DNA of 64,000 bases from Runella slithyformis DSM 19594 (GTDB lineage Bacteria > Bacteroidota > Bacteroidia > Cytophagales > Spirosomataceae). The notes beneath the pieces were generated by a model that saw nothing but the letters and a program-made list of their open reading frames with translations, had not been told where the DNA came from and did no database searches. The stretch spans positions 1,053,501-1,117,500 of the forward strand of contig NC_015703.1 of assembly GCF_000218895.1 (NCBI RefSeq). The letters run 5' to 3'. The first letter of the stretch is position 1. Each line of letters begins with the position of its first letter. The position numbers were made by a program, and so were the translations under genes. Positions 1 through 64,000 of this stretch are shown piece after piece.

Positions 1-339
1 TTGATGGGTGATCTGGTGAAATTTTATGCCGTACGCGGTACCGACTTTTTCTATTGGTTTTATCCGTACGCCAACAATCACCACAAATACGCTGACTATG
101 AAAACATCAACGGCAAATCATTGTATTACCCGTTTGAAGAGAATGCGCTGCGAAAAGCCGCCGCTGCCTCGGCCGAAGCGCTGAACGTTCATATTTACGG
201 AGGCGACGCCATTGTGGGCAAAGACGGGCGATTCCACATCATTGACCTGAATGACTGGCCCAGTTTTGCTCCGTGCCGAAAAGAAGCCTCCGAATCCATT
301 GCACAAGCCATTTTTCAACAATTTACCGTAGCCATTTGA
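1..339 (+). CDS. C-terminal part of an ATP-grasp-like protein (5' end outside window)
   Basis: The visible 112 residues look like the last part of a larger protein whose start lies before base 1. Near the end it has DLNDWPSFAPCR. An acidic residue plus Asn at this place is typical of the metal-binding end of ATP-grasp folds (D-x-N). The preceding GGDAIVGKDGRFHIID resembles the beta hairpin that leads into that motif. The stop TGA overlaps the ATG of the next gene by one base (TGATG), so the two are probably translationally coupled. The product may ligate or phosphorylate a small molecule used by the downstream lipid enzymes, but that is inference. The call rests on a short C-terminus only. 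Confidence 0.45.
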   Translation: MMGDLVKFYAVRGTDFFYWFYPYANNHHKYADYENINGKSLYYPFEENALRKAAAASAEALNVHIYGGDAIVGKDGRFHIIDLNDWPSFAPCRKEASESIAQAIFQQFTVAI

Positions 340-1286
340 TGGAAAATTTGACCAAAACACCACCCATTGACCCAAAGGAGGCACCCCAAAACAGCGCTTT
401 TCAAAACTCACTGAAATCAAGTGATACCGAAGAGCAGATCGACATCTGGTTTTATCGCCCGATAGGCTATCGAATCGCGCTTTTCTGTGCAAAGGTCGGC
501 ATCACGCCCAATCCCGTGACCATCGTCAGCATCTTTTTCGGCGTGGCGGCGGGGATCCTGTTTTATTATCAGGAATTGTGGATAAACGTGATCGGAATGT
601 TGCTGCTGGTGTTTGCCAACTCCCTCGACAGTGCCGACGGGCAACTCGCCCGCATGACCAACAATAAAAGTCGTTTGGGAAGGATCTTAGACGGCGCAGC
701 GGGAGATTTTTGGTTTATTTCCATTCACATAGCTCTGTGTCTGCGCAGCCAAAATGAAGGCTGGAGCGCGTTTATCTGGGTGCCCGGCGTGGTAGCGGGG
801 GCATCGCACGTGGTGCAGTCGGCCATGGCTGATTACTACCGCAACGTGCATTTGTTCTTCATCAAAGGCACCTCGGGCAGTGAATTGGACAACAGCCGTG
901 AATTGCAAAAAGAATACGATACGCTTTCCTGGTCAAAAAACTTTGGCATGAAGCTGGTGGCGCGGTTTTACTTAAACTATACCAAAATGCAGGAAAGCTT
1001 CTCGCCAAACCTGCAAAAGCTGCTGGGGGTTGTTCGTCAAAAATACCCCTCAGGATTGCCCCAATGGCTGGTGACTGAGTTTAGAGCGCAAAATAAGCCC
1101 CTGATGAAATATACCAATATCATTCAGTTCAATACGCGGGTTCTGTTTTTGTTTTTGTGGTTGTTTATCGACCAAGCCTGGATCTATTTTCTGTTTGATA
1201 TCTTTATCCTGAACCCCATTCTCATCTACATGTGCGTGAGTCAGGAAAAAGTAAGTCGTCATTTTTACCAAAAAATTATTTCTTAA
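339..1286 (+). CDS. CDP-alcohol phosphatidyltransferase family membrane enzyme
   Basis: An integral membrane protein of about 315 residues that should transfer a phosphatidyl (or similar) group from a CDP-activated donor to an alcohol. The family signature is visible as DSADGQLAR followed by a G and the Asp-rich end LDGAAGD. The last two Asp are four residues apart here, where the textbook motif has three; this looks like a subfamily trait. Hydrophobic segments lie before and after the motif and at the C-terminus. An upstream in-frame start at 273 exists, but the ATG at 339 overlaps the previous stop and is preferred. The head-group alcohol cannot be read from sequence. Its neighbours (HAD, PfkB kinase, flippase-like protein) suggest a dedicated unusual phospholipid pathway. 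Confidence 0.85.
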   Translation: MENLTKTPPIDPKEAPQNSAFQNSLKSSDTEEQIDIWFYRPIGYRIALFCAKVGITPNPVTIVSIFFGVAAGILFYYQELWINVIGMLLLVFANSLDSADGQLARMTNNKSRLGRILDGAAGDFWFISIHIALCLRSQNEGWSAFIWVPGVVAGASHVVQSAMADYYRNVHLFFIKGTSGSELDNSRELQKEYDTLSWSKNFGMKLVARFYLNYTKMQESFSPNLQKLLGVVRQKYPSGLPQWLVTEFRAQNKPLMKYTNIIQFNTRVLFLFLWLFIDQAWIYFLFDIFILNPILIYMCVSQEKVSRHFYQKIIS

Positions 1287-1287
1287 C

Positions 1288-2319
1288 TTGAAAAGAACCA
1301 CCCTCTATAAGGCCCTGTTTTTGGTCCTCGGTATTTTCTTCCTGGGCTATATGGTGCATGGCATGGGGCTTGACGTGATTGGAGCCAATATCCAAAAAAT
1401 GGGTTTTTGGTTTATTCCCGTTATTGGCAGTTGGCTGGTGATTTACATTCTGAATGCGTTTGCCTTTAAAGCCATCATCGAAGAGCCGCAACTGCCCGCA
1501 AGCGACCTGCCTTTTGGGTCGGTACTTCGGCTGACCATCACGGGCTACGTCATCAATTATATCACTCCTTTTGTGGCATTGGGCGGTGAGCCGTACCGAA
1601 TCCTATTGCTCAAGCCCGCTTTGGGGATTCGTAAAGCCAGCTCATCCGTATTGCTGTACAGCCTGATGCACATGTTTTCGCACGTGTTATTTTGGCTGGC
1701 CTCCATTGTACTCATTGTGGCGGTGGTCCCTCTCACCCCACTTATGCTCATGGGATGCGGAATTATGCTGGTGGTAGGCGTGCTGCTGGGGCTTTGGTTC
1801 ATTCGCGTCTATAAACGCGGCCTGACGGTCAGTACGTTTCGGTTGTTAGAGAAAATCCCGTTTGTCAAAAAGAAAGCAGCCGCTTTTTTTCAGGAAAAAA
1901 GAGAAGCCTTGTACGAAATTGACGAGCAAATCAGAATTTTATACGCTGAGCGAAAACCCCGCTTTTACACTTCCCTGGCGCTTGAATTTGTGGCGCGCGT
2001 GGTGGGTTGCGCCGAAATTTATTTTACGGCACAGGCTATCGGGCTTGATATGTCAATCACAGAATCATTGATCGTCAGTTCGGGTTCTTCGCTATTTGCC
2101 AACCTGATCTTTTTCTTTCCCATGCAACTCGGCACCCGCGAAGGAGGCTTGGCGCTGGCTTTGCAGAGCATCGGAATGCCCGCCGCTGCAGGGCTTTTTA
2201 TCGGTATTGTGGTACGTATCCGAGAGTTGGTTTGGATTTTCATTGGACTCCTGCTGCTCCGCAAAACTAAGGTGACCCCCCCGGCTGTAGTGGTGAATCA
2301 GCCCATGATGAATGAGTAA
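1288..2319 (+). CDS. Lysylphosphatidylglycerol synthase TM-region / flippase-like membrane protein (UPF0104)
   Basis: A 343-residue polytopic membrane protein with roughly eight hydrophobic segments. It has the family's polar patches such as GYVINYITPFVALGGEPYR near residue 90 and FFPMQLGTREGG near residue 270. These are typical of the UPF0104/LPG_synthase_TM domain, which in MprF moves lipids across the membrane. The start is a TTG one base after the upstream stop, so it is in an operon with the CDP-alcohol transferase. A natural inference is that it flips the lipid made by that enzyme. A second family member lies at 31932-32975. Confidence 0.8.
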   Translation: MKRTTLYKALFLVLGIFFLGYMVHGMGLDVIGANIQKMGFWFIPVIGSWLVIYILNAFAFKAIIEEPQLPASDLPFGSVLRLTITGYVINYITPFVALGGEPYRILLLKPALGIRKASSSVLLYSLMHMFSHVLFWLASIVLIVAVVPLTPLMLMGCGIMLVVGVLLGLWFIRVYKRGLTVSTFRLLEKIPFVKKKAAAFFQEKREALYEIDEQIRILYAERKPRFYTSLALEFVARVVGCAEIYFTAQAIGLDMSITESLIVSSGSSLFANLIFFFPMQLGTREGGLALALQSIGMPAAAGLFIGIVVRIRELVWIFIGLLLLRKTKVTPPAVVVNQPMMNE

Positions 2320-2354
2320 ATTTATTCACTAATCACTAATTCACACATTGAACT

Positions 2355-3065
2355 ATGATAAAAGGAGTTTTACTGGATTACGGCGGCACGATCGACACCA
2401 ATGGATTGCACTGGGGGGGAGTCTTGTGGGAAAGTTACCGGAAATACAAAGTCCCGATTGATCGCGAGACCTTCTCAAAAGCTTATTCGTTTGGAGAGCG
2501 TGCTTTGGCCATTCACCCGATCGTGAAGCCCGCACATACGTTTTTAGACACGCTGCGCTTGAAAATTGAACAACAGTTTCTATTTTTAAGAGATAATGGG
2601 TGGAAGGGAGAAGCTGACTTGATGGAAGCCATTGCAGCAGACTGTCACCTTTTTGCCAAAACTACTGTGGCGCAGGCCGCTCCCGTATTGGAGCAACTTG
2701 CCAAACGCGGTCCGCTGGTGATGGTTTCTAATTTTTACGGAAACATCCACAGTGTTTTGCGGGATTTTGGCATTGATGCTTATTTCAGTACGGTGGTAGA
2801 ATCGGCCGTAGTGGGCGTCCGAAAGCCCGATCCGGCCATCTATCAACTCGGAGTAGACGCGTTGCAATTGCCCGCCCAAGAATGCGTGGTCATAGGCGAC
2901 TCGTACAGCAAGGACATTGTTCCGGGCCACGAGACCGGCTGTAAAACCATCTGGCTGAATGTGCAGGGCTGGGAAGATACCGACCGAAAAGCAGCTTCGG
3001 TCGCCGACCTTGAAATCAACAATTTTGCCTCGGTTATTGAGGCAATTGAGGCGTTGAGCCGTTAG
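2355..3065 (+). CDS. HAD-superfamily hydrolase
   Basis: A 236-residue soluble protein with all four HAD motifs in order: nucleophile motif LLDYGGTID (Asp8), motif II MVSNF, motif III Lys in RKPDPAIYQ, and motif IV VIGDSYSKD. The Asp that normally sits two residues after the nucleophile and acts as general acid is Gly (D-Y-G-G-T). This lowers confidence in a classical phosphatase reaction, although DYGGT variants are common in Bacteroidota HADs. It follows the flippase-like gene by 35 bases. A head-group or lipid-phosphate phosphatase would fit the locus (inference). Confidence 0.8.
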   Translation: MIKGVLLDYGGTIDTNGLHWGGVLWESYRKYKVPIDRETFSKAYSFGERALAIHPIVKPAHTFLDTLRLKIEQQFLFLRDNGWKGEADLMEAIAADCHLFAKTTVAQAAPVLEQLAKRGPLVMVSNFYGNIHSVLRDFGIDAYFSTVVESAVVGVRKPDPAIYQLGVDALQLPAQECVVIGDSYSKDIVPGHETGCKTIWLNVQGWEDTDRKAASVADLEINNFASVIEAIEALSR

Positions 3066-3110
3066 GCCCCGCGTCACATGAAAAATACTGACACTAATTA
3101 CGATAAAAGT

Positions 3111-4037
3111 ATGTACGATATATGCACCATCGGCCATATCACACTTGATAAAGTGGTGACGCCTCAATCGGTTAAATACATGCCGGGAGGCACTTCCTTT
3201 TATTTTTCCAAAGCCCTGCAAAAGGAAAAGATCCGCTATGCCCTGGTCACGGCACTGGCACCGAGCGAACTGGGGGTGGTGACAGAACTGCGAAACTCGG
3301 GCGTTACGGTATATGCCTTGCCCAGTGAGCATTCGGTGTATTTTGAGAATATTTACCCTCAGAATCAGAACCACCGTGAGCAGAATGTATTGCAGAAAGC
3401 CTCGCCGTTTGATGTACCTGTTCTACCCGATATTGAGGCTAAAATCTATCATTTAGGACCTTTACTTTCCGACGACATTTCGTTGGAACTCCTGAAATTG
3501 CTGGCCTCCAAAGGCATTGTTTCGCTGGATATCCAGGGGTATTTACGGTACGTGAAAGACAAAAAGGTGCTGTACAAAGACTGGGTCGATAAAAAAGAAG
3601 CCTTGCCGCACGTGAGTATCCTGAAAGCCAATGAGTTTGAAATGGAAGTGCTGACCGGAAGGAGTAAAGTACAGGAAGGTGCAAAATACCTGGCCGATAT
3701 GGGCGTCAAAGAAGTGATCATTACCTTGGGCAGCCACGGCTCGGTCATCTATACCGACGGTCATTTCCACAAGATTCCCGCATTTACGCCCACCAATGTA
3801 GTGGATGCCACCGGCTGCGGCGATACGTACATGGCCGGCTACCTATCCAAAAAAATAGCCGGTGCCGACATAGTGGAAGCGGGGGAATTCGGCGCGGCGA
3901 TGGCCACCATCAATATCGAAGCTTCGGGTCCTTTTTCGGGCGATTTTGCCAAAGTGGAAAAAGTATTGAAAAATGGAACCCAGGAAGGGTATGAAAAGGT
4001 TTTCTCCTGGGCAGAGGCTTGGTCTTCGGTCGTATAA
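3111..4037 (+). CDS. PfkB-family carbohydrate kinase
   Basis: A soluble sugar or nucleoside kinase of the ribokinase fold, about 308 residues. The N-terminal strand and lid (MYDICTIGHITLDKVV, then MPGGTSFYFSKAL) bind the sugar. The C-terminal PfkB signature DATGCGDTYMAGY holds the catalytic Asp and anion hole; Cys replaces the more usual Ala in GAGD. I chose ATG 3111 because MYDICTIGH aligns with family N-termini; an upstream ATG at 3078 would add 11 polar residues. It lies 45 bases after the HAD gene and is probably in the same transcript. The substrate is unknown; a sugar or polyol entering head-group synthesis is an inference. Confidence 0.82.
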   Translation: MYDICTIGHITLDKVVTPQSVKYMPGGTSFYFSKALQKEKIRYALVTALAPSELGVVTELRNSGVTVYALPSEHSVYFENIYPQNQNHREQNVLQKASPFDVPVLPDIEAKIYHLGPLLSDDISLELLKLLASKGIVSLDIQGYLRYVKDKKVLYKDWVDKKEALPHVSILKANEFEMEVLTGRSKVQEGAKYLADMGVKEVIITLGSHGSVIYTDGHFHKIPAFTPTNVVDATGCGDTYMAGYLSKKIAGADIVEAGEFGAAMATINIEASGPFSGDFAKVEKVLKNGTQEGYEKVFSWAEAWSSVV

Positions 4038-4038
4038 T

Positions 4039-4632
4039 ATGTTTTTCAGAAGGATTACAATTACCATGAAATTTCCGATTGTCCTATGGCTGTTGATTGC
4101 CCCTTTGCTTTTTTCGTTTTCAACGCTGACCGGCAAAGCAGACAAAACACCACTCCCCGACCCCGAAACCTTTCCCGTTCCCAACGGAATTCCGGGACTG
4201 CTGTTTTACATACAACGCGACCCCAATACCAATACGATCTGCTATGAGATCAATATCAATAAATACGGTCAATTGGAAAACGATGACCCCGTTCATGCTT
4301 TCTGGATACGGTATCCGGAAGGAGGAACGCGCAAAGACCTGAACTATATCCAACGGAAGTTTGCCTACGGCATCAACGTAAAAGCCACGGGCAACGAACG
4401 CTATGAATTGAGGTCAGTAGCGTATTCGAAGCTTCCTTTGCTGCTGAAAAAAGATATCAAAAACAATTTTCGAGTCTATACCGATATTAATAAAAAAGAA
4501 TGCGTGCTGAACCGGGTGTTCATTCGCATTGACGGCGGGACGTTCTGGTCGCCCAATGTGTTGTATATTGAACTGAAAGGAACGGAAACCGCAACGGGAA
4601 AAACGGTAACTCAACGCATCAAGCCGTCTTAA
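4039..4632 (+). CDS. DUF4833-family secreted protein
   Basis: About 197 residues. The start ATG 4039 lies one base after the kinase stop; ATG 4066 (MKFPIVLWLLIAPLLF) is an alternative. An N-terminal hydrophobic signal segment is followed by the DUF4833 core: NGIPGLLFYIQRDPNTNTICYEIN, then DPVHAFWIRYPEGG and LNYIQRKFAYGI. The domain has no assigned reaction. The tight junction to the PfkB gene places it last in the 0-4.6 kb cluster, so a role in the periplasm connected with the same lipid pathway is possible but unproven. Confidence 0.75.
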   Translation: MFFRRITITMKFPIVLWLLIAPLLFSFSTLTGKADKTPLPDPETFPVPNGIPGLLFYIQRDPNTNTICYEININKYGQLENDDPVHAFWIRYPEGGTRKDLNYIQRKFAYGINVKATGNERYELRSVAYSKLPLLLKKDIKNNFRVYTDINKKECVLNRVFIRIDGGTFWSPNVLYIELKGTETATGKTVTQRIKPS

Positions 4633-5122
4633 CACGGTTCTGAATTAAGTTTTCGGGTTCACTTCATTGTACTTCCTTCTCTGACACAACCGCCTCCCGA
4701 ATCGTTGTTTTTCATTTAAGTATACCATTCAGCAGGATATTCATACGTTGATTATGGATATCGAGTGAACCCTTTTATAAATTTATTGTTTTATTATCTA
4801 TATCCACCGAAGGTACTATTCACATCATTCGTATTTCTTATCATCCCGAATGGCCTGTGCGCCCCCTGCCGGACAGTCCGGAATTCTTTCCATGACGGGA
4901 AGAATTTGAAAGCATCATCATTCGGTCAGTTAAGACAGTAAAAGATTATGAAAAAAATGCCTGTACTCAGCAGCAGCCCTCTTTCGGTTGCTTGGGTGAA
5001 CGTTATGCCGCCCCTGTTCATTGCCCATCCGTTAAAGTCCAACGATTCCTGATATCAGTGCCCCTCCCCTCGCGCATCTCCTCTTTATTCATTTTTTCAA
5101 TGCAGTATAACTTTTACCCTGA
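4633..5122. other. 490-base intergenic stretch, no gene supported
   Basis: No reading frame with family character, RNA gene or strong hairpin was seen. The stretch separates the lipid cluster from the efflux operon and should carry the efflux promoter. Just before the tolC-like ATG there is TATAACTTTT, one base off the Bacteroidota -7 consensus TAnnTTTG, which is only a weak candidate. Confidence 0.5.
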
Positions 5123-6469
5123 ATGAGCTATTGGTCCAAATCAGAAAAGATACTTTTCACTCTGATTGCCGCGTTGTCCCTTCTGCATATGCCTTATCGG
5201 CTCATGGCCCAATCGTCTTCCGAAAACGGCACGTTGGATAAGGCTACGCTGGAAGAAGTGGTCAGGTATGCCCTCCGAAATCAGCCCCTGATCCGGCAAT
5301 CGATCATTGATGAGCGTATTACCGAAAACAATATTAAAAGCAGGCTCGCGGATTGGTATCCGCAAATCAACTTCAATTACAATCTGCAACATAACTTCAT
5401 CGTTCAAACCAGCATCATCGGCGGCAACCCCGTCAAGCTGGGCGTGAGTAATCTCTCGGCGGGGCAGTTTACTGTCTCCCAACCGCTCTTCAACCGCGAT
5501 GTACTTTTGGCGCGACGTACCCAAAACGATGTGCGATTGCAGGCAAGTCAGTTGACGTCGTCCAACAAGACCGATCTGGCCGTGGATGTGTCCAAAGCCT
5601 TTTACGATGTATTGACCACCTTACAGCAGATCGACATTGCCAATGAAGACATTGTCCGATTGGAACGAAGCCTGAAAGATGCGCAGAATCAGTACAAAGC
5701 GGGTGTGGCCGATAAAATTGACTATAAACGCGCGTTGATTTCCCTCAATAATACCAAAGCCTCGAAAAAAAGTAACGAAGAGGTACTCAAAGGGAAATTG
5801 GAATACCTCAAATCGTTGATGGGATACCCCAAAGAGCAGAGCCTGAATCTTCAGTACGACAGTCTGCAAATGGAGCGGGAGATCTTTCTGGATACACTTC
5901 AGGGTGCGCAATATACCTCCCGCATTGAATATCAATTATTGAGTACCCAAAAACGCTTGTTGGAATACAATTATCAATACGAAAAATGGAGTTATTTACC
6001 CACGGTCGCGGCCAACGGGGCCTATAACCTTAACTTCCAGAATAACCGATTTTTTGATCTGTACACCAAAAATTTCCCTAACTCCTTCGCAGCCATCACG
6101 TTTTCATTGCCCCTGTATCAGGGTGGCAAACGTAAGCTCAACATCAATACCGCCGAATGGCAATTGAAACGCATTGATCTGGAAATCAAACGCCTGCAAC
6201 TGAATGTCAATGCTGAATACGCGCGCGCTTTGGGCAATTACAAAGGCAGTCTGACCAATCTGCTCACCCAGAAAGAAAACATGGACCTGGCCCGTGAAGT
6301 GTACGATATTCTTCAGCTGCAATACCGCTCGGGCATTAAAGCCTACCTGGAAGTAATCACCTCCGAAACGGATCTGCGACTGGCACGCATCAACTATTAT
6401 AACGCACTTTATCAGGTACTTTCTACTAAAATTGACGTGCAAAAAGCGCTGGGTCAACTAAATTATTAA
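5123..6469 (+). CDS. TolC-family outer membrane efflux channel
   Basis: A 448-residue outer membrane factor. An N-terminal signal peptide (about residues 1-30, ending ...RLMAQ) precedes two OEP repeats rich in coiled-coil helices. LEEVVRYALRNQPLI is the usual first helix of the family, and AITFSLPLYQGGKRK is the second-repeat strand/hinge. It is expected to trimerise and form the exit duct for the adaptor and RND pump encoded next. It starts the efflux operon; the adaptor gene begins 20 bases after its stop. The substrate range cannot be inferred. Confidence 0.92.
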   Translation: MSYWSKSEKILFTLIAALSLLHMPYRLMAQSSSENGTLDKATLEEVVRYALRNQPLIRQSIIDERITENNIKSRLADWYPQINFNYNLQHNFIVQTSIIGGNPVKLGVSNLSAGQFTVSQPLFNRDVLLARRTQNDVRLQASQLTSSNKTDLAVDVSKAFYDVLTTLQQIDIANEDIVRLERSLKDAQNQYKAGVADKIDYKRALISLNNTKASKKSNEEVLKGKLEYLKSLMGYPKEQSLNLQYDSLQMEREIFLDTLQGAQYTSRIEYQLLSTQKRLLEYNYQYEKWSYLPTVAANGAYNLNFQNNRFFDLYTKNFPNSFAAITFSLPLYQGGKRKLNINTAEWQLKRIDLEIKRLQLNVNAEYARALGNYKGSLTNLLTQKENMDLAREVYDILQLQYRSGIKAYLEVITSETDLRLARINYYNALYQVLSTKIDVQKALGQLNY

Positions 6470-6489
6470 CTACTGAATCACCGAATAAC

Positions 6490-7602
6490 ATGTATTCGAA
6501 TCTCATACACAATTTTACCATTGCCCTGTCTATTGTACTGCTGGCTTCATGCGATAAAAAAGAAGAACAAAAAACAGCGGCTCAACAGGCACCGCCCGCC
6601 GTAGCCGTTACGCTGGAGGAAGTAACCACGACCGATGCCGTGTATTACGACGAATACCCCGCCTCCGTTATTCCGTTAAATCAGGTAGAACTGCGCCCGC
6701 AGGTGACGGGCTTTATTACGGGCGTACATTTTCAGGACGGCGCACGCGTCAGGAAAGGGCAGCTTTTGTACTCGATTGATGCTCAGCTCTATTCGGCCAA
6801 TTATGAGCAGGCCGTAGCCAACCTCAAAGTGCAGGAAGCCAACGTGAACAAAGCCCAAAAAGATGCCGACCGTTATCACGAATTGGATAAGAACGACGCC
6901 GTCGCCAAGCAGTTGGTCGACAATGCCGACGCGGCTCTCGAAGTAGCCAAAAAACAGGCCGAAGCGGCCAAGGCCAATATTTCGGCGGTATCCACGAGCG
7001 TGCGTTATACCAAAGTAATGGCTCCTTTTGACGGGGTCATCGGTATCTCGCTCGTCAAACCGGGAGCGGCCGTTTCGGCGGGACAAACCATCCTGAATAC
7101 GGTTTCGACCGACGGGCAGCTCGCCGTGGATTTCGGCGTTGACCAAAAAGAAATTTACCGCTTCACGACGTTACTCAAAAATAAAGCCTCCGGAGATTCA
7201 ACGTTTACGTTGGCTTTTGGAAAAGACATTTATCCCTATCCGGGCAAAATTCAACTCATTGACCGCGCCGTAGACCCGCAAACGGGAACCATCAAAACGC
7301 GGTTGATCTTCCCTAATCATGATAATTTACTGCGCGCCGGAATGACCGGCACGGTGCGAGTGTTAAACAGAGCATCGACCAAATCAGTCGTGATTCCGTA
7401 CAAAGCCGTGACCGAGCAATTAGGCGAATTTTTTGTGTACGTAGCCCGAGACAGCAGCAAGGTAAGTCAGCGGAGAATTGTGCCGGGCCAGCCATTGGGC
7501 ACCAAAATTATTGTCAAAGAAGGTTTGAAAGAAGGCGAGAAGATCGCCGTAGAAGGGGTGCAGAACTTACGCGAAGGCTCCGTCATTAAAACGGATAAAT
7601 AG
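6490..7602 (+). CDS. RND efflux periplasmic adaptor (membrane fusion) lipoprotein
   Basis: A 370-residue HlyD/AcrA-type subunit. The signal ends with lipobox LASC, so Cys should be lipid-anchored. The split lipoyl halves are visible (VELRPQVTGFITGVHFQDGARVRKGQLLYSID and, later, TKVMAPFDGVIGISLVKPGAAV), flanking a helical hairpin at roughly residues 95-160, then beta-barrel and membrane-proximal domains. It bridges the inner-membrane pump and the TolC-like channel. It sits between their genes, 52 bases before the pump. Confidence 0.92.
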   Translation: MYSNLIHNFTIALSIVLLASCDKKEEQKTAAQQAPPAVAVTLEEVTTTDAVYYDEYPASVIPLNQVELRPQVTGFITGVHFQDGARVRKGQLLYSIDAQLYSANYEQAVANLKVQEANVNKAQKDADRYHELDKNDAVAKQLVDNADAALEVAKKQAEAAKANISAVSTSVRYTKVMAPFDGVIGISLVKPGAAVSAGQTILNTVSTDGQLAVDFGVDQKEIYRFTTLLKNKASGDSTFTLAFGKDIYPYPGKIQLIDRAVDPQTGTIKTRLIFPNHDNLLRAGMTGTVRVLNRASTKSVVIPYKAVTEQLGEFFVYVARDSSKVSQRRIVPGQPLGTKIIVKEGLKEGEKIAVEGVQNLREGSVIKTDK

Positions 7603-7654
7603 TTTCAGGAGTCAGGTCAGAAGCGAGGAGTGAGTTAATCAAAAATACTAAAAA

Positions 7655-10600
7655 ATGATTGCAGATATTTTCATCAAACGGCCCATTACCGCCATCGTAT
7701 CGTCGATCGTGATTGTATTGGTGGGACTGATCGCCCTGTCGACTTTGCCCATTGCCCAATACCCCGACGTCACGCCGCCGACCGTATCGGTGTCGGGCAA
7801 CTTCATCGGGGCCGATGCCCAGACGGTGGAGCAAACCACCACGACTGCCATGGAAACCCAGATCAACGGTGTGCCGGGCATGAGCTACATGTCAAGCACC
7901 AGCACGAGCAGCGGACAAAGCGGGGTAAACGTGGTGTTTGAGGTGGGCACGGATGTCAACATCGCAGCATTGGATGTGCAAAACCGCGTCAGCGTAGCAG
8001 AGCCGTCATTGCCCGATGCCGTCAAACGTTTGGGCATTACGGTGCGCAAACGCCAACCGAGTATCATGGTGGTATTGGCTTTGTATTCACCCAAAGGCAC
8101 GCACGACGCGCAGTTTATCGGCAACTACGCCAACATCTACCTGAAAGACGCCCTCCAGCGGGTCAAAGGCGTGGGCGATATTGTCTCACGCGCCGATGAC
8201 TTCGGAATGCGTATCTGGCTGAATCCTGATAAACTCGCTTCACTCCGCATGACGCCCGCCGATATTTCAGCGGCGCTGTCGGAACAAAACCTCCAGATCG
8301 CGGCAGGGACCGTAGGCGGCAACCCGCAGCCCAACACGCAAACCTTTGAATACAGTGTATTGACCAACAGCCGTTTGAATACCAAAGAGCAGTTTGAAGA
8401 CATCGTGGTTCGCTCCTCTCCGGCCGACGGCCGCGTAGTGTATCTGCGCGACGTGGCGCGGGTAGAATTGGGTAAGTTTGATTACGGAGCCAATGCGTTT
8501 GTCAGTGGCAAACCCGCCGCGTTTGTGCTCATCTACCAGGCCCCGGGCGCCAACGCCCTGGAAACCTACGACGGCGTAGTCAAAGCCCTGGAATCCATGA
8601 AAAAAACGTTTCCCAAAGACATCGACTACGTGATGCCGACCGAGACCGCCACCGTGGTGCGGGTTTCCATCAACGAGGTATTGAAAACCTTCGCAGAAGC
8701 CCTGGTACTGGTGGTCATTGTCGTATTTTTGTTTCTGCAAAACTGGCGCGCTACGCTGATTCCGATCCTGGCTATTCCCGTTTCGCTCATCGGTACATTC
8801 ATTTTCTTTATTCCGTTTGGGTTTACCATCAATACCCTCACGCTGTTTGCGTTTGTATTGGCCATCGGCATTGTGGTCGATGACGCCATCGTGGTCGTAG
8901 AAGCCGTTCAGCATAACATTGACCACGAAAAGCTTTCGCCCAAAGACGCTACCGTCAAAGCCATGAAAGAAATTTCGGGGCCGGTGATTGCCATTGCGTT
9001 GATTTTAGCAGCGGTGTTTGTACCCGTAAGTTTCGTACCCGGCATTGTGGGGCGTTTGTACCAGCAGTTTGCCATTACGATCGCGGTTTCGGTACTTCTC
9101 TCGGCCTTTGTGGCGCTTTCCCTGACACCGGCTTTATGCGCTACCATGCTTCGTCCTTCCAAAGGAGCCAACGACAGGAAAAATGGGCTGGAGAAATTCT
9201 TCGACCGTTTCAATGCCTGGTTTGAAAGAGTGTCGCATTCGTACACCAACGGTGTGGCCAAATGGATTAAAGGAACACCTTACGTAATGGTGATGATGGT
9301 GTGTTTGTTCGTAGGCTTATTTTTTCTGTTTAAAAACAAACCCACCGGCTTTATTCCCGTGGAAGACGAAGGTCGCCTTTTTGTCACCTACGAAATGCAG
9401 GAAGCTACCTCCACCACGCGCAACATTGCGATGATCAGGGAAATCATGAAACGCGTCGAATCCATTCCCGAAGTACGGGTCGTAGGAGGATTGGCCGGGC
9501 TGAACATTCTCAGTTTTTCCAATAAATCCAATGTAGGGACGCTGTTTATCAACCTGCACCCGTGGGCGGAGCGAAAAGGAGCCGAGCACCATGTGCAGAG
9601 CGTCATTAAGGAAATTCAAAAACGCACCGCCGACATTCGCGAAGCGCGGGTACTGGCCATTGCTCCGCCGGCCATCCCGGGTTTGGGAGCCACGTCAGGA
9701 TTTACGTTTCAGTTGCAGCAAACCACGAGTACCGACAATATTCAACAGTTTGAAGGAGTGGCCCGTACTTTTCTCGGTGCCCTGACCAAACGGCCCGAGA
9801 TCGGAACCGCTTTTACGTTCTTCAATACCCGGACCCCAAGCTACAAGATCGACGTAGACCGCGAGAAAACCAAGAAATTGGGCGTATCTGTGTCTGAGGT
9901 TTTCAGTTCATTATCTGCCATGCTGGGAAGTAATTACGTGAATGATTTTAATCTGTACGGGCGAAATTTCCGCGTAGTGGTGCAGGCCGACAGCAGTTTT
10001 CGGACATCATTGGACAAAATAGAGAAATTTTACGTGCGCAACCGCGAAGGAAACATGATTCCGCTGAGCGCCCTTGTCACCACCAAAGTGGTCGAAAATC
10101 CTGCCCTTATCTCGCACTACAACATTTATCGCTCCGTCGAGATCAACGGAACGCCCAAGCCCGGCTTCAGCAGCGGACAGGCCATTACGGCCCTGCGGGA
10201 AGTTGCCGCCGAAACCCTGCCCGCCGGCTATGGCTATGAGTTTTCGGGCATGAGCAGCGAGGAGATTAAAGCGGGCGACAGCACCACCACGATCTTTGCC
10301 ATTTCGATCGTGTTTGTCTTTCTTTTTCTCGCCGCACTGTACGAGAGCTGGTCGATTCCGTTCTCGGTTCTGTTTGCGGTTCCCATCGGTGCATTCGGTT
10401 CTATCTTAACGCTCACGTTTTTGCCCAATTTATCCAACAACATCTACGCCCAGATCGGATTGATTACCTTGATCGGTCTGGCGGCTAAAAACGCCATTCT
10501 GATCGTGGAATTTGCCAAAGAGCGCGTAGACAGCGGTATGGAAGTAGTGCAGGCCACCCTGGAAGCCGTCCAATTACGTCTTCGGCCCATTATTATGACT

Positions 10601-10834
10601 TCTCTGGCGTTTATTTTGGGCGTATTGCCCTTGGCGTTTGCAGAAGGTGCCGCCGCCGAATCGCGTAAAACCATTGGCTGGACGGTATTCGGGGGAATGG
10701 TGGCCGCTACCTCACTGGCGATCTTTGTGGTGCCGGTATTGTTTGTGCTGATCGAAAAAATCAGCATGGGTAAGAAAAAACGTTTGGAGAACGCACCGCA
10801 AACAAGTACCGCTTCGCCGGCAGCGATGGAGTAA
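7655..10834 (+). CDS. RND multidrug efflux permease, HAE1 type (AcrB-like)
   Basis: A 1,059-residue inner-membrane proton/drug antiporter with the usual size and twofold repeat: 12 membrane segments with two large periplasmic loops. The proton-relay Asp pair is visible in TM4 (GIVVDDAIVVVE) and the partner Lys in TM10 (GLAAKNAILIVEFAKE). The N-terminus MIADIFIKRPITA is canonical. It is last in the tolC-adaptor-pump operon, which encodes a complete tripartite system. No adjacent dedicated regulator was seen. A hairpin lies just after the stop. Confidence 0.95.
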   Translation: MIADIFIKRPITAIVSSIVIVLVGLIALSTLPIAQYPDVTPPTVSVSGNFIGADAQTVEQTTTTAMETQINGVPGMSYMSSTSTSSGQSGVNVVFEVGTDVNIAALDVQNRVSVAEPSLPDAVKRLGITVRKRQPSIMVVLALYSPKGTHDAQFIGNYANIYLKDALQRVKGVGDIVSRADDFGMRIWLNPDKLASLRMTPADISAALSEQNLQIAAGTVGGNPQPNTQTFEYSVLTNSRLNTKEQFEDIVVRSSPADGRVVYLRDVARVELGKFDYGANAFVSGKPAAFVLIYQAPGANALETYDGVVKALESMKKTFPKDIDYVMPTETATVVRVSINEVLKTFAEALVLVVIVVFLFLQNWRATLIPILAIPVSLIGTFIFFIPFGFTINTLTLFAFVLAIGIVVDDAIVVVEAVQHNIDHEKLSPKDATVKAMKEISGPVIAIALILAAVFVPVSFVPGIVGRLYQQFAITIAVSVLLSAFVALSLTPALCATMLRPSKGANDRKNGLEKFFDRFNAWFERVSHSYTNGVAKWIKGTPYVMVMMVCLFVGLFFLFKNKPTGFIPVEDEGRLFVTYEMQEATSTTRNIAMIREIMKRVESIPEVRVVGGLAGLNILSFSNKSNVGTLFINLHPWAERKGAEHHVQSVIKEIQKRTADIREARVLAIAPPAIPGLGATSGFTFQLQQTTSTDNIQQFEGVARTFLGALTKRPEIGTAFTFFNTRTPSYKIDVDREKTKKLGVSVSEVFSSLSAMLGSNYVNDFNLYGRNFRVVVQADSSFRTSLDKIEKFYVRNREGNMIPLSALVTTKVVENPALISHYNIYRSVEINGTPKPGFSSGQAITALREVAAETLPAGYGYEFSGMSSEEIKAGDSTTTIFAISIVFVFLFLAALYESWSIPFSVLFAVPIGAFGSILTLTFLPNLSNNIYAQIGLITLIGLAAKNAILIVEFAKERVDSGMEVVQATLEAVQLRLRPIIMTSLAFILGVLPLAFAEGAAAESRKTIGWTVFGGMVAATSLAIFVVPVLFVLIEKISMGKKKRLENAPQTSTASPAAME

Positions 10835-10840
10835 AAAATC

Positions 10841-10900
10841 TTTTTACCCGCTAAGGCATCTAACGGAAAATACATTTTCTGTATGCCTTAGAGGGTAAAA
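10841..10900. repeat. Long inverted repeat after the RND operon
   Basis: TTTTTACCCGCTAAGGCAT at 10841-10859 is mirrored by ATGCCTTAGAGGGTAAAA at 10883-10900, giving an almost perfect stem of about 18 bp with a 23-base loop. It begins seven bases after the pump stop. It could stop or stabilise the efflux transcript, or be an interspersed repeat. No long U tract follows, so a classical terminator is less certain. Confidence 0.6.
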
Positions 10901-11074
10901 CCGCACCTTTACCAACGACAAATTGACGCCCCGCAAACGCACCGGAAAAAGGCATTTCTTCTTTTCGGCGGGCTTTTTTAAAACCTAAATAACATTTGCT
11001 TGAAAAATCCGTTAAATTCTCGGAGATTTAATGATTAATTTGGCAAAATGTTTGCGGTAGCGTTTGGTATCATG

Positions 11075-12109
11075 ACGAGAAGACTATTTTTAACCCTGCT
11101 ATTCGGTATTTCTTTTTGGGTCACGCAGGCGCAGGACCCACAGTTTTCGCAGTTTTATGCGAACCCCCTGTACCTTAACCCTGCGTTTGCCGGGGGAGCG
11201 CTGGCGCCGCGCGTCATGATGAACTACCGTAACCAATGGCCGGGACTGTCCGCCAACTACGTGACCACCTCTTTTGCCGCAGATCATTACTTTTCAAACG
11301 TGAACAGCGGTGTAGGCTTAATGTTTGTCAATGATACGCAGGGAACGGGCAGCTTAAGAACTTCCGAAATATCGGCTCAGTATGCCTACCAGCTCAAATT
11401 CAACGAAACAACGGCCCTGCGTATGGGCTTGCAGGGTACCTACGCCAACCGCCGCGCCGACCTGCGCGATCTGACCTTTGGGGACCAATACACCAATCGC
11501 GGTTTTACGGGAAATCCTACGGCCGATCCTCTGGCAGCCAACGGGACACCTTCCATCGGTTACATGAGTTTTGCTACCGGTCTTTTGCTCTATTCTGACC
11601 GCTATTGGGTGGGGGTATCGGCCCACCACATCAACCGTCCGGAACAGGGATTTTTTCAGGTAGGTAATGGGACACGTCTCCCGCTGAAAGGAAGTATCCA
11701 TGCGGGATTGGTGATTCCGTTTGGGGGCTATACGGGCTTGGGCGATGAGTGGAACCGTGAAATGAGCATATCACCCGCCATTAATTATAAGTTTCAGGGA
11801 AAGTACGACCAACTTGACTTAGGCGTTTACCTTACGTATTCGCCCATCGTGTTAGGGCTTTGGTACCGCGGGTTACCCATCAAAAAATACGTTGACAACA
11901 TTTCCAACCGCGAATCGCTCATTGCACTCATCGGCTATCGGCAGGATAAATTTTCGTTTGGTTACAGTTATGATATTACGATCTCTTCCCTGGGCTTGCC
12001 CAGCGGCGGCTCCCACGAGATCTCACTGGCCTATACGTTCGATTACGAGCCCTCGCCCCGTCACCGCCGCTCCAGAAAAGACAAACAGCTTTCCTGTCCT
12101 AAATTTTAA
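11075..12109 (+). CDS. PorP/SprF-family type IX secretion outer membrane protein
   Basis: About 344 residues. ATG 11075 gives a clean signal peptide (MTRRLFLTLLFGISFWVTQAQ) followed by the family hallmark DPQFSQFYANPLYLNPAFAGG. The rest alternates in beta-barrel fashion (for example SATGLLLYSDRYWVGVSAHH). An upstream ATG at 11048 would add nine residues. PorP/SprF proteins are outer-membrane partners of gliding or type IX secretion machinery in Bacteroidota. No PKD-rich adhesin gene follows here, as often seen for SprF. A short hairpin terminator lies downstream. Confidence 0.88.
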   Translation, partial: TRRLFLTLLFGISFWVTQAQDPQFSQFYANPLYLNPAFAGGALAPRVMMNYRNQWPGLSANYVTTSFAADHYFSNVNSGVGLMFVNDTQGTGSLRTSEISAQYAYQLKFNETTALRMGLQGTYANRRADLRDLTFGDQYTNRGFTGNPTADPLAANGTPSIGYMSFATGLLLYSDRYWVGVSAHHINRPEQGFFQVGNGTRLPLKGSIHAGLVIPFGGYTGLGDEWNREMSISPAINYKFQGKYDQLDLGVYLTYSPIVLGLWYRGLPIKKYVDNISNRESLIALIGYRQDKFSFGYSYDITISSLGLPSGGSHEISLAYTFDYEPSPRHRRSRKDKQLSCPKF

Positions 12110-12174
12110 GGGTTATTTGTTGACTAAATGAAAAGGGAAAAAATATTCGTGATGCAATAAGTACAGAATATAAA

Positions 12175-12196
12175 AAGGAGGGTTAAAGCCCTCCTT
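12175..12196 (+). terminator. Rho-independent terminator after the PorP-like gene
   Basis: AAGGAGGG at 12175-12182 pairs with CCCTCCTT at 12189-12196 over a six-base loop and is followed by ACTTGTTTTA. It lies between the plus-strand PorP-like gene and the minus-strand pair, so it may also serve the opposing transcript. Confidence 0.6.
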
Positions 12197-12219
12197 ACTT
12201 GTTTTATAATAACATTAAT

Positions 12220-12579
12220 CTAAGCCATTTCATAAAGAGCCGCATTCAATTGCAGGGGTCTTTCACAAGCACATGATGAGTCATCAAAATCGTTTTCAGC
12301 ATGACTTTTCAGTTCATTAATGCTATCGTATACACGGACGCGATCAATCATTTTTCGTTCCGATTGATTCAAATTGGCAAATAATAAATCAATGATAATA
12401 TCCATCTTATCATAACAATCAATCATTGCCATAGAAGGTGCACTCACCCCTAATACAAAAGAGTCGCTAACCAAACCTCCATAGGCAGGAGCCAACCCTA
12501 TAGCATCAACAACCAGACCTTTACTCTTTTCATTTAAGAATAAAGTCTTTAATCTATTTACCAATGCAGTTGTATCCAT
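12220..12579 (-). CDS. Unrecognised 119-residue protein paired with a HEPN-domain gene
   Basis: I do not recognise a family. The protein is acidic in its second half (HAENDFDDSSC) and has a Gly/Ala-rich, probably folded centre (LAPAYGGLVSDSFVLGVSAPS). Its start overlaps the end of the upstream HEPN gene by 22 bases on the same strand, so the two are surely co-translated. In such pairs one partner is often an antitoxin or nucleotidyltransferase, but no GS-x10-DxD nucleotidyltransferase motif is visible here. Confidence 0.5.
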   Translation of the reverse strand: MDTTALVNRLKTLFLNEKSKGLVVDAIGLAPAYGGLVSDSFVLGVSAPSMAMIDCYDKMDIIIDLLFANLNQSERKMIDRVRVYDSINELKSHAENDFDDSSCACERPLQLNAALYEMA

Positions 12580-12977
12580 GACATAAACGTTTTTACTGAT
12601 GTTAAAAATCTTCTTGATGTTTGTTGTTTACACCCAAACTCGTACCTCCTTTGTTCGGTCCATCCCGAAACTATAGACCATAATTTGGCAAAACCTGCAT
12701 CTGTACTTTTCAAGCCTTCTAATTCCTCATGCAGACCGGATAATATAATTAAGTCGCTTAGGTCATGTATCTGAAAAGCCTTTGCAATATTTTTTGTACT
12801 TGGATTTTTCTCAAACATTTCAATATTTAACCGTTTGCAAATCACTGCTTTTAAGCCAAATTCCACAGCATAACCGGATAAATAATAAGCGCCTGCATAA
12901 AACCTGTTTTCGTACAATAATTCAGCTTCGTTAAGGCGATTATCCGCCATTACTTTTAATTCTGCTGCCGTTGCCAA
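12558..12977 (-). CDS. HEPN-domain protein (possible toxin or RNase partner)
   Basis: A 139-residue helical protein. Residues 1-55 (LKVMADNRLNEAELLYENRFYAGAYYLSGYAVEFGLKAVICKRL) are typical of HEPN domains, with the Tyr/Gly-rich helix that packs the dimer. The usual catalytic R-x4-6-H pair is not evident, so RNase activity is uncertain. It overlaps the downstream gene and has its own promoter/operator palindrome just upstream, an arrangement typical of self-regulated two-gene modules such as toxin-antitoxin systems (inference). Confidence 0.65.
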   Translation of the reverse strand: MATAAELKVMADNRLNEAELLYENRFYAGAYYLSGYAVEFGLKAVICKRLNIEMFEKNPSTKNIAKAFQIHDLSDLIILSGLHEELEGLKSTDAGFAKLWSIVSGWTEQRRYEFGCKQQTSRRFLTSVKTFMSWIQLHW

Positions 12978-13003
12978 TTATTAAGTCTGTTTGGTATTAA
13001 AAA

Positions 13004-13034
13004 CAAACTTAATACATATTAAGTTTGAAGGCAA
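13004..13034 (-). promoter_or_regulatory. Promoter with embedded palindromic operator for the HEPN pair
   Basis: On the minus strand, TAAGTTTG (13004-13011) fits the Bacteroidota -7 consensus TAnnTTTG. A TTG lies 20 bases upstream (13032-13034) at the -33 position. The palindrome CAAACTTAATA-ca-TATTAAGTTTG (13004-13027, perfect 11-bp arms) covers the -7 element and most of the spacer. The HEPN ATG is 27 bases from the -7 element. The layout suggests autorepression by one of the two gene products; the binding protein is inferred. Confidence 0.55.
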
Positions 13035-13201
13035 TTTACTTAAGTGAATTTTAGCAAGTTATGTAAACCAGACATTAGGGGCATAATGACCGTCATAACA
13101 GACGATAATACCAAGTCAGTGCTCAAAAGAAAAGTTTCAGCAATCGGCAATTGTACATATGCTCATTTCCTGACCACCTCATGACAATCCCCTGACACCC
13201 T

Positions 13202-13828
13202 TCACAACTTCACCTGCCTGGCAAAAGCGTCTTTGAGGCGTTGGTCATGCGTGACGACCACAAGGCTGGCTCCGATTTGTTCGGACTGATTCTTGAGAAG
13301 TTCGATTACTTTATCACAATTGATATCGTCCAGGCTCGACGTAGGCTCGTCGGCCAGGATGACCGCCGGATTGTTCATCAACGCCCGCGCAATGCTGACG
13401 CGCTGCTGCTCGCCTTGGCTCAATTGATTGGTTTTTTTGAAAAGATGATCCGCAAATCCCAATTGCTCCGCCAACTCTTTTGCCCGTGCTTTGTCCTGCG
13501 GCTTCTGAGCCAAATAACTCGACAGAAGCACATTATCCAGTACATTCAGTGAGCTCACGAAGTGCGGTTTTTGGTAAACAATCCCGATTTGGCTTGCCCG
13601 TACGGCCGCCGCTTCGGCCACGGAAAGAGGTGTAATATCCTGATGATTGATGAGCACCTGCCCGCCTTCAGGGCGCAACAACAACGCCATCAAGTGCAGC
13701 AGGGTCGTTTTTCCCTTGCCCGACTGCCCTAAGATCAGGAGCGCTTCGCGGTCATTGCAAACAATATCGGGAAATGAAAAACGCTTTTGGGGAGAATATG
13801 AGAAGGTAAGGTTGTGGCAGGCAATCAT
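13202..13828 (-). CDS. ABC transporter ATP-binding protein (LolD/MacB-like)
   Basis: A single 208-residue ATPase domain with Walker [10 protein letters not shown], signature [15 protein letters not shown], Walker [13 protein letters not shown] and switch His in VVVTHD. Size and the [12 protein letters not shown] signature fit the LolD/FtsE/MacB group, which drives lipoprotein release or envelope processes. No permease gene is adjacent. The only same-strand neighbour is an unrecognised 389-residue protein 90 bases upstream. The permease must be encoded elsewhere. Confidence 0.85.
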
Positions 13829-13918
13829 TGGACGGGGCTTCTAAGAGTTTCTGCGGTTCGATTTCTGTACAAAGAAAGGCAGAAACGCAGAAACTCCCAA
13901 CTGTATAGGAAGAAAGAG

Positions 13919-15088
13919 CTATGATTGCCCGAAACGCCGTTTTACAATTTCCAACAGCTCGCCCACGGTGTCGCCGGTCATATCCCACAGATGCTGCGAA
14001 GCAAATTTATAGGTAATCAGCCCGCGCGCGGTTTGAAAATCAGGGGCCTGTTCCAGTTCGGTAATGGCGCTTTCGTAGGCGCTGTTGCTTCCACCAAAAA
14101 GTTGATGAATAAACATAAACTTCTGGTGAAGCGGGATATTCTGCGAAATGCTCGCAATGGGCTGCTTTTGGTAATTGCTCGAAATAGACCGCTGCTCGGT
14201 CCGGAAGCGTTCGTTCAATGATTCCCGGACGGCATTTCCGTTAGCGGCCACCGTCTCGTGAAGGGTCGGGGGCATGGCAGGAGGCATAACGGGCGGCGTA
14301 TATACAGGCGCAGGAGCAACGTACACTTCCGCAGGACGCAACGGTTCAGGAGCGGAAAATTTGACCGGCGGGGTCACGGGTTCTTCTACCGGCAGCGTAT
14401 CAAAAAATGATTGATCTCCCTGCGGCTCGGCCGGTACAATGGCGGACTCGGGCCGATTGGTCTTTTTCAGCAACGACGACGGATCAAGCGGCACCTTCTC
14501 TGAAAAAACAGCCACCCATTGTTCGATGGAATCGGCATCGGCAGTACGCTGCGCAATGGCCTGCTCCGACCATTCAATGGCCTGATTGACGTACACAAAC
14601 GCACGGTCGGCCATGGCTTCGGCGATGGATTGCGGCACAAACTTATTAAAACGAATGTACTTGCGCAGTTGCTGAATGGTATCGGCCGTAACGGTAAAAT
14701 TGGGCTGATTACGGAAAATTTCGTTGAAATAACTGTTAGGATCGATCAACAGCACCAGCGTATCTTTGGTAGCTTCCGCCAAAACAGGCTCCAACTGCTC
14801 TCTTTTGACCGAAATCTTACGGGACACCACGTTCATAAACTGTTTGAGCGCCTCTTTTACTTCGCTGCTTTCAAAATCGAAAAAAGGGCTTTTAAAGGCT
14901 TCCGCATCGGCTTTCCATTTATCGTATAAACTACTGATAATAAACAAATTCACCTGTGGAATGGCCGTTAGGTTCAGGATATGTTGACCTGACGCGTTGG
15001 AGTTATTCAAGAAAAAATCGTCGCAAACTTTTTGGGCGAACTGCTGACTATAGTCATTAAGGGCCGAAACATTAAACTTGTGAAGCAT
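13919..15088 (-). CDS. Unrecognised 389-residue soluble protein
   Basis: No signal peptide or membrane segment is visible. The N-terminal half (about 1-200) is largely helical and well packed. A Pro-rich linker at about 215-290 (PAEVYVAPAPVYTPPVMPP) separates it from a C-terminal domain with FMFIHQLFGGSNSAYESAITELEQA and a final helical segment ending ELLEIVKRRFG. It looks like a conserved Cytophagales hypothetical, but I cannot name a domain. It is transcribed ahead of the ABC ATPase and divergently from thymidine kinase. Confidence 0.6.
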   Translation of the reverse strand: MLHKFNVSALNDYSQQFAQKVCDDFFLNNSNASGQHILNLTAIPQVNLFIISSLYDKWKADAEAFKSPFFDFESSEVKEALKQFMNVVSRKISVKREQLEPVLAEATKDTLVLLIDPNSYFNEIFRNQPNFTVTADTIQQLRKYIRFNKFVPQSIAEAMADRAFVYVNQAIEWSEQAIAQRTADADSIEQWVAVFSEKVPLDPSSLLKKTNRPESAIVPAEPQGDQSFFDTLPVEEPVTPPVKFSAPEPLRPAEVYVAPAPVYTPPVMPPAMPPTLHETVAANGNAVRESLNERFRTEQRSISSNYQKQPIASISQNIPLHQKFMFIHQLFGGSNSAYESAITELEQAPDFQTARGLITYKFASQHLWDMTGDTVGELLEIVKRRFGQS

Positions 15089-15214
15089 CCTAAAAATCGT
15101 TTGTTTTGTAAAAGTAGTTGTTCAAAGCCGGTTATCTGTCATTCATTATTCGAAAAATTTTCGATAAAATTAAAACAAATAACGGTTCATCCATAACGGC
15201 TGTTATTTATCGTA

Positions 15215-15802
15215 ATGTTCATCGAACCCAATCATAATTCTAAAAATTCACAGCCTCGCATTGGGTGGGTGGAGGTTGTCTGTGGGTCCATGTTTTCGGG
15301 AAAAACCGAAGAACTCATTCGGCGGCTCAACCGCGCAAAAATCGCCCGGCAAAAGGTAGAAATCTTTAAACCTGCCATTGATAAACGTTACCACGACGTA
15401 GACATTGTTTCTCATAACGAAAATTCGATCCGTTCGACCCCCGTCAACACCTCCGAAGAAATATTACTCTTTGCCGGTGATTGCGACGTGGTGGGCATCG
15501 ACGAAGCTCAATTTTTAGACAACAATCTGGTAGAGGTTTGCAACAAGCTTGCCGGCAGCGGAAAACGCGTCATTGTGGCGGGCTTAGACATGGATTTTGC
15601 CGGAAAGCCTTTCGGTCCCATGCCGCTTCTGTTATCCATTGCCGAGTACGTTACGAAAGTCCACGCAGTGTGTGTCGTCTGTGGAGAAGTAGCGCAATAT
15701 TCATACCGAAAAGTGACTTCACAGGATAAAATTCTTTTGGGCGAAACCGACTCCTACGAGGCCCGTTGCCGCAGATGTTACACGCTGGGTGAATTGGCGT
15801 GA
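15215..15802 (+). CDS. tdk: Thymidine kinase (type II)
   Basis: A 195-residue salvage enzyme that phosphorylates thymidine with ATP in the cytoplasm. The P-loop is [15 protein letters not shown] near residue 30, the catalytic/Mg motif is DEAQF near residue 95, and the zinc-binding Cys pairs are CVVCG and CRRC at the C-terminus. The thymidine-binding lasso ([11 protein letters not shown]) follows. Length and motif order match bacterial type II enzymes. It has its own promoter region divergent from the 389-residue protein. Confidence 0.95.
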
Positions 15803-15840
15803 TTATTGTCCTGAATCCTTAAAAAAATCCGCTCATTACG

Positions 15841-17082
15841 ATGCGCCTTTCTGTCTATACCCTCCTTTTTTTTACGATTTTTACCGCAGCAGGCATTGGC
15901 TCAGCGCAGGCACAGGGCTATTTGCTGCTTTCCGGCAAAGTAATTGATAAGGCCACCCAACAGCCCATTGCGCACGCGTACGTGGGTATGATGAGTAAAG
16001 GTACCGGCACGCTGACCAACGACGACGGCCAATTTTTTTACCGTTTTCCGCGCATTGCCGCCGATTCGGCCATCGTGGTGGCCGTGATCGGGTACAAACC
16101 TTTTTATCAAAAAGCGTCGGCGTTTAAACTCAACCAACAAGACGCGGTCATTGCGCTGGAGCCTGCCGTGCCGCGATTGATCGACAGTTCGTTCATCAAG
16201 ACCTTTGAAGCCCGCAATCTGGTCTCGGATGCTTTGGGGAAGATAAAGAAGAACAACCCCCAAACGCCTTACCTGCTCAACGGCTTTTACCGTGAATCGC
16301 TCCGCCAAAACGGCGAATACGTCGACATCCGGGAGGCCGTGCTGCAATCAGAGAAAGACCCGCGTCCCAAGATACTTGTACCCGAAAAAGTAAAGGCATT
16401 GCGCGGCCGTCAGTTTCTGAGCGAAAACCGCTCGAAAGTCCTCGAAGGCTATTCCTTTCCCAACGGCGCTGCCATTGTTACGCATTCCATCGACGTGGGC
16501 ATTCCCGAATACCTCGACGGCAAAAATCTGTATGACTACGCCTACCAACTCGATGATACCATTGCGTATTATTTAGACAAACAGGTCTATCGGATCAACT
16601 TTCGCCCCGTCAATGCGGGCATCAAAGCGGCACGTACGGGCAGCATCAGCATCAACGCCGCCGATTCGGCCATTATCCGAATCGAATACGATTTTACGGC
16701 CGAAGGCGTCAAAGACGTGCTCAAAACGGGCGCGTCCGACAAGGTTTTCGGCAAAACAAAACGGGAAGCCAAACGGGTGTATACCTGCATCAATTACAAG
16801 CCTTTTGCGGGAAAATGGTACTTGCAGGATTATCGAATGCTGCTGGATACGCAGTTTGAACAGAACAAAACCCAAACGTTGGGAAGCATACAACTGCAAT
16901 TTGTCACGACCGAAATTCAGAAAAGCAACGGGATGCGCATCCCCGAAACGGATGTATTGATCGATACTGAGAATTTTTCCCCGCAGGTCATTCCTAAATA
17001 CGACGAAGTCATCTGGGGAAACTTCAACTTCATCATTCCCTCCGACGCCATGCGGCAGATCGTGAACACGCTGGCGAAGTAG
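15841..17082 (+). CDS. Secreted protein with carboxypeptidase-regulatory-like domain
   Basis: 413 residues. After a signal peptide (cleavage near SAQAQ) comes a CarboxypepD_reg-like beta-sandwich: LLLSGKVIDKATQQPIAHAYVGMMSKGTGTLTNDDGQF. This domain is widespread in Bacteroidota surface proteins and TonB-dependent receptors. The C-terminal about 280 residues form an all-beta domain without a plug or TonB box, resembling DUF5686-like or uncharacterised outer-envelope proteins. It starts 38 bases after tdk; functional linkage is not obvious. Confidence 0.75.
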   Translation: MRLSVYTLLFFTIFTAAGIGSAQAQGYLLLSGKVIDKATQQPIAHAYVGMMSKGTGTLTNDDGQFFYRFPRIAADSAIVVAVIGYKPFYQKASAFKLNQQDAVIALEPAVPRLIDSSFIKTFEARNLVSDALGKIKKNNPQTPYLLNGFYRESLRQNGEYVDIREAVLQSEKDPRPKILVPEKVKALRGRQFLSENRSKVLEGYSFPNGAAIVTHSIDVGIPEYLDGKNLYDYAYQLDDTIAYYLDKQVYRINFRPVNAGIKAARTGSISINAADSAIIRIEYDFTAEGVKDVLKTGASDKVFGKTKREAKRVYTCINYKPFAGKWYLQDYRMLLDTQFEQNKTQTLGSIQLQFVTTEIQKSNGMRIPETDVLIDTENFSPQVIPKYDEVIWGNFNFIIPSDAMRQIVNTLAK

Positions 17083-17083
17083 G

Positions 17084-17416
17084 TTACTGTCTGATCATTT
17101 TTAACAGCGATTCCAATTCCCCCCGGTCAAGGTCTTCTTTTCTTGACTTATCATAAATAGTAAGCAGATACACATTTTCGTGTGCAATATGTACATGGGT
17201 AATTACCCGTGCCCCGCCACTCTTCCCTTTTCCTTTGGAAGAAATTCTCAAACGTACCTTATAGCATGAATTTCCCAAAGCATCGCCTTGTACGGGATCT
17301 TCTTCTAACGTTTCGATAAGTTGTAATAAATCAATTTTAAGCGAAGAATATTTCTTTGCCAGGCGCTTGGCTTCTTTTTGGAATTTTTCGGAAAGGGAAA
17401 TCTTATAACTCATCAA
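17084..17416 (-). CDS. RelE/ParE-superfamily toxin
   Basis: A 110-residue basic protein with the RelE/ParE layout: two N-terminal helices (EKFQKEAKRLAKKYSSL), then the sheet CYKVRLRISSKGKGKSGGARVITHVHI and terminal strand VYLLTIYDKSRKEDL. The conserved basic residues in KVRLRI and GGARV fit mRNA interferases of the HigB/RelE type. It overlaps the 3' end of the upstream antitoxin by 14 bases. The two form a type II module in antitoxin-first order. Confidence 0.8.
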   Translation of the reverse strand: MMSYKISLSEKFQKEAKRLAKKYSSLKIDLLQLIETLEEDPVQGDALGNSCYKVRLRISSKGKGKSGGARVITHVHIAHENVYLLTIYDKSRKEDLDRGELESLLKMIRQ

Positions 17417-17642
17417 TAAAGTCCCTCGCCGATTTAAGTTTAACTTTTCCTTCCTTAGCCAGATTTACTTCGTCAATAGCCTCCCGAAGGTCTTGCAAAA
17501 GTTGTTCTTTAGTTGGTTCATCATACTTCTGAAGAAGCGTAACAAGTCGCAAACGATCCGATTTGGGAAGTTGACGGGCCAGCTCCGCCACTTGATTAAA
17601 TGTCAGCGTGATATCGGTAGTGAGATGAGCAACCGTTTTCAT
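17403..17642 (-). CDS. Cognate antitoxin of the RelE/ParE module
   Basis: About 79 residues from ATG 17642 (MKTVAHLTTDITLTFNQ). A longer frame to 17726 exists but adds a poorly coding extension. The centre is a helix pair (QLPKSDRLRLVTLLQKY) and the C-terminus LKSARDFIDEL is the sort of flexible tail that wraps the toxin. The N-terminal part should bind DNA and dimerise. It overlaps the toxin gene by 14 bases. Confidence 0.65.
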   Translation of the reverse strand: MKTVAHLTTDITLTFNQVAELARQLPKSDRLRLVTLLQKYDEPTKEQLLQDLREAIDEVNLAKEGKVKLKSARDFIDEL

Positions 17643-17725
17643 TGATGTGATTTTTTTTGAAGAGATAACGAAAGTAACTAAATTTTTGTTCGTCCCTTTC
17701 ATTCTGACCAACTTTGTAACAACCA

Positions 17726-17962
17726 CTTCGCCAAGGTCGGTGTCTCCCCCATAGTCGTCAGGCTAAGCTGCAGCGCAGCGTAATATTTATAGTAAATGGG
17801 TTGACAATCGCAGAATCAGGTGCAGCGCACCGTAATACTACGCTTACTATTACCGTGCGCTGCACCTGATTAAATGAGGTATTTCGCTGTTTCTGCTACA
17901 ATTACTGCGATGCGCTGCACCTTTTTTTTATTATCCTGACGGCTATGGTGTCTCCACAGACC
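17726..17962. repeat. Nested palindromic element upstream of the BspA-like gene
   Basis: A MITE-like structure. Outer arms: CCATAGTCGTCAGGCTAA (17749-17766) against TTATCCTGACGGCTATGG (17931-17948). These are extended by AAGGTCGGTGTCTCC on the left and GGTGTCTCCACAGACCTT on the right. Inner arms: GCTGCAGCGCAGCGTAAT and ATTACTGCGATGCGCTGCA. At the centre is a 58-base hairpin (17814-17871) beginning AATCAGGTGCAGCGCAC and ending with its near-complement. No coding frame is credible inside. Words from this element recur on the other side of the next gene. Confidence 0.7.
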
Positions 17963-18112
17963 TTTTTGGGGATTAGTTACGTAGTGTAAAATTCATAAAG
18001 AGTTGCAAAAAATACGTAAAAATGCTATACTTCAGGCTGTTAAATATAGCTGATTTCCAAAGTACTTTTGAAGTTTTCAGGCGTTCTCCTGAACGAAAAT
18101 TTACCGTTTTTT

Positions 18113-19587
18113 ATGCACAAAACCTTACTCCAATCTCTAACTATCTTTCTTTTTGCTGGGGGGCAATACTACACAATGCCCAAGCCCAAAGCAGCCCATT
18201 CATTACCCGTTGGGATTTATCAAAAACAGGCGGGGCCGCTACGACATTGACATTTGGCGTAGCCACGGCCGGTACAGTAAGTTATACTTGGCAGCAGGTG
18301 GGTGGCGCTGCCTCCGGCAGTGGGACGTTTAATGGAAGTACGCTCACCATCACAGGCTTACCGGCTAATGCCATCATAGACGTGAGCATTGGCCCAACCA
18401 ATTTTCAAAGAATCAATATCAACAACGGAACAGACCGCGAACGCCTCATGGAAATAAAACAGTGGGGTACCGTGGCTTGGACCGGTATGCAATATGCTTT
18501 TTATGGCTGCTCCAATATGACACTCACAGCTACTGACACGCCCAACTTTACTGCCGTTACCAACATGAGTTCTATGTTTCGTAATTGTAGTTCTTTTAAC
18601 CAATCGGTGAGCAATTTTAATACCACGGCCGTGACCAATATGAGTGGTATGTTTTATGGTTGTTATACCTTCAACCAATCGGTAAGTAATTTTAATACCG
18701 CAGCTGTTACCAATATGCTTTTTATGTTTACCGATTGTCTTGCTTTTAACCAATCTGTCAGCAGTTTTAATACCGCCGCTGTTACCGATATGAGTTATAT
18801 GTTTTTTCGTTGCGGTTCCTTTAACCAATCGGTAAGTAATTTTAATATAGCTGCTGTTACCAATATGAGTTCGATGTTTTCTAATTGGGGTACTGCTTTT
18901 AACCAAAGTTTGGCTGCTTGGGGTAGCCAACTCAATGCTAATGTGGATCTATCTAATTTTTTAGATAACTGCGGCATGAGTGTGGCCAATTACGATGCTA
19001 CCCTCAAGGCTTTTGCGGCAGGTACAGTAACGGGTATAAGTATGGGAGCCACAGGCCTTAAATATTGCAGTGCAGAAACTGCCCGTACCCTCCTTACTAC
19101 CCCTATCGCCTCGGGGGGCAAGGGCTGGAGCATTTCGGGAGATTCAAAAAATTGCACGAGCCCCATCGTCCTTACCATTACGCCCGAAAGATCCGCTATT
19201 TGCCCGGGCGCATCTGTCACCTTAACCGCAAGTGGTTGTGCAGGCACAGTCACTTGGGTAGGCGGGCCAAGTCCACAAACGGGGTCCTCGGTCAGCGTAA
19301 GCCCTGCTGTTACTACTTCTTATTCGGCCAATTGCAGCACGGGTGGTACTGAAACCGTTACTGTTAAGGTAGCCACCAATACCGTTGCGGTAGGTTACGA
19401 TGTAATCACAGACAAAGAGCGGTTCAGGGCCGTCACTACCCTTACCTCCGCTAAGAAAGTAGGTCATGTCACTTTTACGCCCAGTGCCAACGTCGTCTAT
19501 GAAGCAGGCAATGCCATCACCTTACTTCCCGGCTTTACCGCAGAAAAATCGAGTACTTTCCAAGCAGAGATAAAGACGTGTCTATAA
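18113..19587 (+). CDS. BspA-like (DUF285) repeat surface protein with frame break in the signal peptide
   Basis: The body holds four to five DUF285/BspA repeats of the form AAVTNMSSMFxxCxxFNQSVSNFN (residues about 140-300). A beta domain and a 3-coathanger-stack-like C-terminus (YEAGNAITLLPGFTAEKSSTFQAEI) follow, typical of exported Bacteroidota adhesins. The obvious signal peptide MHKTLLQSLTIFLFAGG starts at 18113 but is one frame away from the body; the switch falls at a run of six G (18158-18163). Seven G would join MHKTL...GGAILHNAQAQSS perfectly. In the present state the open frame starts at 18022 without a good signal. This may be phase variation, mutation or a sequencing error. Confidence 0.72.
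18158..18163 (+). repeat. G6 homopolymer at the frame switch of the BspA-like gene
   Basis: Six consecutive G lie exactly where the signal-peptide frame and the mature-protein frame must join. Gain of one G (or loss of two) puts them in register. Short G tracts can slip, so this is a candidate on/off switch for surface exposure. Confidence 0.5.
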
Positions 19588-19684
19588 GGCAATCAGAGAT
19601 AATTTATAAAGAATCCGGCGGATAGGTTTGAACAGGAAAACACCTCTCCGTTGGGCATAGTGAGTACCTCCCCTTTGTGTGTAG

Positions 19685-19760
19685 CTTCGCCAAGGTCTGT
19701 GTCTCCACAGACATTTTGACGTAAGTTCTTCGCCAAGGTCAGTGTCTCCACTGACCTTGG
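19685..19760. repeat. Two copies of a short hairpin repeat downstream of the BspA-like gene
   Basis: The word TTCGCCAAGGTC[T/A]GTGTCTCC occurs at 19686 and 19730, and a third close copy sits at 17727 on the far side of the surface-protein gene. The second copy is a perfect hairpin CCAAGGTCAGTG-tctc-CACTGACCTTGG (19733-19760). The first has GTCTGTG-tctc-CACAGAC. Copies therefore flank the gene and may mark a transposable or recombining cassette. Confidence 0.65.
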
Positions 19761-19764
19761 ATTT

Positions 19765-19788
19765 AGGGCCGCAAAATTTTGCGGCCCT
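19765..19788. terminator. Perfect 24-bp palindrome, terminator-like
   Basis: AGGGCCGCAAAATTTTGCGGCCCT is a perfect palindrome followed by TTCCTATTT. It could end the transcript of the BspA-like gene 180 bases upstream. It also closes the hairpin-repeat block before the next signal-peptide gene. Confidence 0.5.
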
Positions 19789-19834
19789 TTCCTATTTAAA
19801 ATCTTTATTTTTAAGGGCAATTAACCTTCATCCA

Positions 19835-21808
19835 ATGAAACTACCCCTTTTACCCCTGTTTTGCCTTATGGGCACAATAGCGCTCGCCCAAACCCCCACC
19901 ATTCAGCAATCCATTTCGATGAAAAGCGCGGGCAGCCCGAAAATCTCCCCCGATGGCCGTTGGGTGGCGTATACCGTCACGGAAACCAATTGGGAAGAAA
20001 ATGCCTACGAAACCGAAATCTGGCTGGCGGATGTTGCCACCGGCACAAAATTTCAACTGACCAACTCCAAAAAATCAAACAGCAGCCCGGTATGGTCGCC
20101 GGATAGTAAAACACTGGCCTTTCTCTCCACCCGCGACGATAAAAGCCAAATCTACGTCATCCATCCGCAGGGCGGCGAGGCCAAAGCACTCACCAAATTT
20201 GAGACGGGCGTCTCCTCCTTTGATTTTTCGCCCAACGGAAAATCGATTGTGTTTTCCGCTACCGTACCCGATTCCAAAGCGTTTAAAGAACGCGTGGAAA
20301 AATACAGCGATTACGAAGTGGTGCAGCAGGATTATAAAATGACGCATCTCTACCTCCTGCCCGTTTCGGACACCGCCACCAAACTCCCCACGCCCAAAGC
20401 CTTGACCAAAGGGACGGATTTTTCGGTAGGGAATTTTTCTTTTTCTCCCGACGGCACAAAGATCGCATTTGATGCCGCCAAAAACCCCGACCTGATCAAC
20501 AGTCATACGTCGGATATCTACGTGCTTATGCTGGCCGATACCACCGCCCGCAAGATCGTGTCGCTGAAAGGCCCCGACACTGGCCCCGTTTGGTCACCCG
20601 ATGGCCGGCAGATCGCGTTTGTTACGGTCAACGAAGACGAATTCTTTTTTTACACCAATCGCCTCATTGCAAGCGTTCCGAGCGAAGGAGGAACCCCGAC
20701 CGTTTTGAGTCAGAGTTTTGACGAGAATGCCGGGTTATTGGAGTGGTCAGCCGAAGGGATTTGGTTCAGCGGATTGCAGAAAACAACGTCGCATTTATTT
20801 TTACTGAATCCGTCTACCAAGAAATTTACCAAAATCACGCAACCTGACAACCTCATCGGCAATCAGTTTTCGTTTACCAAAGATTTCAAAAACATCGCAT
20901 TTGTGATGGCTTCGCCCAATCAAATGGGCGAGATCGCTGTTTCTTCGATTCCTTCTTTTGCTCCCAAAATTCTGACGCAAATGGGCCAGCAACTCAAGCC
21001 TTACAAAACGGCCACTCGTGAAGTAGTCAGTTGGAAATCGCGCGACGGGGCCACCATTGAGGGCGTGTTGATCAAACCCGCCAATTATGACCCTGCCAAA
21101 AAATACCCGCTGCTGGTGGTGATCCACGGCGGCCCGACGGGAATCGACATGCCGAGCATCACAGCCGACCGCTACTACCCCATCGAACTGTTCACGGCCA
21201 AAGGAGCGCTGGTGCTGCGGCCCAACTACCGTGGCTCGGCAGGCTACGGCAAAGCATTTCGGGCGTTGAACGTCCGCAATCTGGGCGTAGGCGATTACGA
21301 TGATGTCATTTCGGGCGTTGATTTTCTGATTGGAAAAGGCATGGTCGATAAAGACAAAGTAGGGGCCATGGGATGGAGTCAGGGCGGGTATATTTCGGCG
21401 TTCATCACTACGTTCAGCGACCGTTTCAAGGCCACGTCGGTCGGGGCGGGTATTTCCAACTGGGCTACCTATTACCAAAATACCGACATTACGCCTTTTA
21501 CCCGGCAATACCTCAAAGGTACGCCGTGGAACGACCCCGAAATCTATAAAAAGACCTCTCCCATTTCGTACATCAAAACCGCTAAAACGCCCACCCTGAT
21601 TCAACACGGCGAATTGGACCGGCGCGTACCCATTGCGAATGCCTACGAACTTCGTTTGGCGCTGGAGGACCACAATGTTCCGGTAAAAATGGTGGTGTAC
21701 AAAGGCTTTGGCCACGGCATCACCAAACCCAAACAAATGCGACAGGTCATGGAAGAAAACCTGCAATGGTTTGGCAAATGGGTATTCGGCGAAGAAGTAA
21801 ACCGTTAG
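19835..21808 (+). CDS. S9-family prolyl oligopeptidase-like secreted peptidase
   Basis: 657 residues from ATG 19835, which starts the signal peptide MKLPLLPLFCLMGTIALAQ; an in-frame start at 19742 only adds repeat-encoded residues. The N-terminal beta-propeller carries WD40/PD40 strands such as KISPDGRWVAYTV and SPVWSPDSKTLAFLS. The C-terminal alpha/beta hydrolase has nucleophile Ser in GWSQGGY, Asp in HGELDRRVP and His in GFGHGIT. It probably trims peptides in the periplasm. A strong terminator follows; the next gene is also a peptidase. Confidence 0.9.
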   Translation: MKLPLLPLFCLMGTIALAQTPTIQQSISMKSAGSPKISPDGRWVAYTVTETNWEENAYETEIWLADVATGTKFQLTNSKKSNSSPVWSPDSKTLAFLSTRDDKSQIYVIHPQGGEAKALTKFETGVSSFDFSPNGKSIVFSATVPDSKAFKERVEKYSDYEVVQQDYKMTHLYLLPVSDTATKLPTPKALTKGTDFSVGNFSFSPDGTKIAFDAAKNPDLINSHTSDIYVLMLADTTARKIVSLKGPDTGPVWSPDGRQIAFVTVNEDEFFFYTNRLIASVPSEGGTPTVLSQSFDENAGLLEWSAEGIWFSGLQKTTSHLFLLNPSTKKFTKITQPDNLIGNQFSFTKDFKNIAFVMASPNQMGEIAVSSIPSFAPKILTQMGQQLKPYKTATREVVSWKSRDGATIEGVLIKPANYDPAKKYPLLVVIHGGPTGIDMPSITADRYYPIELFTAKGALVLRPNYRGSAGYGKAFRALNVRNLGVGDYDDVISGVDFLIGKGMVDKDKVGAMGWSQGGYISAFITTFSDRFKATSVGAGISNWATYYQNTDITPFTRQYLKGTPWNDPEIYKKTSPISYIKTAKTPTLIQHGELDRRVPIANAYELRLALEDHNVPVKMVVYKGFGHGITKPKQMRQVMEENLQWFGKWVFGEEVNR

Positions 21809-21813
21809 ACTTT

Positions 21814-21865
21814 AGACTTTCCAAGTTTGGCAACGGGGACGCCCAAACTTGGAAAGTCTGTTTTT
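21814..21865 (+). terminator. Rho-independent terminator after the S9 peptidase
   Basis: AGACTTTCCAAGTTTGG (21814-21830) pairs perfectly with CCAAACTTGGAAAGTCT (21843-21859), followed by GTTTTTA. It begins five bases after the stop codon. The 17-bp perfect stem is longer than needed and may also represent an interspersed repeat. Confidence 0.75.
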
Positions 21866-21890
21866 AAAACCCATAACCTTACCTTTATCA

Positions 21891-23423
21891 ATGAAAAAAC
21901 TATTTCTACCTTTTTATCTTTTTGTACTCTCCTTTACCGCTGCTGCCCAGCCCAAGTCTGACTTGGAAGGGATTGTCCAAAAACACGTCAAAAATTATTA
22001 CGGCGACCTGTATGACTTTATGGTTTTGCCCAGCAATGCGCACATCAAAGAGCAGATTCAACCGAACTTGGATTGGCTGAAAAAGGCCTTTGAAAAACGC
22101 GGCTTCAGCACCGAAGCACTGCCCACGGGCGGGCATCCGGTGTTTTTTGCCGAAAAGAGACCGGCTACGCCCGCCACCGGCCCGCTGAAAACGCTGCTGT
22201 TTTACATGCACTTTGACGGGCAACCCGTAGAGCCTGAAAAATGGCAGCAGGAATCTCCTTACAAGCCTGTTTTGAAAAAACGGGGAGCCAACGGGCAATG
22301 GGAAGCCATCGACTGGAACAATCTAAAAACGGGCTACGACCCTGAATGGCGCATTTTTGCCCGGGCCGTTTCGGACGATAAAGGCCCGATCCTGATGCTG
22401 TTGGCGGCCTTGGACATGATGCAAAAGGAAAGCATTAAATCCCCCTATCACCTCAAAGTGATCTTAGACAGTGAGGAAGAGATCGGCGCACCGCACCTGG
22501 CCGAAACCGTGAAGAAATACAAAGACAAACTGGCCGCCGATTTTCTGATGGTCATGGATGGCGGGCGGCACCTTTCCAACGAACCGACGCTTACCTATGG
22601 CTGTCGCGGCATTGCCACCATCACGCTGACCACTTACGGTCCCAAAACTCCCCAGCACAGCGGACATTACGGCAATTATGCCCCCAACCCTGCGCTGCGC
22701 ATGGCGCAGTTGTTGGCTTCCATGAAAGACGAAGACGGTCGGGTAACGATTCCGGGGTATTATGACGGAATAAAAATCGACGATAACGCCCGGAAAATCC
22801 TGGCCGCCGTACCCGATAACCCCGAAACCATCAAACAAAAACTGGGCTTTGCGGAGCCCGACAAAGTGGGAGCCAATTATCAGGAAGCCTTACAGTATCC
22901 ATCGCTCAACGTCCGGGGATTGGTCTGCGCCAATATCGGCGAAAAAGCCAACACCATCGTGCCCGAGGAAGCTACTGCCGAAATTGACCTGCGCCTCGTT
23001 CCGGAAACAGACCCTGACCGATTGGTGGGCCTGATCAAAAAGCACATTGAAGCCAAAGGGTATCTGATCTTAAATCGAAAACCGACGGATGAAGAGCGCC
23101 TGAAATACCCCAAGATCGTCACGCTCACGGAGCGGGAGGCACGAATGTTGCCTTTTCGCACCGATTTCGGCATTTACCCGGACCGCTGGCTGACAGCGGC
23201 CATGCTGCGCAGCTTCGGCAAAGAACCCATCAAAATACGCATGACGGGCGGCTCGGTGCCCATTGTGCCGTTTTTGCGCGAATTGAACTTACCCGCCATT
23301 CACGTGCCCATGGTCAACATGGACAACAATCAACACGCGGCCAACGAAAATCTGCGATTGGGGAATTACGTAGAAGGGATAAAAACCTGGATGGCGATCC
23401 TGACGCAGGAGCAAGTGAAATAG
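21891..23423 (+). CDS. M20-family metallopeptidase/dipeptidase, exported
   Basis: About 510 residues from ATG 21891 (MKKLFLPFYLFVLSFTAAAQ signal); an upstream in-frame start lies inside the terminator and is rejected. Zinc ligands appear in order: His in FYMHFDGQPV, Asp in RAVSDDKGP, the catalytic Glu and ligand pair SEEEIGAPH, Asp in MVMDGGRH, and a His near the end (NMDNNQHAANENLR). A lid domain intervenes at about 230-390. It probably cleaves dipeptides or short peptides in the periplasm, complementing the S9 peptidase upstream. Confidence 0.88.
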   Translation: MKKLFLPFYLFVLSFTAAAQPKSDLEGIVQKHVKNYYGDLYDFMVLPSNAHIKEQIQPNLDWLKKAFEKRGFSTEALPTGGHPVFFAEKRPATPATGPLKTLLFYMHFDGQPVEPEKWQQESPYKPVLKKRGANGQWEAIDWNNLKTGYDPEWRIFARAVSDDKGPILMLLAALDMMQKESIKSPYHLKVILDSEEEIGAPHLAETVKKYKDKLAADFLMVMDGGRHLSNEPTLTYGCRGIATITLTTYGPKTPQHSGHYGNYAPNPALRMAQLLASMKDEDGRVTIPGYYDGIKIDDNARKILAAVPDNPETIKQKLGFAEPDKVGANYQEALQYPSLNVRGLVCANIGEKANTIVPEEATAEIDLRLVPETDPDRLVGLIKKHIEAKGYLILNRKPTDEERLKYPKIVTLTEREARMLPFRTDFGIYPDRWLTAAMLRSFGKEPIKIRMTGGSVPIVPFLRELNLPAIHVPMVNMDNNQHAANENLRLGNYVEGIKTWMAILTQEQVK

Positions 23424-23513
23424 AATGACAGTTGTAAATGACGAATGAACGAATGACGAGTTACGAATAGAAAATACAATTCGACATTCGTCATTCTAAA
23501 TTCGTCATTCGAT

Positions 23514-24050
23514 TCATTCTTTCCCCAAGTTCAGTACTGCTTTGGCGCGGTCGTAGAAACCGGTACTCTTGAAAGTAAAGGTTTTGTGCAGGATATAATT
23601 GCTGACAAAACTCAACCCCATCCCCGCCAAAGTAGAGGAGGCTTCGGTTACGTTTATTTCCTTGTATTTTTCAGGGATGAATCCGTATGGAATTTTATAA
23701 ATATAGTCATTGGGGTCGGAGGCGTGCAAAATACTGAGGGTCAACGCGGCTACTCCAACTGTGATTCCGAAGGAAATCGCGGCTACAATACCGAATTTAA
23801 CCATCTCCCTGCGGGTTTTATTGGTATTTCGGGCGTCAAAAGCAAAAAGTTTGGTAAGGATAAAACCGACCACAAATGAAACAATATACCCCAACGATAC
23901 CGAGGAATAAAAATTCACATAATTACGAAAGAAACTCCCTGCGATAAACTGAACCGTTGCGCCTATACCCGCAATCAAGAAATAAATGATGAGGTCTTTG
24001 AAATTAAATAGAGTTGATTTTTTCTTCACCGGCGTAAAATAAGGCCACAA
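23514..24050 (-). CDS. GtrA-family membrane protein
   Basis: 178 residues with four hydrophobic segments (for example LIIYFLIAGIGATVQFIAG and VSLGYIVSFVVGFILTKLF) and the family's C-terminal SFVSNYILHKTFTFK. GtrA proteins are thought to help move polyprenyl-linked sugars across the membrane for cell-surface glycosylation. No glycosyltransferase is adjacent. The 90 bases between its stop and the M20 gene contain imperfect direct and inverted repeats of ATTCGTCATTC. Confidence 0.82.
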   Translation of the reverse strand: MWPYFTPVKKKSTLFNFKDLIIYFLIAGIGATVQFIAGSFFRNYVNFYSSVSLGYIVSFVVGFILTKLFAFDARNTNKTRREMVKFGIVAAISFGITVGVAALTLSILHASDPNDYIYKIPYGFIPEKYKEINVTEASSTLAGMGLSFVSNYILHKTFTFKSTGFYDRAKAVLNLGKE

Positions 24051-24191
24051 TCACCAAAAAATGGCATGAAGCGGTTGATATGAAGCAGCAAAATAAGCGC
24101 ATTTCGGCTACCGCCGCAAAAATCCTCCTCCTTTTTTATCAGTCATTTATCTATCGGTCGTTGGGAGAGATGTCCTTTTTGGCAAAAAAGA

Positions 24192-24244
24192 AAATCAGTT
24201 TCAGGCTTTGCTGCCCGAAAACAGCCAAAGCCTGAAACTGATTT
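24192..24244 (-). terminator. Terminator of the BlaI/M56 operon
   Basis: AAATCAGTTTCAGGCTTTG (24192-24210) and CAAAGCCTGAAACTGATTT (24226-24244) make a perfect 19-bp stem with a 15-base loop. Read on the minus strand, the stem is followed by TCTTTTTTG. It lies 19 bases after the stop of the M56 gene. Confidence 0.8.
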
Positions 24245-24262
24245 GTATACCCTAAACTGCGT

Positions 24263-26341
24263 TTATTTTTTCCGGACCGGCGCAGGGGTCGCCGCGCCCG
24301 AAGCCGCCTTGGGAGTGCGGGGAGCCCCGGATTCTTTCACCCGAGCAGGCGCGGCAGCCGCCTTGGGCGTGCGAACACGAACGCGCGGGGCAACCTCTAC
24401 GGGCATAGGCGGCTCAGGAGGTGTCATCAGCTCAATGGCCGAAGATTCCGCTTCCATTTTCTGCGAAAGTTCTTCGTTGATACGCTCCACTTTTTCCATC
24501 TGCGCCTGCAAATCAGCCAACGGCCGGCGTACGGTCTTCATTTGCTCACGCAATTCGCCGATCTGCTGGTTGATCTGCTGCATCTGCGTTTCGCGCTGCC
24601 TGATTTGGCCTTCAAACTGCTCAAGTTCTTTCTCCATTTCCGCTTCCGCCTTTTTCACCTTTTGTCCGTCGCGGTACATGAGCTGACTCCGTTTTTCCAA
24701 CACTTGGCTTCGCTCTTCGGCGGCTTTGTTCTTTTTCCATTCCAACAATTCCATCTTGCGTTCCAACTCATTGACCTTAAATTCATGCTGCTCCATCTCC
24801 AACCGAAGGGCTTCCATTTTTTGGTGTTGAGGCTCCATCAGTCGACTGAGACTGTCGATTCTGCGGTGATGTTCCTGCATTTTTTTATCATCAAATGGCA
24901 TGTTTAAACTGACTGCCTGAACAAAATTATTGGTCTGAACCCATTTGCCATCCACTTTCACGGAATCAATAATATGAGCAAGGTCTTCTGTATTAATGTT
25001 GATTTCTCCTAAAGCTTCAGATAACCCTTCAAAACCTTTTACCATTCCTTTCAATCCATCGTGGAGCTCATTTTCCTTTTCGATGATGTACAACAGAATA
25101 TCCCTTTGCTCTTGGTTTTTAACATTATCCAGATTCAACGTTCCTGCATTCACTTGTTCTCTCAACTTTTGGATATGTGCTGTTTCCAATGTAGATAAGA
25201 TTCTGTCTTTCCACATAATCTTCAATAGCCTGAAGTTTTCATCCATCTCGATCCTTGTCCCATGGACCTTATCTTTCAGTACTTTAATTGTATTTTTGGG
25301 TTTGTGCTGACGCGGTTTATCCGTCGGCTGAAACGCGTACACCGATACCCCAAACACTAACAGCACGAGCAGGATCAGCGCGTTAGGGCTCATTCTGCGC
25401 GACGGTTTTTCGGTCACCCCCAACACGCGCCGAACGCGTTGGAGCATCAAGCCTTTTTGGGACGCAAACGCCATGGCCAACGCCGGCGATTGGCGAAAGG
25501 TCTCCACCTCAGCCAACGCCCGGGCAAAAGCCAGCTTATCGCCGCACACCTCAATGGCAATATCGTCGCAGCAATGCTCCCGCTCCATGCGTACCCGCGA
25601 GGATACCCACCAAAGCGCCGGATGAAAGAAATACACCACCTCGACCAGTGATTGCAGAAGGTTGACCAAATAATCGAACCGCTTCACGTGCGCCAGTTCA
25701 TGCGCCAAGATCGCTTCTATCTGCTTCGCGGTCAGGCCCGTGGCCAGACCAACGGGAAGTAAAACGACCGGACGGATAAAGCCGATGACTACGGGCGTAC
25801 TTACCCGCACCGACTCAAACAGATGCACCGTGGCGCGAATGTTCAGCGTGGCGACAATCCGACGAAACATTTCCTGAATGCGCGATTCGGTCAATCGAAT
25901 CCCTTCGGCTTTCAATTGCTGAACATACACCCAACTGCCGACCAAACGCAGCAACAGCACCGAAGCGCCGATGACCCAAAACAGGACGATGGCCTCCAGA
26001 TTGCTCTGTAAAAACCAGAGCGTTTGTTTGTACCAAGGTAAAGCAACCATCACCTGTGAGCCCTTGGTGATGAAAGGTTGGGACAAATGGGTCACTCCGG
26101 GAAGGGTTGTCTGCAACACGCGCGGTTGGTAATACAGCGCAAACGTTGTTGCCGAGGCCATGACCTGAAGCACCAAAGCGCCGATCCCCGTCCAATAACG
26201 GCTATAGCTCGCCCGCCGACGCAGTAAAAATAAGAGACCCGCCGCGATCAAAGCGACAGCAAAGCCCTGCCAAACGGCGTGGAGAAGCATCCAGCCAAAG
26301 GCCTGAATGAGGGGTTCTGAAGAAATTGAGAAAAGTTTCAT
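24263..26341 (-). CDS. M56 (BlaR1/MecR1-like) membrane sensor metallopeptidase
   Basis: 692 residues. N-terminal membrane segments (for example GFAVALIAAGLLFLLRRR) surround a cytoplasmic zinc protease with HELAHVKRFDY. In the BlaR/BlaI paradigm this domain cleaves or triggers cleavage of the repressor. The C-terminal 330 residues differ from classical BlaR1: there is no penicillin-binding sensor. Instead there is a long Gln/Glu/Lys-rich coiled coil (about 470-640) and a Pro/Ala-basic tail. The signal sensed is unknown. Its start overlaps the repressor stop by four bases (ATGA). Confidence 0.85.
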   Translation of the reverse strand: MKLFSISSEPLIQAFGWMLLHAVWQGFAVALIAAGLLFLLRRRASYSRYWTGIGALVLQVMASATTFALYYQPRVLQTTLPGVTHLSQPFITKGSQVMVALPWYKQTLWFLQSNLEAIVLFWVIGASVLLLRLVGSWVYVQQLKAEGIRLTESRIQEMFRRIVATLNIRATVHLFESVRVSTPVVIGFIRPVVLLPVGLATGLTAKQIEAILAHELAHVKRFDYLVNLLQSLVEVVYFFHPALWWVSSRVRMEREHCCDDIAIEVCGDKLAFARALAEVETFRQSPALAMAFASQKGLMLQRVRRVLGVTEKPSRRMSPNALILLVLLVFGVSVYAFQPTDKPRQHKPKNTIKVLKDKVHGTRIEMDENFRLLKIMWKDRILSTLETAHIQKLREQVNAGTLNLDNVKNQEQRDILLYIIEKENELHDGLKGMVKGFEGLSEALGEININTEDLAHIIDSVKVDGKWVQTNNFVQAVSLNMPFDDKKMQEHHRRIDSLSRLMEPQHQKMEALRLEMEQHEFKVNELERKMELLEWKKNKAAEERSQVLEKRSQLMYRDGQKVKKAEAEMEKELEQFEGQIRQRETQMQQINQQIGELREQMKTVRRPLADLQAQMEKVERINEELSQKMEAESSAIELMTPPEPPMPVEVAPRVRVRTPKAAAAPARVKESGAPRTPKAASGAATPAPVRKK

Positions 26342-26706
26342 GGCTGTTTTTCGATTTGGTCTAAGAGTTTACGAATTTCGTCAAGTTCGGCGGGGGTGGC
26401 TTTGTGATTGCCCAGGGCGTGCATGACAAGCTTGCCTGCGGAGCCGCGAAAAGCGGTATCAACAAAGCGTTCCAGCAGCGTCGACTGCGTTTCTTCTTCG
26501 CTGACGTTGGCTTCGTATACATGCGAGCGGGCTTCCTCCAGGCGGGTCAAAAGTCCTTTCTCATACATGATCTGCATCAATTTGAGCGTGGTGGTATAGC
26601 CCACGTCTTTGTTTTCGGCGAGGCGTTCGTTTACCTGCCGCACGGTGCCGGGGCCGATCTGCCAAAGCACCTGCAAAATTTCGAGTTCTGAATCGGTTGG
26701 TTTCAT
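26338..26706 (-). CDS. BlaI/MecI/CopY-family repressor
   Basis: A 122-residue winged-helix repressor starting MKPTDSELEILQVLWQIGPGTVRQVNERL, which is the canonical family N-terminus. VGYTTTLKLMQIMYEKGLL is the recognition helix and wing, and a dimerising C-terminal helix bundle carries the usual protease-sensitive region. It forms an operon with the M56 sensor and probably binds three palindromic operators about 250-325 bases upstream, in its own promoter. Confidence 0.92.
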   Translation of the reverse strand: MKPTDSELEILQVLWQIGPGTVRQVNERLAENKDVGYTTTLKLMQIMYEKGLLTRLEEARSHVYEANVSEEETQSTLLERFVDTAFRGSAGKLVMHALGNHKATPAELDEIRKLLDQIEKQP

Positions 26707-26753
26707 GGATGGTGATTTGTTGTCATGCCGGAGGCATCTGTTTCACGTAAAAA

Positions 26754-26956
26754 CTTAAAGGCTCTTTCGAATTTGCAACTCGCTCTTTCGGATTTGCAAT
26801 CCGAAAGTCAACTGATAACAGGATTTGTAATCCCTGAAACTGATCGTATGTGCGGTCACCTGTCTTTCACTTAAAGGCTCTTTCGGACACTTAAAGGCTC
26901 GTTCGGATTTGTAATCCGAAAGTCAACTGAAAGGGGATTTGTAATCCCCGAAATCT
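26754..26956. repeat. Short repeat array in the BlaI leader
   Basis: Related units built on CTTAAAGGCTC[T/G]TTCGGATTTG[T/C]AATCCGAAAGTCAACTGA, with shortened versions GGATTTGTAATCC. Each contains a small palindrome such as TTCGGATT-tgc-AATCCGAA (26788-26806), with further copies near 26902 and 26935. The array occupies most of the untranslated leader between the repressor promoter and its ATG. Spacers are irregular and units are not identical, so this is not CRISPR. It looks like a REP-type repeat cluster. Confidence 0.65.
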
Positions 26957-26959
26957 ACC

Positions 26960-26975
26960 TACGAATAATTTCGTA
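26960..26975. promoter_or_regulatory. BlaI-type operator 1
   Basis: TACGAATAATTTCGTA has perfect outer arms TACGAA/TTCGTA. It lies directly downstream of the -7 element on the minus strand, over the likely transcription start of the repressor operon. Binding by the adjacent BlaI-like repressor is inferred from position and from repetition of the same palindrome. Confidence 0.7.
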
Positions 26976-26976
26976 G

Positions 26977-27008
26977 CAAACATATACGAAGAGTTTCGTA
27001 ATACCAAA
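26977..27008 (-). promoter_or_regulatory. Promoter of the BlaI/M56 operon
   Basis: On the minus strand there is a -33 TTTG (27005-27008), a 20-base spacer and a -7 TATGTTTG (26977-26984). This exactly matches the Bacteroidota housekeeping consensus TTTG-N19..21-TAnnTTTG. Operator 2 fills the spacer, operator 1 follows the -7 element and operator 3 lies upstream of -33. The leader to the ATG at 26706 is about 260 bases long and contains the repeat array. Confidence 0.75.
26985..27000. promoter_or_regulatory. BlaI-type operator 2
   Basis: TACGAAGAGTTTCGTA lies entirely between the -33 and -7 elements of the minus-strand promoter. A bound repressor dimer here would block polymerase directly. 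It shares the TACGAA/TTCGTA arms with the two neighbouring sites. Confidence 0.72.
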
Positions 27009-27015
27009 TTTTTTA

Positions 27016-27031
27016 TACGAAATATTTCGTA
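27016..27031. promoter_or_regulatory. BlaI-type operator 3
   Basis: TACGAAATATTTCGTA is the most symmetrical of the three sites and sits upstream of the -33 element. Centre-to-centre spacing to operator 2 is 31 bases and from 2 to 1 is 25. It is 113 bases before the proA ATG, so an effect on proA cannot be excluded. Confidence 0.7.
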
Positions 27032-27035
27032 GATT

Positions 27036-27068
27036 AAACTCGGAAGGTCTTGCAGACGTTCCGAGTTT
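27036..27068. terminator. Hairpin between BlaI operators and proA
   Basis: AAACTCGGAA-g-GTCT-tgc-AGAC-g-TTCCGAGTTT is a near-perfect stem followed by GGGTTTT and then GGCTTTTTTAG. It lies upstream of proA and could be a terminator or attenuator in its leader, or an interspersed repeat. Confidence 0.45.
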
Positions 27069-27143
27069 GGGTTTTGCGGCTTTTTTAGCCATTTTTACAT
27101 TCCTGAAACGAACCCATCCGTTTTAGCTTTTACGAATCAAAAA

Positions 27144-28397
27144 ATGACCACCACAATAGTTCCCCAACTTCAGGCCACCCAACAGGCGGCGGCGCAGGTT
27201 CGGCGATTAAGCCCGGCGCAAAAAACGGTATTGCTCAACCGTTTGGCCGACCTCCTCCTTGAAAACCAAGCCTATATCATGGTCGAGAACCAAAAAGATA
27301 TGGAACGAATGGCGGACGGTGACCCGAAGAAAGACCGTTTGTTTCTTAACGAAAAACGCATTCAGGGCCTGGCCGACAGCCTGCGCGACGTGGCCCAATT
27401 GCCTGACCCGTCGGGACAGGTGGTTTTTGAACGGGAAATTGAACAGGGACTCCAACTCAAAAAAATAGCCGTACCGCTCGGCGTGGTGGGCGCCATTTTT
27501 GAATCGCGCCCCAACGTGACCGTAGACGTAGCGGCGCTGTGCCTGCGCTCGGGCAACGCGTGCGTATTGAAAGGCGGCAAAGAAGCCGATTTTTCCAATC
27601 GCTGCCTGGTAGGTTTGATCCACCAAGCCCTCCGCGAAAACGGCGTAGATACCAACGCCGTACTGCTGCTGCCCACCGACCGCCAATTGGTGATGGAACT
27701 CCTCACGGCCACGCGCTATGTCGATATCATCATCCCGCGCGGGTCGGAGTCATTGATTCAGTTTGTGCGTAAAAACTCGTTGATTCCCACCATCGAAACA
27801 GGAGCGGGGGTTTGTCACGGTTACGTAGAAGCAACCGCCAATCTCGAAAAAGCGCGAAACATCGTGGTGAATGCGCGGGTGTCGCGCCCTTCGGTCTGTA
27901 ATTCCATGGATTGTGTCATTGTCGACAGAGCGATAGCGGCCGCCTTTTTGCCCATGCTCAAAGACGATTTCATCCAATGGAACGTCGAAGTATTTGCCGA
28001 TGACGAGTCCTACCCCATTTTTGAGCAAATCAGTTACCCCATGCTTCAACACGCCCAACCGCAGGATTTCGGAAGGGAGTTTTTGGATTATAAAATAGCG
28101 GTGAAGATCGTGGACGGCTTGGACGAAGCCCTTTCACACATTCAAAATTACTCGTCGCGCCACTCCGAAGCCATTGTTTCCCAAGACCCCATTGTCATTG
28201 ACCGTTTTTTAGGGGAAGTGGATGCGGCCGCCGTATACGCCAATGCCTCTACGCGTTTTACCGATGGCGGGGTATTTGGACTCGGAGCCGAGATCGGCAT
28301 TTCGACCCAAAAGCTCCACGCCCGGGGACCTTTTGCCTTAGAAAAATTGGTGACGGAAAAATGGGTAGTGGTCGGTGATGGTCAGGTGCGTTGGTAA
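27144..28397 (+). CDS. proA: Glutamate-5-semialdehyde dehydrogenase (gamma-glutamyl phosphate reductase)
   Basis: 417 residues, cytoplasmic. It reduces gamma-glutamyl phosphate to glutamate semialdehyde with NADPH, the second step of proline synthesis. The aldehyde-dehydrogenase fold is visible: VPLGVVGAIFESRPNVTVDVAALCLRSGNACVLKGGKEA for the cofactor domain, and NARVSRPSVCNSMDCVIV with the catalytic Cys. The end TDGGVFGLGAEIGISTQKLHARGPFALE is diagnostic of ProA. proB is not in the window; proC is about 10 kb downstream on the other strand. Confidence 0.95.
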   Translation: MTTTIVPQLQATQQAAAQVRRLSPAQKTVLLNRLADLLLENQAYIMVENQKDMERMADGDPKKDRLFLNEKRIQGLADSLRDVAQLPDPSGQVVFEREIEQGLQLKKIAVPLGVVGAIFESRPNVTVDVAALCLRSGNACVLKGGKEADFSNRCLVGLIHQALRENGVDTNAVLLLPTDRQLVMELLTATRYVDIIIPRGSESLIQFVRKNSLIPTIETGAGVCHGYVEATANLEKARNIVVNARVSRPSVCNSMDCVIVDRAIAAAFLPMLKDDFIQWNVEVFADDESYPIFEQISYPMLQHAQPQDFGREFLDYKIAVKIVDGLDEALSHIQNYSSRHSEAIVSQDPIVIDRFLGEVDAAAVYANASTRFTDGGVFGLGAEIGISTQKLHARGPFALEKLVTEKWVVVGDGQVRW

Positions 28398-28445
28398 AAT
28401 ATCCTGTCAGTTGCATATAACTTTACGTTAAACCCTAAAGCCCAC

Positions 28446-29717
28446 ATGAAACACCTTTTATTGGTGGTTTCTCTTTTTTGTATGTCTGAAACCATTCTTG
28501 CCCAGAACAACTTAGCACAGTGCCTTTTCGACGCGCACGAGCTATTTAAAGAAAAAAGCGTGACAGAGCGCCGAGCGTTTAAGCATCGCCATCTGCTCCC
28601 GCTCATCGACAAGGCCAAAGCCAATCCAAACTTTACCGTGACCGAAGCGGGAAAATCCTTTGAAGGGCGTTCGATCTTTCAGTTAAAATACGGCAAAGGC
28701 GCACCGCCCGTACTGCTGTGGTCGCAAATGCACGGCGACGAAGCCACGGCTACCATGGCGATGCTGGATATTTTCAATTTTCTGAACGCGAGCGGCGATG
28801 GCTTTGATGATCTACGCAAAAAATTGCTGGAAAAAAGTACACTTTACTTTGTTCCGATGCTCAACCCCGACGGCGCAGAGCGCTGGCAACGACGTACAGC
28901 CCAGGAAATTGACATGAACCGCGATGCGCTGCGCCTGCAATGCCCCGAGTCACAATTGCTCAAACATCTTCAGCAAACCCTCAAGCCGGCGGTGGGTTTC
29001 AACCTCCATGACCAAAGTCCGCGTTACAGCGTTGGAGAATCCAAAGAAGTAGCGGCCATTTCGTTTTTAGCCACGGCTTACAATGAAGAGCGCACCATTA
29101 ACTCGGTCCGCGAGCGTGCCATGCAGCTGATCGTGGGCATGAATCGAGAATTGCAAAAGTTTGTCCCCAATCAGGTAGCGCGTTATTCGGACGAATTTGA
29201 ACCCCGCGCCTTCGGCGATAACATCGCCAAATGGGGCACCAGTTTGGTACTGATCGAATCGGGCGGCTATAAAAATGACCCCGAAAAGCAGTATTTGCGC
29301 AAAATGAACTTCATCGCCATTCTGACCGCGTTGGAGTCCATCGCCGACGGAACCTACGCCCGCGAAAACCGTAATAACTACGAAAAGATCCCGCAAAACG
29401 CCCGCAATCACTATGACCTCATCATCCGTAATGCCAGGGCTGAACTCAACGGTCAGACCTATACGGTAGACATTGCCGTAAACCGCAATGAAGTCAATAA
29501 TGCCGACGCAACAGCCTTCAGTTATCGCAGCAGTATCGAAGATTTCGGTGACTTATCAGTTTTTTACGGCATTGATGAACTGGACGCCCAAGGTGCCCTG
29601 CTCGTCGACGCCAAAGGCAAACCCATCGTCTTGCGATTGGGCGACCGGGGCAATTTCGAACTTCGCTCCGACAAAAAAAGCTGGAAGGTAGAAAGCGGTT
29701 TTTTGAAAAGTTTGTAG
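28446..29717 (+). CDS. M14-family zinc carboxypeptidase, exported
   Basis: 423 residues with a signal peptide ending near ETILAQ. Zinc-site residues: His and Glu in SQMHGDEATATMAM, the arginine/asparagine region in NPDGAERWQRR and DMNRDALRLQ, the third ligand His in GFNLHDQSPR, and catalytic Glu in LIESGGYKND. The C-terminal about 120 residues form a beta domain. Likely periplasmic release of C-terminal amino acids or processing of murein-type peptides; the exact substrate is unknown. Confidence 0.85.
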   Translation: MKHLLLVVSLFCMSETILAQNNLAQCLFDAHELFKEKSVTERRAFKHRHLLPLIDKAKANPNFTVTEAGKSFEGRSIFQLKYGKGAPPVLLWSQMHGDEATATMAMLDIFNFLNASGDGFDDLRKKLLEKSTLYFVPMLNPDGAERWQRRTAQEIDMNRDALRLQCPESQLLKHLQQTLKPAVGFNLHDQSPRYSVGESKEVAAISFLATAYNEERTINSVRERAMQLIVGMNRELQKFVPNQVARYSDEFEPRAFGDNIAKWGTSLVLIESGGYKNDPEKQYLRKMNFIAILTALESIADGTYARENRNNYEKIPQNARNHYDLIIRNARAELNGQTYTVDIAVNRNEVNNADATAFSYRSSIEDFGDLSVFYGIDELDAQGALLVDAKGKPIVLRLGDRGNFELRSDKKSWKVESGFLKSL

Positions 29718-29901
29718 TGGTTTCTTTACGACTCAAAGTCTTCATTTGATTGATTTGCGCAGATTTAAATGCACGCTGATGTACGCGAAGAAAAATCAGC
29801 ACTTATCTGCGTGCGATTCAATCAGCGCTATCTGCGGGCAAAATCAGTCTTACTGTCATAAACCGCTTTTTATTTATTCCTAAACCTTTACTAACAAACA
29901 A

Positions 29902-30261
29902 ATGAAAATCGCAAAACTCATCCTGACCTATTTATTCGGTGCCTTCATGGTCTTTGGTGGAGTGAACCACTTCCTCAAGCCGGAAATGTATGCCCCCTTT
30001 ATTCCCGCTTTTTTACCCAACGACGCCGTTAATTATCTGGCGGGAATCATCGAGATCGTTTTGGGAATCGGCGTATTCATTCCCAAATTCCGCTCACAGG
30101 CTACTTTGGGTATTTTGGCTATGATGCTGGTATTCCTGCCGCTGCACGTTATTGATATTTTCAAAGCGCAACCCGCCATCGGCAGCCACCAATTGGCATT
30201 GATTCGACTGCCGTTGCAATTTTTGCTGATCGGATGGGCGTGGTTTATTCACAAAAAATAA
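29902..30261 (+). CDS. DoxX-like small membrane protein
   Basis: 119 residues with four hydrophobic helices and the family's N-terminal LTYLFGAFMVFGGVNHFLKPEMYAPFIP. DoxX/DoxD-like proteins are associated with membrane redox or quinone functions, but most are uncharacterised. The gene stands alone. The preceding 180 bases contain imperfect copies of the word ATCTGCG, common in dispersed repeats. A BlaI-operator-like sequence (30265-30280) follows the stop. Confidence 0.75.
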   Translation: MKIAKLILTYLFGAFMVFGGVNHFLKPEMYAPFIPAFLPNDAVNYLAGIIEIVLGIGVFIPKFRSQATLGILAMMLVFLPLHVIDIFKAQPAIGSHQLALIRLPLQFLLIGWAWFIHKK

Positions 30262-30264
30262 CGC

Positions 30265-30280
30265 CACAAAATATTTCGTA
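30265..30280. promoter_or_regulatory. Possible fourth BlaI-like site (degenerate)
   Basis: CACAAAATATTTCGTA matches operator 3 of the BlaI locus at 14 of 16 positions; only the left half deviates. It lies immediately after the DoxX-like gene and about 200 bases before panC. It could be chance in AT-rich DNA, so it is a low-confidence record. Confidence 0.25.
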
Positions 30281-30454
30281 AAAATACAGCACCGGCTTCA
30301 GTCTTTGACATTGCTCCGTTGCCGTTGTTTTGCGAAGCTCAGGAAGGTGGCTTTTTTACCCTCAATACAAACCGAATTCGGTCCTTCAATGCAACCGTTC
30401 GCGGGCGTTTCAATATCCCGGTCATCGCTGATACCCACCTTTCGTTTTATTACG

Positions 30455-30462
30455 TAGCTTTG
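30455..30462 (+). promoter_or_regulatory. Candidate -7 element for panC
   Basis: TAGCTTTG matches TAnnTTTG and lies 21 bases before the panC ATG, a typical short leader in Bacteroidota. A clear TTTG about 20 bases further upstream is missing, so this is only a partial promoter match. Confidence 0.35.
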
Positions 30463-30483
30463 CGCAAAATTTCAAAAAGCGTA

Positions 30484-31368
30484 ATGCATATTTTTCATTC
30501 CATTGCTGACCTGCGCTCCTACCTGAGGTTGCAACGGCAACAAGGCAAAAGCGTTGGTTTTGTACCCACCATGGGTGCCTTGCACGAAGGTCATTTGTCA
30601 CTCCTTGAGGCTTCTAAGGTCCAAAATGACGTTACGATTTGCAGTATTTTCGTCAATCCGATTCAGTTTAATAACCCCGATGACCTTGCCCGTTATCCGC
30701 GTACACTTGATGCTGACTGCGCCATGCTTGCCCCCGCAGGCTGTGATGCTGTCTTTGCGCCATCAGCGGAGGAAATGTACGGCAAGGCGACAGCGTCTGA
30801 CGGTTTTGAACCGTCAGACGCTGTCGCCTTGCCCCTTCTGAAATTTGATTTCGGCGATCTGGAGCGCGTCATGGAAGGTCAATTTCGGCCGGGGCATTTC
30901 AACGGCGTGGGCATTGTAGTTTCCAAACTGTTCAATATTGTACAGCCCGATCGGACGTATTTCGGCCAAAAAGACCTGCAACAGCTAGCGGTAATCCGTC
31001 GCATGATGATTGATCTGGGCTTTCAGATTGCACTTCACCCTTGCCCTACCCTTCGCGAAGCCGACGGCCTGGCGATGTCGTCGCGCAATCGGAACCTGAC
31101 TCCCAAAGAGCGTGCACTGGCTCCGCATATTTTCAAAGGATTGATGTTGGCCAAAAGAGGGCTGATTTCAGGAAAAACCACGACCGAAGTAAAACTGGAA
31201 GTTGCCGCTCATTTTAACGAACAACCCGCTTTTCGATTAGAATATTTTGAGATCGTTGACGCCCACAGCCTGCAAACTACGGAGTTGCGCCTGCCCGAAG
31301 CTCAAACCGCCCTTTGCATTGCAGCCCATCTCGGAAAAGTACGTTTGATTGATAATGTGGTTTTTTAG
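30484..31368 (+). CDS. panC: Pantothenate synthetase (pantoate-beta-alanine ligase) with in-frame palindrome insertion
   Basis: About 294 residues from ATG 30484 (MHIFHSIADLR); an upstream in-frame extension to 30319 is not family-like. The enzyme joins pantoate and beta-alanine via pantoyl-adenylate. Motifs: GFVPTMGALHEGHLSL (HIGH-type), FVNPIQFNNPDDLARYPR, TYFGQKDLQQLAVIRRM and MSSRNRNLTPKER (KMSKS-type). Residues about 100-117 (GKATASDGFEPSDAVALP) are extra compared with the family, which goes directly from EEMYP to a FDFGxLE strand. They are encoded by a perfect DNA palindrome at 30781-30833. panD follows, so both halves of beta-alanine use are adjacent. Confidence 0.94.
   Translation: MHIFHSIADLRSYLRLQRQQGKSVGFVPTMGALHEGHLSLLEASKVQNDVTICSIFVNPIQFNNPDDLARYPRTLDADCAMLAPAGCDAVFAPSAEEMYGKATASDGFEPSDAVALPLLKFDFGDLERVMEGQFRPGHFNGVGIVVSKLFNIVQPDRTYFGQKDLQQLAVIRRMMIDLGFQIALHPCPTLREADGLAMSSRNRNLTPKERALAPHIFKGLMLAKRGLISGKTTTEVKLEVAAHFNEQPAFRLEYFEIVDAHSLQTTELRLPEAQTALCIAAHLGKVRLIDNVVF
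30781..30833. repeat. Perfect 25-bp-arm palindrome inside panC
   Basis: The left arm 30781-30805 (GGCAAGGCGACAGCGTCTG...GGTT) and the right arm 30809-30833 are exact reverse complements around the loop TTG. The element reads through as 18 codons without a stop and keeps panC in frame. It resembles mobile palindromic elements known to enter genes in frame (Rickettsia RPE type), but I know of no named family with this sequence. Confidence 0.8.
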
Positions 31369-31540
31369 CATAAACTTTGCGACGCAATGATAGGTTGTTC
31401 GAGGATTTATTTTTATCAGGCAATACAGTTCCGACTATTATTAACCGTTATCGATTTGATTGCAGAAAAGTAATATACCCACAAAACCCTTTTTGGGATA
31501 TTATTAACCGACTATCCACTAATTGATACCTTTTTTCAAA

Positions 31541-31891
31541 ATGTTTCTCACCTTACTCAAATCAAAAATTCACCGCGTAAAGGTCACTCAGGCTGAGCTG
31601 AATTACGTAGGCAGCATTACGATCGACGAAGAGCTTATGGAGGCTGCCGGCATTCTTGAAAACGAACAGGTACACATTGTCAACAATAACAACGGCGAAC
31701 GACTGATCACCTATGTTATTAAAGGCGCACGCGGCACAGGCATCATATGCCTCAACGGCGCGGCCGCCCGCAAAGCGCAGGTAGGCGATGTGATCATTAT
31801 CATTTCATACGTTATGATGACCGAAGAAGAAGCCCGAACGTTTAAACCAACACTCGTTTTTCCCGACGAAAACAACAAACCGGTACGATAG
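31541..31891 (+). CDS. panD: Aspartate 1-decarboxylase
   Basis: 116 residues from ATG 31541 ([20 protein letters not shown], the canonical N-terminus); 31523 would add six residues. It makes beta-alanine from aspartate for pantothenate synthesis. The self-cleavage site is visible as YVGS followed by ITID: the Gly-Ser bond is cut and Ser becomes the pyruvoyl cofactor. Later conserved regions are [15 protein letters not shown] and the active-site loop NGAAAR. It lies 172 bases after panC, which uses its product. Confidence 0.95.
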
Positions 31892-31931
31892 GAAGCACGA
31901 CACCGCCCCCTCGTACCTCTGACCGCAAACA

Positions 31932-32975
31932 ATGAAAAATATTCTTAAATACTGTCTTTCGCTGGCCATTGCCGGTGGCCTAATGTGGTACGTTTTCAAA
32001 GACATGGATCTGGCTGCCATGTGGGCCAAATTCGAAAACGCCAATCACTGGTGGCTGATTTTGGTAACCCTGTTTACCATTATTGCCGCTTGGAGTCGGG
32101 CCTACCGCTGGAATATGTTGCTGGAGCCGCTGGGTTTTACACCTTCCTCCTTTGATTCCACCGTGGCAGTTTTTACGGGATATTTTGCCAATCAACTCAT
32201 TCCCCGGGCAGGAGAAGTGACGCGTTGCGGTACGCTCAACCGACTGGAGCGGGTGCCTGTCAATGTGGGTTTCGGTACGGTAGTGGCCGAGCGGGTATTT
32301 GACGTTGTTTCTCTTTTAATCCTGATCGGTCTGGCATTTGTGCTGGAATTCAACCGTTTGAGTGATTTTTTTATGGACCTTTTCGGCGAAAAGCTCGGAA
32401 TGGGCCAAGGTGATGGTTCCAATCGGATAGTCCTTTTGGGCAGTGTGGCCGTATTGGGAATAGGCATGGTGGCGGCGGCTTGGTGGTTTTACCGCAAAAA
32501 CGCTGAACGTCTGCGTCAGAATAGTCTTTTTGCTAAAATCGAAGGATTTGTACTGGGTTTGATCGAAGGTCTTTTGAGCGTTCGTAACCTCCGCAATCCG
32601 TGGGCGTTTGTGTTTCACACGGTCCTGATCTGGACAATGTACCTGCTCAGTTCGTACGTGTGCTTTTTTGTCCTTCCCGAATCCTCCCACCTTACGCTGT
32701 TGGCGGGCCTGACGGTCCTGATCATGAGCGGTTTGGGGATGTCGGCCCCCGTGCAGGGCGGAATCGGCCCTTATCATATTCTGGTAAGCAGCGCCCTGGT
32801 TCTGTACGGTCTTTCCAAAGAAGACGGATTGGCATTGGCAACGTACATCCACGGTACGCAAATGATTCTGATGCTGCTGTTAGGCGGTATTGCGTTTATT
32901 ATCACCTTGGTCAAAAGCCCCAAAGCCGAACCTCAAACTACACTTTCACATTCTATTTCAAGCAAAGATGTCTAA
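31932..32975 (+). CDS. Lysylphosphatidylglycerol synthase TM-region / flippase-like protein (second copy)
   Basis: 347 residues with about eight membrane segments. The family's polar stretches are present: [23 protein letters not shown] near residue 75 and [15 protein letters not shown] near residue 275. It differs strongly from the copy at 1288-2319, so it is a separate subfamily. Its 3' end overlaps the rfaE2 start by eight bases, so it is coupled to a heptose-nucleotide enzyme, suggesting an envelope lipid or lipopolysaccharide role (inference). Confidence 0.8.
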
Positions 32976-33453
32976 TACGGCCGAAAAAATCATGTCATGG
33001 GAAGCCGGCGCAGCAACCGCCCGCGCCTGGCAGGCAGAAAGTAAAAAAATTGTTTTCACCAATGGGTGCTTTGATATTGTTCATTTAGGACATATCGACT
33101 ACCTGGAAAAAGCCCGCGCCCTGGGCCATAAGCTGGTCTTGGGATTGAACACCGACGCCTCGGTCAGCAAACTGAAAGGCCCCCTGCGGCCCGTGGTCAA
33201 CGAATACGCCAGGGCCCGACTGATGGCTGCGCTGGAATTTGTGGATGCTGTCATTTTGTTCGGAGAACCCACCCCTTTGGAACTGATTCAGACAATTTGT
33301 CCTGATATTTTGGTCAAAGGTGATGATTATACGCCCCAAAACATCGTTGGCGCGGATTTTGTTATAGCAAGAGGAGGAGAAGTACTAACCATTGCATTGG
33401 TGCAGGGCTACTCTACTTCTTCGCTTATTGAGAAGATAAAAAAAGGCTATTAA
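32968..33453 (+). CDS. rfaE2: D-glycero-beta-D-manno-heptose 1-phosphate adenylyltransferase
   Basis: About 161 residues from ATG 32968; the frame is open further upstream but that part lies inside the flippase gene. It is a cytidylyltransferase-fold enzyme with [23 protein letters not shown], which contains the HxGH nucleotide site, then [15 protein letters not shown] and the C-terminal [10 protein letters not shown] (KMSKS-like). It makes ADP-heptose for lipopolysaccharide core. Here it is a stand-alone second domain of HldE, as usual in Bacteroidota; a GT9 heptosyltransferase-like gene is at 62.5 kb. Confidence 0.92.
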
Positions 33454-33549
33454 CCCCGATTTTACGTAGGTTTTGACGATTTTATGACGTTTTAAGCGAA
33501 CTGAAAATCCAATTGATCCACCTAAAATCACTAAATCTAAGACACACAA

Positions 33550-34260
33550 ATGGGAGGCTTACTGTTAATCGGTATCGTTTTTATGCTCATTGGGATGTTT
33601 GTCCAATGGCGTTTGAAAAGTAAATTTACGGAATATTCACACGTTGGTCTTATGAACGGCATGAGCGGGGCTGAAATTGCCGACCGTATGTTGCGCGACA
33701 ACGGTATTTATGATGTGCGTATTACCCAAGTGGAAGGGATGCTCACCGATCACTACAACCCTGCCGATAAGACCGTCAACCTGAGCGCCGATGTGTACCA
33801 CGGACGCAGCGTATCGGCAGCAGCCGTCGCCGCGCACGAGTGCGGACACGCGGTGCAGCACAAAGTTGCCTATGCTCCGCTTAAAATGCGCTCGGCATTG
33901 GTGCCCGTAGTACAGGTGTGCAGTAATATTCTGAACATCTTCAACATGGCCATGCTGTTCATCGGTGGATTTATTTTCTATAATCAGGGAATTGTAAGCA
34001 CTACCCTATTGACCATTCTGGTCGTTGCCAACTTAGGGGTAACGGTGTTTGCCCTGATTACACTGCCGGTAGAATTTGACGCAAGCCGCCGGGCGTTGGC
34101 ATGGGTAGAGCAGCGGGGCATTGTCAACCGTAACGAACATGTCATGGCCAAAGACGCCCTGTGGTGGGCCGCAATGACCTACATGGTCGCGGCCTTGGGT
34201 GCGCTCGCCAACTTGCTGTATTATGCAAGCATGTTGCTCGGAAGAAGAAGCGACGATTAA
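33550..34260 (+). CDS. Membrane zinc metallopeptidase (YugP-like, Zn_peptidase_2)
   Basis: 236 residues with an N-terminal membrane helix, the zinc motif AAHECGHAVQHK (HExxH) near residue 97, and three C-terminal hydrophobic helices. The part before the zinc motif (MLTDHYNPADKTVNLSADVYHGRSVSAAAVAAHE) is diagnostic of the YugP family. The C-terminal LPVEFDASRRALAW provides a likely third ligand. The role is uncharacterised; membrane protein quality control is a common guess. A bidirectional terminator follows. Confidence 0.88.
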   Translation: MGGLLLIGIVFMLIGMFVQWRLKSKFTEYSHVGLMNGMSGAEIADRMLRDNGIYDVRITQVEGMLTDHYNPADKTVNLSADVYHGRSVSAAAVAAHECGHAVQHKVAYAPLKMRSALVPVVQVCSNILNIFNMAMLFIGGFIFYNQGIVSTTLLTILVVANLGVTVFALITLPVEFDASRRALAWVEQRGIVNRNEHVMAKDALWWAAMTYMVAALGALANLLYYASMLLGRRSDD

Positions 34261-34281
34261 TCATTTTCATAAAGCATACTG

Positions 34282-34311
34282 AAAAAAGCGGCCTTCGAGC
34301 CGCTTTTTTTA
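34282..34311. terminator. Bidirectional rho-independent terminator
   Basis: AAAAAAGCGGC-cttcga-GCCGCTTTTTTT sits between the convergent zinc peptidase and the large secreted protein. The stem has an A tract on the left and a T tract on the right, so it works on both strands. Its end overlaps the stop codon of the minus-strand gene. Confidence 0.85.
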
Positions 34312-37300
34312 TTCGATCACCTGCACCCAGCCTTTGCATTGGACCGTGGGCGAGACTTTCAACTCATAGAAGTATGTACCGTTCAAAACCCCTTTTCCCC
34401 AATCGTCCGGATAGTTGGCATTGAGGTATACCTGTTTTCCCCAACGGTTAAACACTTCCAGTTGGGCATTGGGAATCCCAATGACGAACGTATCGTTCTT
34501 TCCATCGCCGTTGGGAGTAATGACGTTGGGGATTTTATCTAAATTCAGCACCGCAACGGTCTGCGTGAGCGACGTTTCACAACCATTGGCCGAAAAGGCC
34601 CTCAAAGTGACCTGATAAGTGCCGTTTTGGCTATAGGTGCCCACGGGCGGAGTGGCTCCTGCACTTCTGACTCCGTTCCCCAAATCCCATTCAAAGACAG
34701 TGCCGCCGGAGGTTCGGTTGAAATACTGCATCGTGGTAGGTTGACCGCAGGTATAGACCGGCGTAATATCAAACCGCACATTTTGCGGCCCCTGCTCTAC
34801 CCTGACCGTAACGGTACGTTTGGGACTGCACCCGTCAGGATACGTACCCGTCACCGTGTATGTGGTCGTTTGGGTAGGATTGGCCCTGGGGTTTCGAATG
34901 GTTGTATCGGATAAGGTAGAGGAAGCCAGCCAACGAAACTTGGTTGCTCCTCCCTGCGCAAACAACTGCACGCTTTGGCCCCGGCAAATGACGGTATCGG
35001 GCACGACCTTAAAATCCGTTTTAGCATCTTCGATCCTGACCGTTATACTTTTTTGCGGAAGGCAACCATCGGCATACAGCCCCGTGACGGTGTAGGTAGT
35101 CGTTTGAGTAGGCTTAGCCACTACCCGCGTTCCGACAGAATCGCTCAGACTCAATGCCGGGCTCCACCGAAAACGCGTCGCGCTTCCCGAGGCCGTCAGT
35201 ACCGTACTTTGACCCACGCAGAGCACGGTATCTTTTAACGCCTGAAAATCAGGCTTATCATTTTTAATGGTCACGGTCACACTGCGCGTCACGGTACAAT
35301 TAGAATCTGTTATGGTAGCGACAAATTGCGTGGTAGCACTGACTCTGGCGATTGGATTGGCACTGTTGGGATTGCTCAACCCGGCGGCAGGGCTCCAGGT
35401 ATATTTCAGTCCGCCCTGCGCCAGAAGAGGCACGCCGACATTGCTGCAAATGGTCGTATCGCCGCTTACTTTGGCTTTTGAGACACCTACTTTAATAATC
35501 TTTGTCACGACATCCTGCCCACGGCACACCAACGGATTGAATATCCGCAACGTTACCCGGTACTCTCCCGGCTGATTGAACGTATACGTTGCCTTGAGCG
35601 GGTCACGCGAGATATTATTGCCCTGAACATCCCAGTTATAGGTTTTGCCGCCCACGCTCGTATTGACAAAATCCAAGGTTAGGGGAGCACATCCCGAAAC
35701 CACACCCTTCGTTGATCCCTCATAGGTATCAAAATCAGCCTTCATTCGGTCAATGTCAAACTTAAAAGCGGCATTATTGCAATCGGAACTGTTTCGATTG
35801 ACTGACCACACGTTCGGTGTTGAAGGAAAATTAGCTCTGCGACATACACAGGTCGCGTGATATATGACCCCATTTTTAGCAAAACGACTCGTGCCACCGT
35901 CTACGTGGTCACCGTCTTCGCTGACAACTGTACTTCCGATAAACGTACCGTACAGCAGAGATTTTGCCCCTTTTTCCAGAATGGCAATGTAAAAATTACT
36001 TCCCGTAGTGGTTTTCAGGAACGCATCTTCGGTGACGGGAAGGCCGACAGTACTGCTTGAAGCAATGTATCCGTTGCGACTGTTTACCACCCCTCCCCAT
36101 CCGGCCAGGTAAATGTTACCGCACTCATTGACCAAAAAAGCCGTAGGGGCAATGTCCGGACGTCCGCGTGTAGAGCCAATGGTGGTTGAAAATACGGTTC
36201 GGGCAAGGTTCTTATCAAGGGCATGCACAAATTGCCCGGCATTGGCTACGCTGTATGTTCCGGCGGCAGTAGGGTATTTGCCGGTAGTAATGCCAAACAC
36301 GTGAGGATTTTCTTCGGCATCTACATCCACCAGATACCCCACATCTTCATTTTCGGTTCCCAGGTAGGTCATCTGCACTAATTGATCATTGGCAAACTTC
36401 GCCAAAAAACCATCTTCCACTCCCGAAAGAGTCGGTTTAAGAGCACCCGTTTTTACGGGCAGGTTGGAACTGCGGGTAACTCCCGTCACGTACAACGCCC
36501 CCGAAGGTGCCCACTTGACGCCATACGCAGCATCGGGGGCGGTACCGCCCAAATACGTACTCATGAGCATCGTTTTCAGATCGGAACTCAACTTAAACAC
36601 TACGGCATCCTGACGCCCGCCGTATTGATTGCCCGGCGCATTGACCACCGGAAAATTGGAGGAATTGGTGGATGTGGCTACGTACACATTATCTTTATCA
36701 TCCACCACCACTTCTCCGCGAAACTCGTCGCCATAGTTGGCCAGCGCAAAATCAGGGGTGCGGCTGTACCCATCGCTGCCGTTTCCGCCTACGTAAGTGC
36801 TTGCGGTCAGCATACTGCCGGTTGAGTTTAATTTCAGGACGAAAATGTCTATGCCGTTGTTGAACTCAAACCCCCCGAGAGGCGCCACCGGGATACCGCC
36901 CCCGAAACGCGTTTGATAAGCACCCGCGGTTAGCGGAAAATTCAGGGAAGACGTCGTCCCGAACATCACCAGCTCATCCTTATTGTTGACGATCATGCTG
37001 TGCGGCACATCACAATCTGACCCGCCGATGTATGTACCATACAGTAATCTGGTACCATCGGGACTGAATTTCAGCAGGCCGATGTCTACCGGCCCGATGG
37101 TTTGCCGCTGAAAAGCACCCGCAGTGGTCGGAAAAACTCCCATCGAGTGGGTAGTTCCGACAGAGTAAAGATTTCCCTGCGAATCGTAGGTCGCGGCATG
37201 GCCGAAGTTATTGGCGTAAGAGCCCGAAAATGTAGAAAAAACCAATTCAGGATCAATGGTCAGCGGAGCCGAGCGGTCATAGCCTTTGGGAAAGTCAAAC

Positions 37301-37974
37301 GAAAGGTGCTCGCCTTCCAACCGGTACTGCGTCGTTACTTCTTTGCTTCGTTGGTTCAGTTCCTGATACGTATAGGGCTTTGCCTCTTTGAATTGATTGA
37401 CGGTCGTAGCCACCAACAATTCGTTGTTGACCAATTTCAGCTCCTTGCTGCCCACGTAGCGCATTTTGATGCGCGAGGCATCGGCATTGGGTGCCACCAG
37501 AAATTCGTATTTGAGCGTTTGGCGAAAAGCATACATTTTGAAGTCAATGCCCGGATACACGTCGCGGTAAATGACTTCACCAAACGACGCTACGTTGGAA
37601 GCCCAACGTTTAGGGTCATTGCCCAAAAAGTAGTTGTACGTCGTTGGGTTTTGATGTTGTTCTTGTACATCAAAAGACGGGTTTGCGCCTTCAAAAAGCA
37701 CTTCTACGGCGTGGCCGTTCATCACGTCCGTTTTGCGGGCATTGGCGGCTTCCTTTCGGGCATGAACGCTCTTCAGTGCGTCTTCTTCGAAGAAAACGTA
37801 CATCAACGATTTTTCTTTCAGCAGCAAATACCCTCCCGGTATTTCGGCGCAATAGCGCACAGCGTCCTCCCACTGTCCCTGATTACGCACAAATCGGACA
37901 GCTGCCGAATTTTGCGCCATCAGTTCGCCGGTGATTCCCAAAAACAGTAAGGTAATACGTAAAATTTGCTTCAT
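34309..37974 (-). CDS. Large secreted SBBP/PKD-like protein with type IX sorting (CHU_C) domain
   Basis: 1,221 residues. Signal peptide (ends ELMAQ), then an N-terminal domain RFVRNQGQWEDAVRYCAEIPGGYLLL typical before SBBP repeats. SBBP beta-propeller-type repeats span about 230-650 (KLNSTGSMLTASTYVGGNGSDGY and similar). After a Cys-rich stretch and a PKD-like domain come three or four about 90-residue Ig-like repeats with the pattern DTVxCxGQSxxLxASG...TTTYTVTG. The end is ITPNGDGKNDTFVIGIP...VFNRWGKQVY, the gliding-motility-associated C-terminal domain used for type IX export. Probably a cell-surface adhesin. Confidence 0.88.
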   Translation of the reverse strand: MKQILRITLLFLGITGELMAQNSAAVRFVRNQGQWEDAVRYCAEIPGGYLLLKEKSLMYVFFEEDALKSVHARKEAANARKTDVMNGHAVEVLFEGANPSFDVQEQHQNPTTYNYFLGNDPKRWASNVASFGEVIYRDVYPGIDFKMYAFRQTLKYEFLVAPNADASRIKMRYVGSKELKLVNNELLVATTVNQFKEAKPYTYQELNQRSKEVTTQYRLEGEHLSFDFPKGYDRSAPLTIDPELVFSTFSGSYANNFGHAATYDSQGNLYSVGTTHSMGVFPTTAGAFQRQTIGPVDIGLLKFSPDGTRLLYGTYIGGSDCDVPHSMIVNNKDELVMFGTTSSLNFPLTAGAYQTRFGGGIPVAPLGGFEFNNGIDIFVLKLNSTGSMLTASTYVGGNGSDGYSRTPDFALANYGDEFRGEVVVDDKDNVYVATSTNSSNFPVVNAPGNQYGGRQDAVVFKLSSDLKTMLMSTYLGGTAPDAAYGVKWAPSGALYVTGVTRSSNLPVKTGALKPTLSGVEDGFLAKFANDQLVQMTYLGTENEDVGYLVDVDAEENPHVFGITTGKYPTAAGTYSVANAGQFVHALDKNLARTVFSTTIGSTRGRPDIAPTAFLVNECGNIYLAGWGGVVNSRNGYIASSSTVGLPVTEDAFLKTTTGSNFYIAILEKGAKSLLYGTFIGSTVVSEDGDHVDGGTSRFAKNGVIYHATCVCRRANFPSTPNVWSVNRNSSDCNNAAFKFDIDRMKADFDTYEGSTKGVVSGCAPLTLDFVNTSVGGKTYNWDVQGNNISRDPLKATYTFNQPGEYRVTLRIFNPLVCRGQDVVTKIIKVGVSKAKVSGDTTICSNVGVPLLAQGGLKYTWSPAAGLSNPNSANPIARVSATTQFVATITDSNCTVTRSVTVTIKNDKPDFQALKDTVLCVGQSTVLTASGSATRFRWSPALSLSDSVGTRVVAKPTQTTTYTVTGLYADGCLPQKSITVRIEDAKTDFKVVPDTVICRGQSVQLFAQGGATKFRWLASSTLSDTTIRNPRANPTQTTTYTVTGTYPDGCSPKRTVTVRVEQGPQNVRFDITPVYTCGQPTTMQYFNRTSGGTVFEWDLGNGVRSAGATPPVGTYSQNGTYQVTLRAFSANGCETSLTQTVAVLNLDKIPNVITPNGDGKNDTFVIGIPNAQLEVFNRWGKQVYLNANYPDDWGKGVLNGTYFYELKVSPTVQCKGWVQVIE

Positions 37975-38055
37975 ACCGAAAAAACGAAAATGCGGCTTTT
38001 AAATTACGAAGAATGAGGATTTTGGCGTTGAAACCGCCCTATTACTTCCTGATTC

Positions 38056-38859
38056 CTACCCTTTTGATAATTCCTTCGCCCGACGTTCCGCTGCCAGAAT
38101 ACCCGTTTGAAGGGTCTTGGCCAGATTACCGGCTTCAAATTCCCGCAGGGCGGCTTCTGTCGTCCCCCCTTTTGACGCTACAGCTTTGATCAGGTCATCC
38201 AGGCTTTTATCAGCATTGTTGATCAAATGAAACGACCCCAGCATGGTTTGTTTGACCAACTGCGTCGCCAATGACTCTTCAAAACCCATCTGTTTTCCGG
38301 CTTCGACCATGGCTTTGACCAAATAATAAAAATACGCCGGGCCGCTGCCGCTCAGGGCCGTGACGGCATCCAGCATGGATTCATCCTCCAAAAATACCGA
38401 GCGCCCCGTAGCGTTGATGAGGTTATCTACTTTCAGCAACTGCGCAAAATTCAACTCTTTGGCGGCCGAAAAGCCCGTGATGCCCATGCCGAGCATGGCG
38501 GGGGTATTGGGCATGGCCCGAATCACCAACCGGTGGTCGAGTTTTTCCTGAATATTGGCAATCGGAATCCCCGCCATGATCGAAAGGATCACCTGCTGCG
38601 GCTGCAGTACTTCCCGCAACGCCTCCTGCACCGACGCAAAATCCTGCGGTTTGACCGACAGAATCACAATATCATATTCTCCAATGTGCGTACTGATGGT
38701 TTCGATCACCACACCCGTGTTTTCGGTGCGCAGGGTGGCGGCACGGTCAGCGCTTTTTTCGATCAGGAGAAGGTTCTCTTTTTTTACGAGATCATACTGC
38801 AAAAACGACTTGGCAAAAGCCATGCCCATGTTTCCGCAGCCTACAATGGCAATTTTCAT
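38056..38859 (-). CDS. proC: Pyrroline-5-carboxylate reductase
   Basis: 267 residues from ATG 38859 (MKIAIVGCGNMGMAFAKSF). A longer frame to 38913 adds a non-family extension and is rejected. It catalyses the last step of proline synthesis with NAD(P)H. Rossmann motif GCGNMG; ILSVKPQDF; MPNTPAMLGMGITGFS; and the C-terminal dimer region SGSGPAYFYYLVKAMVEAG...GGTTEAALREFE are all canonical. proA lies about 10 kb away on the other strand; the genes are not in one operon. Confidence 0.95.
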   Translation of the reverse strand: MKIAIVGCGNMGMAFAKSFLQYDLVKKENLLLIEKSADRAATLRTENTGVVIETISTHIGEYDIVILSVKPQDFASVQEALREVLQPQQVILSIMAGIPIANIQEKLDHRLVIRAMPNTPAMLGMGITGFSAAKELNFAQLLKVDNLINATGRSVFLEDESMLDAVTALSGSGPAYFYYLVKAMVEAGKQMGFEESLATQLVKQTMLGSFHLINNADKSLDDLIKAVASKGGTTEAALREFEAGNLAKTLQTGILAAERRAKELSKG

Positions 38860-39281
38860 TGGTTCGGGGTAAAAATTGGTGGTTACAACGCAAAATTGGG
38901 GATATTTTGGCAATAAAATGCGATTTTGAGTAAGTTTACAAAAAAGATGCCGAACGTATGGACCGGGAAATCGAAGGGGTTTATTTGAGTAACCGAAAAA
39001 TAATAAACTGAAAAATGTAAAATGTAAAAGTAGCGGTAAGAATACCTTTACGTGTCAGTGTCTCTGTCTCTTTTTTGCCCCGCCGACTGTACAATTCACA
39101 CTGATGGACTTTGTAAGCTTTGAAAATAGCACTGTAACCCTACGTTTTGATTACCCATGCCCCCAACTCATAGTCGAAAATTTCCGGTTCGTCGCAAATA
39201 CGGGATAATTTTAGCAGAGGCAGCCTAAACTTGTGAAATTTGGCCTGATCAACAAACAACAACTGTTTTCCTGACCGTATA
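38860..39281. other. 422-base divergent intergenic region
   Basis: This lies between divergent proC and an S9 peptidase and should hold both promoters. I saw no TAnnTTTG element with correct spacing and no coding frame with family character. Confidence 0.4.
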
Positions 39282-42158
39282 ATGAAAAAGTACCTATTGC
39301 TCCTGCTCCTGGGAGGGCTTTCCCCTGCGCTTACGGCCCAAAAGAAAGCCAAAAAATCTACTCCGCCGCCTCCGCCAACGGTAGTCAAAAAGCCGCTCAC
39401 CCACGATGTCTACGATTTTTGGAAAGACATTCCCGAGCGGGTCATCAGCAATAACGGGCTATGGTTCGGCTACGCACTCAATCCGCAGGAAGGCGACGGC
39501 AAAGTGGTCTTTCACAACCTCACCACGCACCGGGCCGATTCGGTAGCGCGCGGCGAAGGACTTAAACTGAGTGCTGATTCAGAATTTGCCGTTTTTAAAA
39601 TAAAACCCCAACTCGAAGCCACCAAAGCAGCCCGCCGTGCCAAAAAGAAAAAGGACGAACTGCCGAAAGATTCGCTGGGAATCTACGCGCTTTCGACCAA
39701 ACAACTCCTTAAATTCCCCACCGTCCAATCCTTCAAACTGCCCGAAAAAGGCGGCGATTGGGTAGCGTACCTGGGCGAAAGTGCTAAAGTAAAACCCGAT
39801 ACGGCCAAAAAAGCGGCTAGCAAACGCCCAAAACGCGAATCGGAAGACAACGGCTATCGTCTGACGGTCCGACAACTGAAGACCGGAGCCGAAAAGGTGT
39901 TTCCGTTTGTGACCGAATACGAAGTCTCCAAAAACGGCAAACGCCTGGCGTTCGCCTCTACAGGTGCCGATTCTGCCAAAACGGGCGTGTACGTGTATGA
40001 GCCGGCGACCAATCAATTGAGTTTGGTCCATGCGGGCGTGCCCAAGCATAAATTCAAAAAACTGTCTTTTGACGACAACGGCGACCAACTCGCTTTCGTG
40101 GCCGATCTGGACACCAATTCCAAAGTTCAGATTCGCCTTCCCAAGCTGTTTTACTGGAAATCCGGCGACGCCACCGCCACACGTCTGGCCGATGAAACCA
40201 CCCAACCTGCCGCGCAGGGGTGGCTCGTAAGCAGCGAATACACACCCAAATTTTCGAAAGACGGCGCTAAATTGTTCTTTGGCACCAATCCTAAGCCTAT
40301 TCTTCAGGATACACTGCTTCTGAACGAAGAAATCGTCAACGTAGAAGTGTGGCATTGGCAGGATGCCAAGCTCCAAACCCAGCAAAAGGTATCGTTGGAA
40401 AGAGACCGTAAGAAATCGTACCTGGCCATGGTCAACCTGAGCGATAAGAAATCGGTCCAACTCGGCAGCGAACTCATTCCGGAAACAGAGTTTGTCAACG
40501 AAGGGAACAGCGATTTTGTCATCGGTCATTCCGATATGCGCTATTCCCATCAGCATTGGGACTGGAATCCGAAAGAAGATGCGTATCTGATCAGCACTCA
40601 TGACGGTTCAAAGAAATTGCTCAAAGAAAAAATTGAAGGAAACGCGCGCGTATCGCCCGAAGGCAAGTATTTATATTGGTTTTCCAATCCTGATACGGCT
40701 TGGTTTGCGCACGATATTGCCGCCAATAAAACCATTCAACTGACCAACAACAAAGCCGTCAAATTTGCCGACGAAGAAGACGATCATCCGGATTTCCCGA
40801 ACCCTTACGGCATGGCCGGCTGGGCCAAAGGCGATCAGTCGCTGTTGGTGTACGACCGTTTTGATATTTGGCAAATTGACCCTCAGAATCCCTCTAATCC
40901 CAAGAAACTAACCAACGGACGAGGCACCAAACAATCACACCGTTACGTACGGTTAGATCCCGAAGAACGCAGCATTGACCTGTCAAGGCCGCTTTTCCTG
41001 ACCACGGTCAATGAAGCTACCAAACAGTCGGGATTTGCGCAGCTGTCGCCCGCATTGCAGGTCACAAAACTGTACGAAGGAGATTTCAGCGTGGGCAACC
41101 TGGTCCTGAAAGCCAAAAACGCCGACCGTTACCTGTTCACCAAACAAACCTTTAAAGACTATCCCGATTGGCACGTGACCGACGGAAGTTTCAAAAACAT
41201 CACCCGCGTCACCAATGCCAATCCGCAACAGTCAAACTATTTATGGGGCTCGGTTGAAATCGTGAGTTGGCGAGCCGGCGACGGTACGCCGTTGCAGGGA
41301 TTATTGTACAAACCGGAAAACTTCGACTCGACCAAAAAGTACCCGATGATGACGTACTTTTATGAGAAGAACGCCGACAATCTCCATACCCACTACGCAC
41401 CGCGTCCTATTCGTTCGTACATCAATTTCTCGTATTTTGTGAGCAATGGCTACTTGGTCTTTGTGCCCGATATTGTGTACAAAACGGGCTATCCCGGCCA
41501 AAGCGCGTACAATTGTATCGTGCCGGGCGTATTGAGCATGATTGACAAAGGATTTGTGGATAAAGATAAAATCGGTATCTCCGGCCACAGTTGGGGAGGT
41601 TACCAAACGGCCTACCTGGTCACCCAAACCAACCTCTTCAAAGCGGCCGAAGCCGGCGCTCCCGTAGCCAACATGACGAGTGCGTACGGCGGTATTCGCT
41701 GGGACAGCGGCCTTTCGCGGCAGGCGCAGTATGAGCGTACCCAAACCCGTATCGGAGGCACCTTGTGGGAAAAACCCATGCAATACCTCGAAAACTCGCC
41801 GCTTTTTCACGCGCCAAAAATTCAGACGCCCGTATTGATGATGCACAACGACGACGACGGCGCTGTGCCTTGGTATCAGGGCATTGAGTTTTACATGGGA
41901 CTGAAACGTTTGAACAAACCCGTTTGGATGCTGAACTACAACGGCGAAAAACACGGCCTCACCAAACGCCAGAACATGAAAGATTTTGCCGTGCGTATGT
42001 ATCAATATTTTGATCATTACCTCAAAGACGCCCCTGCGCCTTCGTGGATGGCGGAAGGGTTGCCATTGGTTGAAAAAGGAATCAATCAGCACTTGGCTCC
42101 GGCCAAAGTAAGCGGCGGTTCAAAGGCTGGAGGCAGTAAGTTGGGTGGGGGGAAATAG
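39282..42158 (+). CDS. S9-family prolyl oligopeptidase-like peptidase, exported (large form)
   Basis: 958 residues, clearly longer than the S9 enzyme at 19.8 kb. Signal peptide MKKYLLLLLLGGLSPALTAQ, then a Lys/Pro-rich stretch and a long beta-propeller (about 60-660). The catalytic domain has Ser in GISGHSWGGYQ, Asp in MHNDDDGAVPW and His in NGEKHGLTK. The C-terminus is Gly/Ser/Lys-rich (SGGSKAGGSKLGGGK), unusual for the family and possibly a surface linker. Likely periplasmic peptide hydrolysis. Confidence 0.9.
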   Translation: MKKYLLLLLLGGLSPALTAQKKAKKSTPPPPPTVVKKPLTHDVYDFWKDIPERVISNNGLWFGYALNPQEGDGKVVFHNLTTHRADSVARGEGLKLSADSEFAVFKIKPQLEATKAARRAKKKKDELPKDSLGIYALSTKQLLKFPTVQSFKLPEKGGDWVAYLGESAKVKPDTAKKAASKRPKRESEDNGYRLTVRQLKTGAEKVFPFVTEYEVSKNGKRLAFASTGADSAKTGVYVYEPATNQLSLVHAGVPKHKFKKLSFDDNGDQLAFVADLDTNSKVQIRLPKLFYWKSGDATATRLADETTQPAAQGWLVSSEYTPKFSKDGAKLFFGTNPKPILQDTLLLNEEIVNVEVWHWQDAKLQTQQKVSLERDRKKSYLAMVNLSDKKSVQLGSELIPETEFVNEGNSDFVIGHSDMRYSHQHWDWNPKEDAYLISTHDGSKKLLKEKIEGNARVSPEGKYLYWFSNPDTAWFAHDIAANKTIQLTNNKAVKFADEEDDHPDFPNPYGMAGWAKGDQSLLVYDRFDIWQIDPQNPSNPKKLTNGRGTKQSHRYVRLDPEERSIDLSRPLFLTTVNEATKQSGFAQLSPALQVTKLYEGDFSVGNLVLKAKNADRYLFTKQTFKDYPDWHVTDGSFKNITRVTNANPQQSNYLWGSVEIVSWRAGDGTPLQGLLYKPENFDSTKKYPMMTYFYEKNADNLHTHYAPRPIRSYINFSYFVSNGYLVFVPDIVYKTGYPGQSAYNCIVPGVLSMIDKGFVDKDKIGISGHSWGGYQTAYLVTQTNLFKAAEAGAPVANMTSAYGGIRWDSGLSRQAQYERTQTRIGGTLWEKPMQYLENSPLFHAPKIQTPVLMMHNDDDGAVPWYQGIEFYMGLKRLNKPVWMLNYNGEKHGLTKRQNMKDFAVRMYQYFDHYLKDAPAPSWMAEGLPLVEKGINQHLAPAKVSGGSKAGGSKLGGGK

Positions 42159-42249
42159 TTTACAGTGGGCGTTTACAGTAAGTATTACAAAACTTTGTTT
42201 TTTTACTGCCACACGGGCGGCTTCGCTACTGTAAACTGCCTACTGCCAA

Positions 42250-42630
42250 TTAGCTTCTCAGCCTTTCTACTTCCGCTTGCAGAAGCTCTATTTGGGCTTT
42301 TTGGACAGAGATGGTTTCTTGTTGGGAGGCAATGACCCGCTCGTACTGCTGACGTTCTTGCTGTGTTAGACCATTTTGTACCATTATGCCCGTTCCGGCA
42401 TTATGCTGTATAGGGTTGTGCAATACGATTTTGCCATTTTCCTGAAACAATGCCTCCACAGGCAGTTCAAATTCTTTGGCAATTTTGGGAAGTAAATTGG
42501 CATCAAGTGCGGCTTGATTGTTTTCGATACGACTATAAGTAGTGTGCGACACACCAAGCATCTCGGCCATATCGGGCTGTTTGATGCCCTTGGCTTTGCG
42601 CAGTTGGCGGAGAGTATCACCGATTAGCAT
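42250..42630 (-). CDS. XRE-family helix-turn-helix regulator with C-terminal coiled coil
   Basis: 126 residues. The HTH domain (GDTLRQLRKAKGIKQPDMAEMLGVSHTTYSRIENNQ, about 3-60) is canonical. A linker is followed by a coiled coil QQERQQYERVIASQQETISVQKAQIELLQAEVERL that should dimerise it. It is divergent from the peptide locus starting at 43.1 kb and is the nearest candidate regulator, but HTH plus coiled coil proteins are common and the link is inference. Confidence 0.82.
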   Translation of the reverse strand: MLIGDTLRQLRKAKGIKQPDMAEMLGVSHTTYSRIENNQAALDANLLPKIAKEFELPVEALFQENGKIVLHNPIQHNAGTGIMVQNGLTQQERQQYERVIASQQETISVQKAQIELLQAEVERLRS

Positions 42631-43099
42631 TGTTTTTATGCAGTTAGTTTCAAAAATGAAATATATTCCCCAAATATGAAAATTATTCCAATATTTTGAA
42701 AATGATTTTCAGTAAAAAAATAAAATATTTGCCCTTACCGAAAGCGAGCCACTCGCAAGGTGCGAGACTTAAACCCTTCAGTAAATGATAATTATAGAAG
42801 TCAAAAATTTAGGATTACTTTAACAAAAGTTAAATTGGAGCAAATTGCAGGAGATGGGAGTACAGCACCTTGAACACAATAGCAATCAGATCACACATAG
42901 TATGTGTTAGATTTCAATAATAATATACTTACAATAGATCATATATAGAGCCAATTTCTCAGACTCTTACTACAACTAACAATAATAAAGGTAATTAGTA
43001 AGATTTTTGTATTTCATGCGCGCGGGTGTGTATCTGGCAAAATTTAACTAATGATGTTTAATAAAACAAAAAATATTTAAAAAACTATATCTGGCGGCA
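42631..43099. other. AT-rich intergenic region at the left border of the peptide island
   Basis: 469 bases where base composition falls sharply from the flanking genes to strongly AT-rich DNA. No gene is supported. A small palindrome ACACATAGTATGTGT lies near 42893. This is the probable left edge of horizontally acquired DNA and should carry promoters for the XRE gene (minus) and glycosyltransferase (plus). Confidence 0.5.
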
Positions 43100-44437
43100 A
43101 TGAAGGACAATATAATATTCATATCAGCTCCTATAAAAAGTCATATTATACCTTCTTTTTACATAGCCAATCTCTTAAGTATTGAATTTAATATATACTA
43201 CATAGTTACAGATGTATATTTTGTTCCTTTAATAGAAAAAAATAATTATAAAGTAATATTAAGTAGTGGATACAGACCTTTGCTGGGTATGGAAAAAGCA
43301 TTTATTTGTAAAAATAAAAAAAAAGGAACATTTAATCATTTATTATCAATAATAAATCAAGATGTGGATAAGTTCCGAAAGAAAGAATTCAAGGAGATTT
43401 ACAAAAAACTTAATCCAAAAGCAGTATTTATTGATATGTTCTCGTCAACAGATTATGTTTTATTACATGGGTTAGAAAAGAAAAATTTGTTTTTTTTTAA
43501 TCCTATGCCATCAACATATAGAATACATGGGTTTCCTGTTGTTTCAGAACCAGATTTTTTAAATAAATATTATGACGTAAGTCGAAATCCTTTAAAAAGC
43601 ACCAAAATCTCCCTAAAAAATTTGATAAAGAAGCCGAAAAACACTTTATTGTTATTGTTGCAATTTTTGTTTGCAAGAAAAACATTAAAAGACAATGGCC
43701 TGTCTGAAAAAATCATAGCTGATAATAATGAGTATACTGTAGGATTTAAAGGCGTTCCAGAATTTTTACTTATTCCAATTGAATTTGAATTTTCCGAAAA
43801 AATTAAATTACCTTGGCAAAATTATTTGGGTTTATCAATAAACGAAAAACCTATTTATGAAGATTTAGATATTGAGTATTATGAGGATTGGACAGAAATT
43901 GTACAAATCAAAAAACCAATTATCTATTGTAGTTTTGGAACATTCTATTCTGGCCCCGAAGATAAACTTTTTAATTTTATTGAAAAATTAATAGATGTAA
44001 GAAAAGAATTAGATTTGACATTTATTATATCTACTAATAGCCAGAACCTAAAAAACAGAATCAAAAAGAAAGCTATAAATAGTTTTTATGTTTATAATAA
44101 AGTACCACAACTTCAAGTTCTAAAAAAGGCATCAATTTACATTTGTCATGGAGGAATGGGTTCTATTAAAGAAAGTATATTTTATGGTGTTCCATTACTT
44201 GTTTACCCATTAGATCTTAATTATGACCAATCTGGCAATGGTTTAAAAGTTGTTTACCATGAGATTGGATTAAGAGGCGACTTTATCTTTGATAACGCAA
44301 ATGATATTATTGAAAAGATAAAAGAATTACTAAATAACAATAAGTATAGTCAAAAAATTAAAAAACTACAAAAACAAATCAACACAAGTTATAATGACAA
44401 CAAAAATAGAGAGTTGATAAAGTCTTTTTTTAAATAG
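43100..44437 (+). CDS. UGT/MGT-like glycosyltransferase (GT1, GT-B fold)
   Basis: 445 residues. The N-terminus IIFISAPIKSHIIPSFYIANLL resembles the acceptor-side opening of macrolide/UDP-glycosyltransferases (HxxP-type). The C-terminal nucleotide-sugar site is clear: VPQLQVLKKASIYICHGGMGSIKESIFYGVPLLVYPLDLNYDQSGNG, matching the HGG...E..GVP...P...DQ signature. It is very AT-rich, like the following genes. It is first in the peptide locus, so glycosylation of the peptide or of a carrier is possible; such a gene is not a standard part of grasp-with-spasm loci that I know of. Confidence 0.8.
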   Translation: MKDNIIFISAPIKSHIIPSFYIANLLSIEFNIYYIVTDVYFVPLIEKNNYKVILSSGYRPLLGMEKAFICKNKKKGTFNHLLSIINQDVDKFRKKEFKEIYKKLNPKAVFIDMFSSTDYVLLHGLEKKNLFFFNPMPSTYRIHGFPVVSEPDFLNKYYDVSRNPLKSTKISLKNLIKKPKNTLLLLLQFLFARKTLKDNGLSEKIIADNNEYTVGFKGVPEFLLIPIEFEFSEKIKLPWQNYLGLSINEKPIYEDLDIEYYEDWTEIVQIKKPIIYCSFGTFYSGPEDKLFNFIEKLIDVRKELDLTFIISTNSQNLKNRIKKKAINSFYVYNKVPQLQVLKKASIYICHGGMGSIKESIFYGVPLLVYPLDLNYDQSGNGLKVVYHEIGLRGDFIFDNANDIIEKIKELLNNNKYSQKIKKLQKQINTSYNDNKNRELIKSFFK

Positions 44438-44487
44438 AAAAATATTGTATAAAAAAACAAAGAAAAACTTTCATTAAATGTACAAAT

Positions 44488-44949
44488 ATGAACTTTAGTG
44501 ATTCAGAAAAAAATGCATATTTTGCAATTAAAAATACTTTAAAATTTTCTAAAGTAAAAGTTGACGATAATACCTTAAAAAAAATTCTTATAAATCACCC
44601 AGAATTCCCTACTTTAGCTTGTTTTAAGGATGTTTTTAATGCGTTTAATGTAGACATTTTACCAACAAAAATAAACATCAATACAATAAGTAAATTAGGC
44701 TTACCTTTAATAGCTCATATCGAAGATTTTGATGGAGGTTTTTTTATAGTTATAACAAAAATCAACAATGGAATTGTAACTTATTATATAAATAAAGAAT
44801 GCATTAGAGAGTCGTTTTATGATTTCTTAAAAAAATGGCACGGAATTGTTTGTATAATTTTCACAAATGAGGAATTGAGGAATAATAATTTTTTTATAAA
44901 AATTATTATTCAAACTGTAGTTAAACTAAAAAATAATTTATTTTTTTAA
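44488..44949 (+). CDS. C39-peptidase-like domain protein lacking the catalytic Cys
   Basis: 153 residues. The centre ILINHPEFPTLACFKDVFNAFNVDILPTKI and LGLPLIAHIEDFDGGFFIVITK matches the C39-like domain often found in front of vitamin K epoxide reductase/thioredoxin modules in Bacteroidota. The N-terminal stretch where C39 peptidases have DCGPTCL contains no Cys, so it should not cleave peptides. The VKOR part is absent; the protein ends in a short hydrophobic/basic tail. It may bind leader peptides, as pseudo-C39 domains can, but this is inference. Confidence 0.6.
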   Translation: MNFSDSEKNAYFAIKNTLKFSKVKVDDNTLKKILINHPEFPTLACFKDVFNAFNVDILPTKININTISKLGLPLIAHIEDFDGGFFIVITKINNGIVTYYINKECIRESFYDFLKKWHGIVCIIFTNEELRNNNFFIKIIIQTVVKLKNNLFF

Positions 44950-44964
44950 AATCACTTTATTGAC

Positions 44965-45921
44965 ATGAAAATATGCATTATATTTCTTCTTCTTATTAGT
45001 ATTGGGAAAGTTTCTTTTTGCCAAAGTTTAAGAGAAGATTATGAATCAAAAAGTAAGGCAGCAGATTCACTTTATAATTTAAAGCAGTACAAAAATGCTG
45101 CTATAAAATATTCAATTATTTTTCAAGAAAATGGTGGCTTAGGATATGTAGATGATAGATATAAAGCTGCGTGTTCTTGGGCTTTAATAAATGAACCAGA
45201 TAGTTCCTTTTATCAACTTTTTAGAATAGCTAATAAAGGCAACTATGATGAATATGAAAAAATAATTAATGAACCAAATTTTGAAAACTTACATAAGGAT
45301 GAACAGTGGAGCAAATTATTGGATATTATTTATAAAAATAAAGAAAATAAAGAAAAAAATTACAATAGAAACTTAATATCTGTTTTAGACACTATATTTG
45401 AAGAAGATCAAAAATATAGACTACAGATAAAGAGTATTAAAGAAAAATATGGAGCAGATTCTGATGAAATTAATGAAATTTTTAGAATTATAGCACTAAA
45501 AGACTCTATCAATCTTCTGAAGGTGCAAAATATTTTAGATAAATACGGTTGGCTTGGTCCAGATGTAATAAAAGAAAAAGGTAGTACAACTTTATTTTTA
45601 GTAATTCAACATGCTGACTTATCAACTCAAATAAAGTATTTACCTATTTTAAAGGAAGCTGTTAGGTTAGGAAAGGCAGAAAATAGTGCATTAGCATTAT
45701 TAGAAGATAGAGTGGCTTTGCAACAAGGTAAGTGCCAAATATATGGCACTCAAATAGATTACGATACCCAAACTCGTACTTATTATATTCCTTCATTATG
45801 TGACCCTATTTCTGTTAATAAAAGACGAGAAGAAGTAGGGTTAAATCCTATTGAAGAATATGTGAAAAATTGGAATATCAATTGGGATAGCAAAAATTAT
45901 TCTAAATCTTCTAAAAAATAA
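44965..45921 (+). CDS. DUF6624-like exported protein
   Basis: 318 residues. The signal peptide MKICIIFLLLISIGKVSFCQ is followed by a TPR-like helical segment (KAADSLYNLKQYKNAAIKYSIIF). A C-terminal domain with LFLVIQHADLSTQIKYLPILKEAVRLGKA and LEDRVALQQGKCQIYGTQI...LCDPISVNKRREEVGLNPIEEY is the DUF6624 pattern as I remember it. Function unknown. It lies 15 bases after the C39-like gene and directly before the precursor peptides, so it belongs to the transcription unit by position and AT-rich composition. Confidence 0.65.
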   Translation: MKICIIFLLLISIGKVSFCQSLREDYESKSKAADSLYNLKQYKNAAIKYSIIFQENGGLGYVDDRYKAACSWALINEPDSSFYQLFRIANKGNYDEYEKIINEPNFENLHKDEQWSKLLDIIYKNKENKEKNYNRNLISVLDTIFEEDQKYRLQIKSIKEKYGADSDEINEIFRIIALKDSINLLKVQNILDKYGWLGPDVIKEKGSTTLFLVIQHADLSTQIKYLPILKEAVRLGKAENSALALLEDRVALQQGKCQIYGTQIDYDTQTRTYYIPSLCDPISVNKRREEVGLNPIEEYVKNWNINWDSKNYSKSSKK

Positions 45922-45979
45922 TAAGTAAACTTAAATTCATAAATGACGTATTATTTTAAACTTAAACCAATTTTTAGCA

Positions 45980-46174
45980 ATGAAAAAAGAAGAATTCGAG
46001 TCATTAGACTGTAAATTATTTGAGCCACTGAATCACTCTGTTCTCAAACAAATTCGTGGGGGAGATTTAACCACAAGTTCCATCTTAACTTACAACATTA
46101 ATTGCCAATGTTCTACAACTGATACTACTAGTAGAGAAGATTCTACTAAAAAGAAGAAAATACCTATTGCGTAG
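45980..46174 (+). CDS. Graspetide-type precursor peptide 1 (GG leader)
   Basis: 64 residues. The leader (1-28) is FESLDCKLFEPLNHSVL then KQIRGG, ending in the double Gly cut by C39 exporters. The core (36 residues) holds TYNINCQC, TTDTTSREDS and a basic tail KKKKIPIA. Thr/Ser plus Asp/Glu in the middle are the residues an ATP-grasp enzyme would join by ester bonds, or amide bonds if Lys is used. It is a close paralogue of the next gene: the leader is strongly conserved and the core varies. This matches the precursor family of grasp-with-spasm loci (GG targeting leader of Bacteroidota). Confidence 0.85.
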   Translation: MKKEEFESLDCKLFEPLNHSVLKQIRGGDLTTSSILTYNINCQCSTTDTTSREDSTKKKKIPIA

Positions 46175-46220
46175 TATTATATTGCATTGATTTGTATAAC
46201 TTTTTAAACTTTTTATAACG

Positions 46221-46418
46221 ATGAACAAAACAGAATTTGAATCATTAGACTGTAAACTGTTTGAGCCAATCAGCTATTCTGTTCTCAAGCAAATTCGTGG
46301 TGGAGATAGCACTCATACTCCAATGCCAACTTATAACACTAAATGTAAGTGTAATATTGATGATGGATATACAACACAAGATCCATCTAAGAAAAAGAAG
46401 AGACCTAATATAGCTTAA
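46221..46418 (+). CDS. Graspetide-type precursor peptide 2 (GG leader)
   Basis: 65 residues. Leader FESLDCKLFEPISYSVL then KQIRGG is nearly identical to peptide 1. The core (37 residues) shares only TYN-x2-CxC, TT, SKKKK and a final IA, and carries different spacing of acidic residues (NIDDGYTTQDPS). High leader and low core conservation means both are probably handled by the same enzymes and give two products. It ends four bases before a strong hairpin terminator that separates precursor and enzyme genes. Confidence 0.85.
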   Translation: MNKTEFESLDCKLFEPISYSVLKQIRGGDSTHTPMPTYNTKCKCNIDDGYTTQDPSKKKKRPNIA

Positions 46419-46421
46419 ATC

Positions 46422-46476
46422 AATCAATTTAATGGAGGAAATTTAAAATTCTTATATTTTCTCCATTAAATTGATT
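46422..46476 (+). terminator. Attenuating terminator between precursors and maturases
   Basis: AATCAATTTAATGGAGGAAAT (46422-46442) pairs with ATTTTCTCCATTAAATTGATT (46456-46476), about 20 of 21 bp, with a 13-base loop, followed by TTATT. The stem is AT-rich but long. It should let precursor mRNA accumulate above the enzyme mRNA, as is usual in ribosomal peptide loci. Confidence 0.7.
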
Positions 46477-46499
46477 TTATTAAAATACTTTATATAAAA

Positions 46500-46922
46500 A
46501 TGGTAGTTATATTAACACATCATTCAGATCAAACAAGCAATATAATAATTGATTGGTTGTATGCAAAAAATATAGAATTTTATCGGGTAAATATAGAAGA
46601 CTTTCTTAGCACAAATAATACATTTTATTTATCAAAAAATGGAAAGAAAAATATCTCAATTACTCTGTCTTATAATAAAGTAGTTGAGACACTAAAAAAT
46701 AATGACAAAATCGTATTTTGGTTTAGAAAATGGAGTAACCCTTCTGTTTTAGAAAAGCATTACAAAACAGACACTTTAGAACACCAAGTTGGTGAATTTA
46801 TAGAAAATGAAATTGAAGAGTACCAAAAGTTGTTTTTTGCAGATTTTAAAAATTCTCAATGGTTAAATAATTTAAGTGTACTTGACTTAAAGAAATTTAA
46901 TCTATTATTGATGGGTGAATAG
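46500..46922 (+). pseudogene. gwsG: gwsG-like ATP-grasp ligase, N-terminal fragment (interrupted)
   Basis: The first 136 codons (46500-46907) encode the N-terminal domain of a grasp-with-spasm ATP-grasp ligase: MVVILTHHSDQTSNIIIDWLYAKNIEFYRVNIEDF, and later IVFWFRKWSNPS. After LDLKKFNLL the frame runs into an IS630-type element and stops at 46922. The rest of the enzyme resumes at 47975. As it stands the fragment lacks the ATP-binding core and cannot form ester bonds on the precursors. Joining 46907 to 47975 gives an uninterrupted protein of about 332 residues. Confidence 0.88.
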
Positions 46923-46948
46923 GTTTGTAAAGTTTGTAAATTGCATTT

Positions 46949-47425
46949 ATGAAAGCAAAATACAAACCATCAGATTACGAAATACTACGTCGCCGCTGCG
47001 TGGAGTTGAAAGAAGCGGGTTGGAAGCAGAAGGACATCACCTCGGCTCTTGGACTGACCGAGGGCTGGGTAAGCCAGACGCTGAAAAAGTATCGGGAGTT
47101 GGGGGCGGAAGGCTTGCTGGCCCGAAAGCCGCCAGGTTCGTTGCCTAAACTGACGTCAGAACAGCTTTCGCAGCTTGTCGAAGAGCTTAAACAAGGTGCT
47201 GTCAGCCACGGTTTTCCCGGCCACATCTGGACACGCTCTCGTGTCAACGAGTTGATTGGCAGGCTATTCGGTGTCAGCTACGACCTAACGCAGGTGGGGC
47301 GTATCCTAAAAAAACTGGGATGGAGCTTGCAGAAGCCCGCCAAAAAGGCTCGCCAGCAGAGCAAGCAGAAAGTCCAGCAGTGGCGGGAAGAGACGGTACC
47401 GGAATTAAAAAAAAGCCGAGGATGA
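46949..47425 (+). CDS. IS630 transposase, first frame (DNA-binding part)
   Basis: 158 residues with two helix-turn-helix units: VELKEAGWKQKDITSALGLTEGWVSQTLKKYRE (about 15-50) and a winged-helix segment HIWTRSRVNELIGRLFGVSYDLTQVGRILKKLGW (about 95-130). The frame ends ...ELKKSRG just after a run of eight A (47407-47414). The next frame continues as ...AEDENRAIVYIDESGF, so the catalytic part needs a +1 (or -2) shift, or loss of one A by slippage. Confidence 0.85.
   Translation: MKAKYKPSDYEILRRRCVELKEAGWKQKDITSALGLTEGWVSQTLKKYRELGAEGLLARKPPGSLPKLTSEQLSQLVEELKQGAVSHGFPGHIWTRSRVNELIGRLFGVSYDLTQVGRILKKLGWSLQKPAKKARQQSKQKVQQWREETVPELKKSRG
47407..47414 (+). promoter_or_regulatory. A8 slippage site in the transposase
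   Basis: Eight A after GGAATT. Seven A would give one continuous transposase (ELKK then AEDEN). Runs of this kind cause ribosomal or polymerase slippage in many insertion sequences. The needed change is unusual (+1 or -2 for ribosomes), which favours transcript slippage or a mutation. Confidence 0.5.
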
Positions 47426-47960
47426 GAACCGTGCTATCGTATATATCGATGAATCAGGCTTCTATCTGCTCCCCCTCGTTTGCCGTACGTGGGCACCCAA
47501 GGGTAAAACGCCCATTATCGAGGAGAAGGCGGGCAAAGAACACCTCAGTCTGATCGCCGCGATGGCCCCTAATGGGAGGCTGTACGTCGGCGGACAAGAC
47601 AAGGCATACAATAGTGAGGGGGTGGTTGACTTTCTGGAGTACCTATGCCGCAGGTACCGCAGCAAGGACTTGATCGTGATCTGGGATGGCGCGACCATCC
47701 ACCGTAGCCAAGCCATAAAGGACTTTTTGGCGCGCAAGAAAGGGCGCGTGCACCTTGTGGCCCTGCCTGGTTATAGCCCGGAACTGAACCCGGTCGAGTT
47801 GCTGTGGAGTCAGTTAAAAAGAGAGCTCAAAAACCGGGTATTCCTCGACCTGACAGATTTGGCCGAAGTGTTGAAAGAAAAAATTGAGGAGGTCAGAAAA
47901 GACACGGAATTGCTGGTTTCATTCTTTAAAAAGAAGGAAGTAGCTTTCTTTACAGGATAA
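47409..47960 (+). CDS. IS630 transposase, second frame (DDE catalytic part)
   Basis: Frame open from 47409. It carries the DDE catalytic triad: first Asp in AIVYIDESGFY, second Asp in IVIWDGATIHRS, and Glu in NPVELLWSQLKRELKNR, preceded by the LPGYSPELNP signature of the IS630 family. It has no convincing start of its own before the first Asp, so it is made as a fusion through frameshifting at the A8 run, or the element is dead if the shift is a mutation. Confidence 0.82.
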   Translation, partial: KKAEDENRAIVYIDESGFYLLPLVCRTWAPKGKTPIIEEKAGKEHLSLIAAMAPNGRLYVGGQDKAYNSEGVVDFLEYLCRRYRSKDLIVIWDGATIHRSQAIKDFLARKKGRVHLVALPGYSPELNPVELLWSQLKRELKNRVFLDLTDLAEVLKEKIEEVRKDTELLVSFFKKKEVAFFTG

Positions 47961-47974
47961 TTCATCTATCAATA

Positions 47975-48565
47975 TCTGAAGCAGCAAATGCTGGATTGAG
48001 AATTCCAATGACAATTGTAACTACAAATAAAAATGACCTATTATTATTTAAAAAGGAAGCAGGGACTATTATTACAAAACCGATAGTTGACACTCGGTTT
48101 TTTTATCACAAAAAAAGGACATATGCCTTGTACACTTCTACAATGAGTGACTTAGATATTGAAAATTTGCCAAATTTGTTTTTACCTACACTATTTCAAG
48201 AGTATGTTGAAAAGAAATATGAAATAAGGACGTTCATGTTAGGTGAAACTTTTTTTTCAATGGCTATCTTTTCGCAAAACAATAATAAAACAAAAGTTGA
48301 TTTTAGAGAGTATGATAACGAAGCTCCTAATAGAAATGTCCCATATATATTACCTAAATATATTGAAAAATTACTTTTAAAATTTAGCAAAAAAGTTGGT
48401 TTAAATTCTGGCTCTTTCGATTTAATAAAAACCATTGATGATAATTATGTGTTTTTAGAAGTAAACCCTGCAGGCCAATTTGGTATGGTCTCATATCCTT
48501 GTAATTATTTTTTAGAAGAAAAAATTGCCAATTATCTAATCAATCTTATTCCTATCTATGGATGA
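47975..48565 (+). pseudogene. gwsG: gwsG-like ATP-grasp ligase, C-terminal fragment
   Basis: 196 residues beginning SEAANAGLRIPMTIVTTNK, the usual continuation of the first fragment (GLxIPxT is conserved). The ATP-grasp core follows: EAGTIITKPIV with the ATP-binding Lys, FQEYVEKKYEIRTFMLGE, then SGSFDLIKTIDDNYVFLEVNPAGQFGMVSYPCNYFLEEKIANYL, where the D and ExN metal ligands lie. No good start codon or promoter is evident, so it is probably not made as an active enzyme. It ends ATGGATGA, overlapping the start of the next small gene. Confidence 0.88.
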
Positions 48566-48764
48566 TTTTTTTAATACTGCTAAAAAGTCAATTGCTCATA
48601 AATCTCCTATCTTAGATAAGGTCAAAGGGATTGACTTAGATAATGATGATTCTGAAGATAGAATTATTGGCTTCTCTGAATCTTTACTTTATAATTCTAA
48701 AGAAGTACTCTGTTTTAATTTTTATAAACATATCACACGTGTAATAGATAAGTATGACTTTTAA
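48558..48764 (+). CDS. Small unrecognised protein between ATP-grasp and SPASM genes
   Basis: 68 residues, acidic in the middle (GIDLDNDDSEDRIIGF) and with a C-terminal helix SLLYNSKEVLCFNFYKHITRVIDKYDF. The start overlaps the ATP-grasp stop and its end overlaps the SPASM gene start by 11 bases, so it is translationally coupled on both sides. I do not know a family. It could be a partner or chaperone for the maturases, or a scaffold for leader binding; there is no direct evidence. Confidence 0.55.
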   Translation: MDDFFNTAKKSIAHKSPILDKVKGIDLDNDDSEDRIIGFSESLLYNSKEVLCFNFYKHITRVIDKYDF

Positions 48765-49791
48765 ATTATTTTCATGTTGCATCCCTGTCAGAGGAGCTTT
48801 AAGAAGTACAATTTGTGATGTTCAAAGAAGAACGTTTAGCTTTATACCTAACAAATTGCATGAATTATTAATAGATTATAAAGACAAAGATATAGATTTT
48901 ATAAAAAAACATTTTAACAATGAGTATGACAAACAAATAGAAGAATATTATGATTTCTTACTAAAAAAAGAGTATGTTTTTGCATGTGATAATCCAGAGC
49001 AATTTCCATCAATTGAAATGATTTGGAAAATTCCTTCTGTAATTACTAATGCAGTTATTGACTTTAGTAAGTATTCTAATCACGATATTGTTAAAATTTC
49101 TAAAGAATTAGAGGCTTTAGGATGTTTAGCTATCCAGTTTAGGTTTTATGATCTAGTGGAAATAGACGAAATTCAAAATATTTTACAATTATTTAACTTA
49201 AGCCGTATTCACGATATTCAAATTTTAATGAAGAGTAGTTACAAACAATCCTTTCGAGATTTAGAAAAATTATGCCTTATTAATACAAGAGTATCAATCA
49301 TAATAGTACATTCCAACAAATATAATAAGAAGAAGCAGGCGCGAAATTGCAAAACTCCAATACTATTTATTAAAACCAATATTACCAATCATTCTTTTTG
49401 TGGTTTTGTAAACTATAATCATTTCGTTGTTAATATAACTCATTTCACCGAATCCCAAAAACACAATACTTGCCTAAATCGCAAAATTTCGATAGATACC
49501 GAGGGTAATATCAAAAACTGCCCTTCTATGAGCAAAAGCTATGGCAATATACGTGATACTACACTGCGCGAGGCTATTGAAAAACAAGGATTTAAAGATG
49601 TATGGTATATCCACAAAGACCAAATAGAAATCTGTAAAGATTGTGAGTTTCGGCATATCTGTACCGATTGCAGAGCCTATATACAAGATCCCAACAACAT
49701 TTACTCCAAACCTGCCAAATGCAGCTACAACCCCTACACGGCTACTTGGGGCGAAGATAATCCTACTAACAATCCGTTGCATGGTAAATGA
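48754..49791 (+). CDS. gwsS: Grasp-with-spasm system SPASM-domain peptide maturase
   Basis: 345 residues. The C-terminal SPASM domain is clear: CLNRKISIDTEGNIKNCPSM, then CKDCEFRHICTDCRAYI and KCSYNPY, seven Cys placed to hold auxiliary Fe-S clusters. The N-terminal half has a TIM-barrel-like pattern (VITNAVIDFSKYSNHDIVKISKELEALG) but no CxxxCxxC radical SAM motif; only Cys8/Cys9 and Cys21 occur near the start. It therefore may not be a true radical enzyme. Its stop TGA overlaps the ATG of the corrupted exporter start (ATGA). Confidence 0.85.
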   Translation: MTFKLFSCCIPVRGALRSTICDVQRRTFSFIPNKLHELLIDYKDKDIDFIKKHFNNEYDKQIEEYYDFLLKKEYVFACDNPEQFPSIEMIWKIPSVITNAVIDFSKYSNHDIVKISKELEALGCLAIQFRFYDLVEIDEIQNILQLFNLSRIHDIQILMKSSYKQSFRDLEKLCLINTRVSIIIVHSNKYNKKKQARNCKTPILFIKTNITNHSFCGFVNYNHFVVNITHFTESQKHNTCLNRKISIDTEGNIKNCPSMSKSYGNIRDTTLREAIEKQGFKDVWYIHKDQIEICKDCEFRHICTDCRAYIQDPNNIYSKPAKCSYNPYTATWGEDNPTNNPLHGK

Positions 49792-49901
49792 GTAAATTCC
49801 CTTTCTACCATCAACTCGACACCATCGTCGAAACGTCGAACCGCAGGAACGCCTGCCCGGTGCGGGCCTACGTGTCTGCGTATGATAGCCAAAATGTATG
49901 A
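49788..49901 (+). pseudogene. Corrupted duplicate of the exporter 5' end
   Basis: A 37-codon ORF beginning MSKFPFYHQLDTI, the same as the true exporter start. The segment encoding the catalytic DCGPT is replaced by about 45 bases of GC-rich DNA (from CGTCGAAACG to GGCCTA). The sequence then rejoins at CGTGTCTGCGTATGATAGCC, shared with the real gene but in another frame. The ORF stops at 49901, overlapping the next ATG. It retains the coupling to the SPASM gene. The two copies also differ at synonymous positions, so the duplication is not brand new. Confidence 0.75.
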
Positions 49902-52252
49902 TGAGTAAATTCCCTTTCTACCATCAACTTGACACTATGGACTGTGGGCCGACGTGCTTGCGTATGATAGCCAAGTATCATGGTGTGTCGCATAGCCTTC
50001 AATCGCTTCGACAACTTACCGAAATTGGTAAAGATGGGGTAAATCTACTGGGTATTGTCCAAGCTGCCGAGCACATTGGGTTTAGGACATTGGCCGTTAA
50101 AGTGTCGCTCAAACAGCTATTGGCAGATGCCCCCCTGCCGTGTATTGTTCATTGGCAGCAGAATCATTTTGTGGTGGTAGCCCCCAACCCGCGCGGCTTA
50201 CTGTCCCGATGGGGGAGTTACTTGTTTCGTAAAAAATCCCCCATTGGGGGCAAGGGGGCTGGGCTTTTAGTCGCAGACCCTGCCAAAGGGTTGCTCACTT
50301 ACACCCAAGCAGAGTTTGAATCGGCTTGGGCTACCTCAGTAGAAAATAACGAAAAAGTGGGTATTGCGCTGCTGTTGGAGCCTACGCCACGTTTTTTTGA
50401 AGAAGATGAAAGAAAAGGGCAAGGAGCGAACACCTTAGGGATAGGAACTTTATTTGGTTATGTATTACGGTACAAAAAATTGTTGGCGCAGTTAGGTTTA
50501 GGGCTGTTAGTAGGAAGCGTGCTGCAGTTAGTATTACCTTTTCTGACCCAGTCGGTGGTTGATACGGGTATTCCTACGCACAACCTGCACTTTATTTATC
50601 TTGTATTGGCCGCGCAACTCATGCTTTTTATAGGACGGTTGTCGGTAGATTTTATTCGGGCATGGATTCTGATGCACATCAGTACTCGTATCAATCTCAG
50701 TATTTTATCTGATTTTTTAGCCAAATTGTTACGCTTACCCATTTCGTTTTTGGACAGTAAACAAACGGGCGATATTCTCCAGCGCATCGGCGACCACAGT
50801 CGTATTGAAAGTTTTTTAACAGGAACATCGCTCAACGCCCTCTTTTCGGTACTTACGTTGGTTGTTTATGGAGGTGTGTTATTGGCATATCATACTGCCA
50901 TTTTCGGGGTGTTTCTACTGTTTAGTGTGCTGTATGTCGCTTGGATTGTACTGTTTTTAAAATACCGAAGGCAATTAGACCACAAACGCTTTGCACTCGC
51001 TTCGCAAAACCAAAGCAGCCTGATACAACTTATTACGGGGCTACAGGAAATCAAAATGAACAACGCCGAACACCTCAAGCGTTGGCAATGGGAAAACCTC
51101 CAAGTAAGACAGTTTAAATTGAGTATGAAAGGGTTGGCTATTGGTCAATACCAACAGGCAGGAGCGATGTTTCTCAATGAAGGCAAAAACATCATCATTA
51201 CATTTATGGCCGCTACTGCCGTCGTCAATGGGCAACTTACATTGGGGGGAATGATGGCATTACAGTACATTGTAGGGCAACTAAACAGCCCCGTAGAACA
51301 GATGATTCAGTTTGTTCAACATTGGCAAGATGCCAAAATAAGTTTAGAGCGATTGAATGAGATACATGAGGTGGAAGATGAAAGCCCCCCAACCCCCGAT
51401 GGGGTAGTAAAAATTATCCCCCCATTGGGGGCTGGGGACGGTATACCGCGCGGGCTGTTTTTGCAAAACTTATCTTTCACCTACCCAGGAGCAGGCAATG
51501 AACCTGTGTTAAGAGACATTAATCTGTTTATACCCGCAGGGAAAATAACAGCCATAGTGGGTACAAGCGGGAGCGGAAAAACGACACTTTTAAAGTTATT
51601 ACTTCGATTTTACCCTATTCAAAAAGGAGAAATTCGACTCACCTCCCTCATAGGGTCGGACCCGCAGCGGCGGGCCGTGTCGACGGAGGGGCAGGGGGTG
51701 GGGTTAAACACAATTTCTCACCGATATTGGAGAAGTCAATGTGGAACGGTGCTACAAGATGGGTTTATTTTCTCTGATTCGATTGCCAACAATATCGCTG
51801 TGGGCGATGAGATACCCAATGTATCTAAACTTTTTCACGCAGCCAAAGTTGCTAATATCCAATCCTTTATCGAATCGCTTCCATTAGGTTATAACACTAA
51901 AATTGGGGCAGAAGGCAATGGTATCAGTCAAGGTCAACGCCAACGACTGCTCATTGCACGGGCAGTGTACAAAGACCCCGCTTTTTTGTTTTTTGATGAA
52001 GCTACGAATGCCCTTGATGCCAACAACGAGCGAGTGATTATGGAAAATTTGGAAACATTTTTTAAAGACGGTCCAATGGGTCAGCGAACGGTCGTCGTTG
52101 TGGCACATCGCCTGAGTACGGTCAAAAATGCTGACCAAATTGTGGTGATGGAAAATGGAAAAATCGTCGAACTCGGAACTCATGCACAACTCACAGAATA
52201 CCAAGGCAAATACTACGAATTGGTAAAGAATCAACTCGAATTAGGCAATTAA
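49901..52252 (+). CDS. C39 peptidase-containing ABC exporter (leader-processing)
   Basis: 783 residues. C39 protease (1-140): catalytic Cys in MDCGPTCLRM, His in HWQQNHFVVV, Asp in VADPAKGLLTY. Membrane domain about 160-440. ATPase: Walker A GTSGSGKTTLLKLLL, signature ISQGQRQRLLIARA, Walker B FLFFDEATNALD. It should cut precursors after GG and export the cores. Three stretches are extra: SPIGGKGAGLL near residue 112, SPPTPDGVVKIIPPLGAG near 495, and TSLIGSDPQRRAVSTEGQG near 580. All are encoded by GC-rich hairpin repeats inserted in frame. The last lies inside the ATPase and may impair it. ATG 49898 is an alternative start. Confidence 0.92.
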   Translation: MSKFPFYHQLDTMDCGPTCLRMIAKYHGVSHSLQSLRQLTEIGKDGVNLLGIVQAAEHIGFRTLAVKVSLKQLLADAPLPCIVHWQQNHFVVVAPNPRGLLSRWGSYLFRKKSPIGGKGAGLLVADPAKGLLTYTQAEFESAWATSVENNEKVGIALLLEPTPRFFEEDERKGQGANTLGIGTLFGYVLRYKKLLAQLGLGLLVGSVLQLVLPFLTQSVVDTGIPTHNLHFIYLVLAAQLMLFIGRLSVDFIRAWILMHISTRINLSILSDFLAKLLRLPISFLDSKQTGDILQRIGDHSRIESFLTGTSLNALFSVLTLVVYGGVLLAYHTAIFGVFLLFSVLYVAWIVLFLKYRRQLDHKRFALASQNQSSLIQLITGLQEIKMNNAEHLKRWQWENLQVRQFKLSMKGLAIGQYQQAGAMFLNEGKNIIITFMAATAVVNGQLTLGGMMALQYIVGQLNSPVEQMIQFVQHWQDAKISLERLNEIHEVEDESPPTPDGVVKIIPPLGAGDGIPRGLFLQNLSFTYPGAGNEPVLRDINLFIPAGKITAIVGTSGSGKTTLLKLLLRFYPIQKGEIRLTSLIGSDPQRRAVSTEGQGVGLNTISHRYWRSQCGTVLQDGFIFSDSIANNIAVGDEIPNVSKLFHAAKVANIQSFIESLPLGYNTKIGAEGNGISQGQRQRLLIARAVYKDPAFLFFDEATNALDANNERVIMENLETFFKDGPMGQRTVVVVAHRLSTVKNADQIVVMENGKIVELGTHAQLTEYQGKYYELVKNQLELGN
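50237..50263. repeat. GC-rich repeat inserted in the exporter gene (1)
   Basis: TCCCCCATTGGGGGC followed by AAGGGGGCTGGG. It is placed between the C39 His and Asp motifs and translated as SPIGGKGAG. It shares the core CCCCCATTGGGGGC with the copy at 51417. Confidence 0.7.
51383..51438. repeat. GC-rich inverted repeat pair inserted in the exporter gene (2)
   Basis: AGCCCCCCAACCCCCGATGG... (51383-51404) and TCCCCCCATTGGGGGCTGGG... (51417-51438) are imperfect inverted copies around a 12-base AT-rich spacer. The whole is read in frame between the membrane and ATPase domains, where extra residues are tolerated. Confidence 0.7.
51641..51706. repeat. GC-rich insertion in the ATPase region of the exporter gene (3)
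   Basis: A GC-rich stretch (CACCTCCCTCATAGGGTCGG onward, with the hairpin CCCGC-agc-GGCGGG) encodes TSLIGSDPQRRAVSTEGQGVGL where related exporters have only a few residues between GEIRL and the ISHRYWR strand. Same phase, no stop. Unlike copies 1 and 2 it lacks the CCCCATTGGGG core, so it may be another element type. Confidence 0.6.
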
Positions 52253-52258
52253 CTAACC

Positions 52259-53572
52259 ATGCCAAATCAGATTTCTACTTCCACTAATGGGCAAGCTACT
52301 TCCCAAGACCAACTACGTAGTAGCGAGGTGGATGAAGTATTAAGCCAGCCGCCTTCATGGTTGATTCAATGGGGCATTACGGTTGTCTTTTTAGTGGTAG
52401 GGACTTTGGTAGCTGTAGGCTGGTTCATTCATTATCCCGACATTGTCACGGGGCATTTACGCATTGTAGGCGACAACTATCCCAAATCAGTATCGTCCAA
52501 AACAGATGGCAAACTGCTAAAGTTATTGGTCAAAGATGAACAGTTGGTAGCCCAAGGACAGCACCTTGCTTATATGGAAAGCACTGCCAACATCGAAGAA
52601 GTACTTTCGTTAGCAAAAGTGCTTGATTCACTCCTTGTAAATACCTCACTACAAAACTTGAGCAAACTGTATGGCATTTTTATGCCCTTCTATTTTCAGT
52701 TGGGCGAACTGCAAAAATCTTTTCAAACCTTCCAAGAACAATACATTAGAGCCAAAGCCTTACTCAAAGGTAGTACATTTGACCAAAAACAAGCCGCACT
52801 GCAAAATGATTTACAGCAATTGGCTTTGCTCGAAAGCAATCTCAATACCCAGATAATCAACTATCAAAACGACTTGAATTTAGCAGAGGCCGACCTACAG
52901 ATGAACCAAAAACTACACAAAGAAAAAGTAGTGGCAGACGTGGAAGTGCGACGTTCGCAAAGTGTGTTTATTTCAAAAAAACAAATTTTTGACCAAGCCC
53001 AGACCGCATTTAATAACAACGGAATGGCACAAAACCAGAAGAAGCAAGAGTTGATAGAATTGACGAAAGTACGAACCGAATTACAAAATAGCTTATTTCA
53101 GGCATTGACTACCCTTAAAAGCGATATAGAAGCGTGGAAGCAGCGTTATGTGTTAAGTGCGCCTGTGCAGGGGAAAGTTTCGTTTATTACCCCTATTCAA
53201 GAAGGTACTACATTAAAAAATGGTCAAGAATTGTTTTATATAGTTTCACAAAAAACAGGCTTTCACGGTGAAATGATAATAGGTCAGTATAATTTTGGCA
53301 AAGTAAAACCACGCCAAGAGGTCATTATTAAACTTCCAAGCTATCCTTTCCAAGAATTTGGCGCATTAAAAGGGCAAGTCGCCTCCATTGCCGAATTACC
53401 AAGAGACAGCACCTATCTGATTCACGTTTCCTTTCCAAAAGGACTTATTACCTCCTCCCATAAACAAATTCCGTTCCGTAACGGCATGACGGCCAGCGGT
53501 GAAATCATTACTGAAGATGTAAGGCTTATTGAGCGGCTATTTTACAATTTTAAACGAGGAATATCAAGATAA
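52259..53572 (+). CDS. HlyD-family adaptor of the peptide exporter
   Basis: 437 residues starting six bases after the exporter stop. A single N-terminal membrane helix (ITVVFLVVGTLVAVGWFIHYPDIV) is followed by lipoyl half 1 (YPKSVSSKTDGKLLKLLVKDEQLVAQGQHLAYME), a long coiled coil at about 120-300, then lipoyl half 2 (VLSAPVQGKVSFITPIQEGTTLKNGQELFYI) and a beta domain. It completes a type I-like export route for the mature peptides. No outer membrane channel gene is in this locus; the TolC-like protein at 5.1 kb or another could serve. Confidence 0.9.
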   Translation: MPNQISTSTNGQATSQDQLRSSEVDEVLSQPPSWLIQWGITVVFLVVGTLVAVGWFIHYPDIVTGHLRIVGDNYPKSVSSKTDGKLLKLLVKDEQLVAQGQHLAYMESTANIEEVLSLAKVLDSLLVNTSLQNLSKLYGIFMPFYFQLGELQKSFQTFQEQYIRAKALLKGSTFDQKQAALQNDLQQLALLESNLNTQIINYQNDLNLAEADLQMNQKLHKEKVVADVEVRRSQSVFISKKQIFDQAQTAFNNNGMAQNQKKQELIELTKVRTELQNSLFQALTTLKSDIEAWKQRYVLSAPVQGKVSFITPIQEGTTLKNGQELFYIVSQKTGFHGEMIIGQYNFGKVKPRQEVIIKLPSYPFQEFGALKGQVASIAELPRDSTYLIHVSFPKGLITSSHKQIPFRNGMTASGEIITEDVRLIERLFYNFKRGISR

Positions 53573-54529
53573 TTATCGTCCGATAGCTACCTTCCTTAAA
53601 ATGGAATCAATGACGTAGCGCGTTGTGATGCCGTCGGCTTCGGCTTCGTAATTGAGCATGATGCGGTGGTTGAACACATCGGGAGCAGCCTCTTTGATGT
53701 CTTCGGGAAGTACATAATCGCGCCCTGCAAAATAGGCAATGGCCTTGGCGGCCAGATTGAGTTTGATGGTTCCGCGCGGAGATACCCCAAACTGCATGTA
53801 CCGGGCTTCGTCGCGCAAACCATAGTCGAGCGGGCGGCGCGTGGCAAAGACCAATTCTACGATATAATTTTCTAAGGTTTCCGAAAGCGTGATCTGGTTG
53901 ATGCCGTGACGGATCTGCGCAATGTCTTCTTTGTTCAGGATCGCTTTGGGCTCATAGTTATAGTCCAGGTTTGACATGCGGCGCATCACTTCCAGTTCTT
54001 CGGTTTTGCTGGGATAATCCACAAAAACCTTCATCATGAAGCGGTCCAACTGCGCCTCGGGCAAGGGATACGTTCCCTCCTGCTCGACGGGGTTTTGGGT
54101 GGCCAACACAAAGAACGGACGGTCGAGGCGAAAGGTATCTTCACCGATGGTCACCTGTTTTTCCTGCATCGCTTCCAGCAACGCCGATTGTACCTTGGCC
54201 GGCGAGCGGTTTACCTCATCGGCCAGAATCATATTGGCAAAAATGGGCCCTTTTTTAACTTCATAATCGCCCAGTTTGGGCTTATAGATCATGGTCCCGA
54301 TGATATCGGCGGGCAGCAGGTCAGGCGTAAACTGAATGCGTTGAAAATCCAGGTCCAACACTTTGGCCAAGGTATTGACCGTGAGCGTCTTGGCTAACCC
54401 GGGCACGCCTTCCAGCAAAATGTGCCCTCCCGTACATAAACCGATAAGAAGCCGATTGATGAGGTTTTCCTGTCCTACGACCACTTTCCCCATTTCCTCA
54501 AAAACCTCCCGTATTTTATTCTGTGGCAT
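53573..54529 (-). CDS. MoxR-family AAA+ ATPase
   Basis: 318 residues with Walker A LLEGVPGLAKT, Walker B ILADEVNRSPAK, sensor and Arg-finger regions (ATQNPVEQEGTYPLPEAQLDRF) typical of MoxR/AAA_3. The C-terminal lid domain follows. MoxR proteins act as chaperones for metal insertion or complex assembly, usually with DUF58 and VWA partners; those are not adjacent here. It is convergent with the HlyD gene (stops directly abut) and divergent from LysR. Confidence 0.93.
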   Translation of the reverse strand: MPQNKIREVFEEMGKVVVGQENLINRLLIGLCTGGHILLEGVPGLAKTLTVNTLAKVLDLDFQRIQFTPDLLPADIIGTMIYKPKLGDYEVKKGPIFANMILADEVNRSPAKVQSALLEAMQEKQVTIGEDTFRLDRPFFVLATQNPVEQEGTYPLPEAQLDRFMMKVFVDYPSKTEELEVMRRMSNLDYNYEPKAILNKEDIAQIRHGINQITLSETLENYIVELVFATRRPLDYGLRDEARYMQFGVSPRGTIKLNLAAKAIAYFAGRDYVLPEDIKEAAPDVFNHRIMLNYEAEADGITTRYVIDSILRKVAIGR

Positions 54530-54761
54530 TTGGTTTCAAAGTAAGTATACAAGGTGTAAATCGTAAAGTTAGGAATTAGCCCTTTTTAGACCTTATTTTC
54601 TTTTGTTTTTTCTGCATAATCCTATTTTTACATGCAGAATACCTTCTTTAAGGAAAATTTACAGGAGTTTTTTCAAGTTTTGTATTCTGCAACGCTATCC
54701 TGAGCTCGGCCTTTTCTTAAATTCTGCTTACTTTGTGCATTAACCCAAGCATTTTTATACC

Positions 54762-55658
54762 GTGTCTGATTTTCGTCTTAAAGTATTCAACAGCGTGGCC
54801 CAACACCTCAGCTTTACCAAAGCGGCGGGGGAATTATTCATTACGCAACCGGCCGTCACGAAGCACATTCGGGAACTGGAACAACAATACGCCACGCGCC
54901 TGTTTGAACGAAAAGGAAACGCCGTCTACCTTACTCCCGCCGGCGAACTGCTCAAACGTTACGCCGGTCAGATCCTGCACCTGTATCAGGAAGCCGCTTT
55001 TGAACTCAGCACGCTGCAATCGAAGCACAGCGGCATCCTTCGGTTGGGTGCCAGCACGACCATAGGACAATACCTGATTGCGCCGCTGTTGGCCAAATAT
55101 TACGAGAAATTCCCCCAAATAGAGCTTTCGTTGCTCAACGGCAACACCGAAATGATTGAAAATGCCATTTTGTCGCACGCCATAGATCTGGGCGTGGTGG
55201 AAGGAAAAAAGCACCATTCGGGCATCAAATACGTGGATTTCATGGACGATGAACTCGTGGCAGTAGTACACAGCAACAGCAAATTGGCGCCGTTGGAAGA
55301 AATTACGATCGAGCAGCTTACCCACATTCCGCTCGTGCTGCGTGAGCGCGGTTCGGGTACGCTGGAGGTAATCGAAAGTGCCTTGAAAGAACATAACCTG
55401 AAACTGTCTTCTCTCCAGATCATCATGCATTTGGGCGGTACGGAAAGCATCAAATCCTTTTTGGAACACGCCAACTGCATGGCTTTTCTGTCCATTCGTT
55501 CCATTCAGAAAGAACTGCTGACCGGCCAGTTGAAACTCATCAAAGTGAAGGAGTTGGCGCTTTTACGAAAATTCTGGTTGATCCATTTACAGGGCCAACC
55601 CGAGCCCTTGGCCGAATCCTTCATGCGTTTTGCCTTTCGGGAATACAGCAGAAAGTAG
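54762..55658 (+). CDS. LysR-family transcriptional regulator
   Basis: 298 residues from GTG 54762. The winged HTH is FRLKVFNSVAQHLSFTKAAGELFITQPAVTKHIRELEQQYATRLFER, and the periplasmic-binding-like effector domain begins near LRLGASTTIGQYLIAPLLAKY. Length and domain order are canonical (CysB/CbbR-like subgroup). The regulated genes are not obvious: MoxR is divergent, and the downstream methyltransferase is on the other strand. Confidence 0.92.
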   Translation: MSDFRLKVFNSVAQHLSFTKAAGELFITQPAVTKHIRELEQQYATRLFERKGNAVYLTPAGELLKRYAGQILHLYQEAAFELSTLQSKHSGILRLGASTTIGQYLIAPLLAKYYEKFPQIELSLLNGNTEMIENAILSHAIDLGVVEGKKHHSGIKYVDFMDDELVAVVHSNSKLAPLEEITIEQLTHIPLVLRERGSGTLEVIESALKEHNLKLSSLQIIMHLGGTESIKSFLEHANCMAFLSIRSIQKELLTGQLKLIKVKELALLRKFWLIHLQGQPEPLAESFMRFAFREYSRK

Positions 55659-55692
55659 AGTGGGTTGAATGACGAATTCCGAATTTTCCGCA

Positions 55693-55731
55693 GTCGCGAG
55701 GCTCTGCCGCCGGGGCGGCCCGAGCCGCGAC
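55693..55731. repeat. GC-rich hairpin between LysR and methyltransferase genes
   Basis: GTCGCGAGGCTCTGCCGCC and its imperfect complement ending GAGCCGCGAC form a strong stem around a tiny loop, followed by a second small hairpin GGCCTCCGGCC. It lies between two convergent genes and may act as a terminator for either, but the form resembles an interspersed repeat. Confidence 0.55.
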
Positions 55732-55767
55732 GATTATCAAAAGGCCTCCGGCCGCTGTATTTAAAAA

Positions 55768-56814
55768 TCAGGCCAAAATTCGCTCCAGAATCTTCTCCGC
55801 CGTCGCTCGAATGGCAGGCACCGCCACCGAGTTTCCAAACTGCTTATAGGCTGAGGCATCTGCCACCACGATCTTAAAATCATCGGGAAAGCCCTGAAGA
55901 CGCGCCCATTCGCGCGGGGTCATTTTTCGGATGCCTTCCCGATTCACTTCTCCTTTGATCTTGGTCATTGGTGTATAATCCGTGATCCTGAAGTCATAGA
56001 CCAAATTTCGTTCACGACCCATGCCGCCCACCACAATGGCATTAGTGATGGCATCGTCAGCGATGATTTCGTAGCCGAAGCCATTACCCTTAGAGGCGTG
56101 GCGCTGCTTATGGCTGACCAAGGTCTTCAGATACTGCGTCGATAAATAATACTTGGCCGATACGGGGGTAGTTTCTTTCACATCTTCAAACGCCACCGGA
56201 ATACCCGACGGCTTGGGATAATCAAACTCATCAATGCCCAAATCTTCCCGAAAACCCACGATAAAAATACGTTCCCGATTCTGCGGAACGCCGAAGTCTT
56301 TGGCATTCATCACTCGGGGCTCCGGCACAAAATAGCCCAAGTCTTCGCGCAGTGTGGCTAAGATGGTTTTGAGGGTTTGTCCTTTGTCGTGATTGATGAG
56401 TCCTTTGACGTTTTCCAGAAAAATGGCTTTGGGTTTTTTACGTCGGATAATGTCGGCCACGTCAAAAAACAGCGTTCCGCGCGTATCTTCAAATCCGCCG
56501 CGCCGGCCTGCAATGGAAAACGCCTGACACGGAAAGCCCCCGCACAGCATATCAAAACCGTCGGGGATTTGGCTCTTGGTTTCTTCTTTAGTAATGTCGC
56601 CAAAGGGCTTTTCGCCGAAATTGGCCGCGTAGGTTTTTTGTGCCTGCGGGTCCCACTCACTGCTGAACACACACTGACCGCCAAGGGATTGCAGGGCCAT
56701 TCTGAAGCCGCCAATCCCGGCAAACAGATCTATAAACGTAAAAGCGGGTTGGGGTACGGAAGGAAAAGGAACGTTTTCAGTCTCCACCGGACTGACTTTT
56801 TCGGTTACTGTCAT
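55768..56814 (-). CDS. DNA (cytosine-5-)-methyltransferase
   Basis: 348 residues with all m5C motifs in order: I FIDLFAGIGGFRMAL; IV GGFPCQAFSIAG with the catalytic Cys; VI FLENVKGL; VIII QNRERIFIVGF; IX RMTPREWARLQGFP; X YKQFGNSVAVPAI. The target-recognition region (about 220-290) is short. No restriction endonuclease is next to it, so it is a solitary (Dcm-like) enzyme or a remnant of a restriction system. The recognition site cannot be read from the sequence. Confidence 0.93.
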   Translation of the reverse strand: MTVTEKVSPVETENVPFPSVPQPAFTFIDLFAGIGGFRMALQSLGGQCVFSSEWDPQAQKTYAANFGEKPFGDITKEETKSQIPDGFDMLCGGFPCQAFSIAGRRGGFEDTRGTLFFDVADIIRRKKPKAIFLENVKGLINHDKGQTLKTILATLREDLGYFVPEPRVMNAKDFGVPQNRERIFIVGFREDLGIDEFDYPKPSGIPVAFEDVKETTPVSAKYYLSTQYLKTLVSHKQRHASKGNGFGYEIIADDAITNAIVVGGMGRERNLVYDFRITDYTPMTKIKGEVNREGIRKMTPREWARLQGFPDDFKIVVADASAYKQFGNSVAVPAIRATAEKILERILA

Positions 56815-56907
56815 TGCTTACTGCATTTCGTCTTTGACTGCAAATAGCTAAACTTTGTCACGGATTGCAACAAAATACGTATTTAACCCATATCATTAAT
56901 ACAGAAA

Positions 56908-57168
56908 TCATGATGCCATCGCATAGCTGTATTCGCCGGCATCACCTGACTGCTTAGCTAAGTGTAAGCCAAATTCTGCCATCAATTCATCCAGATGAGA
57001 AGCATGTTGCTCTCTAAGCCTCATGAATCCTTCAATAGCAATAGTATCTTGCGGGGCAATCGTTTTATGCCGTTCGATTGCACGATTAGCACGATCAATC
57101 AAATCAAGCAAATCGAAAATAGACTCTTTTAAAAACTCAGCTTTAGACAGATTTTTTTCAACGTTCAT
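56908..57168 (-). CDS. Small helical protein of unknown family
   Basis: 86 residues, almost all helical: KAEFLKESIFDLLDLIDRANRAIER and GFMRLREQHASHLDELMAEFGLHLAKQ. No family recognised. It lies 80 bases downstream of the nucleotidyltransferase-like gene and upstream of the methyltransferase on the same strand, so it could pair with either one. Confidence 0.5.
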   Translation of the reverse strand: MNVEKNLSKAEFLKESIFDLLDLIDRANRAIERHKTIAPQDTIAIEGFMRLREQHASHLDELMAEFGLHLAKQSGDAGEYSYAMAS

Positions 57169-57248
57169 GGCTCAAAATCAATTTGAATAATGCCTTTTGG
57201 ATATTTACTACCGTTGCGCTGTAACTTTGTTTTAGAGAACAAATGTAA

Positions 57249-57650
57249 TCATTCCAACGTGTCGGGCTTTGTAATGCTTTCATACTGAACATGTTCAACA
57301 GGGTAAAGCTTAACAATGCAGCTATCCAATTGTTTTTCTTTGTACAATTGATAGCCTGAAATTCTTCGCAGTGCCTGACTCTGAATATCATATATTTGAT
57401 GATCTAAAAACGTCACTACATCAATGTCATGTGGATTATTTTTTGTTGACACAAAGCTTCCGCCAATCCATTGATAAAACGAATCTCCTATTTGAGATTT
57501 AAAATCATCAATCATTTGTCTATAATTTTCAAAAATCATTCTTCTGGTTTCTGACAGTGGAAAATTTGCAACAAATAGCTGTTCAAATGTGGTCAAATCA
57601 GTTTTAATAATTTCGTATGGAAATAAATTTCCTAGATTGTCGAATGTCAC
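57249..57650 (-). CDS. Nucleotidyltransferase-like protein (DUF6932 type)
   Basis: 133 residues. The motif WIGGSFVSTKNNPHDIDVVTFL (GGS...DxD) is the nucleotidyltransferase signature, here with DID as metal ligands. The N-terminal helix pair fits DUF6932-type or MNT-type small enzymes, which often act as antitoxins or tRNA-modifying toxins in two-gene modules. The small helical gene downstream may be the partner. Confidence 0.65.
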   Translation of the reverse strand: MTFDNLGNLFPYEIIKTDLTTFEQLFVANFPLSETRRMIFENYRQMIDDFKSQIGDSFYQWIGGSFVSTKNNPHDIDVVTFLDHQIYDIQSQALRRISGYQLYKEKQLDSCIVKLYPVEHVQYESITKPDTLE

Positions 57651-57782
57651 TTTTTGGCAGGCGTTTATTCAAAAATACATAATTATACGGCAAAAATCAA
57701 GAAATAGAACTTATGACACTAGACGCCCATAAATATCTGAAAACCACCTATTGGACTAAAAATCTTATGTCATCAATTAATT

Positions 57783-58949
57783 TTACTTTGACTTCCCGAG
57801 CACTTCCATCGCCGCCTGTAGGTACATTTCTGAATCCTGTTTGAAATACGGGGTTGACTTTTGGGGAGATTCTTTATGCCCCAATCGCACTACCACCGCA
57901 TTTTTAGAAGGAATGGCCCAAATCAACTGCCCCAATAACCCCCGCATACTGACCGTTTGCAGGCCTTTGTAGGGTTGCATCCAAAACTGATATCCGTACA
58001 CTTCAATGGGTTTGCCGGTCTTGGGGTCAATGACGCCCCGGGCAGGACTGAGAGCCTCAGTCATGTATTTTTCGGAAGTGATTTGACGGCCTTTCCAATT
58101 GCCTTTCCAGAGCATCAGGTGACCAAACCGCGCATAATCCCGCGCCGTGGGGGCAAAACAGCAATAGGCTTTTTCGCGTCCTTTGGGTTTATCGAGCATC
58201 CAATAGGCATCCGTTTCACTGCCGATGCGCTGAAAGATCTTCTCGGACGCAAGGTCTGCGATCTTTTTGTTATAGACCTTTTCCAACACCAAGCCCAGTA
58301 TCTGCGTATCGCCGCTGCGGTATTCAAACTCTTTCCCCGCCGGTTTTTCTACACTCAGTCCGTCGATGACATCCGCCACGTCTTCGCCATAGTAGCCGTA
58401 GGCATTGTGGCTGAACACCCCGCGGTCTTTTTCGTGCCAATCCAGCCCACTGCTCATGGTCAGGCAGTGGCGCAGGGTGATCTTGGCTTTGGGACCATCG
58501 CGAAAGGAGTCAATGTAATTGGCAATGGGCTCATCCAATCCTCTGAGCTTATTTTCGTACAAAGCCACGCCCACCAACATCGAAATAATGCTCTTGGCAG
58601 CCGAAAATGATTGGCTCAACGTTTTCTCATCAAAACCTTCCCAATATTTTTCATACACCAATTTTCCATCGCGAAATACCAAAAAAGCCGTGGTTTGGTA
58701 TTTCTCCAGGGTATCCATGAGGTTTTTGGAAATAACCGCTTTGTTAAAATTGGAATCCAAAGGCCACGGCTCGGGAAGAGTAGAGGCCAACACCTGACGC
58801 TTGGGGTGAAGTTTATAATCCAAAATATCCACCTCGCCGCGCTGAACATAATTGCGGATGTGGACAAAAGGGGGCGTGTAGGTTAAACCTGTACCAAGGA
58901 GCATCAGACCCCCCAAGCCCAAAAGTGTATTGCGAAGTAGCCTATTCAT
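57783..58949 (-). CDS. Serine hydrolase of the class C beta-lactamase/esterase family
   Basis: 388 residues with an N-terminal membrane anchor (LLRNTLLGLGGLMLLGTGL). The nucleophile motif SxxK appears as SFSAAKSIISML, the Tyr motif as EYRSGDTQILGLV, and the third box is not the typical HxG/KTG, which favours an esterase or peptidase over an antibiotic-degrading enzyme. Related proteins include 6-aminohexanoate-dimer hydrolase-like enzymes. It stands alone, divergent from the deacetylase. Confidence 0.82.
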   Translation of the reverse strand: MNRLLRNTLLGLGGLMLLGTGLTYTPPFVHIRNYVQRGEVDILDYKLHPKRQVLASTLPEPWPLDSNFNKAVISKNLMDTLEKYQTTAFLVFRDGKLVYEKYWEGFDEKTLSQSFSAAKSIISMLVGVALYENKLRGLDEPIANYIDSFRDGPKAKITLRHCLTMSSGLDWHEKDRGVFSHNAYGYYGEDVADVIDGLSVEKPAGKEFEYRSGDTQILGLVLEKVYNKKIADLASEKIFQRIGSETDAYWMLDKPKGREKAYCCFAPTARDYARFGHLMLWKGNWKGRQITSEKYMTEALSPARGVIDPKTGKPIEVYGYQFWMQPYKGLQTVSMRGLLGQLIWAIPSKNAVVVRLGHKESPQKSTPYFKQDSEMYLQAAMEVLGKSK

Positions 58950-59051
58950 ACGAGAAGCAAGTAAATAATAAAGTAATCGTTGCCGAAATGGGTTTTAGGT
59001 AAGGTTATAGTCATAAAGCCTTTAATGAAGCAAATATAAACGCTCTTGTCC

Positions 59052-60044
59052 ATGAAATATCTTTTAATCGCCGCGTTATCTCTTCTTTGTATCACGAAGA
59101 GTATGTCGCAGGAAACCTACGCCGAAAAATTGGGCTATCCCAAAGGCAAAAAAGTCATCATTTTTCACATCGACGACGCCGGCATGTCGTACGAGGCCAA
59201 TCAGGGAACGATCGTGGCCATGGAAAAAGGCGTGGCCAACTCCACCAGCGTGATGATGCCCTGCGGATGGGTGCCGGCCTACATGAAATACGTTCAGCAA
59301 CATCCCGCTACCGACGCGGGCGTTCACCTTACGCTGACCTCGGAGTGGAAAGGCTACCGCTGGTTCCCGCTTTCGGGCCGGGAGAAAGTCGCCGGACTGG
59401 TGGATAAAGAAGGGGCCATGTGGTCGAATGTAGCCGACGTGGTCAAACATGCCACCCCCGACGAAGTGGAGACGGAAATCAGGGCGCAAGTGGCCCGTTT
59501 TCGGTCGTTTGGCGTAGAGCCGTCGCACATTGACTCGCACATGGGCACGCTTTTCGGGTCAGCAGCGTTTACCGAGCGTTACATCAAAGTGGGTATTCAG
59601 GAAAAAATTCCCGTGATGCTTCCGGGCGGTCACGCCACGTTGATTGCCAAAGAGCGCAACAGCCCGGCGCAGGAAATTCAGCAGTTTCAGCAGATCGGCA
59701 AAATGCTCTGGAGCGCCGGATTACCCGTATTGGATGATCTGTTTGCCGATACCTACGGGTGGAGACTCTCTGCCGAAACGCCCAACACGGAAGAAAATCT
59801 GCGTAAAATGAAAACGGCCAAGTACATTGAACTGCTCAAAGAAGCCAAACCGGGCATTACGATGGTGATCATGCACTGCGCCGCTCCGAGCGAAAACTTC
59901 AAAGAGATCACCGACTCATGGCCCACCCGCTACGGCGATTTTTATGCCATGCTGGACCCGGAACTCAAAAAATTCATCGAAAAAGAAGGCATTATTCTCA
60001 CCACCTGGCGCGAAATGCGCGAGCGGCGCGCCAAAGTGAAGTAA
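59052..60044 (+). CDS. YdjC/ChbG-family carbohydrate deacetylase, exported
   Basis: About 330 residues from ATG 59052 (MKYLLIAALSLLCITKSMSQ signal); TTG 59046 is an alternative. The metal site reads FHIDDAGMSYEANQGTIVAMEKGVANSTSVMMPCGW with Asp-Asp; HLTLTSEW and PSHIDSHMGTLFG supply His ligands. The family removes acetyl groups from chito-oligosaccharides or lipid-linked sugars. A strong terminator lies 38 bases after the stop. Confidence 0.9.
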   Translation: MKYLLIAALSLLCITKSMSQETYAEKLGYPKGKKVIIFHIDDAGMSYEANQGTIVAMEKGVANSTSVMMPCGWVPAYMKYVQQHPATDAGVHLTLTSEWKGYRWFPLSGREKVAGLVDKEGAMWSNVADVVKHATPDEVETEIRAQVARFRSFGVEPSHIDSHMGTLFGSAAFTERYIKVGIQEKIPVMLPGGHATLIAKERNSPAQEIQQFQQIGKMLWSAGLPVLDDLFADTYGWRLSAETPNTEENLRKMKTAKYIELLKEAKPGITMVIMHCAAPSENFKEITDSWPTRYGDFYAMLDPELKKFIEKEGIILTTWREMRERRAKVK

Positions 60045-60448
60045 AGGGAAGAAACCGAAAAAGGATAAACTGAAGTAACTGCAAAACCGCAAAAGTATCG
60101 ATCACTTTTGCGGTTTTACATTTCTCATTTTGCAGTTTTGCGGTTCACAAAACATGTTTGCACTTTCCCATTGTTTACCCCAAAAATAAATGGATTTTCC
60201 ACACGTAGTACATCCCCCCCCCCTTGATCAGTTCTGCGGAAGAGTAGCCGCTTTGTAGAAGTATTCATAGACCGAGATACCGAGCATTTCGGTTTCTATG
60301 TTTTTTTTCACTTCGAAGAAACACAACTCAAGACGCTATTTCGACTGCCTTCTTTTTTCAACCTTTCCCCGAATAATCAAAAAACCGGTTTCCCTGCTCA
60401 AAACTCGAAAGAAGCGTTTATTTTTGCCCAAAATCTATCGACTTTCCG
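60045..60448. other. 404-base intergenic region before the glycosyltransferases
   Basis: It contains the terminator at 60083-60117 and a run of ten C at 60214-60223. No gene is supported: short frames in it lack family character. The region should hold the promoter of the glycosyltransferase pair. Confidence 0.5.
60083..60117 (+). terminator. Rho-independent terminator after the deacetylase
   Basis: AAAACCGCAAAAGT (60083-60096) and ACTTTTGCGGTTTT (60104-60117) pair perfectly with a seven-base loop. The A and T tracts on both sides make it work on either strand. Confidence 0.78.
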
Positions 60449-61429
60449 ATGAGTCTTGCCTTTACCATCTGCACCCTGAGTCATTTAGCACAGGCCAAAA
60501 CCATGGCCGACAGCCTTCTGAAGTACAATCCTGAATACCGGGTAGTGATCGGGCTTTTTGATAAAGTCAATGATCGGGACGTTTCTTCGGTTGCACGGTA
60601 CACTCTTGTTGAGATCAATGACCGGCAAATACCGGATTTTGAAAAACTGTTTGACCGTTATACCCCTTTTGAGTTGAGTTGTTTGGCAAAACCTTATTTG
60701 GCCAAGTGGTTATTGAATACGTATCCTGACGTTGACAAACTGCTGTATTTCGACTCCGATATTTTGTTTTTTGAAAGTCTGAAAGCCATTGAAGACGACT
60801 TGGATACGCACAGCATTGTCATTACGCCCCACGTAACGCAACCCATCACGACGGAAGGGTTGCCCCGGCTGCGGAGTTTTCTCAATGCCGGATTGTACAA
60901 CGGCGGCTTTTTTGCCCTTCGCCGCTGCAACGAAGCCCTAAGCTTTTTGGATTGGTGGAAGGACCGGGTTTGGCATGAAGGATACCATAATTTTGCCGAA
61001 GGAATGTTTGTAGACCAACTATGGCTCAACTACGTGCCGCTTTTTTATCCTACGGCATTGATCAGTAAGAACCTTGGTTACAACATGGCCTATTGGAATA
61101 TGCACGAGCGGGAAGTGACTCAGAGCAAAGGCCGTTTTTGGGTAAATAAAACCGCTCCTTTGCTGTTCTTCCACTTCAGCGGGTACCATCTTTCGCATCC
61201 CGATGATCTATCGGTGCATCAGGATAGGTACACCTTTGCCAATCGACCGGACGTAAAACCTTTATACGACGTTTACAGGCAGGCGCTGATTCAAAATAAA
61301 GACCCTGATTTCCGCCGTTTACCCAATGCCTATCATAATCCTTCTTACTTTTATCAAAAAAACAAAGCCCTCAGACGAGTGCTCATTGCCGGGTGCCGGC
61401 GTTTATTACGAGTATTGAATGCCTCCTGA
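60449..61429 (+). CDS. GT8-like glycosyltransferase
   Basis: 326 residues with a GT-A fold. The DxD motif is in KLLYFDSDILFFESL, the acceptor/donor region is FLNAGLYNGGFFALRR (typical of GT8-like and related families), and the final His segment LLFFHFSGYHLSHPDDLS. It probably adds a sugar to a surface polysaccharide. It is followed after 43 bases by a GT2 gene, forming a two-gene unit. Confidence 0.8.
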   Translation: MSLAFTICTLSHLAQAKTMADSLLKYNPEYRVVIGLFDKVNDRDVSSVARYTLVEINDRQIPDFEKLFDRYTPFELSCLAKPYLAKWLLNTYPDVDKLLYFDSDILFFESLKAIEDDLDTHSIVITPHVTQPITTEGLPRLRSFLNAGLYNGGFFALRRCNEALSFLDWWKDRVWHEGYHNFAEGMFVDQLWLNYVPLFYPTALISKNLGYNMAYWNMHEREVTQSKGRFWVNKTAPLLFFHFSGYHLSHPDDLSVHQDRYTFANRPDVKPLYDVYRQALIQNKDPDFRRLPNAYHNPSYFYQKNKALRRVLIAGCRRLLRVLNAS

Positions 61430-61472
61430 ATATGCTTTTTGTATATTACTACCTATAACCTTTTCGTTTAGC

Positions 61473-62489
61473 ATGTCCACCAATAAATCGCTGATCTCCG
61501 TCGCCTTGTGCACGTACAATGGAGACCGGTTTTTATGGGAACAATTACAAAGTCTGGCACTTCAAACGCAACTGCCTGATGAACTTGTGGTATATGATGA
61601 CCACTCTTCCGACCATACGATTGATTTACTGAACAAATTTGCGCAAACGGTGCCTTTCAAGGTACGTATTTTTGTCAATGAGCAGCCATTGGGTGTGACT
61701 AAAAATTTCGAAAAAGCATTGACGGCCTGCAAAGGCGATATCCTGTTTCTGTGCGATCAGGACGACCGTTGGGCACCCGAAAAAATAGCCCGTATGACGC
61801 AATTTCTGGAGCAAAACCCCTCATTAAATGTCGTTTTCTCGGATGCCGCGCTGATCAACGAAAAAGGGGAATCACTGTCGACCGGCTTTTGGCAGATCGT
61901 CCGTCTTCATCCGCCCCAATTGGAACAGTGGCAAAGAGGGGAAAGCATTAAAGTAATGCTCATCGGCAACCGCGTAGCGGGATGTACCATGGCACTCAGG
62001 AAATCTTTTCTGCATCAGTTAGTCCCTTTTCCCGATGATATTCCCGAATTTCTCCACGATACCTGGATTGCCTTTACGGCATCGATCTTAGACCAAATCA
62101 GGTATATTCCGGAGCGTTTGGTCAACTATCGCCAACACGCAGCACAGCAGGTAGGCACTCAACCCAAAAACCTCAGGCCGCTGAGCTTCCGGCAGCGATT
62201 GGTCAGACCGCATCAGTTAAAATTGATACCGTATCAACAACGGCAGCGCGAACTTCTTACTTTGTATAAACACCTGCAAAGAGTGATACCCGAAGGACAT
62301 AAGAACTTGAAAATAGTAGAAGAAAAACTGCGTTTCCTGACCGTAAGAGCCAATCTGCCCAACAATCGGGTACTGCGCATTGTACCGGTGCTTAAGGAAT
62401 GGATCAGAGGCAATTACCATTACTTTGCCGATCAGGACGCCACCGCAATAGGGATATTTATGACAGCGCTTGGGGATGTATTGGAATAA
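61473..62489 (+). CDS. GT2-family glycosyltransferase
   Basis: About 338 residues from ATG 61473 (MSTNKSLISVALCTYNGDRFLWEQL); an in-frame start at 61419 overlaps the previous gene and is less likely. The GT-A signature SVALCTYNG, donor site ILFLCDQDDRWAPEKI and WLxDTWIA-like FLHDTWIAFTASI fit rhamnosyl-type GT2 enzymes (inference on donor). The C-terminal helices lack membrane segments. It belongs to the surface polysaccharide group at the right end. Confidence 0.88.
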   Translation: MSTNKSLISVALCTYNGDRFLWEQLQSLALQTQLPDELVVYDDHSSDHTIDLLNKFAQTVPFKVRIFVNEQPLGVTKNFEKALTACKGDILFLCDQDDRWAPEKIARMTQFLEQNPSLNVVFSDAALINEKGESLSTGFWQIVRLHPPQLEQWQRGESIKVMLIGNRVAGCTMALRKSFLHQLVPFPDDIPEFLHDTWIAFTASILDQIRYIPERLVNYRQHAAQQVGTQPKNLRPLSFRQRLVRPHQLKLIPYQQRQRELLTLYKHLQRVIPEGHKNLKIVEEKLRFLTVRANLPNNRVLRIVPVLKEWIRGNYHYFADQDATAIGIFMTALGDVLE

Positions 62490-62510
62490 CAGCCTGCCCG
62501 GTTCAGGCGT

Positions 62511-63710
62511 TTACAAAACTTTATCTTCTGACGTAATTTTCTCCACAATCAATTGACTTACTTCAGGTGATTCGATCCTATCGCGGTACAGTATCGTAAC
62601 GTTACGACGTACGTACTCCACTCCCCGGCTCAGAAGATGCGTATGAAAGAGCAATACAGGGTAGTTGGCAATAGGGAAAAAAGGCAGACCTGACGCTTTA
62701 TAAAGGGTAATGGTTTTACAAAAGATACAACACAGATGCTCCGGAAACGAATCCAGCGTAAGCGCATACTCAGCCTCTGAAGCCAGAAAAGCCAATTCCT
62801 GAATGGACAATACTTTAGAGCCATCAATCACGCGTGGTGTAAACTGTGCGTCGGTTGCCCGATGGACTCCCGCTTCAATCACCGACGACAGCGCGGTTTG
62901 CCCGCACAGCACCACTGAGTAATCTGAAACTTGAAGTACTTCTTTCAATACACCCACCCAAAAAGAATTCGACATTTGCCGATGTGCTTCTCCCGTTTCG
63001 GGAAAGAGTAAGATATAAGGTTTTGTAAGCGGTAATGAAAGTTTTGATTGAATGGTCGACGACGAAACCGATGCATTAATGGGGAAATACGGTATCACTT
63101 CCTGCAATGTTGTTTCGATGCCGATTTCCCTCAACAGGGCCGCATACGCCTCAAAATGGTGATAGTTGCCGTCTTTTCGGGGAATTTCCAATTCTACATC
63201 CAAAAAACCTCCCATGCCCCGGCGATTAAACCCTACCGCTTTTTTTACTTTCGTAAAAGGCAATATAAAATGTGAGACTCCGTACGAAGTACGAACATCC
63301 AAATAAAAATCATATTGCTCTTGCCGCAAAATGGGCAGCGCCGCTTTAAATGTCTGATAATGCCGGTTTAGCTTTTGCCAAAAGGAGATGGCGCTCCGGT
63401 TGCTCAAAAAATGGTCAATCACCAAAATATGCCGAATGTAGGGATTATGTTGATGGACAGCATTGCACCAGCTTGGTGAGATAATGTCAATAACGGCATT
63501 GGGATATTTTTGGCGGATGATGGGAAACAGATACGATACCGTCAGCGCATCGCCCATATGGCCCAGCGAGGCGATCAGTACTTTAGGAGAGGCAGAAATG
63601 GACCCTTTGTCCCGGCTACGATAAAACCACCGCACATAGATATCTACAAAGAAATCCAGAATGCGTAATGGGATTGTCTCACGAGGGGTGCCGCTGTAAT
63701 GCCGCTTCAT
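62511..63710 (-). CDS. GT9 (heptosyltransferase-like) glycosyltransferase
   Basis: 399 residues with the GT-B fold. The N-terminal KVLIASLGHMGDALTVSYLFPIIRQKYPNAVIDII is the acceptor-side motif of the family. The C-terminal part holds YILLFPETGEAHRQMSNSFWVGVLKEV (donor phosphate binding), SVVLCGQTALS and the ending TLDSFPEHLCCIF, where a His/Gly site is usual. Heptosyltransferases extend lipopolysaccharide core from ADP-heptose, fitting rfaE2 in the window. Convergent with the GT2 gene, four bases after the next minus-strand gene. Confidence 0.85.
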   Translation of the reverse strand: MKRHYSGTPRETIPLRILDFFVDIYVRWFYRSRDKGSISASPKVLIASLGHMGDALTVSYLFPIIRQKYPNAVIDIISPSWCNAVHQHNPYIRHILVIDHFLSNRSAISFWQKLNRHYQTFKAALPILRQEQYDFYLDVRTSYGVSHFILPFTKVKKAVGFNRRGMGGFLDVELEIPRKDGNYHHFEAYAALLREIGIETTLQEVIPYFPINASVSSSTIQSKLSLPLTKPYILLFPETGEAHRQMSNSFWVGVLKEVLQVSDYSVVLCGQTALSSVIEAGVHRATDAQFTPRVIDGSKVLSIQELAFLASEAEYALTLDSFPEHLCCIFCKTITLYKASGLPFFPIANYPVLLFHTHLLSRGVEYVRRNVTILYRDRIESPEVSQLIVEKITSEDKVL

Positions 63711-63713
63711 GCG

Positions 63714-64000
63714 TTATAGTTTATGTCCGAACGTTTCAAAATGGGGTTTCCAGAAATCTAATTCGTGAATATCCCATGCATGGCATCCAAACGGAAGTTG
63801 ATGTCCGTTCAGGACAAACGCTTTGGAAGGCAGATCTTCCACCGAAAAATGCAGTGCTTCGCGCCAATGGGGTAAACTCACTTGCCGGATATACCGGTTC
63901 ATTTCTATACAAAAAAAAATGTCTTCGTTATAAAATGACCCTTTCTTTGCCAAATATTCTTCGATCTTGGGTCGGTTATTGCGTACAATGTTCAGCATTT
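63714..64000 (-). CDS. DUF5672-like glycan protein, C-terminal part (gene continues beyond window)
   Basis: The visible 94 residues include FNEDIFFCIEM-like FYNEDIFFCIEMNRYIRQ and LPFGCHAWDIHELDFWKPHF. The GCHAW...FWK pattern is typical of DUF5672 proteins, which accompany glycosyltransferases. An ATG occurs at 63998, but homologues are longer, so the gene very probably continues past the right edge. Its stop is only four bases before the GT9 start, so it is in the same operon. Confidence 0.65.
   Translation of the reverse strand, partial: MLNIVRNNRPKIEEYLAKKGSFYNEDIFFCIEMNRYIRQVSLPHWREALHFSVEDLPSKAFVLNGHQLPFGCHAWDIHELDFWKPHFETFGHKL

Follow-up and report, generated by a model that had tools for sequence, protein, structure and literature searches.

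An IS630-family element splits the grasp-with-spasm ligase gene of a graspetide locus in Runella slithyformis

Within the window (the whole stretch of 64,000 nucleotides of Runella slithyformis DSM 19594 that was analysed), a run of genes on the forward (+) strand makes up a graspetide locus. It begins with two candidate precursor genes, encoding 64 aa (45980..46174) and 65 aa (46221..46418), each with a leader that ends in IRGG and is followed by T/S and D residues in the core; we infer that these two GG-leader ORFs are the ligase substrates. The ATP-grasp ligase gene follows in two parts, a 5′ part of 136 codons (46500..46907) and a 3′ part of 196 codons plus stop (47975..48565), and between them lies an IS630-family element of 1065 bp (46908..47972) on the same strand, with one copy of its TA target site to the left (46906..46907) and one to the right (47973..47974). 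Downstream come a small ORF (48558..48764), a SPASM_w_grasp protein of 345 aa (48754..49791; TIGR04193, 347.1 bits against a cut-off of 175) and a 784-aa peptidase-ABC peptide exporter (49898..52252), which matches type I secretion and bacteriocin ABC models with scores all below their cut-offs among the 25 matches listed. The last gene (52259..53572; 437 aa) is presumably a HlyD-like export partner, a name that we take from its position; its homologue adjoins the ABC gene in related loci. An earlier note on this DNA had described both precursors and the exporter as largely intact, and indeed the two GG-leader ORFs and the SPASM, ABC and HlyD-like genes are all single open frames. At 49788-49901, part of the ABC gene's start is present in duplicate, together with a short insert of unrelated sequence; the first copy leads to a 37-aa dead end, and the second begins the full gene. 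At E ≤ 0.001, the genome contained no match to the segment other than this duplicate.

The arrangement resembles the branch 5 graspetide locus layout of Bacteroidetes (TIGR04192 plus TIGR04193), as set out in the accessible portion of PMC8939145. Shared with the loci described there are the ATP-grasp ligase, a small protein encoded 5′ of SPASM, the SPASM protein itself, GG-leader precursors upstream and export genes. Unlike those loci, the Runella locus has a ligase gene interrupted by an insertion sequence, precursors without a significant NCBIfam or Pfam match, and a small protein that takes the position of the LPL-family protein but carries no LPL motif in its sequence and had no NCBIfam match. 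Among the matches listed in our literature search, none named Runella slithyformis together with graspetides.

As found, the 5′ frame of the ligase runs into the element and reaches a stop at 46920-46922 after 140 aa, while the earliest in-frame start codons of the 3′ part are a TTG at 47996 and an ATG at 48008. Removal of the element and one TA copy joined 46500-46907 to 47975-48565 in frame, as the earlier note had proposed, and the read-through computed across this empty site comprised 332 codons plus stop, the length of about 332 residues given there. In a profile search, the read-through matched TIGR04192 over its full length (254.9 bits, positions 1-318 of 318), above the curated cut-off of 230 bits; the 5′ half (140 aa; 21.2 bits, profile positions 1-128) and the 3′ half taken from the TTG (213.4 bits, positions 140-318) each fell below it. 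The 5′ part also scored 24.2 bits against the pre-ATP-grasp domain PF21068, under the cut-off of 27 for that model. The end-to-end alignment that had been suggested as a check was likewise obtained with real relatives: residues 1-326 of the 332 aligned to two intact Runella ligases, and tblastn aligned the read-through from residue 1 to residues 324-326 with intact genes in five related genomes at 32-40% identity. Of the alignment columns, 30 are conserved in 90% or more of 26 intact ligases, and the read-through agreed at all 30, so no damage beyond the insertion was seen at these conserved sites. Among ligases of known structure (MdnC and MdnB of microviridin synthesis and CdnC of Chryseobacterium; PDB 5ig9, 5ig8 and 7mgv), it aligned over residues 2-325 to MdnB, 2-308 to CdnC and 136-327 to MdnC; the microviridin subfamily differs, the read-through reaching 141.1 bits for MvdC and 127.8 bits for MvdD against cut-offs of 425 and 475. 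We thus confirmed that a grasp-with-spasm ligase gene of the TIGR04192 family is split by an IS630-family element. The 5′ part had no DNA match in the 12 other genomes of the genus, and the split gene had no near match in a phage collection.

We then considered whether the two halves could be functional as they stand. A profile of six ligases, five of them intact and the sixth the read-through itself, was searched against 47 loci (L026-L072), of which 41 remained after setting aside four without a ligase match (L068, L070, L071 and L072) and two from Runella. The ligase was one open frame in 39 of these 41 loci, and the two that were split consisted of overlapping pieces in different frames, as a frameshift would produce. 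Because of this prevalence of the single-frame form, and since the halves are separated by a transposable element, we rejected the alternative raised in the earlier note, namely two separate functional genes. A related reading is that of a split enzyme, in which the halves are translated separately, the second from the TTG at 47996 or the ATG at 48008, possibly through coupling to the stop of the transposase at 47960, before assembling into an active ligase. Both halves are open, and complementation between them is conceivable in principle; the TTG follows the transposase stop by 35 bases, and the break, between read-through residues 136 and 137, is near the point where the pre-ATP-grasp domain gives way to the ATP-grasp domain. 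However, when the intact ligase from the Runella limosa locus was modelled with AlphaFold2 (mean pLDDT 88.9; best PDB matches MdnC, CdnC and AMdnB), the equivalent position fell between residues 109 and 110, inside a predicted helix (residues 105-114) that carries an invariant Lys and, in the model, connects the pre-ATP-grasp domain with the ATP-grasp domain; for this reason, a working split enzyme is not favoured. Moreover, the earliest in-frame ATG of the second half is at 48008, the locus counts above provide no two-gene precedent outside Runella, and the openness of the halves is explained equally well by a young insertion. We therefore regard a functional split enzyme as extremely improbable.

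The boundaries of the element (46908-47972) and the TA duplication proved exact as first described. The imperfect terminal inverted repeat, 27 bp including the TA, matches at 20 of 27 positions (18 of 25 after the TA). Searching the genome yielded 15 full copies, the one in the ligase gene included, along with two diverged partials (70% and 64%). All 15 full copies are flanked by TA on both sides, and 10 of them sit at TTAA, compared with 263 of the 3407 TA sites in the window (7.7%; binomial P = 1.6 × 10⁻⁸). Since the element is TA-flanked at 15 different sites, an assembly artefact is an unlikely source of the insertion. Eight of the 15 copies, among them the one in the ligase gene, are identical over the 1065 bp, and the other seven lie one to four single-base events away from it; these differences are single-base indels save for one substitution, at position 20, found in five copies. 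The closest element elsewhere in the genus, in one of the 12 other genomes, is only 74% identical, and a plasmid collection contained no near match. Eight identical copies at different sites imply that the element has recently been active, and the overall pattern points to a recent local burst. With 15 full copies, all at TA and eight of them identical, the insertion into the ligase gene looks young, in keeping with the recent event claimed in the earlier note. This dating draws on the element copies and not on gene divergence, because identity between the read-through and the intact ligases is no higher than 32-40%. In a search of the element flanks, 4 of 10 pieces had no match; open frames that touch four of the copies (L011, L012, L015 and L017) matched a DDE transposase, a PQQ dehydrogenase-cytochrome protein, the specificity subunit of a type I restriction system and an outer-membrane barrel domain.

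Recent activity of the element also bears on the idea of a reversible switch, whereby precise excision at a useful frequency would keep a working allele in part of the population. The frame is restored exactly once the element and one TA are lost, and the eight identical copies make the element look recently active. Nevertheless, exact restoration is expected from any insertion with a TA duplication, and we consider such a switch very unlikely.

The transposase is encoded in two frames. The first, orfA (46949..47425, + strand; 158 aa), carries the helix-turn-helix part (PF13592), and the second, orfB (47409..47960, + strand; 183 codons plus stop), carries the DDE part (PF13358, DDE_3); against the transposase model NF033545, with its cut-off of 100 bits, they scored 95.9 and 93 bits. 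The frames are offset at an A8 tract (47407..47414, + strand), the likely slippage site, which is present in 11 of the 15 copies, the A run ranging from A6 to A8 across copies. The 74%-identical element in another Runella genome has the identical A8 and frame offset; this recurrence makes programmed slippage likelier than decay of the transposase, and a sequencing error or a dead transposase is accordingly an unlikely account of the A8 tract. As indels of a single base account for nearly all of the variation between copies, part of it, including A7 and A6, may reflect sequencing errors. One copy (L020, on a genome contig of 93,527 bases, C5) has A7 and is the sole copy of the 15 with an unbroken transposase frame, giving 336 aa from the orfA start and 245 bits against NF033545 over positions 2-297 of 299. 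It may supply transposase constitutively, or its A7 may be a sequencing difference. According to the accessible portion of PMC5009743, the IS630 family is one of those that use frameshifting, and a Roseiflexus IS630 is an example of transcriptional realignment. The element resembles the frameshifting members of the family in its NF033545 transposase, TA target, terminal repeats and pair of frames offset at a slippery run of A, and nothing about it differs in kind from what that portion describes.

Taken together, it is very probable that a recently amplified IS630-family element transposed into a TA within the ligase gene, and that the ligase was thereby lost with no paralogue of the family to replace it. 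According to this explanation, the ATP-grasp domain would be missing from the 5′ product of 140 aa, and the N-domain from the 3′ product, which could reach no more than 189 aa when started at the TTG. The ligase would therefore be dead, and the two precursors, if made, would stay ring-less; the pathway as a whole would then be switched off. Our search of the genome with TIGR04192 found four pieces only, from two loci, and no intact ligase of this family. At the second locus (C4:2289657-2290585), the ligase comprises two overlapping pieces in different frames, one with one TAG and two TAA codons inside the match, and it reads as a decayed pseudogene broken by a frameshift and stops. Because this is the only other such ligase found, a replacement from within the family is not expected. 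SPASM at the second locus is also in two pieces, while the ABC (766 aa) and HlyD (428 aa) genes are open.

The state of this second locus, in which both ligase and SPASM have decayed further, lends some weight to the view that the first locus was already idle, drifting after selection had been lost, when the element landed. The same holds for a locus in another Runella genome (G010), a remnant in which no ABC gene was found. On the other hand, the other genes of the first locus are open and its ligase bears no further damage at conserved sites. An insertion into an idle locus is possible, if on balance doubtful; it is compatible with transposition of a recently amplified element as the breaking event and differs from it in cause.

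Next, we asked how often the ligase is broken across the genus. Six grasp-with-spasm loci were found in 5 of the 13 Runella genomes, and the ligase is broken in four of the six, each time by a different lesion; the intact ligases are those of G002 and G003. Besides the insertion at locus 1 and the frameshift and stops at locus 2 of our genome, the ligase of G006, a metagenome assembly, carries a TGA and a frameshift, and that of G010, an assembly of 4 contigs, is in three pieces, next to a truncated SPASM gene. A lesion common to G006 and our locus 1 was rejected, because the TGA lies a few codons away from the element site and is accompanied by a frameshift. Outside Runella, the ligase was split in 2 of the 41 loci described above. 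In a class-wide draw of 395 genomes, 41 strong matches outside our own genome reached 157 bits or more, and 3 of them had a stop or split; adding three weaker, broken-looking matches makes this 6 of 44. None of 10 TIGR04192 matches outside the genus, in 8 genomes, had a stop, several of these 10 being other graspetide ligases below the cut-off. Fisher tests gave 0.0012 for 4/6 versus 2/41 and 0.011 for 4/6 versus 6/44, values to be read against small numbers, shared ancestry among the 41 loci (many from Chryseobacterium), one metagenome-assembled genome, loci found by different ways, and two wider samples that are non-independent and may share genomes. The apparently repeated loss of the ligase in Runella is a lead worth pursuing.

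A stronger claim would be that Runella repeatedly silences graspetide synthesis through breakage of the ligase, with parts of the locus surviving for a time. The tally behind it is four lesions at four of the six loci, two of them in one genome. An intact SPASM beside a broken ligase occurs among the Runella loci at our locus 1 and in G006 only, and the ABC frame of G006 stops near the contig end; at our locus 2 and in G010, ligase and SPASM are both damaged, which counts against a story in which the ligase goes first. We hold repeated silencing to be unlikely. Were it true, the cost of the product would recurrently be shed, or the unmodified precursors and retained exporters would still serve the cell.

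In itself, inactivation of a RiPP gene by an insertion sequence is ordinary and of a kind already known; another dead ligase in the same genome and the pattern across the genus make this case somewhat more interesting. If this graspetide cluster were mined as it stands, a product would be improbable, and the integrity of the ligase is to be checked first. A young disruption with open partner genes also offers a natural knockout for the action of SPASM on the precursor without the ligase, and the genus-level pattern makes the costliness of graspetide synthesis testable.

Finally, we examined the SPASM protein, whose family is described as radical SAM in the accessible portion of PMC8939145. We compared the protein from the window with 26 others hand-picked from the loci, L044 being dropped for stops in the stretch taken. 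The radical SAM motif CxxxCxxC was absent from the first 150 residues in all 27 proteins, and the cysteines of the SPASM region were conserved in their alignment. The protein of the window (48754-49791) had no Pfam match at E ≤ 1; its structural model (pLDDT 89.4) had its best, though weak, match in the peptide radical SAM enzyme SuiB (E = 1 × 10⁻⁴, TM 0.35). The protein seems to be a relative of radical SAM enzymes in which the SAM cluster was lost and the auxiliary-cluster domain kept. At the 3′ end of the gene, 49454-49790 shares 85-90% DNA identity with four of the five other Runella loci, the stretch being deleted in the fifth, and around this stripe identity is 38-66% in the 5′ SPASM sequence upstream and about 55-85% in the ABC sequence downstream. 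Such a profile suggests recombination or conversion at the SPASM 3′ end, the cassettes of precursor and ligase upstream of it having been exchanged. A glycosyltransferase-like gene (PF04101, PF00201; 43100-44437) adjoins the grasp-with-spasm genes, and a 38% identical glycosyltransferase-like gene likewise stands beside grasp-with-spasm genes in a related genome (L099:12924-14288); a glycosylated product is possible.
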